NCBI GenBank assembly: GCA_018700525.1
Contig: JABITN010000216.1
Location: forward strand, 1-57,874
Length of the DNA stretch: 57,874 bases
From: Opitutales bacterium
Lineage (GTDB): Bacteria > Verrucomicrobiota > Verrucomicrobiia > Opitutales > Opitutaceae
Direction of reading: 5' to 3'
Positions within the stretch are counted from its first letter, which is position 1; each line of letters opens with the position of its first letter. Under the pieces are notes generated by a model, which saw nothing but the letters and a program-made list of their open reading frames with translations, ran no database searches and was not told where the DNA came from. Positions 1-57,874 of this stretch are shown here, piece by piece. A program made the position numbers and the translations under genes.

Positions 1-1054
1 GGCCTTGTATCAGAAATATAAGAACAAGGACCTTTCGCCAATATTGCTCGGTAACGATGAAGATGCCGATACGGTCGCTCGCGTTTTCGCCATGGTGGAG
101 AACATCGACCAAAACGTCGGCAAGCTTCTCGCCCACCTCGACAAACGCAAGGCAGCCGAAAACACCATCGTCATCTTCATGGTCGACAACGGCCCCAATA
201 CGCGTCGCTACATCGGCCCTTCCCGCGGCAAGAAAAACGAAGTGCATGACGGGGGCATCCGCTCCCCCTTCTTCATGCGCTGGCCAGTTCAGCTCAAAGC
301 TGGCTCCCGCAACGATCGCATCGCCGCCCACATCGACGTCATGCCAACCCTTCTCGAAGCCGCCGGAGCGTCTCTCCCGAGTGATCACCCGTTTGACGGT
401 CGCAGCATTCTACCGTTGCTGAAGGGGGAAAAAGTCAAATGGCCCAATCGCACGCTCATTATGCAAATCCATCGCGGCGACGCTCCCACGCCGCTTCACC
501 ACATAGCGGTGCGCGAACAGCGCTGGAAGCTCGTCCACCCGACCGGTTTCGCCAATGAACGAATGCCGACCGACGTTCCGTTCGAACTCTACGATATGCA
601 AGCCGATCCCGGCGAGACGAACAACCTCTATGAAAAGCGACCCGTGATTGCCAAACGTCTCCTTAAAAGCTACGAACGCTGGTTCGAAGACGTCTCCAGC
701 ACTCGCCCCGATAACTACGCTCCACCGCGCATCGTGCTTGGCACTCCCCATGAAACGCGCACCACGCTCTCTACTCAAGACATGAGAGTTACCGACAATG
801 GTGGAGCTTGGATGCTGCGATTCGATAACAACAAAACCTACGACATCGAGTTTCTCTGGAAAGAACCCGTCGCCAACCTTAGCCTCGAATTTCAAATCGG
901 AGACGTTCGAAAAACCTTGAACGTTAAAGCCGCCACCGACACAGCTCGTATCCAAAACATAAAGATCCCTAACGGAAATACCGCCCTATCCGCTCGCGTT
1001 CTCAACGGCAACCAGAAGCAAAGACCCTACCACATCGTACTGATCCAGAAATAG
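1..1054 (+). CDS. sulfatase (S1 family), C-terminal part, cut by window start
   Basis: The reading frame is open from the first bases of the window, so the N-terminal half with the active-site Cys is missing. The visible 350 residues carry typical C-terminal sulfatase features: the VDNGP motif (Asp-Asn of the metal site, near visible residue 60), a HDGGIRSP stretch where the family has a conserved Gly-Gly followed by a basic residue, and the HIDVMPTLLEAAG segment. After about residue 225 comes a roughly 120-residue beta-rich extension, as in many S1 arylsulfatases. The family hydrolyses sulfate esters, usually of polysaccharides or aromatic compounds, in the periplasm. Export cannot be judged because the start is lost. 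It is convergent with the esterase at 1114. Family assignment is safe; the substrate is unknown. Confidence 0.9.
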   Translation, partial: ALYQKYKNKDLSPILLGNDEDADTVARVFAMVENIDQNVGKLLAHLDKRKAAENTIVIFMVDNGPNTRRYIGPSRGKKNEVHDGGIRSPFFMRWPVQLKAGSRNDRIAAHIDVMPTLLEAAGASLPSDHPFDGRSILPLLKGEKVKWPNRTLIMQIHRGDAPTPLHHIAVREQRWKLVHPTGFANERMPTDVPFELYDMQADPGETNNLYEKRPVIAKRLLKSYERWFEDVSSTRPDNYAPPRIVLGTPHETRTTLSTQDMRVTDNGGAWMLRFDNNKTYDIEFLWKEPVANLSLEFQIGDVRKTLNVKAATDTARIQNIKIPNGNTALSARVLNGNQKQRPYHIVLIQK

Positions 1055-1055
1055 A

Positions 1056-1076
1056 GATCGGAGATCGGCCGCTACC
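1056..1076. repeat. REP-like element, single copy
   Basis: GATCGGAGATCGGCCGCTACC lies just after the sulfatase stop. Closely related sequence occurs in both arms of the inverted repeat at 8169-8239, so this is one unit of a dispersed intergenic repeat. Seen by eye; the copy number in the genome is unknown. Confidence 0.5.
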
Positions 1077-1113
1077 AGCATCGCTCTTGCCTAAAGCAAC
1101 CCGTAGCCCCGAG

Positions 1114-1941
1114 CTACTCTTTCACTAAAAACGCCACCGCGTCCGGTATCCACCCCGTATCCCAACGATGGACACGGTTCGGCTCGAATACGTAGCGGTG
1201 AGGAACCTCGTGCTCAACTAGCAACTGATGAATCCGAACCCCTCCAACCGCTCGCCTTCCCTCCGTACTGAAATAGAATAAACGGGCGTTGTCTCCCAAA
1301 TCAGATCCTCGAGTTCTTATAAGGTTCGAAATTCGATACGTATTGAAATTCTTCACAGTCCCCCAGATTTTCGCAATACGCTCAGCTCGGTCCGACTCCT
1401 CAATAGGACCCATATCGACTCGGATTCCCGTGTCCCACGCAGCCGCCTTGTAGAACACATCCGGATTCCTCAATACGAGCGACAATGAACCCCACCCGGA
1501 TTTGCTAAAGCCGATCAAGAGACGCCCTTCTGCGTTTACCTGCACAGGATAATGTTCTTCGACATACGGAAGCACAGTTTTCAACATATGACTCTCGTCA
1601 TGCATTTTTGGATTCAAGTCATTATCGGCGAACCAAGGTTGACTCGTGAACGAAGGAGCCACGCAAATAAGTTCATACTTATTATGATAGTCATGCTTTC
1701 TGACTTCTTTCAAGCCATCTCCATGCCTAAACTCGCCGTCCTCATGAACAGGCAGGACGTAAAGAACCCGATACCGCTTCCCAGCTTCCAAATTGTTCGG
1801 AAGCAATACCCGCAATGTTGTTTCACCCACTTGGTGCGGCGAATCCAATCGATGCGTACGAAAATCGCCAGGATCCTTGCTTTCTCCCAAACTTATAGTG
1901 CAAAGCGTTATTAGAACGAAGAAGATCGAAAATAGTTTCAT
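1114..1941 (-). CDS. secreted alpha/beta-hydrolase, esterase-D-like
   Basis: A 275-residue protein with a hydrophobic N-terminal signal peptide (first 19 residues, ending near LGES). The order of elements fits the alpha/beta-hydrolase fold of the esterase D / CE1 group: a YRVLYVLP strand around residue 57, an HEDGE loop, and the nucleophile elbow GFSKSG with Ser146. The elbow is GxSxS, not the usual GxSxG. A late His (VHRWDTGW, near 258) can complete the triad. It probably hydrolyses an ester in the periplasm, for example an acyl group on a sugar, but the substrate is not shown. It is convergent with the sulfatase to its left and separated from the next minus-strand gene by 330 bases holding a decayed coding remnant. 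Confidence 0.75.
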   Translation of the reverse strand: MKLFSIFFVLITLCTISLGESKDPGDFRTHRLDSPHQVGETTLRVLLPNNLEAGKRYRVLYVLPVHEDGEFRHGDGLKEVRKHDYHNKYELICVAPSFTSQPWFADNDLNPKMHDESHMLKTVLPYVEEHYPVQVNAEGRLLIGFSKSGWGSLSLVLRNPDVFYKAAAWDTGIRVDMGPIEESDRAERIAKIWGTVKNFNTYRISNLIRTRGSDLGDNARLFYFSTEGRRAVGGVRIHQLLVEHEVPHRYVFEPNRVHRWDTGWIPDAVAFLVKE

Positions 1942-2273
1942 AAGAATTTCAGTGAGGATTGATTCCTCGTTTCAGGAATCGGTTTCTAATCGAATTGAGC
2001 TTTAAAAGAAGAAAGCTTTTTCTGGAGTTGAGCTACCGTGGCCTCAAGAGCAGCAATGCGTGCTTCAGCTTCGGGCGGAAGAGCAACGGCGACTTCTACC
2101 TTAAGCTACTGATTATTATATATTAAAGACAGCCGAGGCTGAGTGTACGCGAATAAGGTGATGTATTAAACAAAATTGCAAACGCAAAATGCGGTATGAA
2201 GTATTGCCTTCAAGGACTGTTCTTAATCCTGGGACGCTGCACCTTTCAGCTACGCCACACCGGAAAACTAAAA
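1942..2273. other. 332-base intergenic stretch with a decayed coding remnant
   Basis: No complete gene is seen. The left half contains the orphan coiled-coil C-terminus annotated separately at 1986-2104 (minus strand). The right half (about 2210-2262) holds a short tRNA-like D-arm, but no complete cloverleaf can be drawn. The stretch resembles the scar of a lost gene more than a long promoter region. Confidence 0.45.
1986..2104 (-). pseudogene. orphan coiled-coil C-terminal fragment
   Basis: Read on the minus strand, about 39 codons give a clean amphipathic, Ala/Glu/Leu-rich tail (it includes PPEAEARIAALEATVAQL) that ends in a TAG stop at 1986-1988. There is no plausible start codon: a TAG stop lies directly upstream in frame, at about 2105-2107. 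Such PEAEARIAALE-type tails are common at the C-terminus of coiled-coil or collagen-like surface proteins. This looks like the last piece of a gene whose body has been deleted. The parent family cannot be named. Confidence 0.45.
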
Positions 2274-3026
2274 TTACTTCCTACGATCTCCCCTCGAGTT
2301 TCCTTTGGGCCTTCCCTTGGGAATCGGCAAGCCAACTGATCTAGCCGCACGGCCAGCGATCTTTGGCTCAGGATCATTCTGTGCAAGATGGGTCAACCAT
2401 TCCTGAACTGTCGGATCGGGCAGCAGCGATTCGACCGCTTCGATGCCGTGATAGCGCAAGCGTCCATTCTTATACCCCTTTTCCATATCTTCGTTCAATG
2501 CGGTCAAAACGTCGTCCCTATCGTCCATCGTAAGGTGACCTTTCAACGCCATCAAGGCTCCCGCCTGATCGTAGGCTTCCTTTGGCTCTGAAAAGAGTTT
2601 CCACATCGAATCAACGGCTTGCTGGTCGAACTGACCGTAACGTTTCAGCAAAGCCACTCGTTTAAGCCGCTCCCCTACCGGCTTGCTCTCGTCTAAAAGC
2701 GTTTTGTAGGCATTCAAAATCTCGCGTTCCTGCGTTTCCAGAACGCCTAGGGAATCGATTCCCAAAGCGAGCTCGGCGATATCCTGCTGATTATTCGCGA
2801 GTTCGCCTACTTGTTGCTCCAAGTTCCCTATATTCGGAGCAGCGATTCCTTTTGAAATTCTCGTGCTCTCCAACGCAGCCAACCGCTCGCGAAGCTCCTG
2901 AACCTCCGCCTGCATAGCATCATTCGATTTGGATACCTCAGACGAAGTAGCAACTTCATTTTGCCTCAAGGCGAACCCCAACGCGGCAACCGCAACAACC
3001 AAAGCAATGATAGGGATATTTTTCAT
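2274..3026 (-). CDS. membrane-anchored coiled-coil / HEAT-like protein, function unknown
   Basis: A 250-residue protein starting with a single hydrophobic segment (residues 3-20) that is either a signal anchor or an uncleaved signal. Residues 30-75 form a clear heptad-type coiled coil (MQAEVQELRERLAALES). The remaining part is helical with repeated Asp/Glu-Leu patterns and ends in RAARSVGLPIPKGRP followed by a basic Gly-Arg-Lys tail; HEAT-like helical repeats are likely. No catalytic motif is visible. It probably sits on the periplasmic side as a scaffold. It is separated by 151 bases from the dehydrogenase upstream, so membership of that operon is uncertain. Confidence 0.6.
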   Translation of the reverse strand: MKNIPIIALVVAVAALGFALRQNEVATSSEVSKSNDAMQAEVQELRERLAALESTRISKGIAAPNIGNLEQQVGELANNQQDIAELALGIDSLGVLETQEREILNAYKTLLDESKPVGERLKRVALLKRYGQFDQQAVDSMWKLFSEPKEAYDQAGALMALKGHLTMDDRDDVLTALNEDMEKGYKNGRLRYHGIEAVESLLPDPTVQEWLTHLAQNDPEPKIAGRAARSVGLPIPKGRPKGNSRGDRRK

Positions 3027-3177
3027 GGGAACTCCAAAAAATAGATTTCCAAGGGAATTGAAAAGCCAAAAACATAAGGCCGGCGCTTGCGCCGCACCTC
3101 ATAAGCAGCTCAACGAAGAGCTCCCAAACTCAATAAATTCTGAATTTACGCACCAACCTAAACCAAGACTACTTCGG

Positions 3178-4152
3178 CTAGTCGTAAATCTCCGGATTCA
3201 CGATGTTCGGCGGTCGTTCTCCAAGGCAGCCTGCGATACAATTGCGAGCCGCCATCATACCCATCTTGAGACGCGTACCAACTGTCGCGCTTCCGATATG
3301 CGGCGGTATCACTACATTTTCCATCTCGTAAAGCTCAGACTCCAAATTCGGCTCGCGCTCGAATACGTCAAGTCCCGCTCCAGCAATACGTTTTTCCTGC
3401 AATGCCTTTACTAAGGCTTTCTCGTCCACGACTGGTCCGCGTGTCGTATTAATAAGAAAAGCAGTCGGCTTCATGAGCGACAATTGTCGCTCGCCCATCA
3501 AATGCCGCGTCCCTTCGTTGAGCGCGACATGCAACGACACAAAATCCGATTGCCGATACAGCGCATCCTGGTCCGCATACTGGATACCCAGTTCCGCTTC
3601 ATCAGCTTTGCTCAATCGCGTCCGATTCCAATAAAGCACTTTCATATCGAAGCCCTTTGCTCGCCTAAGCACTGCCTTGCCAATCCGACCAAGACCGACC
3701 AATCCAAGCGTCGCTCCCGTAATATCAGCTCCGATAAAAAGGTTCGGATGCCAATCGACCCAATTGCGGGCTCTCACCCACCGATCGCCCTCCGAAACCC
3801 GTCGCGCCACATCCATTAACAATACCCAGGCGATATCAGCCGTCGTGTTCGTCAATACACCCGGCGTGTTCGTTACCGCAATTCCACGAGCCGTGGCCGC
3901 GGCCACATCGATATGATTATAACCCACACCGAAATTAGCGATCACCTTCAAGCCAGGATTCGAATCCATGACCTCCGCTCCTATTACGCTCGAAAGGTTG
4001 TAGAGGCCTTGCTTACCTTGAATTCCGGCAGCAAGCTCGCTTGACTCAAGGAGACGCGTGTCTCGATTGTATTCGAGCTCTGAATGCTCCTCCAGAAAAC
4101 GCATGCATTCCAGTTGCAAGGGATGAGTGAGGTAAATCTTAGGTTTCGCCAT
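3178..4152 (-). CDS. D-2-hydroxyacid dehydrogenase (glyoxylate/hydroxypyruvate reductase-like)
   Basis: A 324-residue cytoplasmic NAD(P)-dependent dehydrogenase of the D-isomer-specific 2-hydroxyacid family, of full normal length. The Rossmann motif GLGRIG is at residues 153-158. The catalytic triad of the family is present: Arg238 (INTTRGP), Glu267 (DVFEREP) and His285 (PPHIGSAT). Such enzymes reduce glyoxylate, hydroxypyruvate or 2-keto-gluconate-type acids, or work in the reverse direction. It sits in a minus-strand run with DUF6807 (58 bases upstream) and an IlvD/Edd dehydratase, so a role in sugar-acid or 2-keto-acid metabolism is likely. Exact substrate not determined. Confidence 0.9.
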   Translation of the reverse strand: MAKPKIYLTHPLQLECMRFLEEHSELEYNRDTRLLESSELAAGIQGKQGLYNLSSVIGAEVMDSNPGLKVIANFGVGYNHIDVAAATARGIAVTNTPGVLTNTTADIAWVLLMDVARRVSEGDRWVRARNWVDWHPNLFIGADITGATLGLVGLGRIGKAVLRRAKGFDMKVLYWNRTRLSKADEAELGIQYADQDALYRQSDFVSLHVALNEGTRHLMGERQLSLMKPTAFLINTTRGPVVDEKALVKALQEKRIAGAGLDVFEREPNLESELYEMENVVIPPHIGSATVGTRLKMGMMAARNCIAGCLGERPPNIVNPEIYD

Positions 4153-4210
4153 AGTCGATTAATCCGTAATTCAAGGATTTAACCAGAGTCTTCAACTCAA
4201 AAACTCTGTT

Positions 4211-5182
4211 CTATTTCCCAACATACCTGTACCACCGCTTGTTCAAGTCACCGGAATCCGGTTTACCATCCCGCACGACCAGGCGATATCGCATAGTCGA
4301 TTTCTGCCCAGGCTTAATTTCCCAACCGGTCTCTTGGATCGGAACGTAATTGAAAAAGATCGCCCCGTTATTCGAAGTCGGCGGCCACACGCGCATCCGC
4401 TGAGGGAAATCATGATTCTCCTTATGATTGAGAATCGTCAGAGTATCATTACCGCTCGCCGATGCCTTTGCCCCCCACATCGCAATCCACTTGGATCGCG
4501 TAGTGTGACCATCGATACGCGTTTTACCTTCCGAGCTTAAGTAGTCGCTATTCGTCTTATCCCAATGATGCGGAGCTCGGTAGGCGATGGGGCCGCCATA
4601 ACGATATGCGGGGAGCCTAAGCGAGAGCTTCGAAACATTAGTCTGTACCGTATTATAGTCGATTTCGTAAGCACCCTCGACAAGACGAGCAATAACGGTA
4701 AACGCTTCACGCAAAATAACCGTCTCTTTATTTACGTCGCCCGGATACATGACATGCTCCTGCTCAACCGTGAAACCCGCCGCGCTCCCCTTCGAAATCA
4801 ATCTTGTCGTTTTTACATACCGCACCTTCCCGGTCTTCTCCTTCAAATTCCAGAAATCAATATCCTTACCATCGATTTCGCAACTCACCCACGCATGCCA
4901 AAGCCCAAGATGATGATAATGGTCATCGGGATGAATCCCCGTAACCACTGCACCGCTGGGCGAATACACAGGATGAATAAAACCGCTTCGAGCGAAAATC
5001 GGATCCGCTCCTTCCGGCGGCTGAACCACCGATTTGCGATAGCTCAGAACCGCAGCATCGCCTATCGAAATTTCGATAAGATCTGCCGTTTCTTCAACCG
5101 CAGGCGTTTGGGCACCGAATAAAAACGAAGTAAAAGCGAGCAAAACCAAAGCACTCGCAAAGAGTCTAAAGAGGTAGCTCAT
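4211..5182 (-). CDS. DUF6807 (PmoA-like) secreted protein
   Basis: A 323-residue protein starting at the ATG at 5182; the frame also offers an upstream TTG, which I consider less likely. It has a strong signal peptide (LFRLFASALVLLAFTSFLF, cleavage near FGAQT). The His-rich HYHHLGLWHAW segment and the RAPHHWD segment are typical of the DUF6807 family, once labelled PmoA after weak similarity to methane monooxygenase. The family is common in Planctomycetes and Verrucomicrobia next to sugar-acid and sulfatase genes. Its activity is not established; a jelly-roll-like beta fold acting on carbohydrate in the periplasm is an inference. It lies between the hydroxyacid dehydrogenase and the IlvD/Edd dehydratase, probably in one operon. 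Confidence 0.8.
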   Translation of the reverse strand: MSYLFRLFASALVLLAFTSFLFGAQTPAVEETADLIEISIGDAAVLSYRKSVVQPPEGADPIFARSGFIHPVYSPSGAVVTGIHPDDHYHHLGLWHAWVSCEIDGKDIDFWNLKEKTGKVRYVKTTRLISKGSAAGFTVEQEHVMYPGDVNKETVILREAFTVIARLVEGAYEIDYNTVQTNVSKLSLRLPAYRYGGPIAYRAPHHWDKTNSDYLSSEGKTRIDGHTTRSKWIAMWGAKASASGNDTLTILNHKENHDFPQRMRVWPPTSNNGAIFFNYVPIQETGWEIKPGQKSTMRYRLVVRDGKPDSGDLNKRWYRYVGK

Positions 5183-5276
5183 TGGGATAACCAATGAAAC
5201 CCAACACCGAACAATCGTCGATCCCTTTTTTAATGCCCCGCCCGCAGCGGTCCCTCTGCATCACCTCAAAGCCAAA

Positions 5277-7076
5277 TCAATCCCGCGGCCACCAAAGAGC
5301 TCCTTCGCTTAACGGACGAACGACCTGGGCGGCGATTCTCATGGGTCCCCTCGGCAGTTGAATTTGCGGCCGCGTCCACTGACTTTTTCGTCTCTCCATT
5401 TCCTTCGCAGCTACCCGTACAAAAAGCTGTTCGCTATTACCATCGAGGCATATGATGTCTCCTTCTTCAACCAAAGCGATGGGGCCTCCTTTCCAGGCCT
5501 CCGGTTCGACATGCACGACCAATGTACCACGCGATACGCCTGATAGGCGCCCATCCGTTACTACCCCTATCCGAGAGTCACTTCCCATGCCCGTCAAAGC
5601 GGCGGTAAGGCGCAACAACTCTGGACAACCCACCGATACCCCTTGATAGCGAAGCACAATGATATCGCCATCATTGATCCCACCACCGAGCGCAGCCTTC
5701 ACCGCATCGCCCTCATTATCGAATACGCGTGCAGGCCCTTCCAATTCCCGCTGCTTGGCGTTCAGTTTTAGAACGCAACCGCCTGAAGCTAAACTTGTTA
5801 TTTCTTCAGTCGACTGATCGCCCATCACTATAGCCAGAGACGATTTCGCTTTCAGAGGCGCCTCGACGGAACGGATCACATCGATTTCGGATTCTTTAAA
5901 AACTGGCTTGGAAACATCCCTCAACAATTCGCTAAGCGTTAAGCCACTAACCGTCTTCGCCTCGCCATCTAGAAAACCAAGATCCATCATGTAGCTCGCC
6001 AGCGGCGGCAAGCCCCCTGCCTTTTCATATAAATCCACCATGACGTACTTCCCCGATGGTAGCAAATTTAGCAATACGGGCGTATCGGATTTATCGCGAA
6101 TCTCCTCCAGTCCAAAACGCACGCCAAATCCTTCCGCGATGGCCGGGAGATGAATAACCGCATTGGTACTGCCCCCAATGGCATGAAGCATGGTTGCCGC
6201 ATTGAAAAATGATCGCTCATCGACGACATCGCCCACCGTACGTCCCTCATCCCACATGGAAATAAGAATCTTCGATGCTTCTCTCGCCTCTTCAAGCTTA
6301 GGTCCGAAAACATCTTTGTGATTGGTATCCATAGCCGGTGTACTACCACTTGTGAATACAGAAATTCCCAAGGTCGATGCCAGAACAGCAAGCGTGTTCG
6401 AAGTCGCCATGACTCCACAGCCTCCCGGCGAAGGAAGCGCATTCAGGACGATGTCATCGTACTCCTCTTCATCGATTTGACCCGCAGCCAATCTTCCTGC
6501 CGCTTCCGTGGCCGTTTCAATCTGAATCGTCTTACCGCTAAACGTACATCCCGCTCGTATCGTGCCCCCATGCATCAACACGACAGGCAAGTCCTTCAAC
6601 CAAGAAGCCGCCAACATACCGCCTGCAACCGTCTTATCGCACCCGGTTATTACGATCGCCGCATCCGCTCGGTTTATTTCCACTTGCTGTACAATAGAAC
6701 TGGCGAAAATCTCGCGGGAAAAAAGCGAATAGCCCATAGCTCCCAAACGCGGCTCTTTCTCATATGAGTGCCCCATGGAAATCGCGTCCGTAACTGCAGC
6801 AACAGGCTCTATCGCCGCAACCCAGCCTCTCGTTTCCCAAAGGCACTTCGCCATTTCCTCAGCGAGCTTGCGATGATGCAGATTGCAAAGATTCGTTTCG
6901 CCGCCTCCGTGAAAAATCAATACGACAGGATTTTTGGAGTTCGGCAGATAAGCCGCATCCTCGCCTCCTCTAAACTCGGTTTGCACGGCCTGGCGCATCC
7001 AGCCGTTTTTCATAGACAGCGTACAGCCGCGCATTTCACTGAAGAAATCGCTCCTTTTCCTTTTCTCCAAATCCAT
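5277..7076 (-). CDS. IlvD/Edd-family dehydratase, sugar-acid type
   Basis: A 599-residue cytoplasmic Fe-S dehydratase. The three Cys ligands of the cluster are visible: Cys64 (TNLCNLHH), Cys146 (TGCDKT) and Cys220 (GGCGVMATSNT). The length and the C-terminal GRLSGVSRGT segment match the IlvD/Edd superfamily. The substrate could be an aldonic acid (arabonate, xylonate, galactonate, fuconate type) or dihydroxyisovalerate in valine/isoleucine synthesis. I favour a sugar acid, because the neighbours are a 2-hydroxyacid dehydrogenase and DUF6807 and no other branched-chain amino-acid gene is present. The reaction removes water to give a 2-keto-3-deoxy acid. Gaps of 82 and about 140 bases separate it from its neighbours. 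Confidence 0.85.
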   Translation of the reverse strand: MDLEKRKRSDFFSEMRGCTLSMKNGWMRQAVQTEFRGGEDAAYLPNSKNPVVLIFHGGGETNLCNLHHRKLAEEMAKCLWETRGWVAAIEPVAAVTDAISMGHSYEKEPRLGAMGYSLFSREIFASSIVQQVEINRADAAIVITGCDKTVAGGMLAASWLKDLPVVLMHGGTIRAGCTFSGKTIQIETATEAAGRLAAGQIDEEEYDDIVLNALPSPGGCGVMATSNTLAVLASTLGISVFTSGSTPAMDTNHKDVFGPKLEEAREASKILISMWDEGRTVGDVVDERSFFNAATMLHAIGGSTNAVIHLPAIAEGFGVRFGLEEIRDKSDTPVLLNLLPSGKYVMVDLYEKAGGLPPLASYMMDLGFLDGEAKTVSGLTLSELLRDVSKPVFKESEIDVIRSVEAPLKAKSSLAIVMGDQSTEEITSLASGGCVLKLNAKQRELEGPARVFDNEGDAVKAALGGGINDGDIIVLRYQGVSVGCPELLRLTAALTGMGSDSRIGVVTDGRLSGVSRGTLVVHVEPEAWKGGPIALVEEGDIICLDGNSEQLFVRVAAKEMERRKSQWTRPQIQLPRGPMRIAAQVVRPLSEGALWWPRD

Positions 7077-7216
7077 ATTGAAAAATCAAGTAGTCCCAAT
7101 TCTATTACGCAAGGAAATCTACCGATAGCTCCGTGAGCGGAACCTTCGCCTTTTGCTGATTCTCTATTAATCTGAACCTACCATCAATAGCTACGGTTGT
7201 CTGGCCCTAGACATCC

Positions 7217-8137
7217 CTAACGCCGCTTACTGAATAGCCAGTCCCAAATATCCTCGGTTCTATCGGTCCGATCAGAAGCATATTCAGTAGAGAATCCTTT
7301 AGCTGGATCGTCTCCGGTATAGTTGAATGCCGGGCCGCTTGCTCCGTGCTTAACGCCTTTCAACGTGGTGAACTTCGTATTGGCGCCGATCGCCTCGAGC
7401 CGACTGAAAGCATACTCGGAGAAAATGTACGGAACCGTGGGATCATCGTCTCCATGAAAGATCCAAACTGGCAGGTCCTTGATCCGTTGAAAATCCTGCC
7501 AAGGAGGGAAAACGCCTGCAGTCGGTATCGCCGCGGCGAATCGATCGGGGTGCTGGTAGATCGCAGTCAACGTTCCAGCCCCGCCCATAGAGTGTCCAAG
7601 GCAATAGACGCGATCCGCGTCAATTTTGTACTGTTTCATCAATTCAGAATCAATGAACTCATATACAATATCCATATTGCCTTCAGAGGTTGATGACTGA
7701 CGATTCTTTCGACGTTCAATCCATGATCCCATTCCTTGCGGTAGAGACGCAATCAACTCATCTGTAATCTCCGACGGCTTTGCGTAAGGCGACGTCGGGT
7801 CCGACCAACCAATACTCGTTTGCGGAACCAATACGAAAACCGGATGCTTGCGACGCAACGTTTCGTCCGCCATCCATTCGTTCCAATTCCGGAGGTTTTG
7901 AATATTCTTATCTCCACGCCCTCCAGCTCCATGTAGGCTCAGTATGAGCGGATACGTTTTCGCCGGATCGAAATCGATGGGCTTCATCAGGCGATACTTC
8001 ACGCCTTTAAACTCGCCTGATTCATACAGGTCAAGCGTCGCCTCGGAAACCGCTGGCGACCTCTTGCGTTGATTTTGGGCAAACAAGTGACTGCTTCCCA
8101 ATGCTAGAATAGCGAATAAACAGAGCGGTCTTTTCAT
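7217..8137 (-). CDS. secreted esterase, PHB-depolymerase/CE1-like alpha/beta-hydrolase
   Basis: A 306-residue protein from the ATG at 8137 (an in-frame TTG two codons upstream is the alternative). The signal peptide covers about 20 residues and ends at LFAQ. Numbering from the TTG, the triad is complete: Ser185 in GHSMGG, Asp234 in HGDDDPTVP and His266 in KHGAS. The oxyanion loop LSLHGAGG is near residue 70. This is the architecture of small secreted feruloyl/acetyl-xylan-type esterases and PHB-depolymerase-like proteins; a sugar-ester substrate is the likely choice. It closes the minus-strand run and is separated from the RND pump by a REP-like inverted repeat, so it is probably transcribed separately from the pump. 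Confidence 0.8.
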   Translation of the reverse strand: MKRPLCLFAILALGSSHLFAQNQRKRSPAVSEATLDLYESGEFKGVKYRLMKPIDFDPAKTYPLILSLHGAGGRGDKNIQNLRNWNEWMADETLRRKHPVFVLVPQTSIGWSDPTSPYAKPSEITDELIASLPQGMGSWIERRKNRQSSTSEGNMDIVYEFIDSELMKQYKIDADRVYCLGHSMGGAGTLTAIYQHPDRFAAAIPTAGVFPPWQDFQRIKDLPVWIFHGDDDPTVPYIFSEYAFSRLEAIGANTKFTTLKGVKHGASGPAFNYTGDDPAKGFSTEYASDRTDRTEDIWDWLFSKRR

Positions 8138-8168
8138 ATACAATGCCCAAACAATATTTTATTTCAAA

Positions 8169-8239
8169 GGTAGCGACCAATCTCCGATCGATCGCTTTTC
8201 AGACTCGATAAACTGGCCGCTCGGAGATCGGCTCCTACC
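8169..8239. repeat. REPIN-like imperfect inverted repeat
   Basis: The left arm (8169-8194) read on the minus strand and the right arm (8215-8239) both contain CGGAGAT-YGG followed by a GCTACC or CTCCTACC end. They form an imperfect inverted pair around a short loop, the arrangement of a REP doublet. It lies between the RND pump gene and the esterase and may act as a transcription end for the pump operon. No T-tract follows. Confidence 0.5.
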
Positions 8240-8248
8240 TGACAATAC

Positions 8249-11200
8249 CTACTGCAGTTCGCGAGGAAGAGCGGCTCCGGCGAGCTCCGTCTCAAATTCG
8301 GGTTTCGCCATTTCTGGCTCTCCTGACGCTCCTCCCCCTATTTCATCCGACACAATAAAGACAACCGGTACTAGTATAAGCACTACAAGGGACGAGGCCA
8401 GCGTTCCGAGACCAAGCGAAATAGCCATTGGCACCAGGAAGAGCGCTTGTTCGTTCGTTTCGAAAATCATGGGACCCAGTCCCAAGAAAGTGGTTACCGC
8501 AGTCAAAAAAATAGGGCGAAAACGTCGCTGAGCTGCTTGAATAATTGCCTCTCTCGAATTCAATCCTCTCAACAGGTAACGATTGCGCGTCATGGCTAAG
8601 ACAAAACCTCCATTTACGACCATCCCGCACAAAGCGATCATTCCGAGGACGCTGTAAATACTGAGATCGAAACCTAGAACGATGTGCCCCAGGACGGCCC
8701 CGGCCAAGCCCCACGGGATGGTCAAAAGCACAATGGTGGACTGAGAGTAGCTTCGCAAAAATGATGCCATAATGGCGAAGATTGCGAACAGCGACGCGGT
8801 TAATCCAATGCTCAAACTACTCGTCGCTTCGCGCTGATCCCGTTGCTCGCCCTCGAATGTGTAGCGCAACCCAGGATACCGACTCAACAATTCAGGCAAT
8901 TCTTTCTTCTCCATCACCGAAAGTACTTTATTACCATTTGTTACCGCGGCCACAACATTAGCCGTTACATTAACGACCCGCCCTCCATCCACGCGATCGA
9001 TACGAACCGGCGCAGTAGTCTCAATAATCTCTGCCGCTTGATTGATTGGAATCTCCGCCCCATTCGCGCCTTTAATCAAAAGCCCTTCCAAGGAGCTAAG
9101 CGATTTTCGATCCTTCTCCGGCAGACGCACCATAACGCGCAGTTCTTCGCGTTCACGTGGTTGCCTTAATGCCTCCGCCCCGTAGAAGGAGTTGCGAATC
9201 TGTTGCCCTAGATCGCGCGCGGTAATCCCCAGCGCTTGACCGGCAGGTTTAATCTCGAAACTGATTTGCGGCATTTCCTTGCCGAATCCTTTGCGAATAT
9301 CGGCGACCCCAGGATAAAGGGCCAGCATATCGCCCAATTCTTCAGAAGCCTGACGCAAGGTGTCGACATCGGGGTGAGCCAGTTGAATATAGATGGCCGC
9401 CTCGCCGCCCGGACCCGCAAGGTAATCGAAAAAGAGCGACTCCATATCCGGAATATCCGGGACCTCCTTACGCCAAAGATCGACGAATTCCGCTCCGGTT
9501 ATCTTACGCTGACTCTGCGGCACGAGTTTGATGGCTACATTCGCTCCATTCGTATTCCGACGCGCGACGGATACATTGAAATTACGTACGAACCCTTCTT
9601 CACCCGATTTTGCGATTGCTCGCTTAGCAGCATCTTCGATCATGAAAACAACTTCGCGCGTACGTTCTACGGGGGTGCCAGATGGCATTTCGAGTTCGCC
9701 TTGAATGTAGTCATTTTCGATCGTCGGATTGAAAGTGAAGTTCACTCTTCCGCTAAAGGTGTAGGCTACCAACACAAGTAGCGAAGATCCGAATACCGCT
9801 ATCGTTATATAGCGAAATTCTATACACCTCGCCAAAACGGGTTTATAGAAACGCTCCATCGCTCCATCCAGCTTGATGCGAAGCTTAGTCTGCGATTTAT
9901 CGAGTCGCGAGAAAATCGAATTTTTATTCGGATTCTTGCGAGCGAATGCCAAGTGAGACGGAAGGATCAAAAGAACTTCGACCAAGGAAACCGTAAAGAC
10001 CGCAATGATTACCGCAGGAAGCACATGCAGGAAACGACCGCTTTCGCCCGGGACGAAAAGCAACGGCAGGAATGCGATGATATTGGTACTGACCGCGAAC
10101 ACGACAGGAATGGTCATCTCCTTTACCCCGGCCACCGCAGCGTCCGAGCGCGACATGCCTTGCGTGATCTTATGGAAGATATCCTCTCCCACCACCACCG
10201 CGTCATCCACTACGATCCCTAGTGTCACGATGAACCCGAAAACGGAAATCATATTCACGCTGGCATCCATCAGCGGCAATAGAATGAGCGAACCCAGTAT
10301 TGAAACCGGAATCCCGATAGCCGTCCAAAAGGCAACTCGCAATTCGAGCAGGAGCCCAAGAGCCAAAAGCACAAGAATCAGACCCAAAGTTCCGTTGTAC
10401 CTCAGCAAGTCTATACGTTCCCGATAATCCTCCGTACGATCGTACCGCACTTCCACTTGAACCGATGGCGGCAAAGTCGGTCGAAGCTGTTCAATGTAAC
10501 GCTTAACCGCCTCGGCCACCTTGATCGGCGGCTGGTTTTCGGAAGCCGATACGGATATCGTCAACGTTGGCTTTCCATTGAAATACGATTCCCGTTTGGT
10601 CTCTTCGAACCCATCCTCGATCGTCGCAATATCGCCGAGCCTAATCTCTGCACCAGTATTGCTGCTCTTAATGGGGATGCCTTCGAACTCGCTCCCGAAA
10701 TAGCGCCGCTCGGTGGTCTTTAAAAGAATGTCCCCCCCTGCAGTCTTCATCGTTCCGGCTGGCACGTCTTGGGCCGACTGGTCGATAGCCCTAGCGATTT
10801 GCCCGAGGGTTAGGTCGAGCGAGCGCAGCTGCGTTTGAGACACTTCTACAGTGATCTCCGGACGGCGAGCTCCAGTGATTTCAACCAAGGCAATTTCCGG
10901 TTGAGCCAGCAATCCATCTTCCACCTGTTGCGCCAATTGATTCAGCGTGCGTTCGTCCACGTCACCGCAGACCGCTACGTAATTAACGCCACGACGGCGA
11001 CTCGTTCCGAGAGAGACGCGCGGCGGCTCTATCTCATCGGGAAACAAACTGATTCGAGCGACCGCTGCAGTGACTTCCTGTAAAGCTCTATTCCGGTCGA
11101 AGCTCGGCATTATTTCCACCGAAACGGACGCCCTCCCCTCCGATGCGGTAGACTCGATGCGGCGCGTAAGTTCCAAGCCACGCAACTCCGATTCGATTGG

Positions 11201-11431
11201 CAGTATGATGGACTGTTCAACCTCTTCCGGACTAGCCCCACGATACTGCATATCCACCTCGATCGTATCTATTTGAAAAAGCGGATAGATCTCCTGCTTA
11301 ATATTTCGGGCAACGGCGAAACCGACCACGACGACTGCGAGCATGAGTAAATTCGCCGCGACATGATTTCGGGCAAACCAGGCGATAAGCCCGGTCGAAG
11401 AAGAGGTGTCATTGTACGGGTTGCGTTCCAT
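8249..11431 (-). CDS. RND efflux pump, inner-membrane subunit (HAE-1/AcrB-like)
   Basis: A 1060-residue protein of the full length expected for AcrB-type resistance-nodulation-division pumps. TM1 is at about 28-40, followed by the large periplasmic porter domain with YRGASPEEVEQ (residues 63-73). The second membrane half begins near 345. The paired proton-relay aspartates of TM4 are Asp409-Asp410 (IVVDDAVVVGED), matching AcrB Asp407/408 closely. The internal duplication is visible (PWGLAGAVLG in the C-terminal half mirrors AIGIPVSILG). It exports small hydrophobic compounds using the proton gradient. The start lies 16 bases after the adaptor gene, giving a classical OMF-MFP-RND operon order. 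Substrate unknown. Confidence 0.95.
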   Translation of the reverse strand: MERNPYNDTSSSTGLIAWFARNHVAANLLMLAVVVVGFAVARNIKQEIYPLFQIDTIEVDMQYRGASPEEVEQSIILPIESELRGLELTRRIESTASEGRASVSVEIMPSFDRNRALQEVTAAVARISLFPDEIEPPRVSLGTSRRRGVNYVAVCGDVDERTLNQLAQQVEDGLLAQPEIALVEITGARRPEITVEVSQTQLRSLDLTLGQIARAIDQSAQDVPAGTMKTAGGDILLKTTERRYFGSEFEGIPIKSSNTGAEIRLGDIATIEDGFEETKRESYFNGKPTLTISVSASENQPPIKVAEAVKRYIEQLRPTLPPSVQVEVRYDRTEDYRERIDLLRYNGTLGLILVLLALGLLLELRVAFWTAIGIPVSILGSLILLPLMDASVNMISVFGFIVTLGIVVDDAVVVGEDIFHKITQGMSRSDAAVAGVKEMTIPVVFAVSTNIIAFLPLLFVPGESGRFLHVLPAVIIAVFTVSLVEVLLILPSHLAFARKNPNKNSIFSRLDKSQTKLRIKLDGAMERFYKPVLARCIEFRYITIAVFGSSLLVLVAYTFSGRVNFTFNPTIENDYIQGELEMPSGTPVERTREVVFMIEDAAKRAIAKSGEEGFVRNFNVSVARRNTNGANVAIKLVPQSQRKITGAEFVDLWRKEVPDIPDMESLFFDYLAGPGGEAAIYIQLAHPDVDTLRQASEELGDMLALYPGVADIRKGFGKEMPQISFEIKPAGQALGITARDLGQQIRNSFYGAEALRQPREREELRVMVRLPEKDRKSLSSLEGLLIKGANGAEIPINQAAEIIETTAPVRIDRVDGGRVVNVTANVVAAVTNGNKVLSVMEKKELPELLSRYPGLRYTFEGEQRDQREATSSLSIGLTASLFAIFAIMASFLRSYSQSTIVLLTIPWGLAGAVLGHIVLGFDLSIYSVLGMIALCGMVVNGGFVLAMTRNRYLLRGLNSREAIIQAAQRRFRPIFLTAVTTFLGLGPMIFETNEQALFLVPMAISLGLGTLASSLVVLILVPVVFIVSDEIGGGASGEPEMAKPEFETELAGAALPRELQ

Positions 11432-11447
11432 ATTACTTCTAACCTTT

Positions 11448-12656
11448 CTATTGAGTTGCCATCACCAGTTCGGGGTATGCGGTGGACGGCTGTGGGGCCA
11501 CTTTCATATCAGGTAGCGCTACACGTAAATCACTTACTATCAATTGGTCGCCTTTTTCCAGTTTATTCGAGATCAGCACCGTCTCTTTCTCTAGCCAAAG
11601 AACGTCTGCATCTACGATTTTCAGTAGATTATCCGGCCCTACGACCCAAATTTGATTTCCCTCACGCAAAGCCTCCCGAGGAATGCGCAATGTATTCTCC
11701 AAATCACCCGCATCCATCCTCACTTCTACATAGCTTCCCAAAAGCAACGGTAACTTGCTCCCAGACCGCTTGTTCAAACCCAGCGGATCTTCAACCGATA
11801 TCACAAGCCGAACCATTCGTCCCAAAGGGTCCAAATCGCTTAGCAAACGAATGACCTCTCCCTTCCAAGCAGTCGACTCGCCATTTCCCATATCCAAAAC
11901 CACTTGGGCTTCCGCTCCAGCCCGGTTCTCCTCAGGGAAGCGGATCCATTTCAAATCGGAAAACGGAATCGTCACTTGTATCCAAAATTCATCCGTCCCG
12001 ACCAATTCGCAAATCGTCGAGCTTGGACTAAGCAATTGACCGACTTCGACTGATTCTTCCACGACCATCGCATTGAACGGGGCCTTAATAATCGTGCGAG
12101 ACAACTGAAGCTCGGCAATTTCGATATCGTTCATCGCCTTCTCCATCAGAGCCTCCGCTTTCCGAAGGTGCGGTTCGCGCAGTACCAACGACCGATTCAC
12201 GTCGCCTATATCCAGGTCCGCCTGTAACTCGTCCCACTCGCGTTTAGCGATAACCTGACGGCCGCTTTCGACTTCGCGTTCGAAGCGAGATTGTTCCAAA
12301 TTCGAGCGAACCTCAGAGAGCGCTAGCTCGTAGTCCTTGGAGTCGATACGGATCATTTCATCGTTTTCCTTCACATGCCCGCCAATCGTAATCGCATCGC
12401 TCTGTCGTATCACCTGACCCGATACTTGCGGCCTAATAACGACCTTTCTCGATGGAACGACGCTCCCCAAGGCCGTAACCGCGACCGATCGTGTTTGCGG
12501 ATCCATCGGAATCACCTGAACGATTTTCGCCGAACTAGACTTCTCTTTCGGCATTATCTCAGGACCAGTGGACAGCAATACATAACTAGCCGCACCGCCA
12601 ACGACGAAAATCACTAAAATAATAAATAGAGTTCTGAATTTGGATTTTTTATTCAT
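11448..12656 (-). CDS. RND periplasmic adaptor (membrane fusion protein, HlyD/AcrA-like)
   Basis: A 402-residue protein with one N-terminal membrane anchor (residues 8-28). The lipoyl-like half IRPQVSGQV is near residue 73. A helical hairpin follows, rich in Glu/Arg (about 105-190), then the second lipoyl half TIIKAPFNAMVVE and the beta-barrel domain. It bridges the RND pump and the outer-membrane channel. Its start overlaps the end of the TolC-type gene by 8 bases and its stop is 16 bases before the pump, so all three are translated from one message. There is no lipobox, so the protein is held by its transmembrane anchor and not by a lipid. Confidence 0.93.
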   Translation of the reverse strand: MNKKSKFRTLFIILVIFVVGGAASYVLLSTGPEIMPKEKSSSAKIVQVIPMDPQTRSVAVTALGSVVPSRKVVIRPQVSGQVIRQSDAITIGGHVKENDEMIRIDSKDYELALSEVRSNLEQSRFEREVESGRQVIAKREWDELQADLDIGDVNRSLVLREPHLRKAEALMEKAMNDIEIAELQLSRTIIKAPFNAMVVEESVEVGQLLSPSSTICELVGTDEFWIQVTIPFSDLKWIRFPEENRAGAEAQVVLDMGNGESTAWKGEVIRLLSDLDPLGRMVRLVISVEDPLGLNKRSGSKLPLLLGSYVEVRMDAGDLENTLRIPREALREGNQIWVVGPDNLLKIVDADVLWLEKETVLISNKLEKGDQLIVSDLRVALPDMKVAPQPSTAYPELVMATQ

Positions 12657-14070
12657 TCAACGAAGAGAGTAAACCAGAAATATCGGGATTGAGGATAGGT
12701 CCGCCAAGAGCGCGATGCAACGCAACCCGAGCGCTCAAAACGCTACGGCGAGAACTAACAATATCGCGCTCTAAATTTTGCACAATATTTAGAGAAGTGA
12801 ATACCGGTAGATAATCGGTTAGCCCCTGACTGAAACGATTGCGAGATTCGGTGAGTAAACGTTGAGCTGAAAATAATTGCTGCTCGACCAATATCAACTG
12901 CTCTTGCTGTTTACGCTCCAGCAAGAGGGCCGATTCTACCTCGACCCAGGCTGACAGAAAATTATCCGTATAGCTCGCCAAAGCGCCTTCGAGCTCCGCT
13001 TTTCGTAGTCGAACCGCCGCGCGTCGCTCGCCCGCTGCAAACAAAGGCGCTGCCAAACCTGCGAATACAGATTTCATTTCATCCCCAAAACTCGGATCGC
13101 CCCGCCAATCAAGCGCTCCTCCGATTCGAAGCGTTGGCAACTGCTCCGTGACCGCTTCTCCAACTCGATAGTCAAGAGCGATAAGGCGTTGCCGAGCGGC
13201 ACGCAAATCAGGACGGCGTTGCAACAAAGAGGCTGGAATTCCAATGTCAGGCAAAGGCGGCAAAGAAACAAAATCCGAATTCAGGACCGAACTCTCAGAT
13301 CCCGGAGCTTTGCCGAGCAACGCATCCAAAGCGTATTCAGTTTGTCCGATACGCGCTTCTACATCCGGTACCCGAGCCTTGGTCTCATCAAGCTGCTCTC
13401 GTTGCTGAAGCACCGCCACAATTGACGATTGTCCCTGGCCAAATCGCAAGGTAGTCAACTTCAGAAGGGATACATTGATATCAAGCTGTTCATGGATAAC
13501 TTCAAGCCTGCGGCGCTGCTCTTTTATTTCAAAATAGCGTTCCGCGATAGCGCTGGAAAGCAGAAGTCGGGCATCCAGTAAGTCTTGATTCGAGGCCTCC
13601 AGCTCAAAGACCCGCGCCTTGCGAGCCGATGACAAACGTCCCCAAAGGTTCATCTCCCAGCGAAGCAAAAACCCAAGATCAGACGATTCCTGACGATCTT
13701 CCATATCCGGAGCGACCGTTTTTCCGTCCCAATTCAAATAGTACCCCGCATCGAGGTCGAGAGTCGGGTACAGGCGTGACCCCGCCTGGCGGGCCAAAGC
13801 GCTAGCCTGATCGATACGAGCCGCCACTTGTTGCAAAGAGAAATTAGCCTTAAGACCTTCCTCTATCAAAGCGCTCAACCCGGGATCTTCAAAGCTCTCC
13901 CACCATGACCGATTCCAGTCCCCATCGATAGCTATTTCGGATGGCGTTCCAGCAAACGACTCGCCGATTTCTACCCTAGGCATCGCAGCGGTTTCCTTGA
14001 CCCGATGAATCGCGCAGCCGCTAAGCGAAACCAATAGAGCCAATGCCAGTAGAGGTGGAATATGCATCAT
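12649..14070 (-). CDS. outer-membrane efflux lipoprotein (TolC/OprM/NodT type)
   Basis: A 473-residue protein and the first gene of the efflux operon. The signal peptide ends in a lipobox (LVSLSGC), which predicts a lipid-anchored OprM/NodT-type channel. Two internal repeats of long helices are visible, each with the family's RPDLRAA-like or QVAARIDQAS-like segments (LLQRRPDLRAARQRL near the middle). It forms the trimeric channel that takes substrates from the adaptor and pump to the outside. It overlaps the adaptor gene by 8 bases. The operon promoter should lie in 14071-14226; no convincing consensus was recognised there, and no dedicated regulator gene is adjacent. Confidence 0.93.
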   Translation of the reverse strand: MMHIPPLLALALLVSLSGCAIHRVKETAAMPRVEIGESFAGTPSEIAIDGDWNRSWWESFEDPGLSALIEEGLKANFSLQQVAARIDQASALARQAGSRLYPTLDLDAGYYLNWDGKTVAPDMEDRQESSDLGFLLRWEMNLWGRLSSARKARVFELEASNQDLLDARLLLSSAIAERYFEIKEQRRRLEVIHEQLDINVSLLKLTTLRFGQGQSSIVAVLQQREQLDETKARVPDVEARIGQTEYALDALLGKAPGSESSVLNSDFVSLPPLPDIGIPASLLQRRPDLRAARQRLIALDYRVGEAVTEQLPTLRIGGALDWRGDPSFGDEMKSVFAGLAAPLFAAGERRAAVRLRKAELEGALASYTDNFLSAWVEVESALLLERKQQEQLILVEQQLFSAQRLLTESRNRFSQGLTDYLPVFTSLNIVQNLERDIVSSRRSVLSARVALHRALGGPILNPDISGLLSSLNE

Positions 14071-14225
14071 TTTCAGGGGGAGTATGCTGAACGGGAATCA
14101 ATACGGTTTTCAGAACATTGCGAAATGAAAAACCGTCAAGGTAAACATGTTAGACGCCTGCGTATCGACACATCTTATCTAACCTCAATTCCTCTGAGAT
14201 TGGACAAAGTCGGGTGGCTTGCTGC

Positions 14226-14269
14226 AGGTCCGTAGCCCTGGCGAAAGCCTGTCCCGGGCAACCGGACCT
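14226..14269. terminator. long hairpin between the PQQ-propeller gene and the efflux operon
   Basis: AGGTCCG (14226-14232) pairs with CGGACCT (14263-14269), and GCCC/GGGC pairs again inside. The structure lies about 20 bases past the stop of the minus-strand propeller gene and can serve as its transcription end. No T-run follows, so it may instead be a REP-like element; the inner part (GTAGCCCTGGCGAAAGCCTG) has the look of a dispersed repeat. Confidence 0.4.
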
Positions 14270-14286
14270 TCCAAACCCGCTAACGC

Positions 14287-15585
14287 TCAGAAACAATCCA
14301 ACCGCGAACCCATTCTTACATACAGGCGATTATGGGCGACTGCAGGCGTCGCATCGCAAAACGTGACGTCCTCCGGGGGATTCAAACTCGAGGTTTTCAG
14401 GAGCTTGAATTCGTCCCCTGGCTCGACAATCCACATGTCGCCTTCGCGAGACAGACAGTAAAGTTTATCGCCTACAAGCACCGGCGAGGCATAAAAGTTC
14501 CCCAAGAGCTTACCCTTCCAATTTACGCTTCCGGTAGACGAATCGAGTGCCGAAAGGGTCCCTCCATCGTGCAAGGCATAAACGACATCCCCAACAACCG
14601 CAGGCGTTGGGACATAGGGGGCTCGGCTTTCCATCGACCAAATTTTCGCGGGTTCCGAAACGCGTTCGCCATTTGAAATTCGAGGCATTTGGGCCGCGAA
14701 ATAAACGCCATTCTTGTTTCCTGCGGCAATCAGGACGTCCCCCGTGGCCGGATCATCTTTCACTATTATCGGGGAAGTGATCGTTCGGTGATTGAATGCC
14801 TGCGGCAAACTCCAGTTCTCCTCGCCTGTTTCAAAATCGAAACCGACCAAGCCAATAAGCTCACCCGCAATAACGACCTCCTTGGCATCCGATCCTTTCA
14901 AGGCCCGAATCAGCGGAGCGGCGTACGAGGTTTTCGTCTTCACCGGATTGGGCCTACTCCACAAAAGCGATCCATCTGCTAGGCTATAGGCGACAATCGA
15001 ACCGCCGCCCATATGCATATTCCCCACAATCACTCGGTCATCGCTCGCGACCGGATTGAAGCTTACCCCATGCTGGCTATCGAACTGCCCCAAATCTTGC
15101 GTCCAAATAGCGTCTCCATCGTGCGAGTACGCGCTCACCATCGCATGAGCCGTAGAATCATCGTACCAGCCCAGAACAACCCGCGATTCCGTGACGCACG
15201 GCGTACCCGAAGCGAGATTGTTAAAATTGTGAAGATGGTAGCTTCCCGTCGAAATCTTCTGAGACCAAATCGACTTCCCCGATTTCGCATTCAGGCAAAC
15301 GAGCTCTACACTTCCTTCCTCCCTGTTTTCCGAAGTCACGAATAAGCGCTCCCCCCAAATGACAGGCGAGCTCGTGCCAGGACCTGGAAGGGCGACCGAC
15401 CAGCGCAAAGTCTCTTTGCCAAAAATTACCGGAATTTTTTGGGCCACTGCAATAGCCGTGCCATCATTTCCGCGGAATTGCTTCCACATTTCCGAGTCTT
15501 TCAGTGGCACGGCGAAGCCTAGAAATGCATTCAGGCTCCAAGTTAACGAAACTAGCAGTATCATTCTGAAAATCGACCAATTCAT
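14287..15585 (-). CDS. secreted PQQ-like beta-propeller protein
   Basis: A 432-residue protein with an N-terminal signal peptide of about 27 residues. The N-terminus WKQFRGNDGTAIA and the repeated blade motifs (SGKSIWSQK, DGDAIWTQD, TGEENWSLP, TGSVNWKGK) are those of the PQQ-like / BamB-like quinoprotein propellers abundant in Planctomycetes and Verrucomicrobia. These usually start with the WPQFRG-type signature. Cofactor binding is not shown. It may be a periplasmic scaffold or a degenerate alcohol-dehydrogenase-like protein. A paralogue with the same start signature lies at 51680-53008. It is monocistronic as far as the sequence shows. Confidence 0.82.
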   Translation of the reverse strand: MNWSIFRMILLVSLTWSLNAFLGFAVPLKDSEMWKQFRGNDGTAIAVAQKIPVIFGKETLRWSVALPGPGTSSPVIWGERLFVTSENREEGSVELVCLNAKSGKSIWSQKISTGSYHLHNFNNLASGTPCVTESRVVLGWYDDSTAHAMVSAYSHDGDAIWTQDLGQFDSQHGVSFNPVASDDRVIVGNMHMGGGSIVAYSLADGSLLWSRPNPVKTKTSYAAPLIRALKGSDAKEVVIAGELIGLVGFDFETGEENWSLPQAFNHRTITSPIIVKDDPATGDVLIAAGNKNGVYFAAQMPRISNGERVSEPAKIWSMESRAPYVPTPAVVGDVVYALHDGGTLSALDSSTGSVNWKGKLLGNFYASPVLVGDKLYCLSREGDMWIVEPGDEFKLLKTSSLNPPEDVTFCDATPAVAHNRLYVRMGSRLDCF

Positions 15586-15929
15586 CTATTAGGCATAGTA
15601 GGAGTTAGAAGTGAAAAGCAGAGCCTCTCAGAAAACAAGACCACACCAATTCCGATCCCCCAGACTGTCAAGATCTCGAAAACAACATTCGCTCTTCACC
15701 TCAACTTACAAAATATCAGTGTAATCGGTGGTTATAAAAACGTTTCCCCAATCCCCAAAACAAAACGCGTCCGGACGCCACATCCCATCTTGAGCATTAT
15801 TACATATCAATCTCGAAATAGACATATGAATGTAGTGGCTTTGCTTGGGACGACCGCGTATATTTCCCTTTACTGTTTATGCGATCGCCGCAAACGGTGC
15901 CCCTGCTATTATCCCACCCCCAAAGAACC
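15586..15929. other. 344-base divergent intergenic region
   Basis: This region lies between the divergent propeller (minus) and small lipoprotein (plus) genes. It is AT-rich in the middle and should contain the promoters of both, but I recognise no convincing -35/-10 pair, operator or RNA structure. The frame of the lipoprotein stays open for 51 bases upstream of its ATG but lacks signal-peptide character there. Confidence 0.4.
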
Positions 15930-16394
15930 ATGAAAACCTCATTCACTCTCTCGTACTTACTCCTCCCTCTCTGCATCGTAGGCTGCTCTTCTCTCGAAAC
16001 TCCCTCCGTTGCCAAAGTAGAGCAGGCAATTCAATCCATTCTCCAAACCCAAGTAGACGAATGGAATCGCGGCGACGTCCCCGCTTTCATGGAGACTTAC
16101 GCAAAGACCGATCAGCTGCGTTTCGCATCCGGCGATACGGCTCAGCGCGGATGGCAAACAACTCTCTTACGCTATCAAACCCGCTACCCCACCCCCGATT
16201 CCATGGGACGCCTAGCCTTCGAGGAACTCGAAATCAAAATCCTCTCCGACGAATGGGCTGAAGTCCACGGCCGTTATCGTTTATATCGGGTAGGCGACTA
16301 CGAAAATGCGACCGGACTGTTCACCTTGCTAATGCAATACACTCCCATCGGCTGGAAAATCCTCCACGACCATACCTCCGCGGCTACGAACTAA
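15930..16394 (+). CDS. small lipoprotein with DUF4440/SnoaL-like (NTF2 fold) domain
   Basis: A 154-residue protein from the ATG at 15930. An in-frame start at 15879 exists but would bury the signal peptide behind 17 residues. The signal peptide ends in a lipobox (LCIVGC), so the mature protein is lipid-anchored at its Cys. The rest (IQSILQTQVDEWNRGDVPAFMETY, then RYPTPDSMGRLAFEELEIKIL and RVGDYENATGLFTLLMQ) fits the DUF4440 / SnoaL-like cone fold of about 120 residues. These are ligand-binding or minor catalytic domains with no fixed function. It is convergent with the sulfatase on its right, with about 75 bases between them. Confidence 0.78.
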   Translation: MKTSFTLSYLLLPLCIVGCSSLETPSVAKVEQAIQSILQTQVDEWNRGDVPAFMETYAKTDQLRFASGDTAQRGWQTTLLRYQTRYPTPDSMGRLAFEELEIKILSDEWAEVHGRYRLYRVGDYENATGLFTLLMQYTPIGWKILHDHTSAATN

Positions 16395-16468
16395 TCGAAT
16401 CGACGCGAGTCCATCGCGTAGCAACACTCAATCCTTGGTGGGCTACGTTGCGAAGCGGCGTGGAATCA

Positions 16469-17881
16469 CTACAACTCCGCTCGTTCTTCCGAGAAGACGT
16501 TTCCTGTCGGTTCCTTAGGCAAGGTCACTTTCCAAGCCTCGATTTTCCGTAATAGGCGCTTCGCTACTTCCGGTTTCTTCGCCTTCAGGTCCCGCTTCTC
16601 GTTAACGTCTTTCGTTATATCGTAAAGCTCTACATGATTCGCTTCAGTGCTCGATACCAACTTCCAATTTTGATGTACGATAGCATAGGCCACCCAATGA
16701 TCCGGCTTCGAATTAGAAGCCGGCCATTTCGCTGCCGATTTCCAATAGAGCGGCGTTTCGCGCTTTTCAAACGACCTCCCCTTTAACGTAGCCAATTGGC
16801 TAACACCATCCGGTTTGTAAGTAGATGGCAATGACACGCCTGCTATCTCGCAGAAAGTCGGAAGCAAATCCACTCCCGACATCAAAGAACTATCATCAAT
16901 CGCCCCTGCGGCAACTTTGCCTGGCCAACGAACGATAAACGGCACTCCAATTCCACCCTCGAACAAGGCAGCCTTATAACCTTTACGTCCAGCAGTAATC
17001 CCCTTCGCACCCGCAATTCCCCATCCAGCACCAGTCGCTGTATCGTATTGTAAACCAAGCTCCGCATTCGGAGCTCCTCGGGCCGGGCCATTGTCGGAGC
17101 TAAAGACCACCAGCGTGTTATCCGCTATACCCAATCGGTCAAGCGTATCAAGCACCTCGCCAATCCGATCGTCCGCATGCGAGAGTACCGACGCATAAAT
17201 CCGATCCGTTTCGTTTTCCAAATGCCGAAAGCGCCACTCATACTTCGGGACCGTATGGAAAGGCGTATGCGGCTCATGCACCCACAGGTTAACGAAGAAA
17301 GGTTTTCCTCCCTTGACCGACTTTTCGATAAACGCATTTGTGTGCATAGAGTCTTCGTGCACCGGCATCTGCTCGCCCGCACAATTAAAGGCTCCGTATT
17401 CATCATACCCATACTCCGATGGAACCGGCGAATCGGGGATCATATCGTTCGCCAAATGCCATTTGCCAAAGTGAGCCGTCGCGTAGCCTGCGGTCTTCAA
17501 AAACTTGGGTAAAGTCGACACACCCGTATCCAACCAATCCGGCATATTGCGCTTCGCGTTGCTGGGCACCCAGGCAAAGTGACCATCGATATTGTATCGA
17601 GCCGGGAAATGCCCCGTCATAACCGCAGTCCGGCTTGGCGAGCAAACTCCGCTCGCTACGGTGAAACGATGAAAATCAGTACCTTCCTTCGCCAGTCGAT
17701 CGATGTTCGGCGTCTTAACGTAAGGGTGACCGTGGCAACTCAAGTCGCCCCAGCCCCAGTCATCGGCAAAAATGAAAAGAATATTCGGCTTCTCTTCTCC
17801 TCGCACAGAAGAAAATGCGAGTAGAGCACCGAGCAACAACGTTACTGATTTAAGGTTCAAATCCGTCTTAAAACGATTCAT
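16469..17881 (-). CDS. periplasmic sulfatase (S1 family)
   Basis: A complete 470-residue sulfatase with a signal peptide ending near SVRGEE. The metal-binding ADDWGWGD motif starts at residue 39. The maturation motif CSPSR begins with Cys80 and is followed by TAVMTG, so the Cys would be converted to formylglycine by a maturation enzyme that is not in this window. HFGKWHL, SSDNGP and a C-terminal NWKLV segment complete the family signature. It hydrolyses sulfate esters on sugars or aromatic compounds in the periplasm; its general look is close to the N-acetylgalactosamine-6-sulfatase/arylsulfatase-A-like branch, without proof of substrate. It is divergent from the broken sulfatase at 18094. 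Confidence 0.93.
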   Translation of the reverse strand: MNRFKTDLNLKSVTLLLGALLAFSSVRGEEKPNILFIFADDWGWGDLSCHGHPYVKTPNIDRLAKEGTDFHRFTVASGVCSPSRTAVMTGHFPARYNIDGHFAWVPSNAKRNMPDWLDTGVSTLPKFLKTAGYATAHFGKWHLANDMIPDSPVPSEYGYDEYGAFNCAGEQMPVHEDSMHTNAFIEKSVKGGKPFFVNLWVHEPHTPFHTVPKYEWRFRHLENETDRIYASVLSHADDRIGEVLDTLDRLGIADNTLVVFSSDNGPARGAPNAELGLQYDTATGAGWGIAGAKGITAGRKGYKAALFEGGIGVPFIVRWPGKVAAGAIDDSSLMSGVDLLPTFCEIAGVSLPSTYKPDGVSQLATLKGRSFEKRETPLYWKSAAKWPASNSKPDHWVAYAIVHQNWKLVSSTEANHVELYDITKDVNEKRDLKAKKPEVAKRLLRKIEAWKVTLPKEPTGNVFSEERAEL

Positions 17882-17990
17882 GGCAGTAGTAATATAAAAG
17901 GGGTAATTAATCAGAGATAATTACGATCTACAGGATTCGACAATACCCTTCCGCAAGCAATGACTATAATCAATAAAAGTTCCTTCGAAG

Positions 17991-18020
17991 ATCCCGTAAA
18001 TACAGGATGCCGTCACTCAC
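17991..18020. repeat. short hairpin repeat, copy 1
   Basis: ATCCCGTAAATACAGGATGC followed by CGTCACTCAC. It can fold into a short hairpin and closely resembles 39291-39320 (ATCCCGCATACACGGGATGC then TCGTCAATGA). The two copies suggest a dispersed small repeat. Here it lies between two divergent sulfatase genes. Confidence 0.4.
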
Positions 18021-18093
18021 CTCGACAAATAGGGATTTCCCTGAGAGAATTTTCGGAATCCTTCTTCAATTAAACGCTAACTCGTAAATTACG

Positions 18094-19509
18094 ATGGATC
18101 GAAAAACGCTCGGAGTTCTTCTCTTCGCATTTCTGCAATGCTTGCCCCTATCATGTATCACCTACGCAAAAGATAGCCCAAACATCATAATCATCATGGT
18201 CGATGATATGGGCTTCGCCGGTCCAAGCATAGCGCCGTACAGCAATCCCAATTACGAAACTCCAGGAATGAATCGCTTCGCAAGAGAAGGAATGCGGTTT
18301 ACCGACTTTCATTCATCCAGGACTGTCTGTTCGCCAACTCGAGCTGGCTTGCTAACGGGACGCTACCAACAACGAGCAGGAACCGAAGCAGTCATTCATC
18401 CCTACTCAGGCCATCCGGAGCACCGCAAAGGTTTGCGGAAAAGCGAGACTACATTCGCTGAGCTATTCAAAGAATCGGACTACAATACGGGCGTCGTCGG
18501 CAAATGGCATTTGGGGTACTCGAAGGACGATCCAGAGTTTCATCCGCAAAATCATGGTTTTGATTATTTCAGAGGTTATCACAGCGGGAACATCGACTAT
18601 ATCAATCATTGGGGAGATCACTACGATCAAGATTGGTGGCACGACAAAGTCATAACTCCATAAACTGGATACACTACTCATCTAATTAACCGCTACGCGC
18701 TTGAATTCATCGAAGAAAACAAGGATAAACCTTTCTGCCTGTACGTTGCCATGAATCGCCTCATGCGCCTAACCAAGGACCGAACGGCCCCATTCAACAT
18801 GGCTCCGGAGCTGCCACAAGAGAGACCTCCGTCAATGAAGCGATGAAGCAAATGATTTTGGAGATGGACCAGGGAGTCGCTCAAATACGCAACAAAATCG
18901 TCGAACTGAATCTAGATAAAAACACACTCATCCTCTTTTTCTCTGATAACGGCGATGCTCCCCAAACTTCAACGGGCAGCCCATCGCTTCGCGGACACAA
19001 AGGGTCTGTCTACAAAGGCGGTCACCGCGTTCCTGCAATCGCTTGGTGGCCCGGGAAAATCGAAGCTGGCTCGATCACCGATTCACTCGCGATCACACTT
19101 GATGTGACTCCCACGATTCTATCTATTGCAGGGATCGAAGCAACTGACGACCAAAGGTACGATGGTATCGATCTATCCCCAATTCTATGCGAACAAACCG
19201 CACTTCCCGCTCGACCGCTCTATTGGGCCGATCTTTCCAATGGCGGAAGACGTTCGGAAGCGATGCGCGATGGCGTCTGGAAGCTGATCGTACAGCACCC
19301 CAATGCCAAAGAGGGAACCTTCGAAAACGAGACGATCGAACTCTACCGACTCGATAGCGATCTAAGCGAAGCAAACGATCTCGCCCAAACCCAGCACCAA
19401 GATACTCGCCCAAATAAAAGCTTGGTACGCCGCCAAGGAGCGAACGCTAACCCCTCAACCGGGCGGATGGCTCAACTTCGATATGACCACCAAAGAATCC
19501 AACAAGTAG
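18094..19509 (+). pseudogene. sulfatase (S1 family) pseudogene, three lesions
   Basis: The first 189 codons encode a normal sulfatase start: signal peptide, MVDDMG metal motif and CSPTR with Cys79. An in-frame TAA at 18661-18663 then cuts it. Reading on, the same frame continues as sulfatase ([14 protein letters not shown]) until 18750, where one base is lost and the frame moves to [26 protein letters not shown] and FFSDNGDAP. A third lesion near 19396 moves the true C-terminus (AWYAAKERTLTPQPGGW) to yet another frame, ending at the TAG at 19507-19509. Ancestral length was about 470 residues, as in its neighbour at 16469. Three independent lesions favour real decay over a sequencing error. 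A translated N-terminal stub could not be an active enzyme. Confidence 0.88.
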
Positions 19510-19610
19510 TTTCAGGAATTTAGAAACGCGAAACAAGACTCGTATCCAAAGCCCAATTAGGTAGATCAATAACTCTGACTAATTCCGGTTTTCAGATCCG
19601 GAGATAATCC

Positions 19611-20555
19611 TCACCAGGTGCGCTCCTTCAGCAATTCTTGTATTTGTTCCCTGGGCACGGAAAGTTCGTCGATGTGATTATTGAGCCACTGCGAGAAGTC
19701 TTTCTCGATTTCATCTGTCCAACGATCGTCGATTTGACCTGCAGTATAGATACCGGCTTTCAAACGCTCAAAGCCGAATTTGTCACGGAGGCGAATGAGC
19801 TCAGCTGTCTTAACTACTTTTCCCGCTAAATGGGCAGGGATCACGATGATGCCTGAGCGTTTACCGAGAATGACATCGCCCGGCATGACGGTTACGCCCC
19901 CCACATTTACGGGAACATTGATGCCAGTAATCATAGATGCCCAGTAAAAGCTCGGATTCCACCCACGTACAAAACCATTGAATCCCTCAATTTTTTCCAA
20001 CTGCTCTAGGTCGCGAGCCACTCCATTGAAAAGCACTCCATTTCCTGAATTTGCAAAAATCGTCGTCCCCAAACTCGCTCCGATAATCGGGCCGCCATCA
20101 TTCTGATTATTGTATACATCTGCCACATACACGTCTCCCTGCTGCAAGATGTCGATAGGCCAAGTTACCTGACCTCCGACATGACCGTCCACTTCAGCCT
20201 GCGCGCCGATCACTTCATTGACGTCTTTCCGTAACGGCATATACATCGCGGTCATCGCTCGACCGCAAAGCGTCTCTCCGGGATGAACGTGTTTCCAACC
20301 GTCCTCGAATTGATACTCGTAGCCTTCGTTTTTTAGGACCACCCATGCGGCTTCAATATCCACAAGCTTCATACGCTCGATGATGCTGTCGGAAACTTTC
20401 GGGCGTCCATTGGGGAAGCGCTCCCCTTCCCAATCCGGAGTAAATTTGATCATCGCCTCACGATCCAATTCAAATGGCATGGCTGAAACGAAAGAAATGC
20501 CCATATATAGGCAGACCAATGAAACGACGATTCGTGTAACGGTATTTGATGTCAT
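19611..20555 (-). CDS. RraA-like family protein with signal peptide
   Basis: A 314-residue protein. The core (about 90-260) has the RraA/HMG-aldolase family pattern: a Gly-rich loop leading to GVLFNGVARDLEQL, in which the Arg-Asp pair forms the substrate/metal site, and later VMPGDVILGKRSGIIVIP. In the family this last motif usually has an acidic residue where Lys-Arg stands here. Relatives are aldolases for 4-hydroxy-4-methyl-2-oxoglutarate and similar keto acids, or regulators of RNase E. Unusually, residues 1-25 form a convincing signal peptide (VSLVCLYMGISFVSA), pointing to the periplasm. It is the last gene of the Tct/TonB operon, 50 bases after the enolase-superfamily gene. Aldolase or lyase activity on a sugar-acid-derived compound is inference. 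Confidence 0.78.
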   Translation of the reverse strand: MTSNTVTRIVVSLVCLYMGISFVSAMPFELDREAMIKFTPDWEGERFPNGRPKVSDSIIERMKLVDIEAAWVVLKNEGYEYQFEDGWKHVHPGETLCGRAMTAMYMPLRKDVNEVIGAQAEVDGHVGGQVTWPIDILQQGDVYVADVYNNQNDGGPIIGASLGTTIFANSGNGVLFNGVARDLEQLEKIEGFNGFVRGWNPSFYWASMITGINVPVNVGGVTVMPGDVILGKRSGIIVIPAHLAGKVVKTAELIRLRDKFGFERLKAGIYTAGQIDDRWTDEIEKDFSQWLNNHIDELSVPREQIQELLKERTW

Positions 20556-20605
20556 TTTAATTTTACTGTTGTTGATATTAACTCAGAACGTTTCGATTTC
20601 TAATT

Positions 20606-21832
20606 TCACACGAAGTCGGAGCTAGTTCCGGGTTCTTGGGGTATTTCGTAAATTCCACCATTTACGACTGCAGGATGCAAAAAGAATTCTTTGAGATGAG
20701 GAATGTGTTCGAGAAAGATCGCTTCGTGTCCCATCGCGATGTGATTAAACAGAACTAGATGTTGATGGATCTGCCCCATGTCTCCCACATGCGGCACAAC
20801 GGGCAAACCGAACTTTCGAGCTAATAGGCTCACGGTGATGAATTCGCTTACCCCTCCTACGCGTGTGCAGTCAACCTGAACGAAGTCCACAGCCTTAGCC
20901 AACATGAAGTTCTTGAACAGGACCCGGTTTGAGACGTGCTCGCCCAGAGCAATCTTCAAAGGAGCAATCTCTCGGGCCAAAGTCTGGTGAGCGATGACAT
21001 CATCCGGGTGAGTAGGCTCTTCAATCCAATAGGGAGCCATCCCAGCCAATTCTTTTGAAACTCGTATCGCTTTGGGCAAGGACCAGACCTGGTTCACGTC
21101 CAACATCACTCTTGCGTCATCGCCCGCGCCTTCTCTCACGATGTAAGCTCTGCGGATATCGCGAGCCGCATCGGCTGAGCCGATTTTCAGCTTCATCGCC
21201 AAAAATCCAGCGGCAACCGCTTTCTTGACGTTTTCTCTTACCTGCTCATCTGAGTAATTAAACCAACCAATGGAGGTGTCATAACCTGGGTAACCCTTGC
21301 CTAGAACTCCTTCCCGCGCTGAACGGCTACTCTGATGACTATTTAAAAGGCCGAGAGCATCTTCTCGCGTAAGCACTTCTTCGAGGTAACTCAGATCCAA
21401 AGTGTTAACGATTTGTTCCGCCGACAGATCCAGTAACAAACGCCACAAGGGAACCCCACGGCTCTTCGCCCACAAATCAAAACAGGCATTCGTTATGCTC
21501 GCCAAGGCCAAGTGCACCATGCCTTTGTGCGGACCTAGCCAACGGTATTGAGGGTGGTCCGCCAATTGTCTGAACACGACTCCAAATTGAGACATTAATT
21601 CCTCGATCTCACAACCGACCAACGACGATCCCAATCCCTCGATCAGCGAGCAGATCTCCCTATTTCCCGCCCCAATGGTAAACACTATTCCGGTTCCAGA
21701 AACTTGGCCGTCCGTATGCAAATAAGTTACAGCATAGGAATATACTGGATCCGTATGCACCGAATCAGTACCATCTCCTTCCTTCAAAGGGAACGCCTTC
21801 ACTGATGTACTAATTCTCGTAATGGTATTCAT
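20606..21832 (-). CDS. enolase-superfamily sugar-acid dehydratase, L-fuconate dehydratase-like
   Basis: A 408-residue cytoplasmic enzyme. Catalytic residues line up with the L-fuconate dehydratase pattern: Lys214-x-Lys216 (AMKLKIG), Asp245 (LDVNQVW), Glu271 (WIEEPTHPDD), Glu298 (GEHVSNR), and His348 (PHVGDMG) as the acid/base. The N-terminal capping domain (YLHTDG, FTIGAGNREI) and the WRLLLDLSAEQIV segment also resemble that enzyme. It would abstract a proton from an aldonic acid and expel water to give 2-keto-3-deoxy-L-fuconate or a similar product. Only 3 bases separate it from tctA upstream, so uptake and dehydration are tightly linked. Specificity for fuconate itself is likely but not proven, as related subgroups act on galactarate or rhamnonate. 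Confidence 0.85.
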   Translation of the reverse strand: MNTITRISTSVKAFPLKEGDGTDSVHTDPVYSYAVTYLHTDGQVSGTGIVFTIGAGNREICSLIEGLGSSLVGCEIEELMSQFGVVFRQLADHPQYRWLGPHKGMVHLALASITNACFDLWAKSRGVPLWRLLLDLSAEQIVNTLDLSYLEEVLTREDALGLLNSHQSSRSAREGVLGKGYPGYDTSIGWFNYSDEQVRENVKKAVAAGFLAMKLKIGSADAARDIRRAYIVREGAGDDARVMLDVNQVWSLPKAIRVSKELAGMAPYWIEEPTHPDDVIAHQTLAREIAPLKIALGEHVSNRVLFKNFMLAKAVDFVQVDCTRVGGVSEFITVSLLARKFGLPVVPHVGDMGQIHQHLVLFNHIAMGHEAIFLEHIPHLKEFFLHPAVVNGGIYEIPQEPGTSSDFV

Positions 21833-21835
21833 ATA

Positions 21836-23329
21836 TCAATTTCGACTACCTCCGTATCTATATCTTTTATACAGCGGAATGGAAAGTAGAACGATCGAAG
21901 AAAGCACGAAGATCAAAGACACCGGGCCTTGAATCAATGGCAGAAAACTTCCATTCGATGCCATCAATCCCATCTGCAAATTTTCTTCTGCAATCGGCGA
22001 CAATATAAACCCGATAACGAATGGAGCCAGGGGGATTTTCATCTTTTCAAATCCGTACCCTAACAATCCGAAAAAGAGCATCGTCCATACATCGAACATT
22101 CGCGTCGACAGAGCAAATGAACCAATAATACAGAAAACGAGAATTACTGGCATGAGCATGCTCCTAGGGATGGAGGCCAGGCGCGCCAAATAGCGAACCG
22201 CTACAATCATGAAGCAAAACATGAACACATTCGAAACGAACATCGCGCCCATAATGGTATAGACCATTTCAGGATTCTGCTGGAAGAGCAATGGACCTGG
22301 TTGCAGGCCATGGATAAGCAAGCCTCCTAGCAAAATAGCATCGATCACGCTCCCAGGTATGCCCAGGGAGACCAAGGGTATGAGCGCGCCACCAATAGTA
22401 GCATTATTGGCTGACTCCGAAGCCACGATGGCTACTTCTGAACCTTTGCCAAACTTGGTCTGCTCCTCTGGCTTGGCCATCGATTTAGCGGCGCTGTATG
22501 CGGACACCGATCCGATATTCGCGCCTATTCCTGGCAAAATTCCTACCCACGTTCCTATAACTGAAGAACGAACTAAATTGATTACCTGATCCTTCCAGTC
22601 CTTGAGTTTGAAGAACATATCCCGAGTTCGCTTGACCGGTATGATTGTAATCTTTTCATCGATACGGCTTAGATCGGAGATAACCTGGCTAATAGCGAAC
22701 ATTCCGATGAGAACCGGCAACAGCTTGAGTCCGCCATTCAACTCCTCAAACCCGAAGGTAAGTCGAAGGTTCCCGGTAGCCTTATCAATTCCCGGCAAGG
22801 AAGCGAGGACTCCTAAAGAAGCGGATAAAAATGCGCTGCTCATTGATTTCCCCCCAACGGAAGCAATGAGCACAAATGCGAGAAGAACCAAAGCAAAGAA
22901 ATCAAATGGTCCTAGCTTTGTAGAGTAACGCGCGATGGGGCCTGACAAGGAGATCAGAAAAACCCACGAAATGCACCCTCCGACAAACGATGCCGTAATA
23001 CCTAAACCTAACGCCCGACCTGGCTTCCCAGCCCGGGCCATCGGGTATCCATCCATCGTTGTCATGATAGACGCTGGCGTTCCCGGCATACGCAGCAAAG
23101 TCGCCGTAATGAGGCCTCCGCTGATCGCACCCACATACATGCTGATTAAAAGAATAAACGCGTTTACCGGAACCATGTTAAAGGTCAGCGGCAGAGTCAG
23201 GGCAATCAACATGGCGCCGGTAAGACCTGGAATCGCTCCCATCGTAATACCCAGCACGGTGCCAAGAACGACTAAAAACAGACCCTGAACGCTAAAGAGA
23301 TAAGCAGATGCTACTTGTAATGCTTCCAT
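21836..23329 (-). CDS. tctA: tripartite tricarboxylate transporter, large permease subunit TctA
   Basis: A 497-residue inner-membrane protein with about 11-12 hydrophobic helices. The conserved TctA signatures are present: GAIPGLTGAMLIALTLP near residue 32, the RMPGTPASIMTTMDGYPMA region near 80, and the GILPGIGANIGSVSAYS repeat near 262. It moves carboxylates (tricarboxylates, sugar acids, aromatic acids) with ions. It lies 9 bases after the TctC-TctB fusion gene and 3 bases before the dehydratase, so all are translated from one message. Together they form a complete TTT system encoded by two genes, not three. Confidence 0.95.
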   Translation of the reverse strand: MEALQVASAYLFSVQGLFLVVLGTVLGITMGAIPGLTGAMLIALTLPLTFNMVPVNAFILLISMYVGAISGGLITATLLRMPGTPASIMTTMDGYPMARAGKPGRALGLGITASFVGGCISWVFLISLSGPIARYSTKLGPFDFFALVLLAFVLIASVGGKSMSSAFLSASLGVLASLPGIDKATGNLRLTFGFEELNGGLKLLPVLIGMFAISQVISDLSRIDEKITIIPVKRTRDMFFKLKDWKDQVINLVRSSVIGTWVGILPGIGANIGSVSAYSAAKSMAKPEEQTKFGKGSEVAIVASESANNATIGGALIPLVSLGIPGSVIDAILLGGLLIHGLQPGPLLFQQNPEMVYTIMGAMFVSNVFMFCFMIVAVRYLARLASIPRSMLMPVILVFCIIGSFALSTRMFDVWTMLFFGLLGYGFEKMKIPLAPFVIGFILSPIAEENLQMGLMASNGSFLPLIQGPVSLIFVLSSIVLLSIPLYKRYRYGGSRN

Positions 23330-23338
23330 GGATAAATT

Positions 23339-24649
23339 TTAGGGTAAATCAATGGTGAACAACTGAGTAAATACGAAATGGAGCCCGAACGACATCAGTA
23401 AGGCGACCTCCAGAACATAACCGAATTTGCGTTTATCGAAGCGCGTTAGCAAAAGACCGCTAGCCACAATAAAAACAATAGTAGCCCATGCGAATGGCAT
23501 AATCCGAAGCCCAAGCAATAGGACATAGACAATCGTCATAAGAATCGTGCCGAAGGCTAAATCATATCGCAAACGAAGTGTATCCGATTTTTGAAGTTCC
23601 TGCTTCGGCCTCAACCACCGTTTCCAAAATACAACTAAACTAAAGAGAGCGACCGACACCAAATTCCATAGCGTGAAATCAGGAAGTTCAACGCGATTTA
23701 TCGGTTTTATCGAATCGAAGATCTCCGTCCTTTCCCGAATGCGCGTATTCATTTCATCTCCTACGATAATCCTCGGCAAAATCTCCAAGTCCTTCGTTTT
23801 CCCGAGAAAATAATCGGTTTTCATAACCTTGCTCAGCACACCGGCAAAATAATCGACAATCCCTTGATCCGTTCCCTTGGGAAACCACCAGTAGTGAAGA
23901 TTACCACCGAACACAGGAAATCCTAATTCTTCTGCGGTAGGAATATCAGGAATCGATGCAATACGCTCCTCCCCTAGATAAGCGATCGCCTTCAATCCAT
24001 TTTGTTGGAAACGAACATATTCCCCAATCGATAAGATAATCACATCCAAATGCCCTCCCATCACTCCGGCTAGGCGATGGGCTCCACCGCCGGTCGCGAC
24101 AAAACGAAATCGCGCTCCCGGCAAAGCATTCTCCAACATGATCGCGCAGAAATGGGACGGCGTATTCAGGTTTACGCCAAACTTCAATGTTTCCGGCTGC
24201 TCCTTGGCCGCCGCCATCAGAGCGCCTAGAGATTGATAGGAAGATTCTTCCGATACGAGAATCACCACTCCGAATTCTCCCGTAGCGGCAACCGCTTCAT
24301 AGTCGCCAGGGCCATTGGGCGATTGTCCTGTGGATTTCGCTACCATCAGTGCTTCATGCAAGCAGAGCACCGTGTATCCGTCGGCTCGCGCGTCCTTCAC
24401 ATAACTACTGCCAATCGAGGTGCCACCCCCCGGTTTATTTACGATGACCAGAGGTTGCGGCATGAGCTGGTCGTCGTTGATCGCCTTTTGCACGATTCGC
24501 GCAAAAGTATCTGACCCGCCACCCGGTTGAAATGGCACCACCACTCGAACCGGTTTCCTTGGGTAGTCGTCTCCGCCAAACGAACCGGCTTTAAAATACT
24601 GAAAAACAGACAGAAGGATCAGCCCAGCGATTATTATATGCCTGATCAT
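23339..24649 (-). CDS. TctC-TctB fusion: TTT solute-binding domain joined to small membrane subunit
   Basis: A 436-residue protein in two parts. Residues 28-310 are a TctC-type solute-binding domain: YPRKPVRVVVPFQPGGGSD, NKPGGGTSIGSSYV and IASIPDIPTAEELGF are hallmark segments. It is preceded by one N-terminal hydrophobic helix. Residues 325-430 contain four hydrophobic helices (about 325-342, 363-381, 384-402, 410-430) and match a TctB-like small permease subunit. No separate tctB or tctC gene occurs nearby, so the fusion supplies both. The binding domain would be tethered to the membrane instead of free in the periplasm. The ligand is probably a carboxylate; the adjacent dehydratase suggests an aldonic acid. 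Confidence 0.88.
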   Translation of the reverse strand: MIRHIIIAGLILLSVFQYFKAGSFGGDDYPRKPVRVVVPFQPGGGSDTFARIVQKAINDDQLMPQPLVIVNKPGGGTSIGSSYVKDARADGYTVLCLHEALMVAKSTGQSPNGPGDYEAVAATGEFGVVILVSEESSYQSLGALMAAAKEQPETLKFGVNLNTPSHFCAIMLENALPGARFRFVATGGGAHRLAGVMGGHLDVIILSIGEYVRFQQNGLKAIAYLGEERIASIPDIPTAEELGFPVFGGNLHYWWFPKGTDQGIVDYFAGVLSKVMKTDYFLGKTKDLEILPRIIVGDEMNTRIRERTEIFDSIKPINRVELPDFTLWNLVSVALFSLVVFWKRWLRPKQELQKSDTLRLRYDLAFGTILMTIVYVLLLGLRIMPFAWATIVFIVASGLLLTRFDKRKFGYVLEVALLMSFGLHFVFTQLFTIDLP

Positions 24650-24691
24650 ACTTTAATAGTCTTGGAATAATCAATTAACGCCATGGAGTTT

Positions 24692-25678
24692 CTAAGGCCT
24701 TATCGGCCCCGTCACTTCCCACTGAAACCCCCGAGTTGTGGTTTTTAGCACTCCCCCGACTCCTCCGTAGTATAAAGTCGGCGGATCGGTTTTCGGGTCG
24801 AAGGCCAAAGTCCAGGCCATATTCGACCAGCGCAGGCCTGCCGACTCAAATGTATCCGCATTATCGGTACTGACAAAAACACCCGCTCGAGTTCCCACAT
24901 AAACATGTGCAGGATTAGCAGGGTCAATAGCCATAGATTCAATGTGCTCCATCAACGGCTTTTTCCCAGCAGTCCAAGTTCGCCCAGCATCCTCCGATCT
25001 AAAGATGCCGCGCGGCTGCGTCCCGACATAGATGATATTCGAATTCGTAGGATCGAGCGACAAAGTCCGCACATCCACATCGTAGATCCCTTCAGTGTCC
25101 GCACTCCAGCTAACTCCTCCGTCGGTGGTCTTGTAGACACCATGCCAGGTCCCCGCATAAAGCGTATCAGGCTGATTCGGATCGATCACGAGAACGCGTA
25201 CTACCTTATCGATGAGGCCGCGATTGATTTCCTTCCATTCGCGGCCACCGTTGGTGGTCTTAAAAACGCCTCCTCCATCAGTCCCCGCGTAAACGACCTG
25301 ATCGTTCTTCGGATGAATCGCCAACCCTCTCATCTCGCGATATGAAATTCCTTCACTGACGGCTTCCCAAGTTATCGCTCCATCTTTCGATCGGTAGACG
25401 CCCATTTTATGGGTACCCACATAAAGCAGGTCTGGGTTAGCCTCGCTTATGACGATGGTGCGGGGGGAAAGCATGCTCAGTCCGTAGGTTGGCCAATTAT
25501 CCTTCCCTCCGTTCAAGGATTTGCACAGGCCCTTGGCTGCGCCAGCGTAAATAATATCAGGATTTGTAGGATGGAAGGCAACTGCCTGTGTCTCCCCATG
25601 TCCGGGAGACGCCATCTGAGCATGGATAATATGCACGCTTAAGAACGCGGCGAAGAGAGCTATGAGTGACTTTGACAT
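24692..25678 (-). CDS. secreted BNR/VPS10-type beta-propeller
   Basis: A 328-residue protein starting at the second possible ATG (MSKSLIALFAAFL), which gives a clean signal peptide ending at IHAQ. It has six to seven repeats of the Asp-box/BNR type, each with HPTNPDIIYAG-, SKDGAITWE- or TTDGGVSWS-like segments at about 45-residue intervals. The whole chain is one propeller, as in Ycf48-like and sortilin-type proteins, and lacks a separate catalytic domain. It could bind carbohydrate or help assemble a periplasmic complex; sialidase activity is unlikely because no catalytic Arg triad can be made out. It starts 2 bases after the 660-residue gene's stop and precedes the Tct genes, so it belongs to the same operon. 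Confidence 0.82.
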   Translation of the reverse strand: MSKSLIALFAAFLSVHIIHAQMASPGHGETQAVAFHPTNPDIIYAGAAKGLCKSLNGGKDNWPTYGLSMLSPRTIVISEANPDLLYVGTHKMGVYRSKDGAITWEAVSEGISYREMRGLAIHPKNDQVVYAGTDGGGVFKTTNGGREWKEINRGLIDKVVRVLVIDPNQPDTLYAGTWHGVYKTTDGGVSWSADTEGIYDVDVRTLSLDPTNSNIIYVGTQPRGIFRSEDAGRTWTAGKKPLMEHIESMAIDPANPAHVYVGTRAGVFVSTDNADTFESAGLRWSNMAWTLAFDPKTDPPTLYYGGVGGVLKTTTRGFQWEVTGPIRP

Positions 25679-25680
25679 TT

Positions 25681-27663
25681 TCAGCGGTCCCATGGAAAAG
25701 CGAAGCTTGGTTTATTGGAATAGCGATCAAGATAGATGCGAATGGTTGAAGCCGAACCTGGATCCAATTTCACGGCAAAAGCAATTCCATCTACCTCTTT
25801 GATGTCCCTCATTCCTGCATCATCCTCATACACCTCCGCTGAACGTGGATTGCCTACAGATCGATTTGGCCCAGCTGCTTTAGAGAACTCCACACGTTGG
25901 ATACGGTGTTCGCCATAGGCTCCGCCTTGGACGATTAACGATCGGGATTCGGTCACGTGAAGATTAACGACCTCCACTTCAATCCAATCGGGTTCAATCC
26001 GTTTCACGAGGGCGGCCACATCCCGCGGAAGCCCGGAGCGCTGAGTTTCGCCATCGAAGTAACGAACCTGCGAATGCAGCATTTCGCCTCTTGTATCAAT
26101 AGGGATTCCTCCAATCGAAAATCGGTTGAGGCTACTCGTGCGCATAGGATTCATAGCCATCCACTTGCTGTCCACCCACGTTTCGGAATAACCATGCTCA
26201 TTCTGGATCAGTTCGATTTCATGCTGAATGGCCTTCAATTCTCTTTGGAATACTCTCGCTGGATAGCCCGGATTGAGACCTTTGACGAAATAAGCCCATT
26301 CAAGGTCCCCATCCGTGATCCTTCCTCTCGTCTTTTTCTGAGCTTCGGCCAGTCGCTCGATATGCTGCCAGTCCTCTTCGCTTTGAGACGTGTACCAAAG
26401 GTGGAGATAGAGTTCGGGATCCTCTTCGCGATAGTGATACCAACCGCGGTGATCATGACGCCATGGAACGACCGATGTTCCTTTTCGGATTTTTTCAATC
26501 GTCTCTTCACTTACATTCCGCTTTCGCAGCTCGGACGGGTCGATGGAGGCTACTCCGTCAATGAATCCGTTTCCCCTAAGCACGCCAATTTGGCTTCGAG
26601 CCAAGTTCATCCAGCGAGTGTCGCCTGAAAGCAATGTAGCGACCTTTCCGCTGAGCACCAATGTTCTCATAATATGGGTTCCGCTTGGCCATACCCAGCC
26701 GTAGTAGCCGCCCCACCAGTGCCCTGTGTGCTCGCCTATCTCACCGGAAATACCCACATTGTCTGGGATGATCCCGTTGTTGCGCTGGGTTAGCCTTTCC
26801 CAAGTCGTGAGATAGTCGGTTGTCCATTGGATATACTTCTCGTCACCAGTATATAAATACGCGTTGGCTATCAGGGGAGTGGAGATCATATTGATCGGGA
26901 CGTCTCCTTTGGCCATACGATCGCTCATCGCCTTGACCAGTACGGCAAATTGATCGTTGTCTGGGTGGTCGTTGATCCAGGCGGTGGATGAATCAATGCC
27001 GGGTATGTCCAAAAATGGCAGCGGATAATAGGTCAGGTTCGCATTGGTCGGGGTCCAATCGCGCTTGTTCCATTCCATTAGCGGACCGCGACTTCCGGTC
27101 ATGACAGCCCGCATTTGCTTTAGCTCAGGATCCCAGTTTGGAGCTTCCGGGTCCTCGCCAATATACATGGCTGCGAAACGAATGGCGCGATCTTTAAACA
27201 CCTCATTGTAAGGCTGGACCATGCCCATTGGATAGAAGTTTATATACCCTTCGCCATGGTGCATCCAATCCCAGTTCGAATCGAATTCCCGGTAGATCTG
27301 ACCATAGCGGGTGAACTGCTTTGTAATCCCTTCCCATGCGAAACGGTTCTTTTTGTCGATTTCAAGCGATCCCCCAAGAGCAGTATGAAGCGAGAATCCT
27401 CTGAACGCTTCATACATGTCATCCGATGAATTCATACCACTCTCGTAACGCTCCTTAAAAGTGAGCATCCCATTCTCGTCTACATACTGGTCGTAGAAAA
27501 CGCCTGCAGCCTTATCCAAGGCATCAATGAGAGCGCGCTCATAAAAGGCCCATGCGGGCGGCGCGGAAGGTTTATCACAATAGATCTGAACCAAGGCATC
27601 ACTCTTCTGAGCTTGAGCCGAGGCCGTGAAGCAGAAAACCAGCAAGCAAATAGTTTTCAACAT
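25681..27663 (-). CDS. large secreted protein, probable alpha/alpha-barrel, function unknown
   Basis: A 660-residue protein from the ATG at 27663 (an in-frame ATG 33 bases upstream is possible but would precede the signal peptide). The signal is ICLLVFCFTASAQAQ. Long helical stretches with many Trp, Tyr and His (FDSNWDWMHHGEGYINFY, HTGHWWGGYYGWVWPSG) suggest an (alpha/alpha)n toroid, as in some polysaccharide lyases and unsaturated-glycuronyl hydrolases. A beta-rich tail (LIVQGGAYGEHRIQRVEF) follows. I do not recognise a named family. It lies between the TonB receptor and the propeller-Tct genes. A role in processing the imported substrate in the periplasm is inference. Confidence 0.72.
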   Translation of the reverse strand: MLKTICLLVFCFTASAQAQKSDALVQIYCDKPSAPPAWAFYERALIDALDKAAGVFYDQYVDENGMLTFKERYESGMNSSDDMYEAFRGFSLHTALGGSLEIDKKNRFAWEGITKQFTRYGQIYREFDSNWDWMHHGEGYINFYPMGMVQPYNEVFKDRAIRFAAMYIGEDPEAPNWDPELKQMRAVMTGSRGPLMEWNKRDWTPTNANLTYYPLPFLDIPGIDSSTAWINDHPDNDQFAVLVKAMSDRMAKGDVPINMISTPLIANAYLYTGDEKYIQWTTDYLTTWERLTQRNNGIIPDNVGISGEIGEHTGHWWGGYYGWVWPSGTHIMRTLVLSGKVATLLSGDTRWMNLARSQIGVLRGNGFIDGVASIDPSELRKRNVSEETIEKIRKGTSVVPWRHDHRGWYHYREEDPELYLHLWYTSQSEEDWQHIERLAEAQKKTRGRITDGDLEWAYFVKGLNPGYPARVFQRELKAIQHEIELIQNEHGYSETWVDSKWMAMNPMRTSSLNRFSIGGIPIDTRGEMLHSQVRYFDGETQRSGLPRDVAALVKRIEPDWIEVEVVNLHVTESRSLIVQGGAYGEHRIQRVEFSKAAGPNRSVGNPRSAEVYEDDAGMRDIKEVDGIAFAVKLDPGSASTIRIYLDRYSNKPSFAFPWDR

Positions 27664-27748
27664 CGGTATTCGCGATGAGGGTATGGCATAACGCATTGAT
27701 TGTAATTTCGGTATTTTATCGCGAAAACGCTTTGCGGCAGTATGAAAC

Positions 27749-27764
27749 GCTAAGACGTCTTACC
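27749..27764. promoter_or_regulatory. possible second operator, upstream of the 660-residue secreted gene
   Basis: TAAGACGTCTTA (27751-27762) is a perfect 12-bp palindrome. With its flanks, GCTAAGACGTCTTACC, it matches the arms of the 31486 palindrome (GCTAA...TTA.C; 10 of 16 positions). It lies 85 bases upstream of the secreted gene's start, in the only sizeable gap inside the operon. A second LacI-type site is plausible but weakly supported. Confidence 0.3.
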
Positions 27765-27781
27765 GTATTGGAAAACCGATA

Positions 27782-27805
27782 CCGTCACCACAAATGCGGT
27801 GACGG
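27782..27805 (-). terminator. strong hairpin after the TonB receptor gene
   Basis: CCGTCACC (27782-27789) and GGTGACGG (27798-27805) form a perfect 8-bp stem with an 8-base loop, about 45 bases past the TonB-receptor stop. Only short T-stretches follow, so it may be a partial terminator or mRNA-stability element that lowers expression of the downstream genes relative to the receptor. Confidence 0.5.
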
Positions 27806-27849
27806 CATACAACCTACTATCATTGAACAATTTCTGATCAAGATCTCAA

Positions 27850-30800
27850 CTAGAACCTAAAGGTATTGGAAAGATAGATTGTCCTTGGATTTGGGATTCG
27901 AACTACAGCGACCTGTCCGTCAGGATTCGTTTTTACCGGAATATTTCCGCTTTCGCCCACCAAATTGCGAACGTTTAGCCGAATGTTCCAATCGACCTTC
28001 TCATCCATTATAGATCGGCCGTAACTAATCCACGCATCTCCGCTTAAGACTCCGTCATCGAAGTACGGGTTATTGACATCCGGAATAACTCCAATTTCTG
28101 GATCAACGATCTGAAGGTAACCGGTGGCCGCCTCGTCTTCCCAACGAACCGCTCCACCAACTCCAAAGCCTTTTAAAGCCCCTTCTTGAAAATCGTAGGT
28201 GCTTACTCCAGTAAAACGCCACTCTCTTTGCTCATTGGAGACCGTACCATCTAAGGCTTGGGCCACTATGATCGGAAGCGGAAGCAGCTCTAAACCCTCG
28301 CTGTGGAATTCCTCATCTGCCTGGAAGGTTGGATCATCCTGAAGTTCATCCAATCGAGCGGCTTGGGATGCAGCAACAAAGTTGGTGATTATCTTACCCA
28401 TTAACGGAGCAGTGTTGGAAAACGAAGTTTCCTGCTGGCTGAGATTGGCCAGAATGCGCCAACCCGAGGTTACATTGGCTACGAACTCAAGCTCAAAGCC
28501 CTTCGCGAGCTGACTACGAGTAGCTTGAAGGTTCGGAATAGAATCGATCTGATACTCATCCCAAACTCCGTCTCCGGACACGTCCACTTGGGTCGGATTC
28601 ACCACGCTTAGCAACTCCGAAGGAATCGCGTTCAACATCGCGTTGTAGTAGGCATCGTAGCTTTGAATCGGATGGCCTCCGCCTCCGCCAGGAATAAGAT
28701 CCAATTGGTCCTGAATGGGAATTTCCATCAATTCGGCATCCCGGTGGCGGTTGATCCGACCAAACGCATAGTTGGCCAAGTTGGTGCCGACGCCGGCATT
28801 GATGTTCCCCAGTTCAGTTTCGTACCAATTAAATTTAATGGAATACCGGTTGTCGTCCGTAGAGATCGTGAATCCGTATTCTTCGGTCGAACCGGTAGGC
28901 TGGCCAATCGTGGCTCCTAGGGCGTTGCTTCTCAAGCCGATCGGATTGAAGTTCTGGGCCGTTGCCCAATGAGCCTGTAAATTGAAGGGAAGGTCTCCCA
29001 TCCATTTTTCAGGCATTCGAGCCACAACGCTCCATGATTGCGTAGTTCCTTTTTCTTCAAGTGTAGGAGTGGCGGACAGCTTAGAGAAAGCGGGATTGTA
29101 CACTCTATCCGGAAAATACTGTGACTCACTTGCTTCCGACGCCGCGTTTCGGCCAAAGTTTGACGTGTTATCTTGCCTGCGACCGTAAAGCGCTACGATA
29201 TGATCGTCCAAAAAGTAGCTTTGCCAGGTTACCGCTTGTGCTTCGATATTGGTCTGACTGATACCTCCATTGGTCTGAACATTTTTAACGGTCACATTGT
29301 TGACGTGAACCGCGCGATCGCCGGCTACTCCGTTGTTAAGAGACCCCGCAGGAGTGGTATCTACCCAGGCGAAGGGGAAAGTGTCGCCATCCCTAGGTCG
29401 GATGAAATCAAGCGGGTGAAGGCGCACGTCGTCAACGGAGCTGACGCCACGCAAATCGTCACTCGTGTAGGCGATTAGATTCACGGCGCGACGGCCTACG
29501 CCCAAAGTGTGCTGCTGGGCCGAGTCTATATTGAATTCGCTACTCTCCGTCATGTCACTCGTTTCCGAGCCAAAGGTGTCCTTGGTGTAATCGTTGTACA
29601 GTCCCGTTACGCTGTGCCGTCCCAAGTGCTTGAGCCATCCATCATTTTCCGTCAGATCGAATTCGTAGAAGGCCGTTGCTCGGAAGGTCTCGCGATCTGT
29701 AGTATCTAGAAACTGCCTAGGCTGCCTTACCCAAGTCATGGCCCGGCCCAAGTTCGGGTTGAGCTCACCACTAGATATATACTTATTTAGGTGGACCCCA
29801 ACCTCGTACGGACCTGCTAGGTTTGTACCGCGACTCCCAGAGAACGGAAAGTCCTGAAAGGTGGTGTAAGATTGCGAGTCGTAAGCAATTTCAAAACCGA
29901 GATCACCTTCCAAGAAGGTCTGCTCTAGGGCGAGGTTTATATCGTCAAAATCCCTCGATACCGTGTCATGACCATTGCTGTATACGTTGTTGTAAAAGTC
30001 GAATACATCTCGGTTTTGCAAGGTATTCGCTGCGAACCCAAGCCCAAAGCTCTCGCCCGCTGGACTAACGGTTCTGATATCGCGATACTGGTTAATAGGC
30101 GTGGCCGGATCAATCCCTTCCGCCACGGGCGTACCGACCAGTCCAGCGCTATGATACGTGTCAGCGCTGGATTTCCAAGGGATCAAGCCATTGTATCCGC
30201 CAAGTCCCGTTCCTCCTCCAACACTTGGACCTTGACCTCTTTCGGAGAAAAATACGCCTACATGGCGAAAATGCAACGCGCGGGCAGCTGTATTGACATT
30301 GGCTCTATTTCCTGACCTTTCGTGGAAACGGGTGTCCTCAATATCCTGAAACTCCCAGGTTCCTCCCTCGCTGGGAGATACGTTCCGTGCGAATGCATCT
30401 AACCCAGTATACTGCGAATTGCTCGCCGGCCAAGGATTGAACCAGTTGTCATAGGAGACTGTAACGGGAATGACTTCCCCTGGAGAACCATTCTGACTTC
30501 CGTCCTCCCAATTAGCCCTGAACGTGGTTCGGCTGCCATTGCCTTCGAAAAGGAGTCCATTGAGGTCCGCAAAAAAACGCGTTTGGTCTTCGAAAGCCTG
30601 TTTTTGCTTGGATTCTCTTTTCTCCTCGAGAATGGCGATTCGCAAGGCCAGACGATCCTCTACAAGCGATTTGTTATAATCAACGGTAGCACGTAAGCTG
30701 CCGTAGTTATCAACGCGAATACCGAATTCACCGAAATCAGCATTGTGAACAGCTTGCTTGAGCCCATTATTAATAACTCCACCTGGACTCCCAATACCGA

Positions 30801-31308
30801 AAAGAATCGAGTTGGGTCCCCGGCTCACCGTGACCCGCTCGGTGTTGTAACTATCAAAGGGTGTGTCCGTTAGATAGTACCCGCGCGTCAGATCCGCTTG
30901 CAGCAAGCCTCGAACTCTCTGATTATTCTGGGGATTGGTCCTCTCTTCGGTTTGATAGTAACGGCCGAATCCCTGGTCCGTCGCCCCGGTGAAATTTCCC
31001 TGTTCGCCACCCACCTCGACGTTGGCAACGTAAGACAGCAGCGTTTGGCCATCCGTCGCGGCCACATCTTCCATAAATTGCTCCGTGACGACCGAAATTG
31101 AAGCTCCGAGATCCTTTAGATTCGTTTTTATCCGAGTTCCCGCAAGGGTACTGGTAGCCTGATAACCAGTGCTATCAGAAGCTTCTACCGAAAAGGGACT
31201 TAATTCGAAGACTTCATCTTCTTCTTGGGCTACTGCGTTTGATAAGCAAAAAAACCCGGCTAGCGGAAAGACTCCCGCTAGTAGCTTGTATTTTTGTAGT
31301 AGTTTCAT
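27850..31308 (-). CDS. TonB-dependent outer-membrane receptor
   Basis: A 1152-residue outer-membrane protein with a signal peptide ending near NAVAQ. An N-terminal DEVFELSPFSV segment just after the signal is typical of verrucomicrobial TonB receptors and probably contains the TonB box. The plug domain (about 55-200) shows LAGTRIKTNLKDLGASISVVT and VSRGPNSILFGIGSPGGVIN, followed by a long beta-barrel ending in NTFRF with the terminal Phe typical of outer-membrane barrels. There is no STN signalling domain and no SusD partner. It imports a ligand too large or too rare for porins. It heads the minus-strand operon that continues with the secreted and Tct genes, and it is divergent from the sulfatase-LacI-BASS unit. 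Confidence 0.93.
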   Translation of the reverse strand: MKLLQKYKLLAGVFPLAGFFCLSNAVAQEEDEVFELSPFSVEASDSTGYQATSTLAGTRIKTNLKDLGASISVVTEQFMEDVAATDGQTLLSYVANVEVGGEQGNFTGATDQGFGRYYQTEERTNPQNNQRVRGLLQADLTRGYYLTDTPFDSYNTERVTVSRGPNSILFGIGSPGGVINNGLKQAVHNADFGEFGIRVDNYGSLRATVDYNKSLVEDRLALRIAILEEKRESKQKQAFEDQTRFFADLNGLLFEGNGSRTTFRANWEDGSQNGSPGEVIPVTVSYDNWFNPWPASNSQYTGLDAFARNVSPSEGGTWEFQDIEDTRFHERSGNRANVNTAARALHFRHVGVFFSERGQGPSVGGGTGLGGYNGLIPWKSSADTYHSAGLVGTPVAEGIDPATPINQYRDIRTVSPAGESFGLGFAANTLQNRDVFDFYNNVYSNGHDTVSRDFDDINLALEQTFLEGDLGFEIAYDSQSYTTFQDFPFSGSRGTNLAGPYEVGVHLNKYISSGELNPNLGRAMTWVRQPRQFLDTTDRETFRATAFYEFDLTENDGWLKHLGRHSVTGLYNDYTKDTFGSETSDMTESSEFNIDSAQQHTLGVGRRAVNLIAYTSDDLRGVSSVDDVRLHPLDFIRPRDGDTFPFAWVDTTPAGSLNNGVAGDRAVHVNNVTVKNVQTNGGISQTNIEAQAVTWQSYFLDDHIVALYGRRQDNTSNFGRNAASEASESQYFPDRVYNPAFSKLSATPTLEEKGTTQSWSVVARMPEKWMGDLPFNLQAHWATAQNFNPIGLRSNALGATIGQPTGSTEEYGFTISTDDNRYSIKFNWYETELGNINAGVGTNLANYAFGRINRHRDAELMEIPIQDQLDLIPGGGGGHPIQSYDAYYNAMLNAIPSELLSVVNPTQVDVSGDGVWDEYQIDSIPNLQATRSQLAKGFELEFVANVTSGWRILANLSQQETSFSNTAPLMGKIITNFVAASQAARLDELQDDPTFQADEEFHSEGLELLPLPIIVAQALDGTVSNEQREWRFTGVSTYDFQEGALKGFGVGGAVRWEDEAATGYLQIVDPEIGVIPDVNNPYFDDGVLSGDAWISYGRSIMDEKVDWNIRLNVRNLVGESGNIPVKTNPDGQVAVVRIPNPRTIYLSNTFRF

Positions 31309-31633
31309 ATTATCTTTTTAGGGTATGGTTGATTATGTGGGATGTTGATTTTGATTCTTAATGTACACGCTTCGCCTCTAAAAAAATGTCTGCCTGCGAG
31401 CTTCCGCGGGTTGATTGAGCATTGAGTTAAAGGGGGAAGAGCTCCCTATACTCAGTACCGCGGGCATTAACACAACCTAGATACTGCTAAACGCGTTTAG
31501 CGCCTATTGATTCGATATAAGACTCTTCCACGAATAGTCCTTTTCTAGACGCGAAAAGGTATCCTCCCGATATCCTAGCCTTGGATATCCTGCATCGCCT
31601 GAGGTACTTTGAACTCCACTCTAATTAAATATA
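31309..31633. other. 325-base divergent promoter region
   Basis: This stretch separates the TonB receptor (minus) from the sulfatase-lacI-BASS unit (plus) and must hold the promoters of both. Apart from the palindrome at 31486-31501, I see AT-rich tracts near 31375-31390 and 31620-31633 but no convincing -35/-10 pair. No ORF of interest is present. Confidence 0.6.
31486..31501. promoter_or_regulatory. perfect 16-bp palindrome, candidate LacI-family operator
   Basis: GCTAAACGCGTTTAGC equals its own reverse complement over 16 bases. LacI-family operators are typically 14-20-bp palindromes with a central CG/GC step. This one lies in the divergent region 178 bases from the TonB-receptor start and 133 bases from the sulfatase start, and a LacI-type regulator gene is 1.6 kb away. 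I infer that this regulator represses both units from here. Whether it overlaps a promoter is not shown. Confidence 0.6.
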
Positions 31634-33031
31634 ATGACACGACCAAACATACTCTGGTACTGCACAGACCAACAACGATTTGACACTATCGGCGCGCTAG
31701 GGAATTCGCAGGTTCAGACACCGACGATTGACGAGCTCGTCAAAAATGGAGTCTCCTTTACCAACGCCTATTGCCAAAGCCCCATTTGCACGCCAAGCCG
31801 AGCAAGCATCATGACGGGACTCTACCCAAGTCGAACGCGAAACACACGCAACGGCAACGACACCTTCCCGTCAGACGTTCCACTGATCTCCAAATTGATC
31901 GCGGATTCTGGATACAATTGCGGCCTTATTGGCAAATTTCACCTGGTAAGCGCCGGCCGACGTCCCGAGCCTCGCCTTGATGACGGATTCGATTATTGGC
32001 AGCATTCGCACGCGCCGAGAGATGATTGGCCCGCCGGCGAACACGCTTACGCGGACTGGGTAAGAGCGAATGGAGAGAACCTCGATCTATTGAGAAAGTC
32101 TGACGACCGCGTTCCGTCTGAATTCCATCAAACGAAATGGGCCTCCGACTGCGCCATCGATTTCATATCCCGCGATCACTCTACGCCCTGGATGCTCAAT
32201 ATCAATGTGTACGATCCGCATCCGCCTTTCATCCCTCCATCGGATTACGAGAAGCAATTCAAGGCAGAGGACATGCCCGGACCCCACTTTAGAGAGAGTG
32301 ACCTTAAACACCAAAAAACCTTGAAGAACGTCGATTTCCAAGGTGAGCCCAAAAAGCCGGAAGAGCACGATGCAAAATCAATTCAGGCTAAGTACTACGC
32401 CATGATCGCTCTAATAGACGATCAACTTGCTCGCATTCTCCAAACCCTAGACGAAACTGAACAGCGCCAAAACACAGTTATCATATTCACTTCGGACCAC
32501 GGCGAGATGCTCGGAGACCATGGACTAATGCTCAAAGGCTGCCGCTTCTACGAAGGCCTCATCAAAGTACCCTTGATTTTCTCGTTCCCCAAGGAGTTCG
32601 AATCGAATTTGCAGTGCAATGGCATTACGGAATTGCTCGACCTTTCCGCAACCTTGCTTGCCGTAGCCGGTATCGAGATTCCCGATTATCACCAGGGTAA
32701 AAACCTCCTACCCATCCTCACTGGCCAGACGCCGGGAGACGAAATTCGCAACTCCGCGCGATGCGAATACTTCGACGCGCTGGACACTCAATTTACAAGC
32801 GGATCGGGCTCATTCGCCACGATGTACCGAGACGACCGGTACAAACTATGCGTCTACCACAATCAAAACCTCGGCGAACTCTACGACCTCCTGGAGGACC
32901 CCTGGGAGTTCAACGATCTATGGAACGATCCTGAATATTCGGAAATCAAAAACCGGCTCATCTACGAGAGCTTCAACTCTCACGTCAACCTGACGACCAA
33001 CGTCGGCTCGAAGCGCATCGCGCCAATGTAG
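31634..33031 (+). CDS. sulfatase (S1 family) without signal peptide, probably cytoplasmic
   Basis: A 465-residue sulfatase of full length. The chain starts directly with the first beta-strand, MTRPNILWYCTDQQR, with the metal Asp12; no signal peptide precedes it and no earlier in-frame start is seen. The maturation motif CTPSR starts at Cys52 and is followed by ASIMTG. The later TSDHGEMLGDHG (metal site) and the FDYW region resemble the choline-sulfatase / iduronate-sulfatase-like branch. A cytoplasmic location means the sulfated substrate must be imported intact. It is the first gene of the plus-strand unit, 81 bases before lacI. Maturation would need a cytoplasm-acting enzyme encoded elsewhere. 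Confidence 0.9.
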   Translation: MTRPNILWYCTDQQRFDTIGALGNSQVQTPTIDELVKNGVSFTNAYCQSPICTPSRASIMTGLYPSRTRNTRNGNDTFPSDVPLISKLIADSGYNCGLIGKFHLVSAGRRPEPRLDDGFDYWQHSHAPRDDWPAGEHAYADWVRANGENLDLLRKSDDRVPSEFHQTKWASDCAIDFISRDHSTPWMLNINVYDPHPPFIPPSDYEKQFKAEDMPGPHFRESDLKHQKTLKNVDFQGEPKKPEEHDAKSIQAKYYAMIALIDDQLARILQTLDETEQRQNTVIIFTSDHGEMLGDHGLMLKGCRFYEGLIKVPLIFSFPKEFESNLQCNGITELLDLSATLLAVAGIEIPDYHQGKNLLPILTGQTPGDEIRNSARCEYFDALDTQFTSGSGSFATMYRDDRYKLCVYHNQNLGELYDLLEDPWEFNDLWNDPEYSEIKNRLIYESFNSHVNLTTNVGSKRIAPM

Positions 33032-33048
33032 CGGCAACCGAGAAAACA

Positions 33049-33060
33049 ACGTTCAAACGT
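33049..33060. promoter_or_regulatory. short inverted repeat before the LacI-type gene
   Basis: ACGTT-CA-AACGT lies 53 bases upstream of the regulator's ATG. The 5-bp arms are short, so chance is possible. It could be an autoregulatory site, but it does not share sequence with the 31486 palindrome. Confidence 0.2.
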
Positions 33061-33112
33061 CCAATTTCATCCTAGTTTGAGTAAGCACTAACATTCTGCT
33101 TAAATACCCCTA

Positions 33113-34192
33113 ATGAACAACGAATTTCCTCCGGAGAAGCCTCTAAAACCTCCCACATTTGCCGACATTGCGCAAGCTGCTGGAGTGTGCAAGGCAACCG
33201 TATCGCTTGCACTCAGAAACAACACGCGAATATCGAAGGTCACTCGAGATAAAATCAACCGCATCGCTACGAATCTCGGCTACCAGCTGAACCCGCTCGT
33301 GACTGCTAACATGGCCATGGTACGCAAGTCGAGGGAATGGCATGGAACGATGCCGACCATTGGTCTTCTGAGTACTTGGATTGATGAGCAAAGCGAAGAG
33401 AAACGGGTCGAATGGCATATTCAGAACCGTTTTCTGATGGGAGCAAAACGACGAGCGGCTCGACTAGGGTTCGACTTCGACTATTTGGAATTCGATCTGG
33501 CACACTACTCCAATAAACGAATACAGAAAATTTTAGACAATCGGAATATATCGGGCTTGATAGTCACCCCTCTCAGGTTTTCAAACTCCGAACTCAATCT
33601 CGATTGGGGGAAACTAGCGGTCGCATCGATCGGACTTACCGACAATCTAGGAAATATCCCCAACGTATACTACGATAACTTTCGCTGTATGCAAGATATC
33701 CTCGAGAATCTTTCCCAACGCGGATACCAGCGAATCGGGTTCATCACCGATTCCGAAAATGAGATGCGCGGTGGCCACTTGTGGAACGCCGGATTTTACG
33801 AGTATCAAAACCGAGTAGTCGACAGCGAAAACCATGTCCCCATTCTCCGAGTCCTCAAACCTGAATTGCAATTCGATAAAACGGACTTCGAATCGATGCA
33901 CGATTGGTACAAACAAAACAAGCCAGATGTCATCATCGCTTTCAGGTCAAAGATTCTCGATTATTTCTTAAATCTTGGATACAAAGTGCCCGAAGAATTT
34001 GGATACATGGTCCTGAACTGGTCATCTCAAACTGACGGTTGCTCGGGCTACCGCCAGTGCCATGAGGAAATGGCCGAAGTGGCAGTGAACATCGTCTCCG
34101 AGCGCCTATACAACAATGATCGAGGAACCCTATCCAAGCCCAGAACAACGCTTCTACGAGGCGATTTCGTGGATGGGTTTACGATCAAATAA
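33113..34192 (+). CDS. LacI-family transcriptional regulator
   Basis: A 359-residue regulator. Residues 14-70 are the DNA-binding part: TFADIAQAAGVCKATVSLALR forms the helix-turn-helix, and the hinge helix region NPLVTANMAMVR follows. The remainder is a periplasmic-binding-protein-like effector domain. An insertion of about 20 residues after the hinge (KSREWHGTMPTIGLLS) is as seen in many Verrucomicrobia LacI proteins. It probably binds an intermediate of the locus and represses the two divergent units; the perfect palindrome at 31486 is its best operator candidate. It lies between the cytoplasmic sulfatase and the BASS transporter, on the same strand. Confidence 0.93.
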   Translation: MNNEFPPEKPLKPPTFADIAQAAGVCKATVSLALRNNTRISKVTRDKINRIATNLGYQLNPLVTANMAMVRKSREWHGTMPTIGLLSTWIDEQSEEKRVEWHIQNRFLMGAKRRAARLGFDFDYLEFDLAHYSNKRIQKILDNRNISGLIVTPLRFSNSELNLDWGKLAVASIGLTDNLGNIPNVYYDNFRCMQDILENLSQRGYQRIGFITDSENEMRGGHLWNAGFYEYQNRVVDSENHVPILRVLKPELQFDKTDFESMHDWYKQNKPDVIIAFRSKILDYFLNLGYKVPEEFGYMVLNWSSQTDGCSGYRQCHEEMAEVAVNIVSERLYNNDRGTLSKPRTTLLRGDFVDGFTIK

Positions 34193-34282
34193 TTCGCCCC
34201 GGACGCTCTAAAATATCTCGTTTCCTCTGCGACCTCGAATAAAGACCCTCCCCCGGAGACACATGGCGAGGTAACTATGTAC

Positions 34283-34288
34283 TATAAT
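34283..34288 (+). promoter_or_regulatory. possible -10 element of the BASS transporter gene
   Basis: TATAAT is a perfect -10 hexamer 48 bases before the transporter start, inside an AT-rich stretch. No good -35 hexamer stands 17 bases upstream (ACATGG there), so the call is weak. Confidence 0.3.
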
Positions 34289-34335
34289 ATTCAATACAAA
34301 TTTAAAACTGACGGATCACCAGTCTAACGACCTCC

Positions 34336-35586
34336 ATGAAAATCGATTTTAAATCAGCTAAAGGCATTCTTTTAATACCGATAACCGTCACAGCGATTGT
34401 CGCAATAAGCACCACCATCCTAGCGGCTCATTCAGTAGCTGGTCCAGCCGCTATCTTTTTCTTTTTGCTCTGGGCGATATATTTTCAATTTGATGTGTCA
34501 GTGAAGACATTTAGCTTCACCTCCCTCGTATTCGCATTTTTTCTGGCCAGCCTCGTCTACCCAAACGCTTTTTTAGTCGTAGGGGGATTCGATCAAAGAA
34601 GCTTAATCGTGCCGCTCATCCAAATTATTATGTTTGGAATGGGAGCGACATTGAGCCTTCGCGACTTCTCAACTGCGCTCAAGATGCCTCGTGCGGTATT
34701 GATAGGAATTTGCCTTCAATACTCAGTTATGCCGATTGTTGGTTGGGCCATTGCGCTTAGTTTTGGCTTTCAGCCAGAGATCGCTGCCGGAATCATCCTA
34801 ATCGGATCCTGCCCAGGGGGAGTGGCCTCCAATGTGATGGCTTACCTCGCCAAGGGAAACGTCGCCCTATCAGTAACCATGACCGCCTGCTCCACGATGC
34901 TAGCGCCGTTCGTGACTCCGGTCTTGATGAAGATGCTAGCAGGCCAGCTTATTGAGATTAATGTGTTTAGTATGCTCCTCTCGATCGTGAATCTCATTAT
35001 TCTTCCAATCGCAACCGGCCTCGCGATTCACTACTTGCTGAGATCCGATTTGCGCGGAATGATTTGGCGACCTATCGCCCTTGGCCTCGCCTTGCTTTGC
35101 TACTTCGTCGCCAAATCAGCGGTATTGATGAACGAGCAGTTATTCAGTCTCTCCGGGGCACTCGTCCTGATGGCGGTTCTCCGTCGCCATTGGTTGGATA
35201 AAGGACTTCCGGTAGTTTCCATGATCGGCATCTGCTACATCGTCGCCATCATAGCTGCAAACACGCGGGATTCGATACTAGCGATCGGCTTTGGACTATT
35301 CGCCGCGGCAATTATTCACAACACTTTCGGATACGTTTCAGGTTACGGAATCGCCCGCCTTGGTCGCCTTCCCGAGAAGGATTGCCGAACCGTCGCCCTC
35401 GAAGTAGGCATGCAAAACGGTGGAATGGGCTCCGCGCTCGCCATTAGCGTACTCAACAGCACCAACGCTGCCCTAGGCTCAGTCATTTTTGGAACGTGGA
35501 TGAACCTGTCCGGCTCTGCCCTAGCATCCTGGTGGAAAGGACGTCCTCCCGAAGAAACGGTTGCTAACGCACCCTCCGAGCAGTAA
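34336..35586 (+). CDS. BASS/SBF-family sodium:organic anion symporter
   Basis: A 416-residue inner-membrane protein with about 11-12 hydrophobic helices. The middle part has the bile-acid:sodium symporter (BASS) family signature: MGATLSLRDF, then AAGIILIGSCPGGVASNVMAYLAKGNVALSVTMT, which forms the crossed-helix sodium site, and later EVGMQNGGMGSALAIS. An N-terminal extension with two or three extra helices precedes the core (about residues 1-85). BASS members carry bile acids, sulfated steroids, pantoate, pyruvate or similar organic anions with sodium. Placed after a cytoplasmic sulfatase and a LacI regulator, it may import or export the sulfated or desulfated anion. Substrate is inference. 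Confidence 0.9.
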   Translation: MKIDFKSAKGILLIPITVTAIVAISTTILAAHSVAGPAAIFFFLLWAIYFQFDVSVKTFSFTSLVFAFFLASLVYPNAFLVVGGFDQRSLIVPLIQIIMFGMGATLSLRDFSTALKMPRAVLIGICLQYSVMPIVGWAIALSFGFQPEIAAGIILIGSCPGGVASNVMAYLAKGNVALSVTMTACSTMLAPFVTPVLMKMLAGQLIEINVFSMLLSIVNLIILPIATGLAIHYLLRSDLRGMIWRPIALGLALLCYFVAKSAVLMNEQLFSLSGALVLMAVLRRHWLDKGLPVVSMIGICYIVAIIAANTRDSILAIGFGLFAAAIIHNTFGYVSGYGIARLGRLPEKDCRTVALEVGMQNGGMGSALAISVLNSTNAALGSVIFGTWMNLSGSALASWWKGRPPEETVANAPSEQ

Positions 35587-35607
35587 GGAGGGTCATACTC
35601 CCGACAA

Positions 35608-35633
35608 TAGCTTGCGGACAACGCCGCAAGCTA
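35608..35633 (+). terminator. 10-bp perfect hairpin after the BASS gene
   Basis: TAGCTTGCGG (35608-35617) pairs with CCGCAAGCTA (35624-35633) around a 6-base loop, 22 bases after the transporter stop. It is a strong stem but has no T-run, so it may act as a terminator for the plus strand or as an RNA-stability element. Confidence 0.5.
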
Positions 35634-35652
35634 GCGGTCCATCAGACTCCCT

Positions 35653-35733
35653 ATTGTAGGTCGTCTCGCGGAGGCGATATTTAAAGCCCGCCCTTCGACT
35701 TCGCTCAGGATCTTTCGACAACCCGCCCTACAA
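35653..35733. repeat. REPIN-like inverted repeat
   Basis: ATTGTAGG (35653-35660) and CCTACAAT (35726-35733) bound a stretch that includes CCCTTCGACTTCGCTCAGGA, a type of sequence often seen in short dispersed REP elements. It lies between convergent genes (BASS on plus, sulfatase on minus). Genome-wide copy number is unknown. Confidence 0.45.
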
Positions 35734-35784
35734 TCGATTTTTTGAATAGTCGGCTTCATCTACCAGCTGTATTGTATCCAAATT

Positions 35785-37569
35785 CTACTTCCTCGTTACA
35801 ACCGCGTAGTATGCTCCGAGGATATCGAATTCTCCACCCTCAGTTCGAAAGAAACCATGCAACTCGGCAAGACCTTCTTTCAGGTCTACAGTGAAACGAA
35901 CTTCGTCGTCTCGCTTACCGACTTTCTTCTCAATTGTTTGTCCCGATATTTCCAATACGGCAGAAGTGGCGGCGATACTCTTGCCTGCTGCTTCCCGGAA
36001 AGCGGTCAGACCAGGCACGCCAGCGCCTGGAGCCATTTCAGCGTTGATTGGCTTTGAAACTTCCTGCGGCCAGCGGCGCAGAGCGATTTCGTAAGTACCC
36101 GTTTTATCGATACGTATTGACCAAAAGCCATCTCCTTGACGCGCAGTCCTTATAAAATTCTGATGCCAAGGAGTCAGAGGATCATTAGTCAACCAGTCAT
36201 GACCGGTCAAATGCGCGGGGTTCTCCGCGTCGTTACCTACAATGATCGGAGTTTCCTTGGCGAAGCCAGGCGAAATGCTAGCCCACCAACGATCGTAGTC
36301 CGCTCTCATACTTTTCATCACTTCGGGATATTGAGCAGAGACATCCCTTTTTTGACTCGGATCGCTCTCCATATTGTAGAGCTCCTCCCCGTTGATCAGG
36401 CGCCATTTATCGGTCATAGTAGCGGACTTACGCCATTTGATTGGATCACGTACACGCTGTGAATCAGTTACAATCGTACGACTAGGCCATGGTGCCGGAT
36501 TATCGTAAATCAGCGGGGCCAAAGAGCGTCCGTCGAAGCTGTAATCCATCGGCCCATTCAATCCGCAGAGCTCAATCAAAGTCGGCAGAATGTCTATGTG
36601 AGCGGTCAGGGCATTCACGTCCTTCGGCTTGGTAAGCTTTCCATTCGGCCAATGCATGAAGAATGGAACGTGGTGCCCCCCATCATATTCGCTAGCCTTC
36701 GCCCCACGCATTCCGTCGTTGAAGATATTACTGCCAGATGCCGATCCATTATCTGTGGTAAAAATGAAAATAGTATTATCCGCCACGCCTTTCCGATCGA
36801 GCCACTTACGCAATTGCCCAAGGTTATGATCGATGTTGGCGATCATTCCAAAAAATATCGCTTCCTTATCGGAGATGCCTTTATCCGCATACGGTTTCCA
36901 AAATTCATCTGGACAGTGAAACGGCGAGTGCGGAGCATTGGGTGAAATGTAAGTAAAGAAAGGTTTGTCGCTATCGATACTCTCCTCCATGAAACGCTTC
37001 GCTTCTTGGAAATAGACATCGGTGCAGTAGCCCTTGTATTTCGTCGGCTTGCCGTTATGCCAATAGGTGTCGTCGAAGTAAGCATTATCCCAATAGTCCG
37101 GCGTTTGCCCCACTCCACCGCCGCCATGGCGTACGACCTCCGTAAAACCGCGATCCTCCGGACGATAGGGATAATTGTCCCCGAGATGCCATTTACCGAA
37201 CATGCCAGTTGCGTATCCATTATCTCCAAACACCTCTCCGAACGTAGTCGCTTCCGGGCGCAAGAAAGAACGTCCCATGATCGTATGCCAAGGACCCGCT
37301 CGATTCGTATAGTGCCCGCTCATTAATGCGCCGCGTGTCGGAGCGCAGGTAGGGCTCACATGATAATCAGTCAAGCGAACACTCTCGTCATGCAGAGCGT
37401 CCATGGCCGGCGTCTTTAGAATAGGATTTCCAGTAACCGACAAATCCCCATAACCCTGGTCATCGGTGATAATGAATACCACATTCGGCTTACTCGATTG
37501 AGCAAGCAAAGATCCCATCGCGACCGAAGCCACGACGACCGCAATCGCTTTTTTAATTAGGTTTTTCAT
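35785..37569 (-). CDS. periplasmic sulfatase (S1 family) with C-terminal beta extension
   Basis: A 594-residue sulfatase. The signal peptide spans about 23 residues (AIAVVVASVAMGSLLAQ). The metal motif TDDQGYGDL is at 35-43 and the maturation motif CAPTR starts at Cys75. MFGKWHLGDNYPYRPEDRG and TTDNGSASG follow. After about residue 440 comes a roughly 150-residue beta-rich tail (FWSIRIDKTGTYEIALRRWP), similar in place to the extension of the sulfatase at the window start. This layout is common in arylsulfatases acting on marine polysaccharides; the exact sulfate ester is unknown. It is convergent with the BASS gene. Confidence 0.93.
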   Translation of the reverse strand: MKNLIKKAIAVVVASVAMGSLLAQSSKPNVVFIITDDQGYGDLSVTGNPILKTPAMDALHDESVRLTDYHVSPTCAPTRGALMSGHYTNRAGPWHTIMGRSFLRPEATTFGEVFGDNGYATGMFGKWHLGDNYPYRPEDRGFTEVVRHGGGGVGQTPDYWDNAYFDDTYWHNGKPTKYKGYCTDVYFQEAKRFMEESIDSDKPFFTYISPNAPHSPFHCPDEFWKPYADKGISDKEAIFFGMIANIDHNLGQLRKWLDRKGVADNTIFIFTTDNGSASGSNIFNDGMRGAKASEYDGGHHVPFFMHWPNGKLTKPKDVNALTAHIDILPTLIELCGLNGPMDYSFDGRSLAPLIYDNPAPWPSRTIVTDSQRVRDPIKWRKSATMTDKWRLINGEELYNMESDPSQKRDVSAQYPEVMKSMRADYDRWWASISPGFAKETPIIVGNDAENPAHLTGHDWLTNDPLTPWHQNFIRTARQGDGFWSIRIDKTGTYEIALRRWPQEVSKPINAEMAPGAGVPGLTAFREAAGKSIAATSAVLEISGQTIEKKVGKRDDEVRFTVDLKEGLAELHGFFRTEGGEFDILGAYYAVVTRK

Positions 37570-37865
37570 ATGTATCGAATTTTTAAATTCCAGTTATTAA
37601 GGGGAAGAAGAAATCTACTTTCAATCGGTTCACTTGTAGATCCGATCATTGACTCGCCACTTAGGGTTAGCACTGCGTAAGGTTTGTTAAGGGAAGAGAT
37701 AGGTTCCGTTTTCAAAAAGACATCTCGGGGGATATTTCCGACTTTATCGCGAACTCTTGGCGATACGTCAATCTCGACTCGATAGTACGACGTATTCATC
37801 CAATAGTCTGCCTCAATATTGCAACCCGAGCTTCGACAGATCAATCGGTGCAATACCCATTGCAA
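37566..37865 (-). pseudogene. possible C-terminal remnant of a beta-sandwich (DUF1573-like) protein
   Basis: An open frame of 99 codons fills most of the 339-base gap between two minus-strand genes and overlaps the sulfatase ATG by 4 bases (ATGA). Its middle part (YYRVEIDVSPRVRDKVGNIP, then DVFLKTEP and PYAVLTLSGE) has the alternating beta pattern of the C-terminal domain of DUF1573-type proteins. No signal peptide or N-terminal domain exists, so a decayed or truncated gene is more likely than a working one. The family suggestion rests on eye comparison only. A chance ORF is the alternative. Confidence 0.35.
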
Positions 37866-37908
37866 TCAGTATCGAAATCAAAAACCGTTTCATGATATCC
37901 ACAGATTA

Positions 37909-39138
37909 TTACGGAGCGATTTCTCCATATTCAGAGCTCGCCGTCAATGCGCCGCTTCGGGCATTTATAAACCAAGCCGTCGAACCCTTTGGAAGAGTTG
38001 CGGTCACGATCCACTTTTCTCTTCGTTTCTCCAGATTCGCCGAGGTTTCAACCCACTCGCGACTACCGCTAATGCCTGTATCTATCGTTGAGATTAGCAC
38101 GGCGCTATCAAGCAGTTTAGAAGTGTCGAAAACCACTTCCAATGAACGGCTTTTTCGCCGAGCTTTTGTCTGGAGACACCAAGGACGCCCGTCCTTCACG
38201 ACGCTCTTCGCGAAAGCGTAGCTATCCGGTCGATTCCATCCGGCGCCGTGACCATGCTTCATGCCAGGAATAAGCGTCACCATTGCTTCGCCTTTCATTG
38301 CTCGATAACAGGCAGCCTGCTTATCCAAAGGGAAATGCTGATCTCTCGGCCAAGACAACCAAAGCGCTGGCTCGCGTGCCTTTTTCAAATAAAGCATTGG
38401 ATCCCAGACCCGCTTGTAGACGTTGTTCTCTCCCAAGGCTCGACCATATTGATTTCCCGCTTCCGCCAAATTGCCGCAGCCATATGTCGGAATCGCGAAA
38501 TCAAAGCGGTCATCGAGCCCCATTACCGTGCTCGTTATCACGCCGCCCCAGGAAATACCCATCACACCTACCTTCTCCGAATCGACTTCGGCAAAAGAAC
38601 GCAGCAGCGAATTAGCCAAAATCGTATCCGCCACGGCATGATACATCCATTGATCCTCCAGCGGCTCCGCGGAATCGCCATAGATGCCATCCCTACGTGG
38701 GCCCAACCACTCATGACGCTCCCAACCTCTAGGGTTGTGCAGATCCTTGGACTCCAGATCGCTCCGGTCTGTCTGTCCCTCCACCGCAATGCTTATCGCC
38801 GCAAAACCTTGTGCATTCCACTTGCTCACCCATTCCTTAAATGCCGTTCCGCCACCGCCATGCACCAGCACGATTCCCGGTACAAGAGCACTGAGATCTT
38901 CCGGGAAGCCTAACCAAGCGAACACCTTTGTCGGCTTCCCTTTGTAATCAAGCGCATCGAAATAAATCGCCTTCAACCCGCCCTCAGCCTCGAAACCCTC
39001 CGCATCTCTCATCGCAGGCGGCTCAGTCAATTCTCCAAGCGCTATTACATTATCCCGCTGAGCCGAATAGCTAGCCGCATGGACAATGCAAAAAAGCGAC
39101 AACGCCCATCCCACAACAAAGACCTGAATCCTATTCAT
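37909..39138 (-). CDS. secreted alpha/beta-hydrolase, acetyl-xylan-esterase/dienelactone-hydrolase-like
   Basis: A 409-residue protein. I chose the ATG at 39138 because AGGA stands 5 bases before it; another ATG lies 6 bases upstream. The signal peptide ends near SLFCIVHAA. The oxyanion loop VLVHGGGGTAFKEW is near residue 95 and the nucleophile elbow GISWGG near 195, with the acid and His in the SWPRDQHFPLD and GMKHGHGAGW segments. A beta-rich tail (about 330-409) follows the catalytic domain. Such proteins remove acetyl or other acyl groups from polysaccharides. It lies about 340 bases upstream of the sulfatase on the same strand, and the two may cooperate. Confidence 0.8.
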   Translation of the reverse strand: MNRIQVFVVGWALSLFCIVHAASYSAQRDNVIALGELTEPPAMRDAEGFEAEGGLKAIYFDALDYKGKPTKVFAWLGFPEDLSALVPGIVLVHGGGGTAFKEWVSKWNAQGFAAISIAVEGQTDRSDLESKDLHNPRGWERHEWLGPRRDGIYGDSAEPLEDQWMYHAVADTILANSLLRSFAEVDSEKVGVMGISWGGVITSTVMGLDDRFDFAIPTYGCGNLAEAGNQYGRALGENNVYKRVWDPMLYLKKAREPALWLSWPRDQHFPLDKQAACYRAMKGEAMVTLIPGMKHGHGAGWNRPDSYAFAKSVVKDGRPWCLQTKARRKSRSLEVVFDTSKLLDSAVLISTIDTGISGSREWVETSANLEKRREKWIVTATLPKGSTAWFINARSGALTASSEYGEIAP

Positions 39139-39290
39139 ACGCATCCTATTGAAATCAAAATATTCGTATCCAAAATAACCCCATCATCCGCAAAACAGCA
39201 ATCTCCCAAGAGGTGAAACGTGGCATGCCGACGCGTTGCTTAGCTTCTTTAGCTTACAACCCGAGCTTAGACAATAAGCTTCTCATCGCC

Positions 39291-39320
39291 ATCCCGCATA
39301 CACGGGATGCTCGTCAATGA
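39291..39320. repeat. short hairpin repeat, copy 2
   Basis: CATCCCG-CATACA-CGGGATG forms a perfect 7-bp stem (39290-39309), followed by CTCGTCAATGA. It strongly resembles 17991-18020. It lies in the 260-base gap between the divergent hydrolase (minus) and the unknown gene at 39405 (plus). Confidence 0.45.
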
Positions 39321-39404
39321 CATACCAAAATTCTTAGTCAAAACCCAATAATTTGATTCATCCCCACTCCGACATTACATGTAGCGGGCCATGCTTCGAA
39401 GCAA

Positions 39405-40205
39405 ATGAAAGTAAGCTCAACTCTTATCGCGCAAATAATCTCCGAAACTCAGGCGCCGATTATTCCTTCTGGAGAGCCAACTGCTTCCTTCGACGCCATC
39501 ATGGGATACATCGACACGGGAACCATTACTGCCGACAAGGCGGAAGGAATTTCCTTCTTGCGGGGGTCGTTCGTGGAATGGCGTGGCGACCTCGACGCGA
39601 TGCATCCCCTAAATTTGCCAAGCTACGATGCCGTCGTTTCTCAATCGGAACCGTTCCTTGAAATCGTAGAAAACGCGGTCATCCAAAACGGACATACAGA
39701 TCCCATCGCATTTTTGAATAACCTTTCTCAAGGCGAACTGGAGACGCTACGCGTTACGCATTCCCTGGCCGATCCTATCAATCACGATGGGCTTTCGCAG
39801 GAAGGAGCCCTAAACCTGATCCTCCCGAGCAACAAGCGCCAAGACATCGATAACGATGGCTTCGTAGAGACCGGCAAAGCGGTTGGGTGGAGCTTTCCTC
39901 CTCCAAATGCTCCGCAATCCGTCCACGATGCCTGGGCAACGACAAGCGAAGGCATGTCGATGCAGGACCGACTAATGGCAGAAGCCATGTTCATGCCGAT
40001 CATGCTACGAGTGGACGATCCAGGTAAGGTATCGGCACTCGCCCGAAACGAAGCGAACAATCCCTGCGCGAACGCTGACTTCTCCTTTAGTCGGTTTGTC
40101 GAAGACCGTCCCGATAGTCTAGACGCATTCGATTATAGAATGGACCGGAAACAATACGAGTTCCAGAAAAACGCATTAACAAATTTCTTGGAAAAACTCA
40201 CATAG
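39405..40205 (+). CDS. unknown protein with an EF-hand-like loop
   Basis: A 266-residue protein that I do not recognise. There is no signal peptide and no hydrophobic segment. Residues from about 144 contain DIDNDGFVETG, a good match to the 12-residue calcium loop (Asp-x-Asp-Asn-Asp-Gly) of EF-hand or dockerin-type sites; the usual second loop is not obvious. The rest is mixed, with NAPQSVHDAWATTSEGM and a helical C-terminus (KQYEFQKNALTNFLEKL). Codon use and composition look like those of neighbouring genes, so it is probably real. It is convergent with the NRAMP-like gene, 29 bases away. Cytoplasmic or non-classically exported location is open. Confidence 0.6.
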   Translation: MKVSSTLIAQIISETQAPIIPSGEPTASFDAIMGYIDTGTITADKAEGISFLRGSFVEWRGDLDAMHPLNLPSYDAVVSQSEPFLEIVENAVIQNGHTDPIAFLNNLSQGELETLRVTHSLADPINHDGLSQEGALNLILPSNKRQDIDNDGFVETGKAVGWSFPPPNAPQSVHDAWATTSEGMSMQDRLMAEAMFMPIMLRVDDPGKVSALARNEANNPCANADFSFSRFVEDRPDSLDAFDYRMDRKQYEFQKNALTNFLEKLT

Positions 40206-40234
40206 GTCGCTTTCATAACTAAACATCGTCTCGC

Positions 40235-41464
40235 TCAGAAAAAACGTTGAGCAATCTCAAAGCCGAACAGGAGGCCGAAAAGAATAAGCGAACAGACGAG
40301 GGCTATATTCGTTATGATGCCGTTCTTCATTTCTCCCACCCATGATTCACGATTATTCATGATCAACAACAGGCTCGCGAGAAAGGGCATGAAAAAGGCC
40401 CCAGCTACGGCATAGAGAATAACTATCGCAATTGGTCGCTGAAAGAACAGAAGCGCCAGCGGAGGGATTGCGAGGAAAAGCAAGAAAGCGCGATAACTCC
40501 GGGAACGGCTGGGCGGAGGAGTAATCTCTTTTTTCCCTATCTGATAAACGTATTCAGAAAATAAATATGGTACTCCTTGCCAAACTCCTAGGAGTGAACT
40601 GAATACCGAACACCAGAATCCGATTAGAAATGCAATCTTTCCTATCGGGCCGAGAAGATCTCCCAATCTTTCGGAAAGGGCCAAAATGAGAGCTTGCCCA
40701 GAAGCGTCGGCCGGTTCGACTCCCGCAGCGATGACAATCAAAGCGATACCGAACAGACCCGTTAAAACGTAGGCCGAGCAAAGATCCATCCAAGTGCGGC
40801 GATGCATCTCTTTCCCGCACCAGCCTTTTTCCCGTATCCAATATCCGTAGCACAGCAATGTTGCGCTTCCGCCAACTCCACCCATCACGCCTAAAAGAAG
40901 ACGGCTAGAACCTTCCGGCATACTAGGAATGAAAAGACCTCCGAAAAATTCGCCGACTGGCGCACCAATCCAAGCCGCGCAAATAATTACGACCGCGAAC
41001 ATCGCCGCGATCAGCCCTTTCATGATGTTTTCGAACGTCTTGTAACCTCCGGTCCAAACAAGCACTGCCCCTGCGAGAGTGTGCAAAGCCCCCCACGCGG
41101 GTACAGGCAAGACCGGAAAAAGAGCATGAGCCGCAACACCACAGGCCGAGATAAGAGCTGCGGCGACAAGAAATCCCCAAAAGCAAAGATAGACGAGAAA
41201 GTACCAAGACACCCATCGGGGGAGATGCCGTATCCAACCTTCCATGAGAGTTGTTCCCGTAGCCAGTTGCCAACGCGAAACGCCTTCATTCAAAACCGCT
41301 TTAAAAAGAGCCCCCAGCAAAACGACCCACAAGACCGCCAATCCAAAGCGCTGCCCAGCTACCGCCGCAGCAATGAGATCTCCCGCGCCGACTCCAGTAG
41401 CAGCCACGATAAATCCGGGGCCGAGCATTCGCCACCAACGCGGCTGTTCTTCAGTTCGAGACAT
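40235..41464 (-). CDS. NRAMP-related transporter lacking the usual metal-binding motifs
   Basis: A 409-residue membrane protein with about 11 helices, starting at the ATG at 41464 (MSRTEEQPRWW). The frame is open for a further 75 bases, but that part contains a REP-like unit and looks non-coding. The WRMLGPGFIVAATGVGAGDL start and overall length place it in the NRAMP/SLC11 superfamily. The TM1 metal motif DPGN is replaced by GAGD, and the TM6 MPH motif is absent (GGVGGSATLLCYG). Such divergent relatives may move another cation, for example magnesium, or a non-metal substrate. It is divergent from the DUF5916 gene. Confidence 0.8.
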   Translation of the reverse strand: MSRTEEQPRWWRMLGPGFIVAATGVGAGDLIAAAVAGQRFGLAVLWVVLLGALFKAVLNEGVSRWQLATGTTLMEGWIRHLPRWVSWYFLVYLCFWGFLVAAALISACGVAAHALFPVLPVPAWGALHTLAGAVLVWTGGYKTFENIMKGLIAAMFAVVIICAAWIGAPVGEFFGGLFIPSMPEGSSRLLLGVMGGVGGSATLLCYGYWIREKGWCGKEMHRRTWMDLCSAYVLTGLFGIALIVIAAGVEPADASGQALILALSERLGDLLGPIGKIAFLIGFWCSVFSSLLGVWQGVPYLFSEYVYQIGKKEITPPPSRSRSYRAFLLFLAIPPLALLFFQRPIAIVILYAVAGAFFMPFLASLLLIMNNRESWVGEMKNGIITNIALVCSLILFGLLFGFEIAQRFF

Positions 41465-41472
41465 CAAACGCA

Positions 41473-41486
41473 GTAGGAGCGGGATT
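41473..41486. repeat. REP-like unit
   Basis: GTAGGAGCGGGATT resembles the arms of the inverted repeat at 57011-57068 (GTAGGAGCGGATTT). It lies in the divergent promoter region just upstream of the chosen NRAMP-like start and supports that start. Confidence 0.4.
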
Positions 41487-41621
41487 AAATGAAAGCTCAA
41501 GACACCATTGCAGATTCGTTCCCAACAATACCGAAGCACTTCTCAACCCAAAAGATTCCCTTTATTGTACTTGCGGGATGCATTCTTCGGACACAAAAGT
41601 ACCTTCATTTAACTCCAGCCA

Positions 41622-43871
41622 ATGCCTCTACACCCAAAAACAGCGTTTACCTTAATCGCTCCCCTGGTAGCTTTGGTGAATTCGATTGCTGTCGATATTG
41701 CCAGGACAATTCCAGACAATCCGGAGATTCCTGCCTACAGATTGGAACGAGGTTACAAACCGCAAATCACAGCGATCCGAGTCGAGATTCCGCCGAAGAT
41801 AGACGGTGTCTTGGACGACGAAGCATGGAGTAATGCCGAGGTTGGCGGACCGATCATTCAAAACAGCCCGCGAGCGGGCAAGGCGATGGATCAGCAAACG
41901 GAGTTCCGCGTCGCCTACGACAGCAACAACATCTACGTGGCCGTTTGGTGCTGGGATTCCGAGCCAGACAAGATCGTAGCACGCTATATGCGCAGAGACG
42001 ACAGCATGCGTCCCGACGATTACGTTATCATCGCTTTGGATACGTTTAACGACCAACGCAACGGATACTGGTTCCGATTCAACCCGAACGGAACCCGCCA
42101 AGATGGAATCATCAGCAATAACATTAACATCAATGTTCAGTGGGACGGTATTTGGAATGTTAAGACGGAGGTGACTGAAAAAGGGTGGTTTGCGGAGGTC
42201 GCTTTTCCCCTCAACACATTCAGCTTCGACCCCGATTCCACCGAGTGGGGGTTGAATGTAAACCGCAATATAAAGCGCGTATCCCAACGCGGAATTTGGT
42301 CCTCGCCTCGCTCTTCGATGCGATCCTACTACATGGCCGAAGCGGGTACTCTAAAAGGGCTGAGCGGATTGAAACAGGGATTAGGCCTCGAATTGAATCC
42401 TTACCTCCTAGGAAAGGAATCGGACAATCGGGAAAGCGGCGAAAGCGAATTCAATTTCGAATGGGGTGGCGACTTTCGCTATCGGATTTCGCCCAAACTG
42501 AGCGCTACGGTCAGTTACAATACGGATTTCGCGGCAGCGGAGACTGACGCTCGCCAAATCAACCTAACCCGCTTCTCAGCCTTCTTTCCCGAAAAGCGAC
42601 GCTTCTTCCTAGAAGAAGCAGGCGTATTCAATTTTGGGGGACTGGAGGGACGTGTACGGCGCGGAGCAAGGACCAGTCCCGTTTTCCTGCCCTACTTTAG
42701 TCGGCGTATCGGTTTGAATAGCAGGGGTCAAGTAGCACCCCTTGTTGGGGCGGCCAAACTGACAGGGCGAGTCGGCGATTTCGATGTCGGGATAATCAAT
42801 GCTCTCCTAGAGTCCGGCGAAGAACTCGGGAGTCAAAACACATTTGTGGGAAGAGTAAGCAAACCGGTACTGGATCAGTCTACGGTTGGTGCCATAGTCA
42901 CTCATGGCGACCCCAATTCCGACTACGACAATCTCGTCGTTGGATCGGACTTCCAGTACCTTAGCAACAACTTCCTCGACAAGTATCGATTGGAAGCGAA
43001 CGCGTTCATCCTAGCATCGCAGTCCGACAATCCAAAATTCGATGGTGGTCTCGCTCCCAGCTTCGGCGGCAACTTCGTTCTTCCAGCAGACGAATTCGAA
43101 TTGGAAGGTTCCTTTCTCCAAATTGACGAGGACTTCAACCCAGCAATGGGATTCGCGCCAAGACGCGGCATACGTCGCTTAGGGTCCACCTTGACCTACC
43201 AACCCAGACCGGAAGACATTGCCTGGCTCAGGCAATACTACCTCATCTACGAAGGGGAATACGTCACGAATCTTTCCAATCAACTCGAATCGTCTCGTCA
43301 CGTATTCACGCCACTCAGTTTCGTTTTCGAATCCTCGGACAGTATCTACTTCCGATTCGAGAATTCCTTCGACGCACCCCTAAACGACTTCGAAATATCA
43401 GACGGTATAGTGATACCATCAGGCGACTACGAATGGAATCGAGGCATCATCGGAGTCTCGACTGCGACCAAACGCATGGTGAACATGACCCACGAATTCA
43501 CTTCCGGCAGCTTCTACAACGGAGATCGTACGGAAAACCGAACCAAGCTAAATTACCTTCCTTCTAAACATTTTGGGACCGCCTTAAGCTACACGATTCA
43601 AAATGTAGAACTTCCCGGCGGCGAATTTGATGTCAAACTTGCATCGCTAACAGCCCTCGTAAACATTACCCCGGACTTCACCTGGACGAACGTTGCTCAA
43701 TACGACAACAAATCGGATACACTCGGCATCAATAGCCGACTCATCTGGGAATACCAACCCGGTAAACGGATCTTTCTAGTCTTCAATCAAAGCTACCTGG
43801 ACGAGCGAACCGGTTTTGTCCGCGAGCAAATGGATACAACCCTCAAGCTGAGTTCGATCTATCGATTCTAA
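41622..43871 (+). CDS. CBM9-like plus DUF5916 outer-membrane protein
   Basis: A 749-residue exported protein. Residues 50-215 form a family-9-type carbohydrate-binding-module-like sandwich (KIDGVLDDEAWSNAE, FRVAYDSNNIYVAVWCWDSEPD, DYVIIALDTFNDQRNGYWF). The remainder is the DUF5916 domain, a membrane beta-barrel with many aromatic strands (FSAFFPEKRRFFLEEAGVFNF is its hallmark) that ends in SSIYRF with a terminal Phe. The N-terminal hydrophobic stretch (PKTAFTLIAPLVALVNSIA) is the signal peptide. Proteins of this type are common in Bacteroidota and Verrucomicrobiota; a role in outer-membrane carbohydrate or peptide handling is presumed. It is followed at 224 bases by the M61 peptidase on the same strand. 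Confidence 0.87.
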   Translation: MPLHPKTAFTLIAPLVALVNSIAVDIARTIPDNPEIPAYRLERGYKPQITAIRVEIPPKIDGVLDDEAWSNAEVGGPIIQNSPRAGKAMDQQTEFRVAYDSNNIYVAVWCWDSEPDKIVARYMRRDDSMRPDDYVIIALDTFNDQRNGYWFRFNPNGTRQDGIISNNININVQWDGIWNVKTEVTEKGWFAEVAFPLNTFSFDPDSTEWGLNVNRNIKRVSQRGIWSSPRSSMRSYYMAEAGTLKGLSGLKQGLGLELNPYLLGKESDNRESGESEFNFEWGGDFRYRISPKLSATVSYNTDFAAAETDARQINLTRFSAFFPEKRRFFLEEAGVFNFGGLEGRVRRGARTSPVFLPYFSRRIGLNSRGQVAPLVGAAKLTGRVGDFDVGIINALLESGEELGSQNTFVGRVSKPVLDQSTVGAIVTHGDPNSDYDNLVVGSDFQYLSNNFLDKYRLEANAFILASQSDNPKFDGGLAPSFGGNFVLPADEFELEGSFLQIDEDFNPAMGFAPRRGIRRLGSTLTYQPRPEDIAWLRQYYLIYEGEYVTNLSNQLESSRHVFTPLSFVFESSDSIYFRFENSFDAPLNDFEISDGIVIPSGDYEWNRGIIGVSTATKRMVNMTHEFTSGSFYNGDRTENRTKLNYLPSKHFGTALSYTIQNVELPGGEFDVKLASLTALVNITPDFTWTNVAQYDNKSDTLGINSRLIWEYQPGKRIFLVFNQSYLDERTGFVREQMDTTLKLSSIYRF

Positions 43872-43900
43872 AGACTGAGCAACAAGTAGCCACTGCAGAA

Positions 43901-43966
43901 TCCACGTGGCTATCGCCACGTAGCTACGCCGAAATTTTGGCGTGGAGCAAGTGCCGGCTCCACATC
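43901..43966 (+). terminator. hairpin cluster after the DUF5916 gene
   Basis: About 30-95 bases past the stop are several stems in a row: ACGTGGC/GCCACGT, CTACGCC/GGCGTGG (one wobble) and GGAGC/GCTCC. They may act together as a transcription end or belong to the REP-like repeats seen elsewhere. No T-run follows directly. Confidence 0.4.
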
Positions 43967-44094
43967 GAATACGCACGCAAGACCCTATACGTAGTTAACT
44001 ATAAACTACAAAACAAGAGACTGTCCTGTTTTAATTATTTTACCATAAATGAAGTTATGGTTGCCGTTTCGCTTACGAGCTTCAACTCTGCACC

Positions 44095-45951
44095 ATGCTA
44101 AAACGCCGCCAGCTTCTTCTCCCATTGCTCGTCTCGGCTCTGACCTCCTTGACCGCATCTGCCCGCGACCCCATCGCCTACACGCTTCGATTCCCCGATG
44201 CCGCCGCTCACTACATGGATGTCGAGATGAAGTTTCCGACCGAAGGAGCCCAAGAGCTCGATATATTCATGCCCACATGGACGCCGGGTTCCTATCTGCT
44301 ACGGGAGTACGCGCGCAATATCATCTCGCTAACCGGCTCCTCCTCTGATGGAAGCCCTCTTGAAATCGTCAAAACAAGCAAGAATCGCTGGAATGTCGAT
44401 ACCGAGGGAGCCGATACCGTAAGTATCCAATACCGAATGTTCTGCCGCGAGATCAACGTACGAAACAATTGGGTGGAATCCGATTTCGCCGTAGTCAACG
44501 GAGCCCCCACATTCCTCACCGTCGTCGACTCCTACGATAGGCCCTACCTGGTAACAGTTGAACTACCCGAAGGTTGGGAAACCACAGCTTCGCCACTTCC
44601 TTCCGCCGGAGCCCCCAACAGCTACAGCGCTCCCGATTTCGACACCTTGGTGGACAGTCCCTTGATTGCAGGTTCTCCGCAAATCGACAGTTTCGAAGTC
44701 GATGGCGTCCGCCATTCTTTGGTTAGCATAGGTGGAGGCGGCATCTGGGATAATGCTCGCGCAGCGAAAAACGTCCATCACCTAGTCGAAGCCCAACGCG
44801 CGTTCTGGGGAAGCCTTCCCTATGATAAACCCTACGTGCTCTTCAACGTGCTCAACGGTTCCCGAGGCGGACTCGAGCACAAGCAGTCGATGCTAATGAT
44901 GGGCGATCGTTGGAATACCAAAACCCGCGGAGGTATCCGCTCTTGGCTTTCCTTAGTCAGCCACGAGTTCTTTCATGCGTGGAACGGCAAACGATTGCGA
45001 CCCATCGAATTGGGTCCCTTTGAATACGAGCACGAGAACTATACGCCCTCGCTTTGGATCGTAGAAGGCCTCACCAGCTACTACCAACACATCCTGCTCG
45101 CCCGTGCTGGATTTCACACCCATGAAAAATATCTCGGCGCTCTCAGCGGTTCCATAGCCGGTACCGAAAAGACTCCTGGCCGACTCGTTCAGTCTCTGAG
45201 CGACTCTTCTTTCGACGCCTGGATCAAGGCATACCGCAAAGACGAAAACTCAATCAACGCGCTCTTCAGCTACTACGGCGGAGGCGCAGTGGCGGGCTTT
45301 CTGATCGATGCGAGAATACAAGAAGAAAGCGGCGGAGAGCGTTCGCTCGACCATGTACTACGTGCCGCCTACGATCGATTCAGTGGAAACACCGGTTATA
45401 CCGAAACCGAGTTCATCGCCCTGGTAAGCGAGATTGCCGGAACAGACCTAACCAACTGGTTCGAGCATCTCGTACGCCAACCCAATCAATTCGACTACCA
45501 ACAGGCCCTCGATTGGTACGGCTTGGAATTCGAGAAGCCGAAGCCACCAGAATCCGATGCCCTACCGGTCGCAAACGATCAGGAAGACCTTCCCAAAGGC
45601 TGGCTCGGTGCGGGTACAAGTAGCAGCGGAGGAGGCGTAAAAGTGACTTCCGTGCCTAGCGATACGCCAGCTTCTGCAGCCGGGCTTTCCGTCGATGACG
45701 AAATAATCGCCATCAACCGGAATCGCGTCGATGCAAACGGACTAAAGCGGATAGCCGGCTTAATGGGAGCAGGAACCGTCGTTGACCTACTGGTCTCCCG
45801 TCAAGGCCTCCTAACCACTCTAAAAGTCAAGCTTGGTGCAGAGCCCACAGAAACGTGGAAATTAAAATTCAGAAAAGACAGAACCGAAGAGCAAAAAGAA
45901 CGCATAAACAAATGGCTTGGCCACAAGCCCGGAGCGGGCGACGGGAATTGA
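44095..45951 (+). CDS. M61-family metallopeptidase with C-terminal PDZ domain
   Basis: A 618-residue exported peptidase with a short signal peptide ending at TASA. Residues 25-215 are the N-terminal beta domain with the TWTPGSYLLREYARNI signature of M61 (glycyl aminopeptidase family). The zinc site HEFFH is His290-Glu291 to His294, with Glu324 (WIVEGLTSYY) as third ligand, a gluzincin arrangement. A PDZ domain (about 498-585: GWLGAGTSSSGGGVKVTSV, DTPASAAGLSVDDEIIAIN) lies at the C-terminus. M61 enzymes remove N-terminal glycine or alanine from peptides. It probably works in the periplasm. It stands alone between the DUF5916 gene and the SGNH-NodB gene. Confidence 0.93.
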   Translation: MLKRRQLLLPLLVSALTSLTASARDPIAYTLRFPDAAAHYMDVEMKFPTEGAQELDIFMPTWTPGSYLLREYARNIISLTGSSSDGSPLEIVKTSKNRWNVDTEGADTVSIQYRMFCREINVRNNWVESDFAVVNGAPTFLTVVDSYDRPYLVTVELPEGWETTASPLPSAGAPNSYSAPDFDTLVDSPLIAGSPQIDSFEVDGVRHSLVSIGGGGIWDNARAAKNVHHLVEAQRAFWGSLPYDKPYVLFNVLNGSRGGLEHKQSMLMMGDRWNTKTRGGIRSWLSLVSHEFFHAWNGKRLRPIELGPFEYEHENYTPSLWIVEGLTSYYQHILLARAGFHTHEKYLGALSGSIAGTEKTPGRLVQSLSDSSFDAWIKAYRKDENSINALFSYYGGGAVAGFLIDARIQEESGGERSLDHVLRAAYDRFSGNTGYTETEFIALVSEIAGTDLTNWFEHLVRQPNQFDYQQALDWYGLEFEKPKPPESDALPVANDQEDLPKGWLGAGTSSSGGGVKVTSVPSDTPASAAGLSVDDEIIAINRNRVDANGLKRIAGLMGAGTVVDLLVSRQGLLTTLKVKLGAEPTETWKLKFRKDRTEEQKERINKWLGHKPGAGDGN

Positions 45952-46064
45952 CCCAGGCTTATTGCTCTGCGATACAATGGCATACCCCAACAACAATTTT
46001 GGAAAGATGTCAGATAGTCATCAATACAGCTCAAAAGTAATTCAATGAATCGAAAGGAAATACT

Positions 46065-48293
46065 ATGTATCGATTTTTTTCGCTCTTCTGCACCTGCCTT
46101 GCCCTAAGCTCAATCTCGGGGGCGGACGATCAAGTAAAAACTCAGAAAACGCTATCGGTTTATTGGGTAGGCAACAGTCTCGTGCGGAGCATTACACCGA
46201 CACGCTTGCATGAACTCGTAGCCGAAAGAGGGATCGATCTCCAATTCGGCTCGCAGCTTAAGGGCGGATTCAGCCTCGTGAAAAATTGGGAATCGCTGGA
46301 GAAGGGTGAAGTGATTCGCTACTGGGAATCGAACAAACCGGTGGGCGACCGTTTTGAACCGGGAAGACCCGACAGCGACCCGCTGCCGAAACGTTTTGGA
46401 TCGTTCTGGTCGGCCCACAAGAATCACAAATGGGACGCGTTGGTGCTGCTTCCCCTTCTGGTGCCGGACCGGGAAAAGGAATACGAGGCGCTGGGGAAAT
46501 TCGTCGATTATGCCTTCGAGCAAACGTCGACCAAACAGATCTATTTGTTTCAGAGTTGGATCGGCTTGCCTGTGCTCCGCGACGCCCAAGGCAAACGGGC
46601 TGGAACCGGCTCCGTCGATTATCAAGCGGTCTGGAAGTCCGACTTGCAAAAAAGCGGAGGACTGGATGGTGGACTGCTCACCGGGGTCCAAGCCGGCTAC
46701 TACAAACTGATCGAACGCGCGAACGAGGAATTTGCCGACAAGCTGGGCAAGCCGTTGCGAATGATTCCTTTTGGCGACATTGTCTACGAACTGGACAAGC
46801 GCCTCAAAGCGGGACGGATCCCGGGCTTGGCAGAACTGTATGAACGCGATCCCGAGCGAATTCCCTCCTGGGATCCCGCCCTGGGCGACCGGGCAGGTGC
46901 CAATATTCTGTACGCCGATCGCCACCATCCCGTCGCGGCGCCTCATCTCGATGGTACCATCGCCACGTATGTCATGGGGCTCATGTATTACTCGGTCCTT
47001 ACCGGCCAAAGCCCAATCGGTCTCTCGGGCGATGCCTACGATCTTGGCGATGCGAGAGACGAAGCCCTCAGGCAGGCCTTGCAAGTCGCGGTGTGGGACG
47101 TCGTTCGCAAACATCCCTATACCGGTGCGAGAGCCCAGGCCAGCAGCGTATCTGAAAATAAACCACAGAAGACGCGTTCCGCACAACCTGCCAGCATACG
47201 GTCCGGTCCCGCGAAACTTCGCAACGGAACGCTTTCCATCGCCCGTTGGAAGAACGACAAGATAGCGGCTGTATCCATTTTCTCCAGCGACGGCATGATC
47301 CGCAGTATCAAGAGTCAGTGGACGCCTGAGAATCCCGATGTCGCCTATGACGGCTTTTATCGACTCGGCAAGAAATACTCGATTCCCTTCACCTTCTTCA
47401 TCCCTCCCCGGGCCTTGGATGACCAGAGCTATGTGGCCGCTTCCGGTGTAACGCCGGTGGCGCAACCTGCTGGGGCCATGGGCATCTGGGCGGATTGGAA
47501 GTTCATGAGCGAGGCGGGGCACGAGATTGCCAGCCATACCTACTCGCACGCCGATCTTCGGGCCGACAAGCAAGATCCCTCCAAACTCCGCGTGGATCAC
47601 GATCCGGAATTCGAACTGGGTCAGGCGATTACCACCATTGAGGAGAATATCGGCACCCGACCCATTTCGATCAACCCCGCCTACGGTCAACCGGCCGAGC
47701 AACTCCGAGATCTATTCCGCAAGTTCTATCCCGTGGTGCGGGGTAATCAGGAGGACGAAGTGGTTGCCGCGCAGCACGAGGATACCGCCACTGCCGCGGA
47801 CCTAATCGGGAAACTGGACGAGGCGATCGCCAAGGGGAAATGGCTTCGAGTGGCCGGTCATGGAATCCGAACGGAACGGGGAAGAAAGGAAGAGGCGGCC
47901 CCGGATTTCATGAGCGCCGGCAAACGGTGGGACGGCTACCGACCTGTGGAGTATTCCGTCATGGACGCCTTGTGCCGGAAAATCGATGAACATCGCCATG
48001 AACTCTTCATCGCTCCCGTTGGGGACGCCGTGCGCTACCTCAAGCAACGGAATGAATCGCGAATCGACATTGGCAAAGAGAACAAGAGCAAGATCTCGTT
48101 TCGATTGAAACACGAGCTCGACCCCGAAGTATATAACCTTGCCCTTACATTGAAACTGACCCTCGAGCAGGGCTTCGCCGCCAAGCAGATCACCCAGGCC
48201 GGAAAAAGACTCAAGACGAAACAAACCGGCAACGATTTGTTCTTCGATGTGACCCCGAATGGCGGCGAGGTTGTTATGCATTTAGAAAAATGA
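46065..48293 (+). CDS. two-domain hydrolase: SGNH-like domain plus NodB-like polysaccharide deacetylase
   Basis: A 742-residue exported protein with a signal peptide (LFCTCLALSSISGA). Residues 28-300 look like an SGNH esterase: block I GNSL with Ser38, and block V DRHH with Asp285 and His288. Residues 395-600 carry a NodB homology domain: SIFSSDG with Asp409 as first metal ligand (the usual motif is TFDDG) and His491/His495 in SHTYSH as the other ligands. A beta-rich tail follows. Both activities would remove acyl groups from polysaccharide in the periplasm. The third-position GC is higher than in neighbours and the antisense strand is open for over 1.5 kb, which hints at recent acquisition. 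No function is proven. Confidence 0.82.
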   Translation: MYRFFSLFCTCLALSSISGADDQVKTQKTLSVYWVGNSLVRSITPTRLHELVAERGIDLQFGSQLKGGFSLVKNWESLEKGEVIRYWESNKPVGDRFEPGRPDSDPLPKRFGSFWSAHKNHKWDALVLLPLLVPDREKEYEALGKFVDYAFEQTSTKQIYLFQSWIGLPVLRDAQGKRAGTGSVDYQAVWKSDLQKSGGLDGGLLTGVQAGYYKLIERANEEFADKLGKPLRMIPFGDIVYELDKRLKAGRIPGLAELYERDPERIPSWDPALGDRAGANILYADRHHPVAAPHLDGTIATYVMGLMYYSVLTGQSPIGLSGDAYDLGDARDEALRQALQVAVWDVVRKHPYTGARAQASSVSENKPQKTRSAQPASIRSGPAKLRNGTLSIARWKNDKIAAVSIFSSDGMIRSIKSQWTPENPDVAYDGFYRLGKKYSIPFTFFIPPRALDDQSYVAASGVTPVAQPAGAMGIWADWKFMSEAGHEIASHTYSHADLRADKQDPSKLRVDHDPEFELGQAITTIEENIGTRPISINPAYGQPAEQLRDLFRKFYPVVRGNQEDEVVAAQHEDTATAADLIGKLDEAIAKGKWLRVAGHGIRTERGRKEEAAPDFMSAGKRWDGYRPVEYSVMDALCRKIDEHRHELFIAPVGDAVRYLKQRNESRIDIGKENKSKISFRLKHELDPEVYNLALTLKLTLEQGFAAKQITQAGKRLKTKQTGNDLFFDVTPNGGEVVMHLEK

Positions 48294-48311
48294 GGTCGAC
48301 TAACACTTCCT

Positions 48312-50123
48312 CTATTCAGATTTTCTCTCATTCTCGAGTCGCTCTTTTATCCAGAGATATTTCCCTAAATTCTTTCGCTGCTGCTCGGTGGCCAATCTAT
48401 CCAAAGCATCTTTCCCCAAGCGGTCTTGAACCTGTTGGTAATAAAGACTAGCCGGCGCCACACGCTTTTCATCTTCGCCGGAACCAATCACCCATGAAAT
48501 CCCTCCCGGCGGGGCTTTCACTACGAAATCGGGAGCGACGCAATTATAGAAACACGTTTGCGTTCCAGCCCAGCCATGACCGGTTCCCGAGTTCCCCCGG
48601 AATCGCGATTCCATCAACTTCTCGGATTTCACGTTATCGAACAAAGTGCCGACGGAAAAACGATGATGCGGGCCGGCAGACGACTTGGAATCTATTCCGA
48701 GACAATCGACAAACACGTTAGGACCAGCGGTTTTCGCCTGCGTCACGAATTCGTGGCGGCCTTCATAGGTCAGGCAGCGCTGCACGAGATTCAATTGCCC
48801 ATCGATCATGAAGGAATAGCGCCGTCCGCCCGTAATCTTCGACGCGTGCCCGAGATTAAGACAGTCCTGAACCGTAGCCCGTTTTCCGGATGCCGAGACC
48901 AACGACCACCCGAAGTAATTTCCCGTAACGTCGCGTACCCAAGTATTCTCTGTATTCGTTTTAAGTTGAATGCCGTGCCATGCATGCGCTTCGGCCTCGC
49001 TTGTCTTCTCGGGATTTCCATAGGGATGACCGGCGATCGGCTTTGCAAATTCGGATATCAGTCGCACATTTTCAATACCCACTTCTCGTATTCGATTTTT
49101 CGCTTCAAAATGGTAAATCGCCCCACCTCCAAATTCCTGTTCGATCGGAAAGACGATCGGGGCATCGATTGCAATACGGTTCCCGTCAACGGATAGAATA
49201 CGCCGTTCGAAATAGAAATCATAGTTTCCCGCCTGCCATTGCCGCGTCAGGTCGAACTGATTGCCGTCTTCAGAAAAGGGAACACGCTTCACAAAGTCAT
49301 CCCAGCTTTCATTCGCTTCCTTTAATATTCGGTAATCGCTGAAACTATCAAGTCGTTGGTAGTAGAAGCCAGCCGATTCACCTTTCTTCACCCAGCGCGT
49401 ATTGCGAATATCGGACCATCTGGGCTCCAACTGATCGCATCCAATGGAATGTATCCACTCTGCAGTAGAAGGCCGGTGTACAACAATCCGATCTCCGGCC
49501 CGATAGCCTGAAGTCGACTCCACCTCGATGGAATGGCTTCCAATCGGAACATACGCATCAACAATTTCTTGTTTCGAATCGGTCAGAATAGTCAGCTCGT
49601 CAGCTCGGTATCCATGCTGAGAGTGGACCGAGGAAGATTCCGACCCGGGACCGACCTCAATCAAGGCCCGCTGATACTTCAGGTCATCGTATCCGGTAGC
49701 GACGATGACCGTGCCATCCGGACCATTACCTTCGCCTCGAAGCACTATGCCACTCTGGCTTATTCTAAGCGTCTCTTTTACATGGTAAAGACCCCGCTTG
49801 AGCAGCAGAGTCCCGCGAAATCCTGCCCCATCAAGTGGCAATCTCCCCAACTTATTCAAAGCTTTCTGAATACGCTGAGTGTCGTCGCCCGAACGAGGTT
49901 CAAGGATCATTTTCACAGGTACGCGAGGAATCGCTTGTTCACCGGAATGATAACCGACTTGGGAGAAGTCGGGAAGATGATTTCCCTTTGCATCCTTTGA
50001 GTATTCAAGCTTCCCAGACGAACAGAAATGCAACTGCTCACTCGTGCCGAGCTCAACAATAGTCTCTGCCCTTAGAAGGGCTTGAAAGACCAAGCAAGCA
50101 AAAATGAATTTCCAAATTTCCAT
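48312..50123 (-). CDS. secreted right-handed beta-helix protein, pectate-lyase-like
   Basis: A 603-residue protein with a signal peptide (IFACLVFQALLRA). The region EPRSGDDTQRIQKALNKLG followed by RGTLLLKRGLYHVKETL is the start of the pectate-lyase-superfamily (Pectate_lyase_3-like) beta-helix. Stacked strands then run to about residue 560 (SHSIEVESTSGYRAGDRIVV, HRRFSVGTLFDNVKS). No catalytic triad can be pinpointed. Members cleave or bind acidic polysaccharides; enzymes with this fold include pectate, alginate and phage-tail lyases. The start codon is only 2 bases after the FAD-oxidase gene's stop, so the two are co-translated. A polysaccharide lyase or glycosidase role is likely, substrate open. 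Confidence 0.78.
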   Translation of the reverse strand: MEIWKFIFACLVFQALLRAETIVELGTSEQLHFCSSGKLEYSKDAKGNHLPDFSQVGYHSGEQAIPRVPVKMILEPRSGDDTQRIQKALNKLGRLPLDGAGFRGTLLLKRGLYHVKETLRISQSGIVLRGEGNGPDGTVIVATGYDDLKYQRALIEVGPGSESSSVHSQHGYRADELTILTDSKQEIVDAYVPIGSHSIEVESTSGYRAGDRIVVHRPSTAEWIHSIGCDQLEPRWSDIRNTRWVKKGESAGFYYQRLDSFSDYRILKEANESWDDFVKRVPFSEDGNQFDLTRQWQAGNYDFYFERRILSVDGNRIAIDAPIVFPIEQEFGGGAIYHFEAKNRIREVGIENVRLISEFAKPIAGHPYGNPEKTSEAEAHAWHGIQLKTNTENTWVRDVTGNYFGWSLVSASGKRATVQDCLNLGHASKITGGRRYSFMIDGQLNLVQRCLTYEGRHEFVTQAKTAGPNVFVDCLGIDSKSSAGPHHRFSVGTLFDNVKSEKLMESRFRGNSGTGHGWAGTQTCFYNCVAPDFVVKAPPGGISWVIGSGEDEKRVAPASLYYQQVQDRLGKDALDRLATEQQRKNLGKYLWIKERLENERKSE

Positions 50124-50125
50124 AA

Positions 50126-51586
50126 TTATGATGCTTCGTCAATTTCTCTAGCAACTCGATTGGCCGAGCGCGTTGCGGCTTCCTGGCCCCAGCTGAGATT
50201 ATCCGCATAAGCACCCGCAAAATGGATACGCCCGTGCGGGCGAATTATCTCGGGCCAAAAACGTTTCAGCTTCCCGAGCCCAAATACTTGTCGTTCGCAA
50301 ACAGGCGCCCATGGGTCTTGAATCCAATGATGCGCCAACGTGTGCTCTATTTCGATTGATTTTCCGGGATAGCGCTTACGGTAGGCATTCAAAGCCTGTT
50401 CAGGTGTCGTCCCTGCATTCGCGCTGCCTATCAATATACTACGATCTCCTTTCACTTCCTCCGCCATCTCCCAGACCAAATGAAGATGAGGAAGCCGACA
50501 CGCAATATTCGGACTATACCCCTCGCGTTTCCAAAACGGCGTCCGTGTCTGGAATACAATTCGGGACTGAAAATCGTAAGTCGTGTTTTTAATAACCCAG
50601 GCCTTTTCTTCCGACCAGTAGGGTTCAATCGGGATGCGCTGCAGAATCGTCAAAGGAATAGCATTTACCAGATAGTCTGCGGTCATCGACTGCGATTCAC
50701 CAAATTCCTTGAAATGTACAGTGACTCCAGAATCGCTGTGCTCTATTTTGGTAACCGGAGAGCCTAAGCGAATGCGACTCCCTAATCGTGTAGCAAAAGC
50801 ATCGATCATTCTCTGATTCCCGCCTTTGATACGGAAGAGGTCCGTCGGAATCAAAGGCACCTTTCGATGTTTTAAAATCGCCGCATTCCAAATGGCCTGC
50901 AAAGCGGAGGCGCTGCTACCGCCGAAATACAACAAGGCTCGTTCGGACGCATTTTCCCGCTTTAGCAAGTCCTTCACGGCCATCAGATCCAGATCCTCGA
51001 GACCGACTCCAAAAGGCTGATATTCATCTTCGAACGCATCGAGATAGGGACGGTAAAATAGGGATGGCAGTTCGTTGATGCCGTTCTCCGACATGTAGGA
51101 AGCTTCTCGTTTACTAAAACCAAAGCCCAACAAAACCTTCCGGTCGCGAAGCATCTCTTCGGTGTAAGGCTTGTCCCGAATATAGGTTAGTTGATCAGTG
51201 CGTCTCGGATACGGAAGCAGCTCCAGATCAAATTCGTCTGCGTAGGCTCGGTAAATCTCGTAACCCGGCTTGGTGCATTGCTCAGCCCCGAGGTCGGCAT
51301 ACAAGCCTTCAGCCAGCGGATCGTGGATCGTTCGCACATGACCGCCTGCCCGCTGCGATGCTTCGAGAACAGTTACCTCATGACCCCGCTTCATCAGCTC
51401 GTAAGCATTGGATAATCCAGCAATGCCTCCCCCGGCGACTATGACGCTAGATTTATTTTTTTTATTGCCCTTTGAAGCTATTTCCTCGCTCCCAGGAGCC
51501 GACTGGCCAGATCCCGTACTCGATGCTAACAGTGCAGACGTAACAAGACCCGAATGCTTTATAAAATCTCGCCTGTCCATTTCCAT
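50126..51586 (-). CDS. Tat-exported FAD-dependent amine-oxidase-like protein
   Basis: A 486-residue flavoprotein. The N-terminus MEMDRRDFIKHSGLVTSALL is a Tat signal (twin Arg at 5-6), so the folded protein with its FAD is exported. The dinucleotide motif GGGIAG is at 52-57, continuing to VLEASQRAGGHVRTI, the amine-oxidase hallmark. The C-terminal FAD-binding segment HFAGAYADNLSWGQEAA is also present. Relatives oxidise amines, or desaturate carotenoids and amino sugars. It is placed immediately before the beta-helix gene (2 bases apart), hinting at oxidation of a sugar or amine freed by that protein. Substrate is not known. Confidence 0.85.
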   Translation of the reverse strand: MEMDRRDFIKHSGLVTSALLASSTGSGQSAPGSEEIASKGNKKNKSSVIVAGGGIAGLSNAYELMKRGHEVTVLEASQRAGGHVRTIHDPLAEGLYADLGAEQCTKPGYEIYRAYADEFDLELLPYPRRTDQLTYIRDKPYTEEMLRDRKVLLGFGFSKREASYMSENGINELPSLFYRPYLDAFEDEYQPFGVGLEDLDLMAVKDLLKRENASERALLYFGGSSASALQAIWNAAILKHRKVPLIPTDLFRIKGGNQRMIDAFATRLGSRIRLGSPVTKIEHSDSGVTVHFKEFGESQSMTADYLVNAIPLTILQRIPIEPYWSEEKAWVIKNTTYDFQSRIVFQTRTPFWKREGYSPNIACRLPHLHLVWEMAEEVKGDRSILIGSANAGTTPEQALNAYRKRYPGKSIEIEHTLAHHWIQDPWAPVCERQVFGLGKLKRFWPEIIRPHGRIHFAGAYADNLSWGQEAATRSANRVAREIDEAS

Positions 51587-51679
51587 AAGGGTTGTACGAG
51601 TAATTTGGATTCAATGTGATGCAAGTTTGAACAAAGCATCCCAGAATTCGCAAGCTTCGAGTCAATCTTCACTCTTTAG

Positions 51680-53008
51680 CTAATCTTCAATCGCGTAGAG
51701 ATGTCGGTGCGTTCGCAAAAAGAGCTGACCATCGGAAAAAGCAATCGTGGCATTGCCTCTATCTTCCTTGGCTAAAGCATTTCGTTCGATGAGATCAAAG
51801 CGATCTTCGGGTCTAAATATATGCGTAATGCCAGCTTGATCGGTTAGGTAAAGACGGTTTTGAACATAGGATATAGCGCCCCAAGCTTGTTCGCCTAGGT
51901 CGTGCGTCCAGAGTATTTCTCCCGTATTAATATCACCGCATTTCAGTGGTCCCTTACGCCCGCATAAATAAAAACGATCGCCAACGATGACTCCGGAGCC
52001 AACCCGTTGCTCGGAAACTTCATTGAACCAAACTCGGTGCGTTTTCGTCAAATCGCCCCACTCGTTTTCACCAGGAGCGCGCATACCGAAGCAAGGACCT
52101 TTGTATCCGCTGAAAGCTAGGATCATACCTCGACCAACCATGGCATCGGAATAGGCCAGTTCCCCAAGTCCCTCGCATCGCCAGATCTCCTTACCTGAGT
52201 CCGGATCGAAACTCGCGAGATAACCAGGGAGTGGCAGTAGAAGCTCTGCCCGCTTCCCGTTCTGCCAGATGAAAGGGGTCGCAAAGGAACCAACCAATTC
52301 CTGAGGATCGGAGCCAAGGTGACTGAGGTCCTCCTGCCAAACGATTTCACTAGTCTCTTTATCGAGCGCCGTTAGCAAAACGCGAGGACCTGGCCCGCCG
52401 AAAATAAACACCATGTCTTTATAAAGCCTCGGACTTGATCCGTGCCCCCACTGATGCACGAAAACGCCAAGGTCGCGTTGCCAGAGGAGTCTACCGCTAA
52501 AATCGTAAGCAGCCGCTCCGGCCGACCCATCCCAGGTAAAAATGCTTTGCCCATCGGTTGCAGGCGAAGCAGCGCACCACGGATTTGTCGCGTGCGTCGG
52601 GTCGGACGCCAAGTGCTCCCTCGAACGCTTCCAGAGAAGTTTGCCGCTTTTGCGGTCGAATGCCATGAGCGAACGCTCTGTACCATCGTCATTAGCGCCG
52701 GTGATAAAAACCCGATCCCCGAAAACGATCGGAGAAGAATTCCCAGGAGCTGGCAATTCGGATTTCCAGAGAACGTTTTGCTTATCAGACCAAACCGTGG
52801 GAACAGCGGATTCATCGCTGAACCCATCTCCATCAGCCCCTCGCCATTCTGGCCAGTTATCGGCACTTGCTGGCAATGCAACGGCGATGAAGATAAACCA
52901 AATCAATTGGCTGAACAAACAACGCCGAAATCCAAGTCCACGTCTATCCGCGAACAATCTCAAAACCTTTGTAAATGACTGAACCGCCATATCCATTTCT
53001 ATTTTCAA
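51680..53008 (-). CDS. secreted PQQ-like beta-propeller protein
   Basis: A 442-residue protein. Its hydrophobic signal segment is internal (about 31-50, LIWFIFIAVALPASA), preceded by a basic stretch, so the true start may be a later Met. After it comes NWPEWRGADGDGFSDES, the WPxWRG signature of the PQQ-like/BamB-like propeller family. Blades carry SGKLLWKRS, SGRLLWQRD, SGKEIWRCE and TGEILWTHD. Cofactor binding is not demonstrable. It is a paralogue of the protein at 14287-15585. It lies 93 bases upstream of the FAD oxidase on the same strand, so co-transcription is possible. Confidence 0.82.
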   Translation of the reverse strand: MKIEMDMAVQSFTKVLRLFADRRGLGFRRCLFSQLIWFIFIAVALPASADNWPEWRGADGDGFSDESAVPTVWSDKQNVLWKSELPAPGNSSPIVFGDRVFITGANDDGTERSLMAFDRKSGKLLWKRSREHLASDPTHATNPWCAASPATDGQSIFTWDGSAGAAAYDFSGRLLWQRDLGVFVHQWGHGSSPRLYKDMVFIFGGPGPRVLLTALDKETSEIVWQEDLSHLGSDPQELVGSFATPFIWQNGKRAELLLPLPGYLASFDPDSGKEIWRCEGLGELAYSDAMVGRGMILAFSGYKGPCFGMRAPGENEWGDLTKTHRVWFNEVSEQRVGSGVIVGDRFYLCGRKGPLKCGDINTGEILWTHDLGEQAWGAISYVQNRLYLTDQAGITHIFRPEDRFDLIERNALAKEDRGNATIAFSDGQLFLRTHRHLYAIED

Positions 53009-53034
53009 TAGCAGATCAGGGCTAACTATTGAGG

Positions 53035-53364
53035 CTAAAGGTTTTCATCATCACTCAACCAGAGCTTAGCTGGACTTTCATCAACCTTATCAGCATCCGG
53101 CAATCGATCCACTTTCTTCGATATGAGGACCGCTGCCCCAAATGCGCAGGCAAGCGCCGGGATATAAACGAGTATCAAGTTTGGCTCATTCTCATCCTGA
53201 GTAATCGTCATATAGGCGATGGTAACAATCAGGCCTACCACAAATTGCACGAAAAACCATACAGTGGGTATCAGAAAATAATACTTCAATGGACTGTAAC
53301 CTTTTTTCTTAAGCTTCTGACCAGTCTTCATGCAGAAGTGAATGAGGAGAAATAATTCAATCAT
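53035..53364 (-). CDS. small membrane protein with two helices, unknown
   Basis: A 109-residue protein with a basic N-terminus and two clear hydrophobic helices (about 30-52 FLIPTVWFFVQFVVGLIVTI and 63-82 LILVYIPALACAFGAAVLIS), followed by an acidic cytoplasmic-type tail (DADKVDESPAKLW). No family is recognised. The hydrophobic pattern and coding bias argue that it is real. It lies 26 bases upstream of the PQQ-propeller gene on the same strand and might be its operon partner. Confidence 0.6.
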   Translation of the reverse strand: MIELFLLIHFCMKTGQKLKKKGYSPLKYYFLIPTVWFFVQFVVGLIVTIAYMTITQDENEPNLILVYIPALACAFGAAVLISKKVDRLPDADKVDESPAKLWLSDDENL

Positions 53365-53584
53365 GGCAGCTCGCTAGTTTAAGCTTTCAAATTCGATTAG
53401 CTAGAAACGCATATGGTCGGAATTCTCGCAAGTATCCAATTCGGCATTTCTCAATGGAATCAAAACTTATTATTTCCCGCTAAGCACATACCCATCAACT
53501 CAACCCAAACTAGTAGACTCATGCAGATTCCACGCCGCCTTGCGTCGTAGCTGCATGGCGAAAGCTGCGTAAATTTTTCGGCAT

Positions 53585-56500
53585 TCAAATACCTTCTTCA
53601 GGTTTGAATTTCGCTGACGAGTTTCGGGCTGATACGATCTCAACTTTAAGGCCAGCTTTACCACGCTTGGTTGGATCAATCGCGAAGACGAACTCCTTGT
53701 GCCCTTTCTCCAAGTCGATCGATGCCGATGGATCCGCTACTGCTTCCCCATCAATCCAAAGCTGCAAGCCCTTCAGAGAATTTACATCCAAAACAACCGC
53801 ACCCGCTGCTTGAACATCCACTACTCCGCGAGCGAATAACTTTCCTCCCAAATCAATATCCTCAAAAGGCAGTTCTCCGTTTACCTTACTATACGCAGTC
53901 GTCCAATTCGCAGACTCACTCGGTAGATCGTTACCGCTTCCAGCAACAAGTCTCCATTTCCGCAAATACGGGCGTTCGTTATTCGCGAATGGTCCAGGCT
54001 GACCGAGCACTGATAGGAACTTGGCGAGATCCAAAAATTCTTTGCGGCTCTCTAGCTGATCGGCGAGACCGGCAGGCATCAATGAAGGCATGCTAGCCTT
54101 CGAGCGAATTTTGCCGACTGGAAGTTTCACTTCCTCGCCCAACGCGGAATCCTGAATAATCACTTCGCGCTCATCTTGGTAAGCGATAACCCCCATATGC
54201 ATACTATTATCAGTCATCGTGAATAGCATATTCTCATAGTGCTCCGCTATGGATGCGTTTGGCTCGAGAACAGCCTCGATCATATAACTCGTGGATGCCC
54301 CCGAACCGACCGCAACCAGATTCGGTCCAATCGTCGACCCGACCGAGCCGATAGCATGACAACTCATACAGGCCACATTATCACGCCGAAAGATATCCTC
54401 TCCAATTACCGGATCGCCAAGTCGATCAATATCCGACGCCAAGGCATTTCGATTCTCGCTCAGCAAGGACAGGCTCAAAGAGTCTGCAAGGCTATCGCTG
54501 AACAGCTTGATCAGCTTTTGAGGCAACTGACCAGTCTGTCTGTGATATGCTGATACATTTCGCTTCACTTCCGGATGAATCGCAACATTCTGAAGAAGCC
54601 CTGCAAGAAGACCATCGCCCCGACGAACCTTTGTAAACTCGGTCACAAGGCCGACAGGGTCCGCATCGAGCGGCGCTTGAGACAGAGCATCGCCGACCAG
54701 AACCTTCGCCTCCTCCATATCTGCGGTCACTAAACCTGTAATCGCATGGTAACGCGTTCCTATATCGCTCACCGTCGCAAGCGATTTCAGTGCATTAACA
54801 TATTTCGTCTGCCCTAATTCCCCTAAAGCAATTGCCACTGCCTTTCGTAGATCTGGAGCAGCTTTCCGGTCCCTGAGAATGCCTAGTAATTCTGGACCAG
54901 CATTCAACACTTGCCACGTTCCCAAATTGGCCGCCACTCTTGAAGCAACACCGCTATTCGGATACGCAAGCGCAGGAATGAGAGTAGCAAAGTTTCGCGA
55001 TGTTTCCATTTCCGTCGTTTCCCCTACTCTTTGAAGACCATCCAAAAGCTCCATCGAAACAGTATCAGACTGTACCCCATTTTTCCCTACAGCATTAACA
55101 ATCAGACGAACGAGTTTCGTATTAGGTGTCGCAACAAACATTTTCTTAACGGCTGCGATTTCCTTACTACTGGGATTCGAATCGCCGATTAGCGCAATAA
55201 GACGTTTATCAATACCGATACCAGCGTACTGCTCAGCGTATTCGCGATGAGCGGGCTTGGCAAACACCAATTTCTTCTGCTCCAACTCAGGAACCCAAAA
55301 CGGCTTAAGAGCGTTCATCGTCGACGGGAGAGAAGCTTCGATAAATCGATCGCGATCGTGATCCAATACCTTCAAAGCTGCCGGGATCGCTTCCGCCTGA
55401 GGAATGAATCCAGCCGACAGAATCGCTTCCATTCGAGCACGAGGAAACGCATCGCTCGCGAGATCGCCAATCATAGCTATAGGATCGGAAAGCTCATCCT
55501 GCCAATAGCGGATAACTCGTGCTCCTGCGGAACGAGCACGTCCATCTTTGGCAGACATTACGCGTTTTAGAATCGGCTCGCTAACGCGTTCCACATTTTG
55601 ACATGCCCACATCGCTTCGACGAGGTGGTGATCGTATTGGTCCGCCAACGGATCCAAGCCTTCCACCCACCGTTCAACAGCCGCGAGCACCTGATCCGGA
55701 TCGCGCTCGCTCAATTCTTTCCGCGTTTGGTGACGCGTCCAGGCTTCGGGACTTTGAAGATGATCCACGAGCTCCGGAAGCGTGATACCAACCAATGTCG
55801 GCTTTTTAACAAGCGGCCGATCCTTGTAAGTGATCCTCCAAACGCGGCCATGACTATGATCGCGGCGAGGATCGCGAAAATCATGTTGGCCGTGATTGAT
55901 AATCGAATTGTACCAATCCGCGATATAGATCGCTCCATCCGGGCCGATTTTGGTATCGACCGGTCGAAAATTAGGGTGCTTGGATTTGATAATCGGCTCA
56001 AGAACATTAGCACTATAACCCGCCCCATCCTCGATGAATTCGTAACGCACCACAGCACGGCTTTTGAAGCGCCCAGTCAAAAGCTGGCCTTGGATTTCAT
56101 CAGGAAGATGAGACCCCGTTACAATATCCCCACCACACTGCTTTTCCGTGGTAATAAGCGGAGGAATACGCGACGCCTCTTTCGAGGCTCCCGTCCCCGG
56201 AGTCAGGTACATGATCCGAGGATTATTCACCATGAACGATTGTCCCCAGTGGTCGAATACATGACCCCAAGGATTGCCGCCCGTGCCTTTGCAGAACATT
56301 TTCAACTCCTGTGTACGTGGATTGAACTGGTATACTCCCCCATTGAAATTACGCACGACCCCATGCTGAGTTTCGACTTGAGTGTGGAGGAAAATGCCCT
56401 CCTGAAAATAGATCCAACCACCAGGCCCGCGACGCCAAGCGCTAATAGAATGATGATTATCCTCAATTCCGAACCCCGTTAAGGCCAGTTGCTTCACATC

Positions 56501-56974
56501 CGCGACATCGTCGCCATCGGTGTCCTTGAGGAAAAAGATATCCGGCGATTGAGCCACATAACATCCACCATTAGCCAACTCGATCCCGGTCGGCAGATAA
56601 AGCCCATCGGCAAAGACCGTCGATTTGTCGGCTACTCCATCATTGTCCGTATCTTCAAGAATGATGATCTTATCGTTCGCCACCTCGCCCGGCTTGATTT
56701 GAGGATAAGCCCAGGAACACGCGACCCAGAGGCGACCTCGAGAGTCCCAAACCATATGAATGGGATTCGCCAACATTGGATCCGCAGCAAAGAGATTGGC
56801 TTCGTACCCGGGTAACAGTTCAAAGTTTTCAAGCTCCGAAGCCGGATCATGGTTGTTCATAAGGTCCAAATCTGCACCCACAAGGTTTGCAGTTTTAATC
56901 CCGGTTGCCTGCTGAGCATACAAGGAGCTCGATAGAATAGCGAGGGATGCGATTGCTGTGATGAACTGTTTCAT
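53585..56974 (-). CDS. PVC-type cytochrome: propeller dehydrogenase-like, HEAT repeats, CxxCH haem site
   Basis: A 1129-residue exported protein of the family restricted mainly to Planctomycetes and Verrucomicrobia. After the signal peptide (ITAIASLAILSSSLYAQ), residues 45-400 are a six-bladed propeller of the membrane-bound-dehydrogenase type (PGYEANLFAADPMLANPIHM, WVACSWAYPQIKPGE, IYIADWYNSIINHGQHDF). Residues about 400-850 are helical HEAT-like repeats. A haem c site ACMSCHA has its Cys pair at 869 and 872. A beta-sandwich tail (about 1000-1129) closes the chain, similar to an NPCBM-type domain. It should transfer electrons from an oxidised sugar or alcohol in the periplasm. The next gene upstream is an SGNH hydrolase, a pairing common in these phyla. 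Confidence 0.92.
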   Translation of the reverse strand: MKQFITAIASLAILSSSLYAQQATGIKTANLVGADLDLMNNHDPASELENFELLPGYEANLFAADPMLANPIHMVWDSRGRLWVACSWAYPQIKPGEVANDKIIILEDTDNDGVADKSTVFADGLYLPTGIELANGGCYVAQSPDIFFLKDTDGDDVADVKQLALTGFGIEDNHHSISAWRRGPGGWIYFQEGIFLHTQVETQHGVVRNFNGGVYQFNPRTQELKMFCKGTGGNPWGHVFDHWGQSFMVNNPRIMYLTPGTGASKEASRIPPLITTEKQCGGDIVTGSHLPDEIQGQLLTGRFKSRAVVRYEFIEDGAGYSANVLEPIIKSKHPNFRPVDTKIGPDGAIYIADWYNSIINHGQHDFRDPRRDHSHGRVWRITYKDRPLVKKPTLVGITLPELVDHLQSPEAWTRHQTRKELSERDPDQVLAAVERWVEGLDPLADQYDHHLVEAMWACQNVERVSEPILKRVMSAKDGRARSAGARVIRYWQDELSDPIAMIGDLASDAFPRARMEAILSAGFIPQAEAIPAALKVLDHDRDRFIEASLPSTMNALKPFWVPELEQKKLVFAKPAHREYAEQYAGIGIDKRLIALIGDSNPSSKEIAAVKKMFVATPNTKLVRLIVNAVGKNGVQSDTVSMELLDGLQRVGETTEMETSRNFATLIPALAYPNSGVASRVAANLGTWQVLNAGPELLGILRDRKAAPDLRKAVAIALGELGQTKYVNALKSLATVSDIGTRYHAITGLVTADMEEAKVLVGDALSQAPLDADPVGLVTEFTKVRRGDGLLAGLLQNVAIHPEVKRNVSAYHRQTGQLPQKLIKLFSDSLADSLSLSLLSENRNALASDIDRLGDPVIGEDIFRRDNVACMSCHAIGSVGSTIGPNLVAVGSGASTSYMIEAVLEPNASIAEHYENMLFTMTDNSMHMGVIAYQDEREVIIQDSALGEEVKLPVGKIRSKASMPSLMPAGLADQLESRKEFLDLAKFLSVLGQPGPFANNERPYLRKWRLVAGSGNDLPSESANWTTAYSKVNGELPFEDIDLGGKLFARGVVDVQAAGAVVLDVNSLKGLQLWIDGEAVADPSASIDLEKGHKEFVFAIDPTKRGKAGLKVEIVSARNSSAKFKPEEGI

Positions 56975-57010
56975 TGGAAATGGGTTTTTTGTACGGTTAA
57001 ATCTCTCATT

Positions 57011-57068
57011 GTAGGAGCGGATTTGGGGCGCTATCTCATTGGAAATCGCGGGGTAAACCCGCTCCTAC
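57011..57068. repeat. REP-like inverted repeat with perfect 10-bp arms
   Basis: GTAGGAGCGG (57011-57020) and CCGCTCCTAC (57059-57068) are exact reverse complements, enclosing 38 bases with partial inner pairing. Units of similar sequence occur at 8230-8239 and 41473. It lies between the SGNH gene and the PVC cytochrome gene and could act as a processing or termination point. Confidence 0.55.
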
Positions 57069-57098
57069 GAGCTTCTAGACCAGTTATTGATATTGCCA

Positions 57099-57874
57099 TT
57101 AGTTTGTATCCGGAATTAAACGCCACTCACGCGTTTTGAGTTCAATTCCTCGACCAAGAGTTTCGTCCTTTTTGTTAGTGAGCTCCTTAAATTCGATTAC
57201 TTCGGCAGGCAGCGCTCTTCCGCTCGACGAATTACGACGCTCGCCAACGATGTGAACTTGGTTGAGGGCTTTCCAACTGTAGATGAAATGCTGATTCTTA
57301 TCGTTCACCGCGGCACGAAAAGACTCGGCATCTCTATGAGCCGGCGATGCATCGATCACCACTCCTTCCGCCCATTCGTCATGACTCGCTGAAGCAACCC
57401 GTTCACCATCGACCATCAAAACGTATTTCCCCGGTTGTAGGTTTTTCACGATCATAGAATCTCGCATTTGGTCGAGAGCCTCGGGCAATTCCCTATTCGT
57501 CGGAGGGGCCAAGGATGGGCTACGCTCTTCCTTTACTCGAAAACTGAGCTCTCGCCGACTTGAAGAAAGCTTGGATACGCTCAGTCCATCGCCATCGCCC
57601 TTCTTCGCTTTGGCATCAATGGTAAGCTGCCATTTATCACTGCCTGGTTCATTTTCAACGAACCGATCGTAAAGTACACGAGCAACTGCCCAGTAGCCGT
57701 ATTCACTCAGATGAATACCATTCGTCGTCAGAGGATTCGCACCCGAATCCGCCATAAGCGCTTTCGAAGGTTCAAACAAATCCACAAACGGGACGCCTTC
57801 CCCTGCAGCCACAGCTTTCATAGCCTGAGTATAGCGTTCTAAATCGCGATTTCGAGAAGCGACCTTTGGAGTCA
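57099..57874 (-). CDS. SGNH/GDSL hydrolase-like protein, C-terminal part, cut by window end
   Basis: The frame stays open to the last bases of the window (TPKVASRNRDLERYTQAM precedes the first internal Met at 57821), so the N-terminus with the catalytic Ser is missing. About 258 codons are visible. GVPFVDLFEP and DSGANPLTTNGIHLSEYGYWAV carry the block V Asp-x-x-His equivalent (GIHLSEYG) of SGNH hydrolases. A roughly 130-residue beta-rich tail follows (NLQPGKYVLMVDGERVASA). Such proteins stand next to, or are fused with, PVC-type cytochromes in Planctomycetes and Verrucomicrobia, as here. They probably de-esterify sugars in the periplasm. Confidence 0.85.
   Translation of the reverse strand, partial: TPKVASRNRDLERYTQAMKAVAAGEGVPFVDLFEPSKALMADSGANPLTTNGIHLSEYGYWAVARVLYDRFVENEPGSDKWQLTIDAKAKKGDGDGLSVSKLSSSRRELSFRVKEERSPSLAPPTNRELPEALDQMRDSMIVKNLQPGKYVLMVDGERVASASHDEWAEGVVIDASPAHRDAESFRAAVNDKNQHFIYSWKALNQVHIVGERRNSSSGRALPAEVIEFKELTNKKDETLGRGIELKTREWRLIPDTN

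Follow-up and report, generated by a model that had tools for sequence, protein, structure and literature searches.

A TctC-TctB fusion gene beside tctA in an Opitutales bacterium, with relatives in Planctomycetota, and the case for a tethered binding domain in a TTT importer

In canonical TTT systems (TctCBA, TC 2.A.80), a binding protein, a small membrane subunit and a large membrane subunit are encoded by neighbouring genes ordered C, B, A. In the genome of an Opitutales bacterium, one reading frame next to tctA seems to hold both of the first two. This locus raises the question whether TctC and TctB are truly fused and, if so, what a transporter with a built-in binding domain could do. The window, i.e., the whole stretch of DNA that was analysed, has 57,874 nucleotides, and the features discussed here are collected in Table 1.

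Table 1. Features of the fusion locus, in positions of the window.
Feature	Position	Strand	Basis and remarks
TctC-TctB fusion gene	23339..24649	minus	436 aa; Pfam, AlphaFold2 model, homologues
N-terminal hydrophobic helix, residues 2-20	24590..24646	minus	AlphaFold2 helix; signal anchor or signal peptide
Periplasmic solute-binding (TctC/Bug) domain, residues ~28-312	23714..24568	minus	PF03401 and Foldseek
TctB domain without first helix, residues 325-436, four helices	23342..23677	minus	PF07331 and model
tctA, large membrane subunit	21836..23329	minus	PF01970, E 1.2e-141
Enolase-superfamily (MR_MLE) enzyme, likely sugar-acid dehydratase	20606..21832	minus	PF13378, E 3.5e-52; next after tctA
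RraA-like aldolase-family protein	19611..20555	minus	PF03737, E 1.5e-17
Secreted beta-propeller (BNR/Sortilin-like) protein	24692..25693	minus	Pfam; upstream of fusion

An earlier note had claimed TctC and TctB in one protein, with a solute-binding domain followed by four TctB-like C-terminal helices. Pfam profiles, an AlphaFold2 model and homologues bear this out. The profile search that it proposed for the chain matched both families, PF03401 (TctC) at residues 51-277 (E 1.1e-20, 74.8 bits against a cut-off of 27) and PF07331 (TctB) at residues 330-436, over positions 37-137 of the 137-position profile (E 7.3e-6). The TctB match lies about at the curated cut-off and not far above it. In the whole-protein Pfam scan it scored 26.6 bits, just below the cut-off of 29.1, and in the profile scan of the source genome the TctB part scored 29 bits, or 29.3 with its neighbours in frame, and was counted as over the cut-off. 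For the fusion protein, nothing relevant came up in NCBIfam. The AlphaFold2 model (pLDDT 83.8, pTM 0.69; alignment of 26 sequences) has the N-terminal helix at residues 2-20, then a binding-protein fold that ends near residue 312, and C-terminal helices at 325-346, 362-380, 386-401 and 406-430, the layout that the earlier note had drawn. The top 17 Foldseek matches to this model were all TctC/Bug-type, with E values from 1.7e-24 (best) to 5.1e-20.

As to membership of the TTT family, the locus thus has a TctC/Bug-type binding protein by profile and by fold, a TctB-family small subunit that is near the cut-off and lacks its first helix, and a TctA-family large subunit (PF01970) in the adjoining gene, which starts 9 bases past the stop codon of the fusion gene on the same strand. 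It does not meet the canonical three-gene pattern of a separate tctB and a free TctC, periplasmic or lipid-anchored, as one frame holds both. Nor does it meet the TRAP P-Q pattern, as no Pfam model of the TRAP families DctP, TAXI and DctQ matched the window protein at E <= 1. Compared with one homologue (L014), the TctC part of the window fusion has a dN/dS of 0.08 and the TctB part one of about 0.11, i.e., purifying selection; against two further homologues, synonymous sites were saturated.

In the source genome, which is 96% complete at 4.8 Mb in 268 contigs, profile searches gave six matches to TctA, seven to TctC and, over the cut-off, six to TctB, of which two are fused; this leaves one TctB per TctA. 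Four other tctA genes, two on contig C123 and one each on C163 and C238 (the last set at a contig end), each have a separate tctB and tctC alongside. The remaining two, on the window's contig (C64) and on C62, adjoin a fusion and nothing separate. Absence of a separate tctB or tctC nearby, which had been asserted before, extends to the whole contig, where the profile scan found no TctB or TctC match besides the fusion gene. A separate tctB pairing with the window's tctA, which would have spoken against the fusion, was looked for genome-wide and not found; the four free tctB genes each lie beside another tctA. The second fusion (C62:92643-93944, L029) is 61% identical to the first, sits beside its own tctA and matches both families. 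One TctC gene (C137:48182-48982, L011) stands alone, its contig having no match to TctA or TctB.

Fused homologues, for which a search had also been suggested, are present in other genomes. Among 57 related genomes, 16 had a match; all 10 other members of the genus carry a full-length fusion, and so does a genome from another family of the same order (G043). In a contig scan of 85,000 species, 25 full fusions were found among the best 80 of 565 confirmed stretches: 16 from Verrucomicrobiota, 8 from Planctomycetota and 1 from Lentisphaeraceae (by record title). With E <= 0.01 as the limit, PF03401 and PF07331 were each found in all 26 aligned fusions, i.e., that of the window and these 25. The fusion count is taken from the contig scan alone; several loci of the genome search are the same contigs (e.g., L018 and L043), and two loci, one cut by a contig end (L075) and one having a long tail without a TctB match (L076), were counted neither as fusions nor as the one-helix forms described below. 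The query consisted of two TctC motifs only, and fusions elsewhere may be missed; the fusion L162, discussed below, was not recovered by it. In phylum surveys, a fusion was found in 4 of 288 Verrucomicrobiota genomes, the source genome included, and in 10 of 294 Planctomycetota genomes. The trait is sparse. These surveys mostly scored only the five best candidates per genome, and distant fusions such as L162 would be missed. Of 299 Pseudomonadota genomes, 42 had a match, and all matches listed end by model position 343 of 442, covering TctC only; two long frames around TctB in this phylum were considered as fusions and rejected, being read as separate genes. Plasmid records matched in 831 cases, one of which covers at least 80% of the query at one place, and the 20 plasmid matches listed all end by residue 322. 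The fusion adjoins tctA in nearly all fusion loci; at L062, tctA is nearby on the other strand.

What the fused TctB lacks refines the fusion reading. All 69 matches of free TctB, which come from 21 out of 90 Pseudomonadota genomes, start at profile position 2-8, whereas the match in fusions starts at positions 21-38: at 37 in the window protein, 36 in its paralogue on C62, 29-33 in most others, 38 in L078, 21 in L161 and 24 in L162. Thus, the fused TctB is without its first helix. A free TctB, that of locus L079, was modelled with five helices (10-38, 52-70, 85-105, 110-125 and 134-156), at low confidence (pLDDT only 68.5), and the four helices of the fusion are spaced like the last four of these. 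An ordinary TctB is predicted to have a cytoplasmic N-terminus (PMC5812351, in the part available). Since TctB starts in the cytoplasm and the binding protein ends in the periplasm, loss of helix 1 means that the periplasmic domain can lead straight into TctB. Over the 26 aligned rows, mean K+R was 1.65, 3.38 and 1.88 in the presumed cytoplasmic stretches and 0.54, 1.31, 0.15 and 0.00 in the presumed periplasmic ones. These positive-inside charges fit a protein with its N-terminus in, its binding domain out and its C-terminus out. At L079, tctC and tctB overlap by one base, so that a deletion across the joint would create a fusion; this step is inferred.

The N-termini of the fusions differ. 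No lipobox was seen in the N-terminal helix of the window protein. Some fusions have a hydrophobic N-terminal helix with no obvious cleavage site, five (L050, L055, L057, L072 and L078) have a lipobox, and L062 has a signal-peptidase-like site. These assignments were made by eye. In our reading, the N-terminal helix is the export signal of the binding protein itself, retained in some lineages as an anchor; in the window protein, it may be either a signal anchor or a cleaved signal peptide.

TctA trees were used to stand in for the history of the fusion. In a tree of 52 rows, the main fusion loci fall in one group of 46 (bootstrap 96, SH-aLRT 87). One exception is L162:4834-6207 (minus strand; TctC E 8.6e-32, TctB E 5.7e-16), a fusion in the same Planctomycetota genome as L050. 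Its TctA groups with the separate TctABC on C123 of the Opitutales genome (100/100), and a single origin of all fusions was rejected for it (log-likelihood 107 lower, p-AU 1.2e-56). Hence, provided that tctA and the neighbouring fusion share their history, fusion of TctC to TctB arose at least twice, with L162 as an independent case. The TctA of L161 also falls among separate systems, and one clade with the remaining fusions was not rejected for it (p 0.106; 0.084).

In Planctomycetota, the joining goes further. In five genomes (L151-L155), the fusion lies within an open frame of 983-984 codons that opens with TctA, and the proteins are 972-973 residues long. Pfam finds TctA at 17-436 and TctC from 585 in all five. 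TctB was matched in none of them as whole proteins and in all five when the last 118 residues were scanned alone (E 6.4e-7 to 2.1e-5; two over the cut-off), the match starting at profile position 32. Among 59 relatives of one of these genomes (G527), 12 genomes, G527 included, encode all 973 residues in a single stop-free frame, with identities of 85-100%. In the TctA tree, the one-chain forms are sister to fusions with tctA first (97/97), and at several tctA-first loci the tctA and fusion genes overlap. The linker from TctA to the anchor helix has dN/dS of 0.37-0.52 with the reading frame kept. Occurrence of the one-chain form in 12 of 59 genomes shows, as far as gene sequences can, that the domains function together.

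Both domains in one conserved and selected frame, the pairing with tctA, the missing helix, the at least two origins and the fusion to TctA in Planctomycetota together make it likely that the locus encodes a two-gene TTT importer, in which the binding domain is tethered to TctA in a fixed ratio and TctB serves as a docking scaffold. The N-terminal helix would start export, and the TctC domain would fold in the periplasm and catch an acidic solute. Its C-terminus would run into TctB helices 2-5, which would hold the binding domain beside TctA; this tether geometry is inferred. With TctB as the scaffold, a free pool of receptors would be replaced by a single built-in one per TctA, a stoichiometry that is likewise inferred. 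The tethered TctC would then hand the solute over to TctA, which would import it by ion-coupled transport; hand-over, ion coupling and transport itself are all inferences. The suggestion that tethering changes ligand delivery, and how the system scales with binding-protein number, follows logically from such an arrangement and is inferred as well. It also remains possible that proteolysis releases the binding domain.

An unlikely alternative, and the strongest of those considered, is that the TctB part has lost any scaffold role and is a membrane anchor only, comparable to a lipid anchor. Its main support comes from nine loci (L054, L058, L059, L065, L066, L067, L068, L071 and L074), where a binding protein related to the fusions ends in a single C-terminal helix. 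There tctA follows directly with no TctB match in between, and Pfam finds TctC in 9 of 9 of these proteins and TctB in 0 of 9. The absence of an adjacent tctB implies that TctB helices 3-5 are not always needed. Furthermore, six of the seven one-helix genomes searched (those of L067 and L074 are not among them, and the genomes may be incomplete) have no TctB over the cut-off genome-wide; the seventh, G337, has one, in a 493-residue frame. In the TctA tree, the one-helix loci lie inside the group of 46, but their nesting among the fusions is weakly supported (83/68 with L078), and the alternative was not rejected (p 0.10). The lipobox seen in several fusions adds to the case for anchoring. However, full fusions keep all four helices and the TctB C-terminal pattern under purifying selection. 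Because some of these would be anchored by a lipobox anyway, the four helices must have a further role, and two of the six TctB-negative genomes have sub-threshold TctB-like matches (E 3e-4).

Less probable still is an insertion of the binding domain into the first periplasmic loop of TctB, whereby the N-terminal helix would be TctB helix 1. The topology would be the same, and some fusions do have uncleaved-looking anchors where helix 1 should sit. However, 28 N-terminal helices of fusions fitted a TctB helix-1 profile no better than did 60 N-termini of TctC proteins (p 0.94) or 258 membrane windows from TctA (p 0.74), and better only than shuffled copies; homology thus lends the insertion no support, although with about 40 columns the comparison is weak. 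The lipoprotein-type or signal-peptidase-type N-termini of several fusions also speak against it. It is very improbable that the fusion is a receptor reporting solute to a regulator and no part of a transporter. A role as signalling partner of TctE is described for some TctC proteins (PMC8102459, seen in part), but tctA adjoins nearly all fusions and is nearby in the remaining case, TctA itself is fused in Planctomycetota, and Pfam found no kinase or regulator domain in the window protein. Finally, joining of neighbouring genes by sequencing or assembly error deserves next to no credence: in ordinary TTT operons, tctC lies next to tctB, as in the overlap at L079, and one lost stop codon would join them, but the same joint without the same helix recurs in many genomes, including the single-contig G007 and G010 and the paralogue on C62, and conservation in other genomes with purifying selection on the TctB part rules out chance or assembly error.

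What the tethered importer would carry can only be guessed. The best guess for its substrate is a sugar acid or a uronate-like compound, inferred from the enolase-superfamily, RraA-like and sulfatase neighbours, whose conservation does not reach beyond close relatives (3 of 36 fusion loci). The best NCBIfam match of the enolase-superfamily enzyme is L-talarate/galactarate dehydratase, far below its cut-off. Homologues of the beta-propeller protein lie near the fusion in 3 of the 36 fusion loci examined. TTT systems for glucarate and galactarate appear in a table of PMC5812351, and systems for alginate products are described in PMC13390454 (both available in part). With a crude motif and no lineage-matched control, sulfatases were found near 17 of 36 fusion loci, 6 of 9 one-helix loci and 1 of 44 other loci. 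Verrucomicrobiota and Planctomycetota are rich in sulfatases in general. Their sulfatase richness is covered in the accessible part of PMC6388578.

Several other genes were observed around the operon. A 671-residue protein (25681-27696, minus strand) with no convincing Pfam family is encoded upstream of the fusion and has homologues near the fusion in L043, L044 and L045. A sulfatase gene at 18094-19523 (plus strand) looks broken: its frame stops at 18663, and the remainder lies in another frame from 18843. Three further sulfatases lie at 16469-17881 (minus), 31634-33031 (plus) and 35785-37569 (minus), and a LacI-type regulator (33113-34192) and an SBF sodium symporter (34336-35586) are also near.

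Fusion within binding-protein-dependent transporters is already known. With the canonical TctCBA system, the window locus shares homologous TctA, TctC and TctB domains in neighbouring genes; in contrast to it, TctC continues into TctB, TctB helix 1 is gone, and two genes (or one) replace three. A TctAB fusion from Paraburkholderia caribensis (PMC5812351) is likewise a gene fusion within a TTT system, but there, as far as the available text goes, both membrane subunits are joined and TctC is free. The direct analogue is the TRAP P-Q fusion, in which a binding protein is joined to a small membrane subunit. According to the portion of PMC8276074 at hand, such fusions are rare, and a landing-pad idea exists for the TRAP small subunit; the families are not homologous to those of the window protein, which has no TRAP match in Pfam. 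TAXI-GltS fusions also place a binding protein and a secondary transporter in one chain, but combine a TAXI protein with a GltS symporter and have no TctB-like subunit (PMC12344293, in part). In ABC importers such as GlnPQ and OpuA, binding domains are covalently joined to the transporter, but these are ATP-driven and their membrane domains are unrelated (PMC8025302 and PMC11065425, partial texts). No report of a TctC-TctB fusion or a one-chain TTT system was found in the literature, most subscription papers and domain-architecture databases being outside the scope of the search, and both forms thus appear new.

The function of TctB is described as unknown in the available part of PMC5812351, and, by the accessible sections of PMC13390454, no TctB has ever been characterised and purification has failed. 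No solved structure of any TctA relative was found by sequence search. A wider idea is possible, and we put it forward tentatively: TctB is there to keep the binding protein in contact with TctA. Fusions would then have arisen at least twice, each dropping helix 1; one branch would have gone on to a one-chain importer, and another, its receptor once tethered, would have shrunk TctB to a single helix. Such a series would separate docking from transport, and TTT systems could run on fixed, tethered receptors with no free pool.

The fusion makes the unknown job of TctB testable. TctB is locked beside the binding protein in the natural fusion, and the one-chain form locks TctA to both, so that a ready-made construct for structure determination or reconstitution is at hand, while the one-helix forms provide a matching test of the need for TctB helices 3-5. 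The finding thus bears on how binding-protein-dependent secondary transporters work with one tethered receptor as against an excess of free ones.
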